Virus record (IMG/VR): IMGVR_UViG_3300009034_000230
Span: 1 to 21,743 of that record
DNA from: a virus
Length of the DNA: 21,743 nt
Reading direction: 5' to 3' (one strand)
Shown here one piece after another: positions 1 to 21,743 of the stretch. Numbering within the stretch: the first letter of the stretch is position 1; each line of letters begins with the position of its first letter. Both the position numbers and the translations under genes were made by a program. The notes under the pieces are model-generated. The model was not told the DNA's origin. It ran no database searches and saw only the letters and a program-made list of their open reading frames with translations.

Positions 1-233
1 ATTATGAATCTACAAAAACGTGGTTTACAATAATCACATAAATGAATGTTTTTAAATTCTGTTATTTCTTTTGGTCTCTTCCATAAATTTCTACAGATAA
101 ATTTGATTTCAACTTCATATCCCATGTCACCAACTAATGAATCACCACATATATTACAGTATAAAGTTTTAAATGAATAAGGAATATTTATCAAAGTCAA
201 AATTAATATTAATATAATAATAATTTTTTTCAT
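1..233 (-). CDS. Exported cysteine-rich protein, partial (runs off window)
   Basis: An open frame starts at the ATG at 231-233 and is still open at base 1, so only the first 77 residues are visible. It opens with MKK and a long hydrophobic run ending NIPYS (residues 1-20), which reads as a Sec signal peptide or membrane anchor. Next come six cysteines: a CxxC pair at 26/29, C47, and C66, C69 and C74. Paired CxxC motifs resemble a zinc ribbon, though disulfides are equally possible if the protein is exported. It starts 1 nt after the stop of the broken NlpC/P60 gene. I do not recognise a family. Confidence 0.6.
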   Translation of the reverse strand, partial: MKKIIIILILILTLINIPYSFKTLYCNICGDSLVGDMGYEVEIKFICRNLWKRPKEITEFKNIHLCDYCKPRFCRFI

Positions 234-234
234 A

Positions 235-393
235 TTATTCTCCAAGAAATGGGTCAACAAATCCCCATAAAAATTTTCTACTATAAATTGGTCTTATCTT
301 AATGAACGCATTGTCTCTTATTGCATCAGCTTTTGTTATCGTTTTACTTCCACCACCACCAGCTTCAATCATAGATTCATTATCTATAATCCT
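235..393 (-). pseudogene. C-terminal remnant of the NlpC/P60 peptidase gene
   Basis: This 52-codon open stretch follows a TGA at 394-396 and ends with TAA at 235-237. It is in a different frame from the upstream NlpC/P60 fragment. Its product contains MIEAGGGGS, then KADAIRDNAF, KIRPIYSRK and FVDPF. I recognise this as the usual C-terminal end of phage NlpC/P60 peptidases (an IEAGG motif, then a NAF..RPI.R segment, then a DPF-like end). It has no start codon or ribosome site of its own. It is best read as the tail of the gene at 384-665, separated from it by a frame change and by loss of the central region with the catalytic His. Confidence 0.65.
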
Positions 394-665
394 TCAATGG
401 TAATCCCAGAGCAATCAAATCCACTAGGGTCATCTCCGGCCCATGAATAAAATGTTCCTATATAATGAAAAATATAATTTATAAATTTATCTCTACCTGT
501 CTTTGGTTTCGGTTTATATTTTTTTACCTGTTCGGATAATTCTGTTATATGTACTCTTGTTAATTCAATCATATCCAGCATTTCTGTCAAAGTATTATTA
601 ATTCCATTATTGTTATCGTTCATATTTTCCTCTTTCTTTTTTTTGAATATACCAAATAATCCCAT
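384..665 (-). CDS. NlpC/P60 cell-wall peptidase, truncated N-terminal part
   Basis: The 93-residue product has a charged N-terminal segment (FKKKKEE, then NDNNN), a helical linker, and from about residue 60 the start of an NlpC/P60 domain: YIGTFYSWAGDDPSGFDCSG. C85 in the DCSG motif would be the catalytic nucleophile. In the family this Cys is followed by about 100 residues holding the catalytic His. Here a stop occurs eight residues after C85. The expected C-terminal end lies immediately downstream in another frame (235-393), but about 50 central residues, including the His, cannot be found. Tail-associated NlpC/P60 proteins normally cut host peptidoglycan during DNA entry. As written the product should be inactive. 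The start overlaps the preceding stop (TAAATG), as is usual in this operon. Confidence 0.7.
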   Translation of the reverse strand: MGLFGIFKKKKEENMNDNNNGINNTLTEMLDMIELTRVHITELSEQVKKYKPKPKTGRDKFINYIFHYIGTFYSWAGDDPSGFDCSGITIEGL

Positions 666-1037
666 TTATTGTCCACCAATTTTTCGCCATGCTTTAGTAC
701 CTGTACCAGTAGATACCCATAAACTCCAAGTTCTGCTACTGATTACTAATAAATTTGCACTCGAAGGAGCAGTGTTTGTATCATAACGTATTGAAAAATC
801 AATTCTCGGTGTTATCACTTCCTTATCTGCAACAATTTCTTCTGTCTTTATTGAACCAGTATCTAAAATTACAGTATTCCATGTACTGGTATCTGTTCCT
901 ATACGAAATGTACCTACCCATGTCCAAGAACTTTTATGAGTAAACGAATCGTAATGTACTTTATAAGTTTGATAAAATATCTGTCCTGATACAAACGTTG
1001 GTAAAAATAATAAAATAAATAATAAATATTTTTTCAT
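666..1037 (-). CDS. Exported small fibre-like protein
   Basis: I chose the ATG at 1035-1037 because GGAG lies 6 nt upstream; the longer frame from 1049 adds only four residues. The 123-aa product begins MKKYLLFILLFLPTFVSG followed by Q, a typical Sec signal peptide. The mature part is rich in S, T, W and Y. It ends with a segment (residues about 92-123) containing SANLLVISS, LWVSTGTGTKAW and RKIGG. That end resembles the short beta modules on many phage tail-tip proteins (LYVSTGTGT..W). A signal peptide on a protein of this type, set among tail-tip genes, is unusual. The exact function is unknown. Confidence 0.65.
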   Translation of the reverse strand: MKKYLLFILLFLPTFVSGQIFYQTYKVHYDSFTHKSSWTWVGTFRIGTDTSTWNTVILDTGSIKTEEIVADKEVITPRIDFSIRYDTNTAPSSANLLVISSRTWSLWVSTGTGTKAWRKIGGQ

Positions 1038-1048
1038 ATATTTCTCCA

Positions 1049-1633
1049 TTATGGTAAATTAAAAGCACAAGATACTGTTATTCGTATATAATAAAGTTTT
1101 GTATCTGTGTCTGCATCATTATTTTCCCATATAATATATATTATGTAATGATATAATGAATTATCTATTACTGCACCACCTGCACCACCTGTAATTGTAT
1201 CATCATCTTTAGTAATTAAATTTCCTGTAACATCATCACAATCACAATTTGCCAAATCTACTTCTGTTGTGTCAGCAAAAGCAAAACTTTTTAAAGTAAA
1301 ATTAAAATCTACATCAGCATGATTATCATCCCTTTTATATCCTATTCTAAATTGTGTAATAGTATTGCCACTAGGAATATGAGGTAAAGCTGCAAAATAT
1401 GTTTGTTGAGTAAAACCAGCATCAACTTTTTTTATATAAAAATCATTAGCACCTCTCACAATTTCCAGCATATCATCTGCCGTAGAAGTTGAACCTTTTA
1501 TAACCGCTAACGGTATATAAAAATATCTATTTATTGTAGTAATATCACCATCACTTACATCTGACCTTAAAGTATTAAGGTCTGTAGCAAGTATATCATT
1601 CCCAGCAACAACATCACTTGAAGAAAGTCCCAT
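1049..1633 (-). CDS. Probable tail-tip/fibre structural protein
   Basis: The 194-aa product has no signal peptide. Its start (GLSSSDVVAGNDILATDLN followed by TLRSDV) matches the N-terminal pattern of many phage virion proteins that begin with an 'A-x-x-x-N-x-L' helix. The rest alternates beta-type segments (FYIPLAVIKG, FRIGYKRDD, YYIRITVSC) with Gly/Asp loops, so it is probably a beta-sandwich or fibre tip. AGAGGG lies about 8 nt upstream of the ATG. Its stop (TAA, 1049-1051) lies just ahead of the ribosome site of the exported 123-aa gene. I give role by position and composition, not by a named family. Confidence 0.6.
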   Translation of the reverse strand: MGLSSSDVVAGNDILATDLNTLRSDVSDGDITTINRYFYIPLAVIKGSTSTADDMLEIVRGANDFYIKKVDAGFTQQTYFAALPHIPSGNTITQFRIGYKRDDNHADVDFNFTLKSFAFADTTEVDLANCDCDDVTGNLITKDDDTITGGAGGAVIDNSLYHYIIYIIWENNDADTDTKLYYIRITVSCAFNLP

Positions 1634-1651
1634 AATTTTACCCTCTTGATA

Positions 1652-1975
1652 TTAATTTAATTTTAATTTACTTTTTATTTCAGGAGTCACTTTTGTAATT
1701 AATCTTGATTTCATTGCCTGTTTTAATGTTTCAATAGAAATTAAATATTCAAGTATATTATTTGAACCAATTACCAATCTTGAAAAAAACCAGTTTTCAA
1801 ATTCATCTTTTTTAAAATCAGGCATATTTTTTAACATAATTATTGCCTGTGGACTATACCTGATATTTTTTTTATCAATAGTATAGACGTACTTTGTAAT
1901 TTCTTTTACTGGTTTCATTTCTTCCGGTAACATACTCAACATTTTCCTTAAAATGTTATCAATCCATTTCTTCAT
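1652..1975 (-). CDS. Hypothetical protein, small, helical
   Basis: The 107-aa product is basic and probably all-helical (RKMLSMLPEEMKPVKEITKY near the start; a C-terminal KVTPEIKSKLKLN). It has no signal peptide, membrane segment or motif I recognise. GGGGGAG stands about 5 nt before the ATG, so translation is well supported. It lies between two fibre or tip-type genes in the same direction. A structural or chaperone role in tail-tip assembly is possible from position only. Confidence 0.5.
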   Translation of the reverse strand: MKKWIDNILRKMLSMLPEEMKPVKEITKYVYTIDKKNIRYSPQAIIMLKNMPDFKKDEFENWFFSRLVIGSNNILEYLISIETLKQAMKSRLITKVTPEIKSKLKLN

Positions 1976-1994
1976 TTTACTCCCCCTATCTTCT

Positions 1995-2528
1995 TTAAGA
2001 GATTGTTATTTCCTGCTCTACTGTTAAAGTCTTAGCAGCAGTTTTTGTTTTACTATATAATATTCTATTAAATAAAGTTCCTGAATTTGCTGCAACTCCT
2101 GCATCTTCACCAAACCATCCAAATTCTGTTATTACTCCAACTGCATCTGCCTTAGCATAATACACTCTGATTGATAATACCGTACCAGCTAAATTGCTAT
2201 AAGATACTAAAGCTCTATCTAGTTCGGTTACTAATTGAGTATCACCAACCGCTGGAAGTGTTGTTCCTGTTCCAACTGCACCATAAGTAATTATTCCTTC
2301 ATTTGCTATCAATGCAGCATTTTTCAATCTATTTAATATCATCTGTTTTCCGATAGTTGTCAATATATTATCTTTCCATTTTCCGTATATCACTTTTGCT
2401 CCCTTATCAGTATAAGGATTATTCGGGTCATTATCAATAAACCTTATTCTACCTTTTATTGTTATTGATTCTTTTTTTAATTTTATCTTATCGCCATTCA
2501 GCTTCATTCCATTTACCTGATTTTGCAT
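1995..2528 (-). CDS. Tail-tip/fibre protein of the 'GtGtt' type
   Basis: The 177-aa product carries a pattern common in phage baseplate and fibre proteins: IITYGAVGTGTTLP, then DTQLVTELDRA, a beta strand ending RVYYAKAD, ITEFGWFGEDA, and GTLFNRILYSKTK before a C-terminal VEQEITI. The order 'GtGtt..p...dt.L..El.R / E.G.F / GtL..R / K....L.v' is the basis for the call. The first ATG overlaps the end of the hub gene by 41 nt; an internal ATG at residue 8 is an alternative start. No signal peptide. It probably forms part of the tail tip. Confidence 0.6.
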   Translation of the reverse strand: MQNQVNGMKLNGDKIKLKKESITIKGRIRFIDNDPNNPYTDKGAKVIYGKWKDNILTTIGKQMILNRLKNAALIANEGIITYGAVGTGTTLPAVGDTQLVTELDRALVSYSNLAGTVLSIRVYYAKADAVGVITEFGWFGEDAGVAANSGTLFNRILYSKTKTAAKTLTVEQEITIS

Positions 2529-3240
2529 CTACCCCCCATTTAAAATCATTATCTCTTTCTTCAAAAGTTGTGGGAGTTGCATCCGATATTTCTATTTCTA
2601 CACTAGGTAATCTTAATAAATCATGTAACGTTTCATTAAATCCAACTCCCATTTCAGCTTTTATCCAGTTTAAATTTAATTTCTTTAAAAATTCTGTTAA
2701 TGTTTTAATCTTACCAGCGAATACAACTGTATACCATATTTCATTACTGCTTTTTAATACTGATACAACTTCCTGTATAACAAATTCCTGACTAGTATAT
2801 CCCCACGTTGGTAAATTAATAACTATTGTTTGGCCACTTCTATATCCAGCTTGGTCAGTTTTAAAACTACCGCTTACATTTACTTGAGAATATTTTGATA
2901 ATTCTGCATACGCTCTATCGTGTGCTGCTTCTAAAGTTTCAATTTGTGTATCAGTTATTATATGAGTATATTTTCCACTTCCACCTTCAATATTTCTTAT
3001 TACTTCCTGACTATTTGCATCATTATCTTCCGTTAATACCTGTACTTCTTTTTTATATGTTACCTTTAATTTATGAGTTGCTCCCAGAGCTGCATGGTCT
3101 AAATTTCTTATTAATCCATGATTATAATTTACAACAAAATCTGAACCCGTTGCATCTACATCATCAACTCCTAAAGTTTTTGCATCATATACATCATCTC
3201 CATCATCATCGACTGCAACAGTTATAGGATTTCTCGGCAA
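2488..3240 (-). pseudogene. Tail hub-like protein, C-terminal part separated by a frameshift
   Basis: A 250-aa product can be read from a TTG at 3238-3240, but no start signal is evident. The same frame stays open upstream through 3241-3416, coding for residues such as LKIKRDKTQLRNRIIVRGG and TVIFVADGKQTTYPLGD. It meets the gene at 3405-4133 exactly at a 14-bp tandem duplication (3403-3430). Deleting one copy fuses both parts into a 543-codon frame with no stop. The sequence includes VTYKKEVQVL and a C-terminal FKWGVDAKSGKWNEAEW. The 'RNRIIVRGG' stretch fits the second half of siphovirus hub or minor tail proteins. I treat it as the 3' part of one gene rather than a gene of its own. Confidence 0.7.
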
Positions 3241-3402
3241 ATCTCCAAGAGGGTATGTTGTTTGTTTTCCGTCAGCAACAAATATTACTGTTTGTATGGC
3301 AGATAAAAATAATCCACCTCGAACTATAATTCTATTTCTTAACTGTGTTTTATCACGTTTTATTTTTAAATTTTTATAATGTCCAGTTGTAGAAATACTT
3401 TC

Positions 3403-3430
3403 TGTTAATTGATAAGTGTTAATTGATAAG
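3403..3430. repeat. Perfect 14-bp tandem duplication splitting the hub gene
   Basis: TGTTAATTGATAAG occurs twice head to tail (3403-3416 and 3417-3430, plus-strand sense) with no mismatch. Fourteen is not a multiple of three, so the second copy shifts the minus-strand frame, and translation stops at a TAA inside the repeat. With one copy, reading goes APYQLT-ESISTTGHYKNL and continues to 2488. The distance 4133-2488 minus 14 is 1632 bases, exactly 544 codons including the stop. Confidence 0.95.
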
Positions 3431-4133
3431 GAGCATAAGTTGTTTTCGGTTTAAAGAATAAAACTTTTTTATTATAATCAATATACCATCTCCAATCAAA
3501 CATTTCAGCAATATCATTAATACATTCCCCTAATGGTTTATAATTAAATCTTATTGCATCTACAGTTGGAGTACCAGTTAATACAGCAATATAAAATTCT
3601 TCACCATAATTATCTAATAAATCAAGTATAATAGTATACGCACTATCATCATCATAGGATTCTACTGGATATTCTTTATTTGCTCTTTTTTCATAACTGC
3701 TACACTGTATTGTATATATAAAATTTCTCTGACCGGGAGCTATTTCTTTTGGTACAGCACTATCAATATTACCACCAAACCATATTTCAGGAGTTGAACC
3801 AGCATTATCTTTTTTAAATACTAATACTTCCTGTCCTTCTCTTGGATTTATTTCATCTCCAATATCATGTAATCTAAACATTAATGTATCAGCTCGTAAG
3901 TGTATCTTATCAGCTTTTCTTATTGATGTAGTTTCAACCATAGTAGTTCGATTTATTCCCCTGATAAATACAGTCAACGGTACTGTATAAGTATGCGTAA
4001 AATCACCACCAGCAAAAGGTCTCCAAGCACTTTCTAAATACATATATGCTTGTGATATAGATGGTTTTATCCAGACCTTACCATTATTTAAATCATCTGG
4101 AGCAATTTCTGCAAATTGTACCATTGTAGCCAT
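3405..4133 (-). CDS. Tail hub-like (baseplate/minor tail) protein, N-terminal part
   Basis: The 242-aa product starts with a short module (residues about 18-43: GKVWIKPSISQAYMYLESAW, then AGG) also present in the upstream 96-aa gene. From about residue 47 it resembles the first domains of siphovirus hub proteins: TVPLTVFIRGINRT, a 'LMFRLHD....GQEVLVF' strand pair, IWFGGNIDS, YTIQCSSYEKRA, and FDWRWYIDYNKKVLFFKP near the end. Position after the tape measure supports a tail-tip hub. The frame ends early at a TAA inside a 14-bp duplication. The intact gene would be 2488-4133 and 543 aa. What is visible may be a mutant, an assembly error, or one phase of a switch. Confidence 0.65.
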   Translation of the reverse strand: MATMVQFAEIAPDDLNNGKVWIKPSISQAYMYLESAWRPFAGGDFTHTYTVPLTVFIRGINRTTMVETTSIRKADKIHLRADTLMFRLHDIGDEINPREGQEVLVFKKDNAGSTPEIWFGGNIDSAVPKEIAPGQRNFIYTIQCSSYEKRANKEYPVESYDDDSAYTIILDLLDNYGEEFYIAVLTGTPTVDAIRFNYKPLGECINDIAEMFDWRWYIDYNKKVLFFKPKTTYAPYQLTLIN

Positions 4134-4139
4134 ATTATA

Positions 4140-4430
4140 TTATGCTCCCACAAAAACTTTCCATGCATCTAAATAAATAAATACTTCGTGTGTTGTTGTA
4201 TTTTCCCATATCTTACCAAGTTCAACTGCAGGTGCTGCAGCTTGATGTACCATTACTTTCCAAAAATTTCCTTCCTGATAATTAGCAATCGGATTTCCAC
4301 CAGCAACTACTTTCCATGAATCATTAATATAAATATATGCTTGACTGATTGACGGTTTTATCCAAAACCATCCACCAACTGGAGTATCTGGTTCGTCCTC
4401 TTTTATTATAACGTTGTAATAGAAGGCCAT
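4140..4430 (-). CDS. Small tail-tip protein made of two W-module repeats
   Basis: The 96-aa product contains two copies of a short beta-type module: residues 20-45 (WFWIKPSISQAYIYINDSWK followed by VVAGG) and residues 71-95 (GKIWENTTTHEVFIYLDAWK, then VFVG). The first copy is nearly identical to residues 18-43 of the hub-like protein that follows. The pattern 'G.iW......yiY...W...G' is widespread in phage fibre and tip proteins as a small stackable hairpin. The start codon shares a base with the tape-measure stop (TAATG), which suggests translational coupling. Function is inferred as tail-tip structural or decoration. Confidence 0.55.
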   Translation of the reverse strand: MAFYYNVIIKEDEPDTPVGGWFWIKPSISQAYIYINDSWKVVAGGNPIANYQEGNFWKVMVHQAAAPAVELGKIWENTTTHEVFIYLDAWKVFVGA

Positions 4431-6319
4431 TATACATTTATTTCTGTTTGTAATTTATACATTATATTATCGCTTATCTTATCAGATAAATTGTCAACTG
4501 ATTCTTCATCAGCAATAACATTATCATGTATATCATTTATTATTGTTATACGTCCTCCACCACCTGCACCTCTCATAATATTTCTTGTTTGCTGAGCAGA
4601 ATAAATATCTGCTCCTGCAGGTACGTTCATTAATTCAGCTCCTTCTTCCCCTATCATAGCATAACCGCCACGTGCTCCCCTAGTACCAGCAGCAAATCTT
4701 TGTGTTTTTATAAGTTCAACTTTTGCCACCGCTTCTGCAAGTACCGCAGCTGCAAGTATAAGGTTAGCAGGAAACGGAGCTTGAGTTAATGCCTTAGCTG
4801 ATGCAACTAATCCACTGATTGTCGCCTCAGCAATACCCCATTTTTTATATTCTTCTTTTATTTTTCTTGATTCTTCTTGACCTTCTTTTTCTATCGCAAC
4901 TAAGTTTCGATTATAATCAATTTCAAGTAATTCCAAATCTCTTAACATTTCCGCATTATCTTCAGTAGATGTTTCAATACGATTTTTTTCTGCATTATAT
5001 TTTACCCATTCAGCATTCTTTTTATCTTCAATACTATTTTGTAATCTTGCCCGCTCTAAACTTTCATAAGCATTTGAAAGTGAAATCATTCTTGCATTTA
5101 AAGCTTCAACTATTGGAGCATATTCTGCAACAAATTCAACAACATTCTCGATAATTGTATCATATAAAGCTGTATGAGTTTCCATAACTATAAAAGCCCA
5201 ATTAGACCATAATGCTTGTTGTTTTTTAAGACTTGTATCCATATTTAATTCAATCGCAGTAGTAGTCTTTTCACTATTCATTAATATACTATTTCCTAAA
5301 GTTTGCTGTAAATCCAAAGAAGATGCAGCATTTATTATTTCAAGTGCTTCTCTTTTTCTGATTTCTTCTTCTTTTTTCCGTGTTATATCTTCTTCAATTA
5401 ATCCCCTTAATCCAGCAACCCTTCTTTGTGATTCAACTAATTTATCCATTAAAGATATTTGTTCTTCTGTACTTAATTGTTCATTTAATAATATTAATTG
5501 TATTTGTGCAATTCGTGTTTCTTCAGCTTCAATTTGTTTTTTTGCTATATCTATTCTATCTATACCTAATCTATTTATAGTTCCCATTTTATCTACTAAT
5601 TCAACAAGTAAACTTAACCACATTGCTAATGATTGATTTAGTTCTCTACCAATAACTTCTTTTAAATCATCAATTCTTTCTTTCTGGATAGTAACTTCAC
5701 CAGTAAATGTTGCCAGTTCACCGGTTGCCATTCCACCCATTTTTTCTTTTAATATTGTTAATGCATAATCAGTTTTATCTGCTGCATCTGTTATTCCTAA
5801 TAAATTAAGATTCGCTGCTTTTAACTGTGGGATATATCTACCTAGCATTTCAACGTTGCCTTCCATCGCTAATCCCATGTAAGTAATAGCTGAATCTAAT
5901 CCGAAAAATCCAGCAGAAGCCAAATCCAAAGCTATGGTAACCCCTTCCATAGCTGTTTCCAAATCACCAGTAAACGTAATCATTTTTTGTAAGGCAGGTC
6001 TTAAATCACTATCAGAATATAAAGTTGCTGCTTGAATAGAAGCTATCCAGCCCTCAATATATTCTTTACTATCTCTCCAACTTATACCAGCAAGGTCAAC
6101 TGCAATAGCCAATCTTCTTTGTGCGATTTCTTCTGCTGCACCTGCAGCAGATAAATTTTTTATTATACTTATTACTCCTGCAATCGCAGCACTTCCAACA
6201 ACCAAATCACCGATTGTACGGATAGTATTCCTCATAGAATTATCTACTTTATTAAATTCTCCTGAAGCTCTATCAATTCCTTGAAGTGTTACTTTTGCTC
6301 TGAAATCTCTTTCAGCCAT
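4430..6319 (-). CDS. Tape measure protein
   Basis: The 629-aa product sets tail length and usually helps DNA entry. Visible evidence: an N-terminal 'AKVTLQGIDRASGEFNKVDN' start common to tape measures; a hydrophobic segment (about 36-60, LVVGSAAIAGVISIIKNL); a long central helical part with coiled-coil character (around IEAEETRIAQIQLILLNEQL, and KKEEEIRKREALEII); and at about 541-575 the typical glycine-rich C-terminal signature FAAGTRG..GGYAMIGEEGAEL, then NVPAGADIY. It follows the tail chaperone frameshift pair, as expected, with start and stop overlapping (TAATG at 6317-6321). At about 1.5 angstrom per residue it predicts a tail near 90-95 nm (inference). Confidence 0.9.
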   Translation of the reverse strand: MAERDFRAKVTLQGIDRASGEFNKVDNSMRNTIRTIGDLVVGSAAIAGVISIIKNLSAAGAAEEIAQRRLAIAVDLAGISWRDSKEYIEGWIASIQAATLYSDSDLRPALQKMITFTGDLETAMEGVTIALDLASAGFFGLDSAITYMGLAMEGNVEMLGRYIPQLKAANLNLLGITDAADKTDYALTILKEKMGGMATGELATFTGEVTIQKERIDDLKEVIGRELNQSLAMWLSLLVELVDKMGTINRLGIDRIDIAKKQIEAEETRIAQIQLILLNEQLSTEEQISLMDKLVESQRRVAGLRGLIEEDITRKKEEEIRKREALEIINAASSLDLQQTLGNSILMNSEKTTTAIELNMDTSLKKQQALWSNWAFIVMETHTALYDTIIENVVEFVAEYAPIVEALNARMISLSNAYESLERARLQNSIEDKKNAEWVKYNAEKNRIETSTEDNAEMLRDLELLEIDYNRNLVAIEKEGQEESRKIKEEYKKWGIAEATISGLVASAKALTQAPFPANLILAAAVLAEAVAKVELIKTQRFAAGTRGARGGYAMIGEEGAELMNVPAGADIYSAQQTRNIMRGAGGGGRITIINDIHDNVIADEESVDNLSDKISDNIMYKLQTEINV

Positions 6320-6495
6320 TATCTTTTTCTCTTTCTTCTTACTGTTCTAACTACTGGTTTAGTATTTTGTTTTTGTTCCAGTATTGATATTTCTGCACAT
6401 ATACTATTAAAATTATAATCAAACATATTTAAGTCCAATATTTCTGAAGGCAATTTTCCGTATCTTCTACCTAATGAATCAAGCCATAATATATT
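6319..6495 (-). CDS. Tail assembly chaperone, frameshift (T-like) extension
   Basis: A 58-codon open frame in the +1 (equivalently -2) frame begins exactly at the stop of the 145-aa chaperone and ends at 6319-6321, overlapping the tape-measure start. The product begins NILWLDSLGRRYGKLPSEIL, continues DLNMFDYNFN and ends in a basic tail (VRTVRRKRKR). There is no good start codon or ribosome site, so it is probably expressed only as a fusion of about 203 aa with the upstream gene. This matches the G/GT arrangement conserved just before the tape measure in long-tailed phages. Most of those use -1; Mu-like phages use -2, and +1 cases are known. The -1 frame here stops after eight codons. Confidence 0.75.
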   Translation of the reverse strand, partial: NILWLDSLGRRYGKLPSEILDLNMFDYNFNSICAEISILEQKQNTKPVVRTVRRKRKR

Positions 6496-6931
6496 ATTTT
6501 TTGTCTTCCGATTCTTGACGAAACGATTTTAAAGAATCTGTACCCCCCCAAGAATATTCATTTATTAAAAGAATTAACATAGAAAAATCATTATCTGGAA
6601 TATCTTGTATACAAACTTTACCTTCTTCTTTTCCTGTTGATATTTGAGGATTTATTACTGCCCTACAAATCATTAAGTTATGAATATTAATTTGTTTCTT
6701 TTTATCAGTTGATTCCGGTGTACGTTGAGCAATTATTTTTAAACGTTCCTCTGACGGTAATTTTCTTTCCTGTGCTGTCATTGTAGGTATCGTTCCACCA
6801 AAAAATACATAATCTCTTGAAGTGATTTTACGGATTTCGAATATTGCCTTGGAGGGTAATTCTATTAATTTTGTTTCGTTTTCGGTCAGCTTGTTATATT
6901 CGTCTGCCGAAGTGGGTTTTTTTGAATCCAT
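6494..6931 (-). CDS. Tail assembly chaperone (G-like)
   Basis: The 145-aa product is soluble and acidic, with an N-terminal LIELPSKAIFEIRKITSRDY resembling the strand pair at the start of phage tail assembly chaperones, and a C-terminal helical part (NDFSMLILLINEYSWGG). It lies between the tail-tube gene and the tape measure, the standard place for this gene. Its last codons (GAC AAA AAA TAA) form a slippery run ahead of an open frame in +1/-2. An AAAGAGAGGT ribosome site precedes the ATG. It should coat the tape measure during tail assembly. The identification rests on position, size and the frameshift more than on sequence motifs. Confidence 0.75.
   Translation of the reverse strand: MDSKKPTSADEYNKLTENETKLIELPSKAIFEIRKITSRDYVFFGGTIPTMTAQERKLPSEERLKIIAQRTPESTDKKKQINIHNLMICRAVINPQISTGKEEGKVCIQDIPDNDFSMLILLINEYSWGGTDSLKSFRQESEDKK
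6497..6502 (-). promoter_or_regulatory. Probable programmed frameshift site (A6 before stop)
   Basis: The minus strand reads GAC AAA AAA TAA at the end of the chaperone gene. In the +1/-2 frame the nearest upstream stop is at 6529-6531, so the shift must happen between about 6528 and the zero-frame stop; the A6 run is the only homopolymer there. A stop codon in the A site behind AAA favours slippage, and a GGAAG lies just upstream and could act as an internal Shine-Dalgarno stimulator. Whether the shift is +1 or -2 cannot be told from sequence. Confidence 0.65.
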
Positions 6932-6958
6932 TTTATTAACCTCTCTTTCTATAAATTA

Positions 6959-8305
6959 TTATACGTTTGTTGGTACGTCTGATAATCTATTTCTTATTAC
7001 TATATTAAATTCTGGTGTTGCACCGTCAGTACCGGAAGCGTATGCCTTAAATGGTATTTCCATTGTAAGTGGCCCTTCACCATTAAATGTTGGAGTTGCA
7101 CCAGTCATTTGAGTAACAGGAAAAGTAATTGTTATCGTGTAATAGAATCCAGTTTTAATTACTGCTGTAGTTGTAAATATTAAAGTGATAGCTCTTTCAG
7201 TTGCTGCTACATAATCATCAAAATCAAGATTATCTGCAAATTCCATATTATATGAACCAGTAACTTCACGTTTTCCACCACGTTTTTGCTCTCTAATGAG
7301 TCGGCTACCGATAACCCTTCTATCAGTTTTAAGATTATTATTTAATGTAAACTTAAAATTTATTACTGATTCTGTTCCGTTACGTGTTACCGCACTCTCA
7401 ACAAAATTCACTAAAGGAGCAGTTGATAATGTTTCACCAGTTGCTGCAGCTTTTGATGTATCTTCACCAGATACATTAATTGCTAATCTCAAGAATCCAT
7501 TATAATCAATACTCATTTCCATTGATGTTATTTTCCCACCTTCTAATGTACACGCTTCCACACCTTCATCTAATTCAAAAGTCATTCCCTTGCCTGCATG
7601 AATTGCTTCAGCTAAAGTAAATGTATGGTCAAAGATAGTTATAACTGCATTATCTCCAGTATCAGATGCACCATTTGCACCATCAGCAGTATCATCAAAT
7701 CCTAATAAAGTTCCAGCATGTTCATCAGTATTATCACTTCCACTTACTCCGGTTTTCCATAAAAATTGAACTGCTGCTGCACCACCTGCAACTGCGATAG
7801 TAATTTTTTTTGTTGTCTGCGAAAATGTAACTGTATAAGTTCCTGCGCCTGCTGCCTCAAGTTGGTCTTTTACTTCTTTACATAAAGTTGAAGCAACTGC
7901 ACCACTTTCACCCATTATATAATCACCGGCAGTTAACGTTGCATGTAATTCAGCACCAGCATCTTCTTTAAAATCTATCATATCATTAGTATCTAAAATA
8001 ACAGTAAAAGATGCAACTTCAACACTAGTTGCTGCTGCACCCATTGCATGTTCAATTAACCATTCCATACCTTCATATCTCATTTCCATTTCAAATCTGC
8101 CTTCAACCGTTATTCCACCCTGAGCAAATTCATCATCTTCATTAAAAGCGTGTGGGATTGCTTCACTATTTAATGCCTCGATAGTTTTCGTTATAGAACC
8201 TGATATTAATTCTACAAACTGTGTTATCGGAGTACCGGCAGTACCCCAAGAACCTTCTTCCTCAAATCCTAATATTGCACTCGCATAACCTAATCCTAAT
8301 ACCAT
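6959..8305 (-). CDS. Major tail (tail tube) protein with inserted domain
   Basis: The 448-aa product has a start typical of phage tail-tube proteins: residues 12-50 read LGFEEEGSWGTAGTP...FVELISGSITKTIEALNSEAI, and a later 'QGGITVEGRFEMEMRYEGME' matches the tube strand and helix pattern. I believe this belongs to the Phage_tube_2-like group. Residues about 95-205 form a separate beta-rich module (VILDTNDMIDF, TAGDYIMGES, YTVTFSQTTKKITI, FLWKTG, LLGFDD) that interrupts the tube fold and probably decorates the tail surface. The C-terminal half (VIGSRLIREQKRGG, then FADNLDFDDYVAA) is again tube-like. AAGGAGGA precedes the ATG, suggesting high expression, fitting the most abundant tail protein. 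Confidence 0.85.
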   Translation of the reverse strand: MVLGLGYASAILGFEEEGSWGTAGTPITQFVELISGSITKTIEALNSEAIPHAFNEDDEFAQGGITVEGRFEMEMRYEGMEWLIEHAMGAAATSVEVASFTVILDTNDMIDFKEDAGAELHATLTAGDYIMGESGAVASTLCKEVKDQLEAAGAGTYTVTFSQTTKKITIAVAGGAAAVQFLWKTGVSGSDNTDEHAGTLLGFDDTADGANGASDTGDNAVITIFDHTFTLAEAIHAGKGMTFELDEGVEACTLEGGKITSMEMSIDYNGFLRLAINVSGEDTSKAAATGETLSTAPLVNFVESAVTRNGTESVINFKFTLNNNLKTDRRVIGSRLIREQKRGGKREVTGSYNMEFADNLDFDDYVAATERAITLIFTTTAVIKTGFYYTITITFPVTQMTGATPTFNGEGPLTMEIPFKAYASGTDGATPEFNIVIRNRLSDVPTNV

Positions 8306-8321
8306 TTTTTTATCCTCCTTA

Positions 8322-8819
8322 TTATTTTATTTCTACTCTACACATTAAATCTATTGCTACTATATCTAAGTATCCACCATTTTCAAACATTTCACTTACT
8401 CCAAAATCTTCCTGTCCTAAATCAGACCATAAACAATTACTATTTATATTAATATTATCCCTTAATATACTTGCTATGTTCATTGATAGATGCATTATTT
8501 CATTGTCTGCTTCAAGATTTAATTTAGGATTTTTAACCATTCCATATAAAATAAAATTAATATATGGTTTCTTTCTTCCCGCATCACCAAGCTGTAAAAA
8601 TTCTTCCTGTTTATTTGCTAACTTAATCAGTATAGTTGGAAATAATTCTGCTTCTATTGGTACAACTTCAGGATGTCCGGGTCTAATTTGTCTGTATACA
8701 TTATTAAAATATCCTAACTGTAAATATTCATTTAAGGTAGACTTATTATCTCTCAATAGAGATAATATCGCATCTCTTAAAGTTTTATAATATAATCTCG
8801 AATCTGATAATACTGCCAT
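8322..8819 (-). CDS. Probable tail terminator / tail completion protein
   Basis: The 165-aa product is a mixed alpha/beta protein with an N-terminal helix (LRDAILSLLRDN), a central strand region (PTILIKLANKQEEFLQLG, INFILYGMVKN) and a C-terminal strand (DIVAIDLMCRVEI). The size, this layout and the place between the gp10-like gene and the tail tube match tail terminators or completion proteins that cap the tube for joining to the head. No diagnostic motif is visible, so the name rests mainly on gene order. The start lies 1 nt from the stop of the gp10-like gene. Confidence 0.6.
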   Translation of the reverse strand: MAVLSDSRLYYKTLRDAILSLLRDNKSTLNEYLQLGYFNNVYRQIRPGHPEVVPIEAELFPTILIKLANKQEEFLQLGDAGRKKPYINFILYGMVKNPKLNLEADNEIMHLSMNIASILRDNININSNCLWSDLGQEDFGVSEMFENGGYLDIVAIDLMCRVEIK

Positions 8820-9263
8820 TTAACTTTTTATTAACCTCTTAATTTCATTTGAAAAATGATTTGTTACTGCATTATATTTATTTTCAAAAGCTGGATTTAA
8901 ATACGGTTGAGCTTTCCCTGATACCCATAAGAACCTTGTTCTAGTAGGAAAACCATGTCTACCAGCCCATTTACCTACAAACGCAAGATGTCTTTTAGTT
9001 CCTTTTTCAACAAATCCTGCATATTTAACTTTACTACCAACAATACCAATATATCTTTGCTCTCTCTGTCTGACTTCATGAGTGATTGAACCTCTTAATC
9101 TTCCAGTATCAGTTGGTACTAATTTTTTTGCTTCACCTTCAACAATTATAAGAACTTTTGATATTATTTTTTTTACTGTTCCCGGAGTCTTCTTTGCTAA
9201 TGTTGTAATATATTTTTGTATTTCTTTTTCACCCTGTACTCTTATTTTTAAATCTACCGGCAT
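8820..9263 (-). CDS. HK97 gp10-like neck/tail protein
   Basis: The 147-aa product shows the three markers of the HK97 gp10 family in order: TDTGRLRGSI (residues 51-60), YAGFVEKGT (81-89) and AQPYLNPAF (118-126). A helical N-terminal part (KEIQKYITTLAKKTPGTVKK) precedes them. These proteins act at the head-tail junction or tail completion. It follows the connector gene by a single base (TAG then T then ATG), and the tail terminator candidate follows. Length is normal for the family, and no key segment is missing. Confidence 0.9.
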   Translation of the reverse strand: MPVDLKIRVQGEKEIQKYITTLAKKTPGTVKKIISKVLIIVEGEAKKLVPTDTGRLRGSITHEVRQREQRYIGIVGSKVKYAGFVEKGTKRHLAFVGKWAGRHGFPTRTRFLWVSGKAQPYLNPAFENKYNAVTNHFSNEIKRLIKS

Positions 9264-9264
9264 A

Positions 9265-10176
9265 CTATAAATCCATTTTCTTATACGGAATTAAAAATGC
9301 AATTAAATCCAAAGGCAAATATATTCCCATGACTTTATAATCTGACCTTTGATAAGAAGTAGTTCTTATTCCGTCGCCCTCAGAATTCAATCCTGTTTTC
9401 TTTCTTAAAGAAAATATATATTTACATAATTCTTTTATTCCCTGTTTTAAATCTTCAGGCATAGTTGCAGTAGTATAACCATAGTAATATGAAACTTTCC
9501 ATGCTTTTAAATTCTGACTTGCATCCCAGCCACCACGTCTATATATCATTCCCTTATCAGCAATTATTTCATAATCATCATGGTCAGTTAAAGTTTCTAA
9601 ATCTGCTTCGGTTACGTAATCATATAATATAACTGAATACGCTTGAGCAGTATCAACTGGATATTGAGATAATCTTAAATATCTAGCACTATGTCCATCT
9701 ATATATTCAGTTAAAGAAGTTTGTATAAAATTCCTTCTACAAAATGATACAGCAAATCTTGACATAGCATTAATTATATTATCCAGTGATACACCATTAA
9801 ATCCATACAAAGCAATTTCACCAGTTCTATTTAATGCACTAACAGCAGAAAAATTATATAAATCTGTTGAAGCAAAAGCTGAAGGACATAATCTATTTAT
9901 TACCCAGCTATCCCCTAATGCTTCTATGACGGTAATTAATTCACCTATCGTATCGTTTGCAGCTAAAGATAAATCAATCGTATCAGTTCCAGCCCTTGCA
10001 CCACCGGTTATCACTAACGTTAATGTATCCCCAGATTTTGCTACGGTTACGGCAGTTGCTCCCGATGCAGTACAATACATTTTCATACAGGCAACTTTTA
10101 TTTCTTCCCTATTCAAATCTAAGGATTCAAGTAATTCATCCTGAGTTATTAATGCATAAGCAGAATCTAGGGTCAT
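9265..10176 (-). CDS. Head-tail connector (gp6/gp15-type adaptor) with inserted domain
   Basis: The 303-aa product is about twice the usual adaptor length. The two ends fit the adaptor family: an N-terminal ALITQDELLESLDL helix, then from about residue 130 NIINAMSRFAVSFCRRNF (the 'cgR.F' motif), EYIDGHSARYLRLSQYPV, IYRRGGWDASQNLKAWKVSY followed by YYGYTTATMPEDLKQGIKEL. Residues about 34-118 are a foreign beta-rich module (VTVAKSGDTLTLVITGGARA, TIDLSLAANDTIGELITVIE) between the first and second helices. The start overlaps the nuclease stop (ATGA). It should join the portal to the neck and tail. Confidence 0.8.
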   Translation of the reverse strand: MTLDSAYALITQDELLESLDLNREEIKVACMKMYCTASGATAVTVAKSGDTLTLVITGGARAGTDTIDLSLAANDTIGELITVIEALGDSWVINRLCPSAFASTDLYNFSAVSALNRTGEIALYGFNGVSLDNIINAMSRFAVSFCRRNFIQTSLTEYIDGHSARYLRLSQYPVDTAQAYSVILYDYVTEADLETLTDHDDYEIIADKGMIYRRGGWDASQNLKAWKVSYYYGYTTATMPEDLKQGIKELCKYIFSLRKKTGLNSEGDGIRTTSYQRSDYKVMGIYLPLDLIAFLIPYKKMDL

Positions 10177-10538
10177 CCTTTTTTACCACCATAATATTGT
10201 TTAGAATATCCATTATCTATTATCCACATATTATAATTTACTTTTTTTTCTTCCTTATCTATAAAAAATATTTCTGCTAACCATCTGCCATATTTATCAG
10301 GAGCATAAGTTTCAACTTCTACCTTTTTATTTTTAAATAATTCTATTGCAAGTTTTTTTACTTTTTTTCCTTCTTTGGTAGATAATTCAGGAGTATCAAT
10401 TCCGTACAACCTGAAATTTTCTTCCCAGTGTATATGGTTTCCCATATCAATATTCAACCTGAACGTATCACCATCAACTATTTTTATTAATTTTACATTA
10501 TGATAATAATATTGTTTTGTTAATTTTGTTTTTTTCAT
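10173..10538 (-). CDS. Staphylococcal nuclease-like (SNase) enzyme
   Basis: The 121-aa product matches the thermonuclease fold: KIVDGDTFRL (residues 19-28), FRLYGIDTPEL (42-52), then DKYGRWLAEIFF (81-92), and a C-terminal WIIDNGYSKQYY. R43, E51 and R85 correspond to the catalytic Arg35, Glu43 and Arg87 of the staphylococcal enzyme, and the Asp residues for calcium are present, so it looks active. Unlike most neighbours it has no signal peptide and would stay in the cytoplasm or virion. Start and upstream stop overlap (TAATG); its stop overlaps the connector start (ATGA). Its job in a virion operon is not obvious; host DNA breakdown is one possibility. Confidence 0.85.
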   Translation of the reverse strand: MKKTKLTKQYYYHNVKLIKIVDGDTFRLNIDMGNHIHWEENFRLYGIDTPELSTKEGKKVKKLAIELFKNKKVEVETYAPDKYGRWLAEIFFIDKEEKKVNYNMWIIDNGYSKQYYGGKKG

Positions 10539-10861
10539 TAATTATTATTTACAGATTTTTCAAGATGATTAATTCTTTCATCATAACGTGCCAATATCTT
10601 ATCCTGTTCATTCGTCAACTTAACATATTCATCAATTCTATGCCAACTTGCTTTCATTTCTTTTGTAATAGATTTTTCAAAATTATCAAATTTTACATTG
10701 ACATCTTCCTTAAAATCAGCTATGTCTTTTTTTATTATTTCTACTGTATGTCCAAGATGATTTTCTTTTAATAGTCTAGTACGTCTTTTGCTAGACCACC
10801 ATATATATATACCAAAAAATATATTTAATACTATTGCCAATCTGAATAAATTATCTGACAT
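10538..10861 (-). CDS. Membrane-anchored coiled-coil protein
   Basis: The 107-aa product has one N-terminal membrane segment (residues about 6-22, FRLAIVLNIFFGIYIWW) followed at once by a basic patch (SSKRRTRLLK) and a long charged helix with heptad character (EIIKKDIADFKEDVNVKFDN through INHLEKSVNN). The basic residues after the membrane segment suggest the coiled coil lies in the cytoplasm. Size and layout recall small phage membrane proteins such as holin-like or haemolysin-type factors, but no family motif is clear. A ribosome site (GGAG, 6 nt spacing) supports the start. Confidence 0.55.
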   Translation of the reverse strand: MSDNLFRLAIVLNIFFGIYIWWSSKRRTRLLKENHLGHTVEIIKKDIADFKEDVNVKFDNFEKSITKEMKASWHRIDEYVKLTNEQDKILARYDERINHLEKSVNNN

Positions 10862-10870
10862 TTATTTCTC

Positions 10871-11284
10871 CTATGGTGTACTTGGAATTACGCTGAAATC
10901 TTCAAGGAAATCATCCGGTAAATCATTAAATTTAAAACTATCCCAAACTTGAATATCACCAAATCTTGTTTGTTTAGCTATAACATTTCCAGAAGATATT
11001 TTTGTTATAAAATTATAATTCATATCTAATACTTTGAAAAAAGTTCTTTCATTGTCATCCGTTGGGGTAATTTTTAATAAAACATAATTAGTATTTTTTT
11101 GTATTAATCTTGTCAATCTGAATGGTTGTCCACCTGCATTATTAATATTAAGTCTACCTTTAGCAGATAAATCATTAATTGAGTATGCACAGGCAAAATT
11201 TCTCATATCAATTAAATAGATATATCGTTCCTGAGAATGACATAGTGTTATTACCAAGAATAAAATACAAAATAATTTCTTCAT
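10871..11284 (-). CDS. Exported protein of unknown function
   Basis: I chose the ATG at 11282-11284 because it overlaps the methyltransferase TGA (ATGA), giving a product (137 aa) that starts MKKLFCILFLVITLCHS then QE, a clean Sec signal peptide. The mature part is about 120 residues, with strands such as RYIYLIDMRNFACAYSI and NYVLLKITPTDDNERTFFKV and an acidic C-terminal segment (DLPDDFLEDF). There is no lipobox and no membrane segment after the signal. I do not recognise the family. It is one of several exported proteins packed between capsid and neck genes. Confidence 0.6.
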   Translation of the reverse strand: MKKLFCILFLVITLCHSQERYIYLIDMRNFACAYSINDLSAKGRLNINNAGGQPFRLTRLIQKNTNYVLLKITPTDDNERTFFKVLDMNYNFITKISSGNVIAKQTRFGDIQVWDSFKFNDLPDDFLEDFSVIPSTP

Positions 11285-11784
11285 ACTGGTATCCATTCTG
11301 TCAAAATAGTTGCATTAAAGATATTTTTTTCTTTTATCTTTTTATAGTATTTACTCAATATTCTAAAAATAGATTTAAAATCAGTCACGTGAAATTTATA
11401 CGAATCACTGTGTCCTGTTAATATCATTCCTAATTTACTCAACCAACTTTCTGTTGGTAATCCTACAATCAAAATATGATTCGGATTTATTCGTATAAAA
11501 TCTTTTACTATTATTTCTATTTCATAATCTGGAATATGTTCTAACACATGATTGCAAACAATTACATCAGGTAACGTATTCTTATAATCGTGTTCTTCCG
11601 TATATTCAGGATTAATGTCATAGTTTAATACATAATTTTCTTTTAATCTTTTTTTTAATTCTTTTTTTCCGCATCCAAAATCAAGTACCCATTTCCCTTT
11701 AGGTATCCATTTCACTATTGTATTTAAAATTTTATTACAATATATCCCTATTATACCTGTATATATAGGTTGATAATCTTTCAT
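11281..11784 (-). CDS. Class I SAM-dependent methyltransferase
   Basis: The 167-aa product is a short Rossmann-type methyltransferase. Motif I is VLDFGCGKKEL (residues 33-43), the acidic residue after strand 2 is D56 (LNYDINPEY), and the post-motif region DVIVCNHVLEHI (73-84) has the HVLEH signature typical of Methyltransf_11 enzymes. A strand HILIVGLP follows, then a substrate-side region with TGHSDSYKFHV. The substrate cannot be read; small molecule, glycan or lipid methylation is more usual for this type than DNA, and no NPPY/DPPY motif is seen. It is flanked by genes for exported proteins and has no signal peptide itself. Confidence 0.75.
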   Translation of the reverse strand: MKDYQPIYTGIIGIYCNKILNTIVKWIPKGKWVLDFGCGKKELKKRLKENYVLNYDINPEYTEEHDYKNTLPDVIVCNHVLEHIPDYEIEIIVKDFIRINPNHILIVGLPTESWLSKLGMILTGHSDSYKFHVTDFKSIFRILSKYYKKIKEKNIFNATILTEWIPV

Positions 11785-11785
11785 A

Positions 11786-12505
11786 TTAATTTATAAATTT
11801 TCCTTTCTGTTCATCATATTTAGTTTTGATTTCACCTGCAGAAAGTGCTCTTGTATAAAATGCTGCTTCATCTCCTGTTCCATCTATATAATTCGCTCCA
11901 TTAGAATGATTAAAAATTGTCACCGCAGCTGTTCCATCTCTTAAAACAACATTATTTGTAACTGGTTGACTTGCAATCCATACACCATTAAGATATTGAT
12001 TAACTGCTACACCTTTTTTATAAGTTGTTGTCCAATGATACCATTTGTTTAAATCCAAATCTACAGGTATTCTACAAATTGTTTCTCCAGATATATTTTC
12101 CCAACTACTATATATATATGCAGGCGGAGCATCAGTAATATAAGCTTGGTCTGCAAGTCCTCCATCACTTTCTGCGAAATAATGATGTGTTCTACTACCA
12201 GTAAGTTTTACCCAAAACATGAAAGTCCCTTCATTTGCACCATTAAATCCACCACCAACAGTTGCTGTTTGACAATATTCCCCTGTATCAGTTCCACTTA
12301 ATCCATAATTGTATTTACCAGAAACCCAAGCCATATCTGTTATAGTCAAATCATTACTATTGTTACTTGAATCATGAACAGCCGCTCCTGTTTTTTCATC
12401 AAAATGCCATAATCCTGCAAATCCTGAATCTTTATGAGAAATTTGTTTACCTAAAAGAAATTGACTTAAAATTAATATCAACAATAAATATAATGTATTT
12501 TTCAT
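11786..12505 (-). CDS. Exported LamG/concanavalin-like domain protein
   Basis: I chose the ATG at 12503-12505, 8 nt after AGGAG; an upstream GTG overlaps that ribosome site. The 239-aa product begins MKNTLYLLLILILSQFLLG then KQ, a signal peptide. The rest is one jelly-roll domain of the LamG type: GLWHFDE (31-37), a 'GTFMFWVKL' strand, KWYHWTTTYKKG (154-165), NQYLNGVW, and the closing GDEAAFYTRALSAGEI (211-226). LamG domains commonly bind glycans or serve as adhesion domains. Two mature cysteines (C78, C144) could form a disulfide, fitting export. It starts 1 nt after the preceding stop. Confidence 0.8.
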   Translation of the reverse strand: MKNTLYLLLILILSQFLLGKQISHKDSGFAGLWHFDEKTGAAVHDSSNNSNDLTITDMAWVSGKYNYGLSGTDTGEYCQTATVGGGFNGANEGTFMFWVKLTGSRTHHYFAESDGGLADQAYITDAPPAYIYSSWENISGETICRIPVDLDLNKWYHWTTTYKKGVAVNQYLNGVWIASQPVTNNVVLRDGTAAVTIFNHSNGANYIDGTGDEAAFYTRALSAGEIKTKYDEQKGKFIN

Positions 12506-12506
12506 G

Positions 12507-13193
12507 TTATTCACTCCTCCAATATCTTACTAATACTCCTGCACCAACTTGTAAATCTCCACCAATCGCCGAAACAAAATCTACAAATAATCCTATCTTA
12601 TCACAATCACTATTACTTACACTTGTTTGTAATGTTGTCCAACTTGAGCAAGCACTATTAGTCGATAATTCTATTGTACTAATTGATGTCCAAGTAGGTA
12701 CATGACAACCGGTTGATTCTTTTATTTCAAAAATAACAGAAGCTGCAGTTGAACAAAAAGTTGTAAATGCTTGAATACCTGTTATTTCTATTGCATCAGT
12801 CGGTATTGGAAAAACATCTATTGGATTAGTTTTTGATTCATAAATATCAGCTTGGAATCCACCTAATACAAAATAATAAGTTGTATACCCAGCAGCAATC
12901 GGTACACCGTCAGTCGTAAATGATTGAGCATCAATATTATCTACTCCTTTTATATCATGTCCTCTATACCAAGAACTACCGTAAAAAGTTGTAGCCACCA
13001 TTAATTGAATATGTCCGTGATTATTAGCAGTAATTGAATCTACATATATTATAAGCACATTTGTCACGTTATGTTCATTTATATCTACACTTTTTGTTGC
13101 CTTATGATTCCCTAAATTATCTCCAACCGGTTTAGATGCAAAACATATTCCAGTTAAAAATAAACATATTAATAATACAAATATTTTTTTCAT
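12507..13193 (-). CDS. Exported fibre-like protein with DNLGNH motif
   Basis: The 228-aa product starts MKKIFVLLICLFLTGICFA then SK, a Sec signal peptide. Right after the cut comes GDNLGNHKATK (24-34), a motif frequent near the base of phage tail fibres and of bacterial surface proteins. The rest is beta-rich, with a C-terminal domain from about residue 136 (ITGIQAFTTFC through GDLQVGAGVLVRYWRSE). Four cysteines in that domain (147, 163, 182, 197) could form two disulfides, consistent with an oxidising location. AGGAG precedes the ATG. Likely role: surface-exposed adhesin or fibre; whether virion-borne is unknown. Confidence 0.65.
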   Translation of the reverse strand: MKKIFVLLICLFLTGICFASKPVGDNLGNHKATKSVDINEHNVTNVLIIYVDSITANNHGHIQLMVATTFYGSSWYRGHDIKGVDNIDAQSFTTDGVPIAAGYTTYYFVLGGFQADIYESKTNPIDVFPIPTDAIEITGIQAFTTFCSTAASVIFEIKESTGCHVPTWTSISTIELSTNSACSSWTTLQTSVSNSDCDKIGLFVDFVSAIGGDLQVGAGVLVRYWRSE

Positions 13194-13202
13194 TATTTTC
13201 TC

Positions 13203-14783
13203 CTATTCATAGATTTCATTAATAATTAAAACTTGATTTCCTGTCTCAGATTGAAAATATATTGGTAGATGCCATGTATCTATAATTATTTTAGTATTAA
13301 TTGGAGTACCACAAGATATAACATCTTCATTATAAAATCTCATTCTAACTTCATCGGTATTATCTTCATGCGGGTCTATCCATATTTCTATCACACTTGT
13401 TTGAGGGGTATAAGTTACTGAAGCTCCTGTACCGACTGCTAAAGTTGTACCAGTTGATTTAACTCCATCATATACTTTATTATATACTGTAGTTCCACCT
13501 ATTAATACATCTCTTATATTTATTAAATATCCATGTGTTTTTGTATCACTACTTGCGACTATATTGGCAATATCCTGTACAGTAGTAATCACCCCAGATG
13601 ATATTACTACAGCTTTTAGTCTATCCCTTATATTTATTAAATAAGTATGCGATGTTGTATCGCTTGTGGCAACAATCCCAGCAATATCTTCAATACTTGT
13701 AATTACTCCCGAAGAAATAACTATCGCCTTTAATCTATCACGTATATTAATCAAATACGTATGAGAAATCGTATCACTCGTTGCCACTATACCGGCAATA
13801 TCTTCAACTGTAGTAATAACACCCGAACTGATAACAACAGCTTTCAATCTATCCCGGATACTAATTAAATATGCATGTGATTTAGTATCACTAGAAGCTA
13901 CAATATTCATTATATCTTCAACTCTAGTAATTACTCCAGATGTTATGACAATATCTTTCTCTCGATTAAAAATATCTCTTAGTGAATTATTAAGTGTATG
14001 CGTTCCTGTTGATGTTAATGTATATAATTTATCTAACCAACTATGAGTTGTATAATCAGCAACAATAAATAAATTATCCGTACTAATTTCTAATCTGTAA
14101 AGTGCATCACTTCTTAATCTATCCCATTCACCCAAATCTTTATTATATCCGTACAGATGATTTAAAGTCAATAATGCATTTCGGTCATTAGCAATTCCGT
14201 CAGCACTGGTATCTTCAACAACTGCAATAGCATTTTGGTAATGTATCATTACAACTGCATTAGTATCTGTTCTTACTTCAAGATGATTCATTTCATTACT
14301 TCTTAATCTTGCCCATACACCAGTAGTTTCGTTATAGCCAAGTAATGCACCACGAACCAATAATCCATAATCAGTTGCAACTTCAGCATCTGAATTACCC
14401 TGTATTACCCTAGCCCTATTCCCATTATTATAAATATTCACATCTGAATCAGTTGATGTATGAACTATGAGAAAATTAGTCACATCACTTTGTAACCTGT
14501 TCCAGTTTGTTCCGTCGAAACCAAACAGGAAACTTGCTGCTGCTAAGGAAAATGTTGATACTGATACACCATCCTGATTTATTTGCATTACTGCAACAAC
14601 ATCAGCATCTTCAAATATAGCAATTCGCAGATTATCATAAGTTCCATCCTGAGTTAATACTCTTTTCATTACCTGATTTATATTATCATAAATAAATAAA
14701 TTAGAAGTAGAACTTCCTGACTCGGCCAGTATTAATCCAGTAAATAAAAATATCCCTAATAAAAATATAAGTATTTTTTTCAT
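13203..14783 (-). CDS. Exported repeat-rich fibre-like protein
   Basis: The 526-aa product begins MKKILIFLLGIFLFTGLILA then ES, a signal peptide. Residues about 85-235 hold three copies of a roughly 65-aa unit with the pattern 'lfGfdgtnWnRLqSD....L.v.t' (at 85-106, 147-171 and 210-234), a motif otherwise familiar from phage tail-fibre-like virion proteins. Residues about 279-427 hold four tandem 38-aa repeats (SGVIT at 282, 320, 358, 396; each with EDI or QDI, SDT, a YLI.IRD). A separate beta domain closes the protein (TGASVTYTP, IEIWIDPHEDN, WHLPIYF). GGAGAGAGG lies upstream of the ATG. A long surface stalk with a tip is the simplest reading. Confidence 0.7.
   Translation of the reverse strand: MKKILIFLLGIFLFTGLILAESGSSTSNLFIYDNINQVMKRVLTQDGTYDNLRIAIFEDADVVAVMQINQDGVSVSTFSLAAASFLFGFDGTNWNRLQSDVTNFLIVHTSTDSDVNIYNNGNRARVIQGNSDAEVATDYGLLVRGALLGYNETTGVWARLRSNEMNHLEVRTDTNAVVMIHYQNAIAVVEDTSADGIANDRNALLTLNHLYGYNKDLGEWDRLRSDALYRLEISTDNLFIVADYTTHSWLDKLYTLTSTGTHTLNNSLRDIFNREKDIVITSGVITRVEDIMNIVASSDTKSHAYLISIRDRLKAVVISSGVITTVEDIAGIVATSDTISHTYLINIRDRLKAIVISSGVITSIEDIAGIVATSDTTSHTYLINIRDRLKAVVISSGVITTVQDIANIVASSDTKTHGYLINIRDVLIGGTTVYNKVYDGVKSTGTTLAVGTGASVTYTPQTSVIEIWIDPHEDNTDEVRMRFYNEDVISCGTPINTKIIIDTWHLPIYFQSETGNQVLIINEIYE
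13503..13949 (-). repeat. Four in-gene tandem repeats, 114 bp (38 codons) each
   Basis: Four copies with exact 38-codon spacing encode nearly the same peptide (ISSGVITTVEDIAGIVATSD, then a T.SH.YLINIRDRLKA stretch). At DNA level the copies differ at many third positions: codons for the same LINIRDRL segment differ in copies 2, 3 and 4. The third to fourth copies are cut off by a different ending (IRDVLIGG). Confidence 0.9.
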
Positions 14784-14811
14784 AGTTTACCTCTCTCCTT
14801 TTTAAATAAAA

Positions 14812-15192
14812 TTAATATCTTTCGTGAATTTCTAATCTTGCATTTAATGCAGTTTGGTCTGCTGGCGCTTGACTAGATGTTATAATATACCACCAGCTTG
14901 ATTGATATACATTATATTTATCTTCCCACCAATCGCCATTCGGTTTTAAAGATTTACCATCATCAGAATATTTGAAATTCCAAGTTGACCTTTTAACAGT
15001 CCAGCTAAGGGATAAATTTGTAACGTGGTAGTATACCCTTCCCGGTTCATAACCTCCACCCACTACCGCAGAATGAGTATTAACATTAATATCGTATATA
15101 TCATTTTTTCTATCCCTGACTATTCCCTGTGGAGTTAATACAATTAACAACATAAAAACTAACAACAATAAAAATATCTGGTATAGTTTCAT
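14812..15192 (-). CDS. Exported or membrane-anchored protein of unknown function
   Basis: I chose the ATG at 15190-15192, which has AGAGAGAGGT about 8 nt upstream; the longer frame to 15255 would run back through a palindrome without a ribosome site. The 126-aa product starts MKLYQIFLLLLVFMLLIVLT, followed by PQGIVRDRKND. The hydrophobic run is long and lacks a clear cut site, so it may be an uncleaved anchor with the rest outside. The remainder is rich in W and Y (SLSWTVKRSTWNFKY, NGDWWEDKYNVYQSSWWYI) and ends in a helix (TALNARLEIHERY). Family unknown. Confidence 0.6.
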   Translation of the reverse strand: MKLYQIFLLLLVFMLLIVLTPQGIVRDRKNDIYDINVNTHSAVVGGGYEPGRVYYHVTNLSLSWTVKRSTWNFKYSDDGKSLKPNGDWWEDKYNVYQSSWWYIITSSQAPADQTALNARLEIHERY

Positions 15193-15217
15193 TTTTTTAT
15201 ACCTCTCTCTTTTTATA

Positions 15218-15253
15218 AATTTGTTATAATAGCAGGTGAGCATATCGCTCACC
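15218..15253 (-). promoter_or_regulatory. Palindrome with possible overlapping promoter
   Basis: GGTGAGC at 15235-15241 and GCTCACC at 15247-15253 form a perfect 7-bp inverted repeat with a 5-base loop. No T run follows on either strand, so it is not a standard terminator. On the minus strand a TTGGTG and a TATTAT are 18 bp apart, with most of the palindrome in between, which would be a promoter with an operator-like site leading into the 15192 gene. This is a weak call from sequence alone. Confidence 0.3.
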
Positions 15254-15281
15254 AAAAATAAGTTTTCACTTATGCAATTTC

Positions 15282-15713
15282 TTACCTATACTGGACACTA
15301 ACCCTCACAGCAGAATTTGTGTTTGATTTTCGTATCGCTAAACCGTAATCACATTTCAATCCCCATCTATCACCAAAACTTTCCTGCCACGGATTTGTTC
15401 CAGTAATAGCGCTTGATAAATGGACTACCCAAATTGGCAATACTGCAGCAGTGGAAACACTATTCGTAAACCCATCGTAGAAAGTTACAATCTGGTCATG
15501 TCCATAATCACTATTGGAAATATTGAAATGTCTTATAAAACTCATTCGAGTAGAACTTGAAATCTGTAAGTCCGCAGCAGTATTTATTCCCCCACCAGTT
15601 CCAATAACATCAAAAGTCGAAAGGACAACAATAAATGATTCACATTCATCAGCAATTAAATTTCCAATAACCAGTGCCAATACCAAAATACATATTAAAA
15701 TAAATCTTTTCAT
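15282..15713 (-). CDS. Exported protein of unknown function
   Basis: I chose the ATG at 15711-15713 (GAGAGG 8 nt upstream); a GTG nine bases earlier lies inside that ribosome site. The 143-aa product starts MKRFILICILVLALVIGNLI, then ADECESF, a signal peptide with a probable cut after ALA-like LIA. Two mature cysteines (about residues 24 and 121) may pair. The body is beta-rich (FIVVLSTFDVIGTGGGINTA, IVTFYDG, VLPIWVVHLSSAITG, GLAIRKSNTNSAVRVSVQYR). The layout resembles small virion jelly-roll proteins, but the signal peptide argues for export. It is the first gene of the exported-protein insert downstream of the capsid genes. Confidence 0.6.
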   Translation of the reverse strand: MKRFILICILVLALVIGNLIADECESFIVVLSTFDVIGTGGGINTAADLQISSSTRMSFIRHFNISNSDYGHDQIVTFYDGFTNSVSTAAVLPIWVVHLSSAITGTNPWQESFGDRWGLKCDYGLAIRKSNTNSAVRVSVQYR

Positions 15714-15728
15714 CTTTTTCACCTCTCT

Positions 15729-15905
15729 TTATTTATTTTTAGATTTTTTTATCATTTTATCTCTCACTTTACCGGAGATAGATTTTTCGGGTTTAACAAG
15801 GTCAGGATTTCTACCAACAAATTCCTTATCTACATCAATGTTATCTCCGATTTCTCTCTTTGCTCCGTGTAAACTGAAAGGACTTATAACTTTACATTTT
15901 ACCAT
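15729..15905 (-). CDS. Small conserved-type head protein (58 aa)
   Basis: The ATG at 15903-15905 is preceded by GCGAGGTGA at good spacing and the frame runs to TAA at 15729-15731. The product starts MVKCKVISPFSLHGAKREIG, then DNIDVDKEFV, and ends in a very basic tail (KVRDKMIKKSKNK). Short proteins with the pattern 'mkvkv..pf.l.G....Gd.v.v' are common next to phage capsid genes; their role is not settled. It is the only gene in the stretch between the capsid gene and the exported-protein insert, and it follows a strong hairpin, so its expression may be lower than that of the capsid. Confidence 0.65.
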   Translation of the reverse strand: MVKCKVISPFSLHGAKREIGDNIDVDKEFVGRNPDLVKPEKSISGKVRDKMIKKSKNK

Positions 15906-15921
15906 AGTTTCACCTCGCTTT

Positions 15922-15959
15922 ATTAATATAAGAAAAGGGGTAGAGGTTACTACCCCTTT
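15922..15959 (-). terminator. Rho-independent terminator after the capsid gene
   Basis: On the minus strand AAAGGGGTAG (15950-15959) and CTACCCCTTT (15934-15943) form a perfect 10-bp stem with a 6-base loop, followed by TTTTCTTATATT. It starts 11 bases past the capsid stop and lies before the 58-aa gene, so it probably ends or attenuates the head transcript. Confidence 0.85.
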
Positions 15960-15970
15960 ATATTCTTATC

Positions 15971-17185
15971 TTAACTTACGTTTGTTAGTTTTGTCCAAGC
16001 TTCACCTACACTAACAATCGTTCCATCTCTCTTTTCAAATCTCCACCCAACTTTATTTTCAGTAAATAAATTTTCACTTCCAACCACCGCAACCTCAGTA
16101 AATAGAACATTAATTCCATCCGGCTGTCCTTTTTTCTTTCCTCTCCATACTGTAGACATATCACCAAAATAAATTGTAGTCGTATCACCCTGAGTAATTT
16201 GAGTTGCAACTGTATAGGGTTTTCCTAGTATCGTTGGAGGTACTCCAGCTTGAGGTATTCCCATTGCCCATATTGGTCTGTTATCGTTATCTTTTAGTTT
16301 TGCAATTATCGCAAGTGCTCCAATATTCATAAACCATCTTGATTTTTTACGGTACTGTTGTAACTGTCCAGTATTATACATAGTATCAACCAAATCATCA
16401 TAAGATAAACTCGCTCCAGCTTGAGGTACATTATTCACTCCAGCAGCAAACAGTAACCCAGTAAAAGGATTTGCATTAGTATTAAATACCTGATTTTCAA
16501 TTTCAAGTGCAATATTTTCACCTACAAGTTTTTCTAACAATCCCGGAATATCAGTAATAGAATCCAACTGTAATTCTTTTGTAGAAGTAATAATCGCATA
16601 CAGGAATCTTAATGCAAAATTCTCTGAACTAAATGTCGGTTTCGTTGCAGATTTCGCTGTTCCTTCGGTAGACCATGCAATCGATAAATCTGTCAGTAAT
16701 GAACTGAGGTCAATCGAACCACCTGAATATTCCAATTTTCCCAACATTGGAATAATTTCACTTTGTTCATTAATTTCGTTCATCACACCAGCAAGTAAAT
16801 CGGTAGGGATAAAATATCCACCCTGTGCATCAGTCGTTGTCATAGGTGTTCCAGTTTTCTGATTAACGTTTCCGGGTATTCCTTTTAAATGAGCAATTCG
16901 AGAATCTCCATTTCTTACCATTTTGCAAAATTCACCCAGTCCACCTTCGTTATACTCGACTCCTTCTTCTGGTTTTTCTGGCATAGATTTAACAAACTTC
17001 ATAATCTTTTCTTCTTTCGATGGATGTAACTTTGCTAATGCCTCAGCAACTAACTTATCAATTTTCTCTTTCTCAAGTGCATCTCTCTTTTCATCATCTC
17101 TCTTTTTTAACTCGGCATGCAATTCGGATTCAATCCGTTTTGCATCTTCCCAATCCTTCTTTGATACTTGAATTAATTCTTCCAT
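15971..17185 (-). CDS. Major capsid protein, HK97 type
   Basis: The 404-aa product builds the head shell. Residues 1-60 are a charged coiled coil (KKDWEDAKRIESELHAELKK on), the delta scaffold domain normally removed by the protease. The shell domain starts around residue 115 with TTTDAQGGYFIPTDLLAGVM, the usual start of the mature protein, followed by EINEQSEIIPMLGKLEYSGG, the P-domain region SENFALRFLYAIITSTKELQ, the spine-helix region LLEKLVGENIALEIENQVFN, and a C-terminal A-domain (GALAIIAKLKDNDNRPIWAM, GKPYTVATQI). Length is normal for the family. AAGGAGT precedes the ATG, and a strong terminator follows. Confidence 0.92.
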   Translation of the reverse strand: MEELIQVSKKDWEDAKRIESELHAELKKRDDEKRDALEKEKIDKLVAEALAKLHPSKEEKIMKFVKSMPEKPEEGVEYNEGGLGEFCKMVRNGDSRIAHLKGIPGNVNQKTGTPMTTTDAQGGYFIPTDLLAGVMNEINEQSEIIPMLGKLEYSGGSIDLSSLLTDLSIAWSTEGTAKSATKPTFSSENFALRFLYAIITSTKELQLDSITDIPGLLEKLVGENIALEIENQVFNTNANPFTGLLFAAGVNNVPQAGASLSYDDLVDTMYNTGQLQQYRKKSRWFMNIGALAIIAKLKDNDNRPIWAMGIPQAGVPPTILGKPYTVATQITQGDTTTIYFGDMSTVWRGKKKGQPDGINVLFTEVAVVGSENLFTENKVGWRFEKRDGTIVSVGEAWTKLTNVS

Positions 17186-17204
17186 TTGTTTTACTCCTTT
17201 TCTT

Positions 17205-18608
17205 TTAAGATTTTTTATTTCGTTTAATATACTCTTTTACCTCATGACTTAAATCCTGTATCTTTCCACCCCCTTCATCTTTTGGTTCTGTAAGTTCTAA
17301 TAATTCATTTAATACTTTAACTGATGTAGTTAATTGTAATACTGCAGATTTAATTATTTTTCTATTTTTTTCTGATAATACTCTGCCTGATTTATATATA
17401 GCAACTATTTCTTCAAGTTCTTTCATATTCTTAATTTCTACTGGAGAAATAATAATACTATCATCATTAATTTTATTTATATCTTTTTCACTTGCAGGTT
17501 CAAATAATATTCCGTCATGGTCTTTACAATGTTTCTTTGCTTCAGCAACTGTCCACGTTTCCTTATCATACCGGAATGCCTGTTCTTCCCATACTTCCTT
17601 ATCATCTTTTTTTTGACAGGTTAATATAGAATATTCTTTTCCATCACTTTTCCTTTTTGTTCTTTTACATTTATCATAATCATCTGGGTCTTTAAGTCTA
17701 CAAGAATGTTCATTCGGATATGGTTTCATTCCAGCATCAATCATTCTAACTTCATTTATAAAATCAGGAATATCTTTTCCGAATTTATTTGATACTTCTA
17801 ATGCATATTTTAATTGTTCAACATTATCATTATCAAATCCAGACTGTAAAGCTCCCCTATCTGCACCAATTACAACTTGACTTACTTCTAATAATTCATT
17901 ATCAGGTTGTACTTCGTTGGGTTCTTTGTCTCTATTTTTTTCATCTTCCTTATATTCGTCTGGAATATCTTCTCCTCGCAATCTCTTATGTGGTATATAC
18001 CCAACTGAAAATCCAGCGATACCTTTTTCTGCTAGTGTCCATCCCCAATCTGCTTCAGGATTTCCTTCACCAGCATACCAATGAAATCCAAACGTCATTG
18101 TATCCCAGTCTACATCAACCGCTTCACCAATTTGTGCTCTTAACGAAAAATAATTATGAGATGATAATAATACTGGATGTTCATTATAGGATTTTCTTCT
18201 TTTTTTCCATGAATCTATTGGTAATACTTCCTTATATCTATCTATTTCACCAGTATTAATTTGAGCATAAGCAATATGATTTTCTGAATCTATTCTGACA
18301 ACTTTTGCTCTGTAAAACTTAACAACCTTTTTTGTTTCCTTATTCCCTGTTATATCTATTTCTTTATTTAAAGTTATTAATGATTCCAAAGTATAATCTT
18401 TATATTTCTCTATCCATTCGTTTGCCTTATCCTTATTCCATTTTTCTGAATCAAACAGATAACTTTGAACTTTAGGTTTTGCATCTGACATATTATCTAA
18501 TACTAATTTACCGATGGATGCCTTGATACCTTCAGTAACAGATATATCAACAATTCTAGTATTAATAAATGCAATCTTATCAAAAGAATCTATTCTATGA
18601 AATTTCAT
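17205..18608 (-). CDS. Prohead serine protease with extra flanking domains
   Basis: The 467-aa product is more than twice the length of a simple prohead protease. The protease core is about residues 94-260: KKVVKFYRAKVVRID, PVLLSSHNY with catalytic H151, GIAGFSVGYIP with catalytic S201, and LLEVSQVVIGAD. It should cut the capsid scaffold domain. Downstream, residues about 296-372 form a module starting YPNEHSCRLKDPDDYDKCKR and ending FRYDKETWTVAEAKKHCKDH, seen in several phage head proteins. Near the N-terminus, YLFDSEKWNKDKANEWIEKY (50-69) looks like a second copy of the FD..W...A..W motif. A C-terminal helix region may scaffold. AGGAGG lies inside the end of the com-like gene, and start and stop overlap (ATGA). 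Confidence 0.88.
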   Translation of the reverse strand: MKFHRIDSFDKIAFINTRIVDISVTEGIKASIGKLVLDNMSDAKPKVQSYLFDSEKWNKDKANEWIEKYKDYTLESLITLNKEIDITGNKETKKVVKFYRAKVVRIDSENHIAYAQINTGEIDRYKEVLPIDSWKKRRKSYNEHPVLLSSHNYFSLRAQIGEAVDVDWDTMTFGFHWYAGEGNPEADWGWTLAEKGIAGFSVGYIPHKRLRGEDIPDEYKEDEKNRDKEPNEVQPDNELLEVSQVVIGADRGALQSGFDNDNVEQLKYALEVSNKFGKDIPDFINEVRMIDAGMKPYPNEHSCRLKDPDDYDKCKRTKRKSDGKEYSILTCQKKDDKEVWEEQAFRYDKETWTVAEAKKHCKDHDGILFEPASEKDINKINDDSIIISPVEIKNMKELEEIVAIYKSGRVLSEKNRKIIKSAVLQLTTSVKVLNELLELTEPKDEGGGKIQDLSHEVKEYIKRNKKS

Positions 18609-18793
18609 AATAACGACCTCCTATCAAATTCAAATGTATTTAATGTCCTGCATTTTTTTCCTTGAAACTGTCCACTACATTTTATTTCTATTATACCCAC
18701 TTTTATTTTTACCTTACCTAATAGTTTTCCGCATTTAATACAACGGATTTCATCCTTCTTCAGTATTCCGATTTGTATTCCCATTTTTACCAA
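18605..18793 (-). CDS. Com-like small zinc-binding protein
   Basis: The product is 62 aa from the TTG at 18793, or 59 aa from the ATG at 18784, which is equally plausible. EIRCIKCGKLLGKVKIK with C18 and C21, then IIEIKCSGQFQGKKCRTLN with C39 and C48, matches the pattern of Mu Com (RC..C.KLL....... IEIKC..C.TLN). In Mu, Com binds mom mRNA and turns on its translation. Here the second pair is spaced C-x8-C instead of CxxC, an eight-residue spacing that is unusual. The gene overlaps the preceding one by 44 nt, and its last codons contain the ribosome site for the protease gene. No mom gene is visible in this window. Confidence 0.7.
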   Translation of the reverse strand: MVKMGIQIGILKKDEIRCIKCGKLLGKVKIKVGIIEIKCSGQFQGKKCRTLNTFEFDRRSLL

Positions 18794-18977
18794 ACTGATT
18801 TTCCTTATCAGGAATAAATATTATTGTACCTGAATTATATTCTATATCTAACATAACTTGTAACATAGGACAAGTTTTCTGGTCATCTGCAGTTCTAGGG
18901 TATCGCCATTTTCTGTTATATGTAATCTTAACATTGTCATCATTTTCAATTCGTTTTATAATTTCTTTTCTATCCAT
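18750..18977 (-). CDS. Hypothetical protein (75 aa)
   Basis: The 75-aa product is charged and soluble (DRKEIIKRIENDDNVKITYN at the start; a hydrophobic strand TIIFIPDKENQ near the end), with no motif I know. It starts 3 nt after the 37-aa ORF and overlaps the com-like gene by 44 nt in a different frame, so the small genes here are tightly packed and probably co-translated. AGTAGGT lies just upstream of the ATG. A head-assembly or regulatory role is possible only from position. Confidence 0.5.
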   Translation of the reverse strand: MDRKEIIKRIENDDNVKITYNRKWRYPRTADDQKTCPMLQVMLDIEYNSGTIIFIPDKENQFGKNGNTNRNTEEG

Positions 18978-18980
18978 TTG

Positions 18981-19094
18981 TTACCTACTAGCAATAATCT
19001 CAAAATTTTTATATCCGTGCTTAATAAGATACCTGATATACTTAATTAAATTTTTAATACCTTTTAAATTTAATTCGATTGATGTTCTTACCAT
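18981..19094 (-). CDS. Very small ORF (37 aa) with strong ribosome site
   Basis: The ATG at 19092-19094 has AGGAGGAT four bases upstream, and the frame runs to TAA at 18981-18983. The product (MVRTSIELNLKGIKNLIKYI, then RYLIKHGYKNFEIIASR) is basic and probably one helix plus a strand. It begins 1 nt after the portal stop and ends 3 nt before the next start, so it fits exactly in the gap. The ribosome site and the tight fit are the evidence; the function is unknown. Confidence 0.55.
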   Translation of the reverse strand: MVRTSIELNLKGIKNLIKYIRYLIKHGYKNFEIIASR

Positions 19095-19095
19095 A

Positions 19096-21258
19096 CTATC
19101 CTCCTTCTACTATTGGGATTATCGTACATCTCTCATTACAATCATCTTCTGCAGTTCCTAATTGTCCGGGTGCTTGACCCTGACCACCAGTTACATCATT
19201 AACAAAATCTTTGTCAACTGGTATTCCTTTTTTATATTTTGATTCCATAGCTCTATGAGAATCCCTAACCCTTGCATCCCTTGCAGATAACCAACCTTTC
19301 TTCTCTATATCAGCTTGCTTATAACTTTCTAATGCTCCCTCATTACTTGCACCATTAACTTCGGTACGTGCAATAACTTCGGTATGTGACTCAGTTAGTT
19401 TTTCATACTGCTCATATGTATCCTTAATTCTTTTCTGTAATTCAGGAATACTTTCACCTTCATTTACTCCATCAATTAATTGTTGTTTCAATTTATCTTT
19501 CGCAGTATCAATAACTTCAGTAGCTTTTTCTAATGCATTACTATCTAACCATTTTACTATACGTGGATTATCAATATCAAATTCTAAATCAAGGTCAAGT
19601 AATTCATATTCAAGTTCAGCAGTTTGTTTAGCAGTATTTTTATGTATAGGTAAAGAAATCTTTTTTAGTTTTTTTATTTCACCATCACTATCAAATAATA
19701 TTGATTCAATGTTGATAGCTTTTTCACCACTCCATTCAATAGGCCTGCCTACAAACGTAAATGTATTATCACCAAGTTTTTTATATGTAATAGATTTATA
19801 TTTGTTCAGGTTACTTATTATTTCTGCTTCCTGCTCTTTAAAGTACGGTATTAATTTACTTTTATATACGTTCTCATTTTTCTCAGTTATCTTTTCAAAC
19901 TGTTTCCACTTGATAACTTTCTTTTCTTCTGTCCATTCAAAGGTACGATATTTTTTTGGTTCTTCTTCTGATGGTTTTTCTTCAGGGGGTTTAGTTGGTT
20001 CAGTAGGTTTTTCACCAGTACCTGCAGGTGTAACACTAAACGGTAAGTATCCAATATCCCAGCCCTTATACTCCGGGATACCTAAGTGATACATATCGTT
20101 TAAATTTTTTATTGATATTCCTGTATTCCATAAAAGAATTGCTTTCTCAATTTGTTCTTTTTGGTATATTTGTAATGCAGTCACACTTGCCAAATCAAAA
20201 TCAATATATCCACCTGCATTATATTTATCAATTAATTTCTGATATAGTTCCCTATTCTTAACTAATCTTGGTTTAATACAAAATTCATAAAATAAATATT
20301 TAGCTTCTTTGATATTACTATAACTGGAATTTTCTAATACACCTAATAATATAATCGGTACTTGATACAAGAATCCACAAAGTTCTTCCCTATTCATTTT
20401 AAGTCCGGTTATATATTCAATATCTCTAGGAGTGATACCAGCATTTTTATATTTTAATGCAGAAAATAATATCATAGGTAAATGAGCTTTTTCTGTACCT
20501 GAATTTCTTTTCTTTAAATCATCCATTAATCTTGTATAAGTTATTTCATCAAACGGTTGGTCACTTTCAAGTACCGTATCTTGATGCATACCATTAGCAA
20601 ATATATTATAGTTCTGTCTTTTTGCTTCCTGTGTAGTATCAATATTTAATGCTCCTGCTTTAATTGGAGACATTCCCCTTAAACTATCACTAGTACTATA
20701 TTTTTTTTCATGTATTATTTCTTCAGGTTTAAGCATATCGGTTATTCCCTTACGTTCTCCATATTCATAACCCTTGATTAAATCTTCCATACTACCAATA
20801 TCTTTTTTCTTTCCACTAGGTACAATCTTGACAAGTTTTGATACTAAACTATATATTGATTTTGGTTTACCTTCACCAACTGCAAGAAAAGCATTACCAT
20901 CTAATTCTAAGTTCGCAGATACACTTTCTTTTATATCATACCAACTATCTTTGAAGTTTGGTTTTTTAAATAACATTAATGCAGGATGATTTTTTATTAC
21001 CTCTGTTTTTTCTTCATCTTTGTATATCCTTAATGGTATAGAAGCAATAGTATTGGAAATTAAATATACACATCCATATATATAAAGTTCTTCAGTATAT
21101 GCCTCAGTAGTTTTCAATCCCTTCATATACTGTCCTTCATTTCCTTTTACTGCACCATAATCATCAAACTTATATAGATTCAGTAGTACTTCGGTAACTG
21201 ATTTCTTGAGAACTTTATTAAATAAATTTCTGAATGGATTAATTTTTTTATTTACCAT
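19096..21258 (-). CDS. Portal protein fused to Mu gpF-type head morphogenesis domain
   Basis: The 720-aa product joins two head proteins that are usually separate. Residues 1-405 match an HK97-type portal: YIYGCVYLISNTIASIPLRI (59-78), NLELDGNAFLAVGEG, and LKPEEIIHEKKYSTSDSLRG (176-195) followed by MSPIKAG. A proline-rich linker (about 410-436, TEPTKPPEEKP) follows. From about 580 it matches the Mu gpF / SPP1 gp7 family: VIARTEVNGASNEGALESYK (628-647), GWLSARDARVRDSHRAMESK (655-674), and the end CNERCTIIP (707-715). The portal forms the DNA entry ring; gpF-type proteins sit inside the head. Start and terminase stop overlap (TAATG). Confidence 0.9.
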   Translation of the reverse strand: MVNKKINPFRNLFNKVLKKSVTEVLLNLYKFDDYGAVKGNEGQYMKGLKTTEAYTEELYIYGCVYLISNTIASIPLRIYKDEEKTEVIKNHPALMLFKKPNFKDSWYDIKESVSANLELDGNAFLAVGEGKPKSIYSLVSKLVKIVPSGKKKDIGSMEDLIKGYEYGERKGITDMLKPEEIIHEKKYSTSDSLRGMSPIKAGALNIDTTQEAKRQNYNIFANGMHQDTVLESDQPFDEITYTRLMDDLKKRNSGTEKAHLPMILFSALKYKNAGITPRDIEYITGLKMNREELCGFLYQVPIILLGVLENSSYSNIKEAKYLFYEFCIKPRLVKNRELYQKLIDKYNAGGYIDFDLASVTALQIYQKEQIEKAILLWNTGISIKNLNDMYHLGIPEYKGWDIGYLPFSVTPAGTGEKPTEPTKPPEEKPSEEEPKKYRTFEWTEEKKVIKWKQFEKITEKNENVYKSKLIPYFKEQEAEIISNLNKYKSITYKKLGDNTFTFVGRPIEWSGEKAINIESILFDSDGEIKKLKKISLPIHKNTAKQTAELEYELLDLDLEFDIDNPRIVKWLDSNALEKATEVIDTAKDKLKQQLIDGVNEGESIPELQKRIKDTYEQYEKLTESHTEVIARTEVNGASNEGALESYKQADIEKKGWLSARDARVRDSHRAMESKYKKGIPVDKDFVNDVTGGQGQAPGQLGTAEDDCNERCTIIPIVEGG

Positions 21259-21743
21259 TATAATATTCTCTGTTCAAATTTTATTCTTTCACTGGCTATA
21301 CAACTATAATTATACGAATGTCTGAAATGGTCTGCATCTACATCTATCCATTGAAATGTTTTCATCCCTGTCTTTTCATTGGTAACAATCTTACGTGCTA
21401 CGTTACTACAGTGTGATGCAAACATATCTAAATACTGTAGATTTTTATTTATTGTCAATTCCTTAGAAGTAATATAATTTTGTGATGCATCCATACTTTC
21501 AGTACGATTGACATTTACAATCCCTTCCATAACATTCCATTTATAATCACCCTTTTGAGTATCTACATAGTAACATATAAATACTCTGCCCCTATGTCTA
21601 TCACGTAATTCTTTTGCTTTCCTAGTTTCCGGTAATGCATCAACAACACAACACATAATATTATTTTCTTTAAATAACTTATCAACATCTTCAAATTTAG
21701 ATAGTACATATAATTTCTGTATTATTTTTTTCTTATCAGTTCG
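21258..21743 (-). CDS. Terminase large subunit, C-terminal part (5' end outside window)
   Basis: The frame is open from the window edge, so the ATG at 21656 is an internal Met; 161 residues are visible. They cover most of the RNase H-like nuclease domain. The block MCCVVDALPETRKAKELRDR (from fragment residue 30) with D35 is a metal-binding Asp, and DADHFRHSYNYSCIA near the end gives the final Asp (D138), which coordinates the second metal in terminases. RGRVFICYYV and VNVNRTESMDA lie between. The enzyme packages DNA into the head and cuts it; the ATPase domain lies upstream of the window. The portal gene follows with a one-base overlap. Confidence 0.9.
   Translation of the reverse strand, partial: RTDKKKIIQKLYVLSKFEDVDKLFKENNIMCCVVDALPETRKAKELRDRHRGRVFICYYVDTQKGDYKWNVMEGIVNVNRTESMDASQNYITSKELTINKNLQYLDMFASHCSNVARKIVTNEKTGMKTFQWIDVDADHFRHSYNYSCIASERIKFEQRIL

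Follow-up and report, generated by a model that had tools for sequence, protein, structure and literature searches.

A 14-bp tandem duplication splits the tail hub gene of an uncultured tailed phage

The tail hub gene of an uncultured tailed phage was found to be split by a perfect 14-bp tandem duplication on a metagenomic contig, as the initial annotation had stated. We consider it most likely, with a probability of about one half, that the hub gene recently suffered a real null mutation in a phage copy that is defective or decaying, because the same contig holds a second inactivating lesion. The two causes that the annotation had named as alternatives, a recent mutation and an assembly error, both fit the data better than the switch of infectivity that it had put forward.

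Results

The duplication breaks the reading frame of the hub gene

The window (the whole stretch of 21,743 nucleotides that was analysed) covers a linear, 21,744-base virus record except for a single base. At 3403-3430, TGTTAATTGATAAG was present as two perfect adjoining copies without any gap (Table 1); no other perfect two-copy tandem with a period of 10-60 occurred in the window. When the window was shuffled with its dinucleotides preserved, a perfect tandem of period at least 12 appeared in none of 200 shuffles. The edges of the repeat carried no microhomology, and there were no Ns at the junction. As 14 leaves a remainder of two on division by three, the duplication results in a two-base frame shift. 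In the other fetched loci (214 kb), four perfect tandems of period 12-60 were observed; the period was a multiple of three in three of them, and the fourth was a 25-bp array in L055 that may or may not lie in coding sequence. With only four tandems in 214 kb, three of them frame-neutral, frame-breaking tandems in genes are rare in the fetched material.

The first part of the gene (part A, frame A) ends inside the repeat, as annotated, at a TAA, and the remainder (part B, frame B) stays open across it, the repeat lying within the overlap of the two frames. The distance from 4133 to 2488 is 1646 nt; when one copy is subtracted, 1632 nt are left, which agrees with the annotated frame of 544 codons once the stop is included. 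A codon-usage score trained on the remaining window genes was coding-like for frame A up to 3451 (+0.48 bits per codon) and reached +0.36 bits per codon in frame B at 3402-3241 and +0.49 at 3240-2488; the remaining frames over the hub region gave negative scores and contained stops. The one complete polypeptide of a tail hub is not encoded on this contig, as the frame is broken at the repeat.

Table 1. Coordinates of the hub gene parts, the repeat and the second broken gene in the window
Feature	Position	Strand	Remarks
Part A, tail hub N-terminus (242 residues)	3405..4133	-	ATG at 4133; stop TAA 3407-3405 inside the repeat
Part B, remainder of the hub, open frame	2488..3450	-	No ATG, GTG or TTG before 3240
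Stretch open in both frames, 46 nt	3405..3450	-	Frame A without X XXY YYZ heptamer
Repeat copy 1, TGTTAATTGATAAG in plus-strand order	3403..3416		Holds the part A stop TAA 3407-3405 (minus strand)
Repeat copy 2, identical to and adjoining copy 1	3417..3430		
Second broken gene, NlpC/P60 hydrolase	235-665	-	Stop behind the Cys motif; C-terminal part in another frame

Two overlapping and coding-like frames might be taken for an intended split, in which ribosomal frameshifting joins the parts or each part is a protein of its own, and frame B is indeed the -1 frame of frame A, the direction of common phage recoding. However, no X XXY YYZ heptamer was found in frame A from 3456 to 3405, so that the overlap is devoid of a slippery site, and the transition was not conserved in the readable relatives, none of which has a split gene. 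Two separate proteins fare no better; owing to the lack of any ATG, GTG or TTG in frame B before 3240, part B has no usual start at its conserved beginning. The first possible start is the TTG at 3240, which falls 54 codons into the conserved part and has a GGAG only 2 nt upstream. An intended split of the gene is scarcely credible in the light of these findings.

The split gene belongs to the tail hubs

Part A matched PHROG 196 'baseplate hub' weakly (E = 0.0045) and part B matched PHROG 807 (E = 0.004, over 46 residues), while a Pfam search of both halves gave no match and a PDB search by sequence gave nothing useful. The intact relative L004 was modelled with AlphaFold2, using an alignment that included both halves from the window. 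The mean pLDDT of the model was 50, with values of ~60-90 over most of residues 30-180 and mostly 70-90 in the N-terminal domain. A Foldseek search with this model returned the 43-kDa tail protein of MuSo2 (3cdd, E = 9e-15), Mu gp44 (1wru, 3e-11), VgrG proteins (~1e-10) and T4 gp27 (1k28, 7e-7); the alignments ran over ~400 columns, phage and secretion hubs ranked best, and the viral library concurred. As these alignments cover both halves, part A by itself does not amount to a complete hub. The model is of low confidence in its middle, which restricts the detail rather than the hub assignment.

The assignment of the split gene to the tail or baseplate hubs of the gp27/Mu gp44/VgrG fold, with the fold predicted on L004, is thus strongly supported; the PHROG 196 match adds to it weakly and the fold of the intact relative strongly. 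Hubs such as gp27, Mu gp44, gpD and VgrG share the predicted fold of this relative, and the place behind the tape-measure gene is likewise common to them. That place is direct in Caudoviricetes sp. vir515 and in Thermoanaerobacterium phage THSA-485A, and in the window one gene of 96 aa lies between. In contrast to the known hubs, the gene of the window is cut by a duplication, and the sequence identity to solved hubs is ~10-15%.

Relatives read through the junction in a single frame

Parts A and B were searched separately. In tblastn, each half alone matched adjacent regions of vir515_00034 (611 aa; BK063672.1) of Caudoviricetes sp. vir515, part A residues 100-223 and part B residues 230-438. 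The second relative was Tsac_2848 (433 aa) of THSA-485A. Both proteins are homologous to the window hub over both halves at ~24-29% identity, which bears out the annotated family-like sequence on either side of the repeat, but their frames are uninterrupted and free of a junction repeat; vir515_00034 has in addition an extra C-terminal part. The identity to the closest hub relatives found was only ~25-30%.

A profile search with part A matched 13 virus contigs, and a wider profile in a second viral scan returned the same 13 again. L007 and L008 carry the same protein and were counted once, and L006 was left out, giving 11 contigs and, together with vir515 and THSA-485A, 13 distinct readable relatives. 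A single open frame ran through the junction in all 13, L005 being open there and leaving its contig further on, and no perfect tandem of period at least 8 was detected within 60 codons at the junction in any of them. The related genomes, which the annotation had proposed to inspect, therefore show one frame and no repeat, and two copies with separate starts were not encountered. In L006, which is the same as L005 except for Ns, a 1-base insertion breaks the frame; this is what an error-type frameshift looks like in such records.

The spacing of conserved residues across the junction was also compared. The distance from the D of a W/Y-I-D motif to the following conserved RN is 38 residues in vir515, L004, L005 and L009, and 43 in THSA-485A. 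The window has 137 nt, which is not a whole number of codons; with one copy removed the spacing becomes 41 codons and falls between the 38 and 43 of the relatives. Closer relatives and further records of the same virus were sought in viral contigs with peptide patterns from part A, part B and the capsid protein, and none was found. Comparison of 1500-6500 with phages revealed no DNA similarity, a pattern allowing one or two copies at the junction had no match in viral contigs, and a search of genome contigs with two profiles likewise had none.

A second gene of the contig is broken

The contig derives from an uncultured tailed phage, with minus-strand genes for a portal/MuF fusion, a major capsid protein, a tail tube and a tape-measure protein. 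A second broken gene, for an NlpC/P60 hydrolase, was found close to the contig end, 2.7 kb from the hub repeat. Its frame 665-384 stops just past the catalytic-cysteine motif DPSGFDCSG; it matched PHROG 329 and positions 1-20 of Pfam PF00877, the latter below the curated cut-off. The C-terminal part lies in frame 393-238, for which 38 relatives were obtained in virus contigs. DCSG stands 58-75 codons upstream and in the same frame in 36 of them, and the other two have a variant motif (VCSG in L021, DCSR in L025). In the window the DCSG is 26 nt away and out of frame, from which it follows that ~150 nt are missing from the gene. The record thus carries two inactivating lesions of different kinds, a duplication and an out-of-frame deletion. 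The other genes examined on the contig appear intact.

Several further features were observed along the contig, all but the last on the minus strand. The region 10871-15722, between the capsid and the head-tail connector genes, holds genes with signal-peptide-like starts, an unusual location for exported proteins; it includes a Laminin_G_3 domain at 11786-12514 and a 114-bp tandem array at 13567-13931. Proteins resembling a staphylococcal nuclease (10173-10538) and a methyltransferase (11281-11784) are encoded in the same block. The start of the hub gene (4020-4133) and the preceding small gene (4140-4430) share the segment 'WIKPSISQAY.Y..S W+..AGG', possibly a duplicated domain. The tape-measure gene and the gene at 6494-6931 are separated by a gap (6319-6494), a position at which many phages encode a frameshifted extension of the tail-assembly chaperone.

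Discussion

A real null mutation would have proceeded in few steps. An isolated, non-programmed 14-bp tandem duplication would arise inside the hub gene, the frame would shift by two, and, with 242 residues made, translation would end inside the repeat. Synthesis of the second half of the hub would then be lost, which would amount to a null lesion of the hub on this contig, and the genome carrying it may be a defective copy such as a decaying provirus or a minority variant. The hub has thus probably lost its function, and probably recently, there being one lesion in 544 codons. We also infer that the duplication exists in real molecules and not merely in the assembly; base calling does not usually produce errors such as a duplication of 14 bp, and a pair of structural lesions is in keeping with a defective copy. 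On the other hand, general decay is not evident while the other examined genes seem intact, and no integrase was seen on the record, which is a fragment. A transposon footprint, with a doubled target site left behind by an excised element, seems a less probable origin: the excision would have to be exact, and no such element was observed.

The sequence would nevertheless be identical if it came from an assembly artefact, and it is quite possible, to a degree that deserves serious weight, that only one copy exists in the real phage, the hub of which would be intact. The assembler could have overlooked a 14-bp overlap between two contig ends and simply joined them, or could have taken an uncommon and faulty read path. 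An unmerged overlap would be exact and lacking in microhomology, just as the duplication is, so the repeat edges suit this origin equally well; the second lesion lies near a contig end, and the 1-base insertion with Ns in the otherwise identical L006 illustrates errors of this sort. Against an artefact stand the size of the duplication, unusual for base calling, the junction free of Ns and the intact state of most other genes. In the GeneTack survey of frame transitions (PMC3711429), singleton frameshifts for which homologues exist are expected to stem from indel mutations or from errors in sequencing, mostly the latter. The hub gene resembles these singletons in that its homologues have one frame and the break is confined to a single record, but its cause is visible as a 14-bp duplication instead of a single-base indel.

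The initial annotation had suggested that reversible slippage between the repeats might switch the tail tip on and off, and infectivity or host range with it. In such a phase-variable system the hub would alternate between two states as the copies slip, and only part of the virions would be infectious. Copy number of a perfect tandem does decide the frame here, as in slipped-strand phase variation, and slippage can remove one copy; small-tandem-repeat switches are known in bacteria, for example the 6-bp repeat of mutL (PMC2955026). However, phase-variable genes usually retain the repeat in relatives, often as many short units (PMC3711429), whereas the hub gene has two copies only and the repeat was neither conserved nor variable in copy number among the relatives (0/13). 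The repeat falls within the core of the hub. Slippage that removed one copy would simply revert the gene, while regain would require a new duplication at a repeat-free site, and no such slippage could repair the deletion that breaks the NlpC/P60 gene. Searches of the literature yielded nothing usable on how often repeats of such a length slip in phages, or on comparable tail switches. The proposed switch found no support in a singleton two-copy repeat accompanied by a second, unrelated lesion and by no recoding signal, and we consider it very unlikely. It is likewise very unlikely that the phage population gains and loses the duplication at a rate that would let it serve as a bet-hedging switch, with virion infectivity controlled at the tail hub.

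If true, a switch at the tail hub would be new, and only the repeat itself speaks for it. The case calls for caution, as one metagenomic contig with a short duplication can give the impression of a switch, and the record should be flagged as holding two damaged genes. In its present form the gene is an ordinary case, a new and broken member of a widespread hub family.
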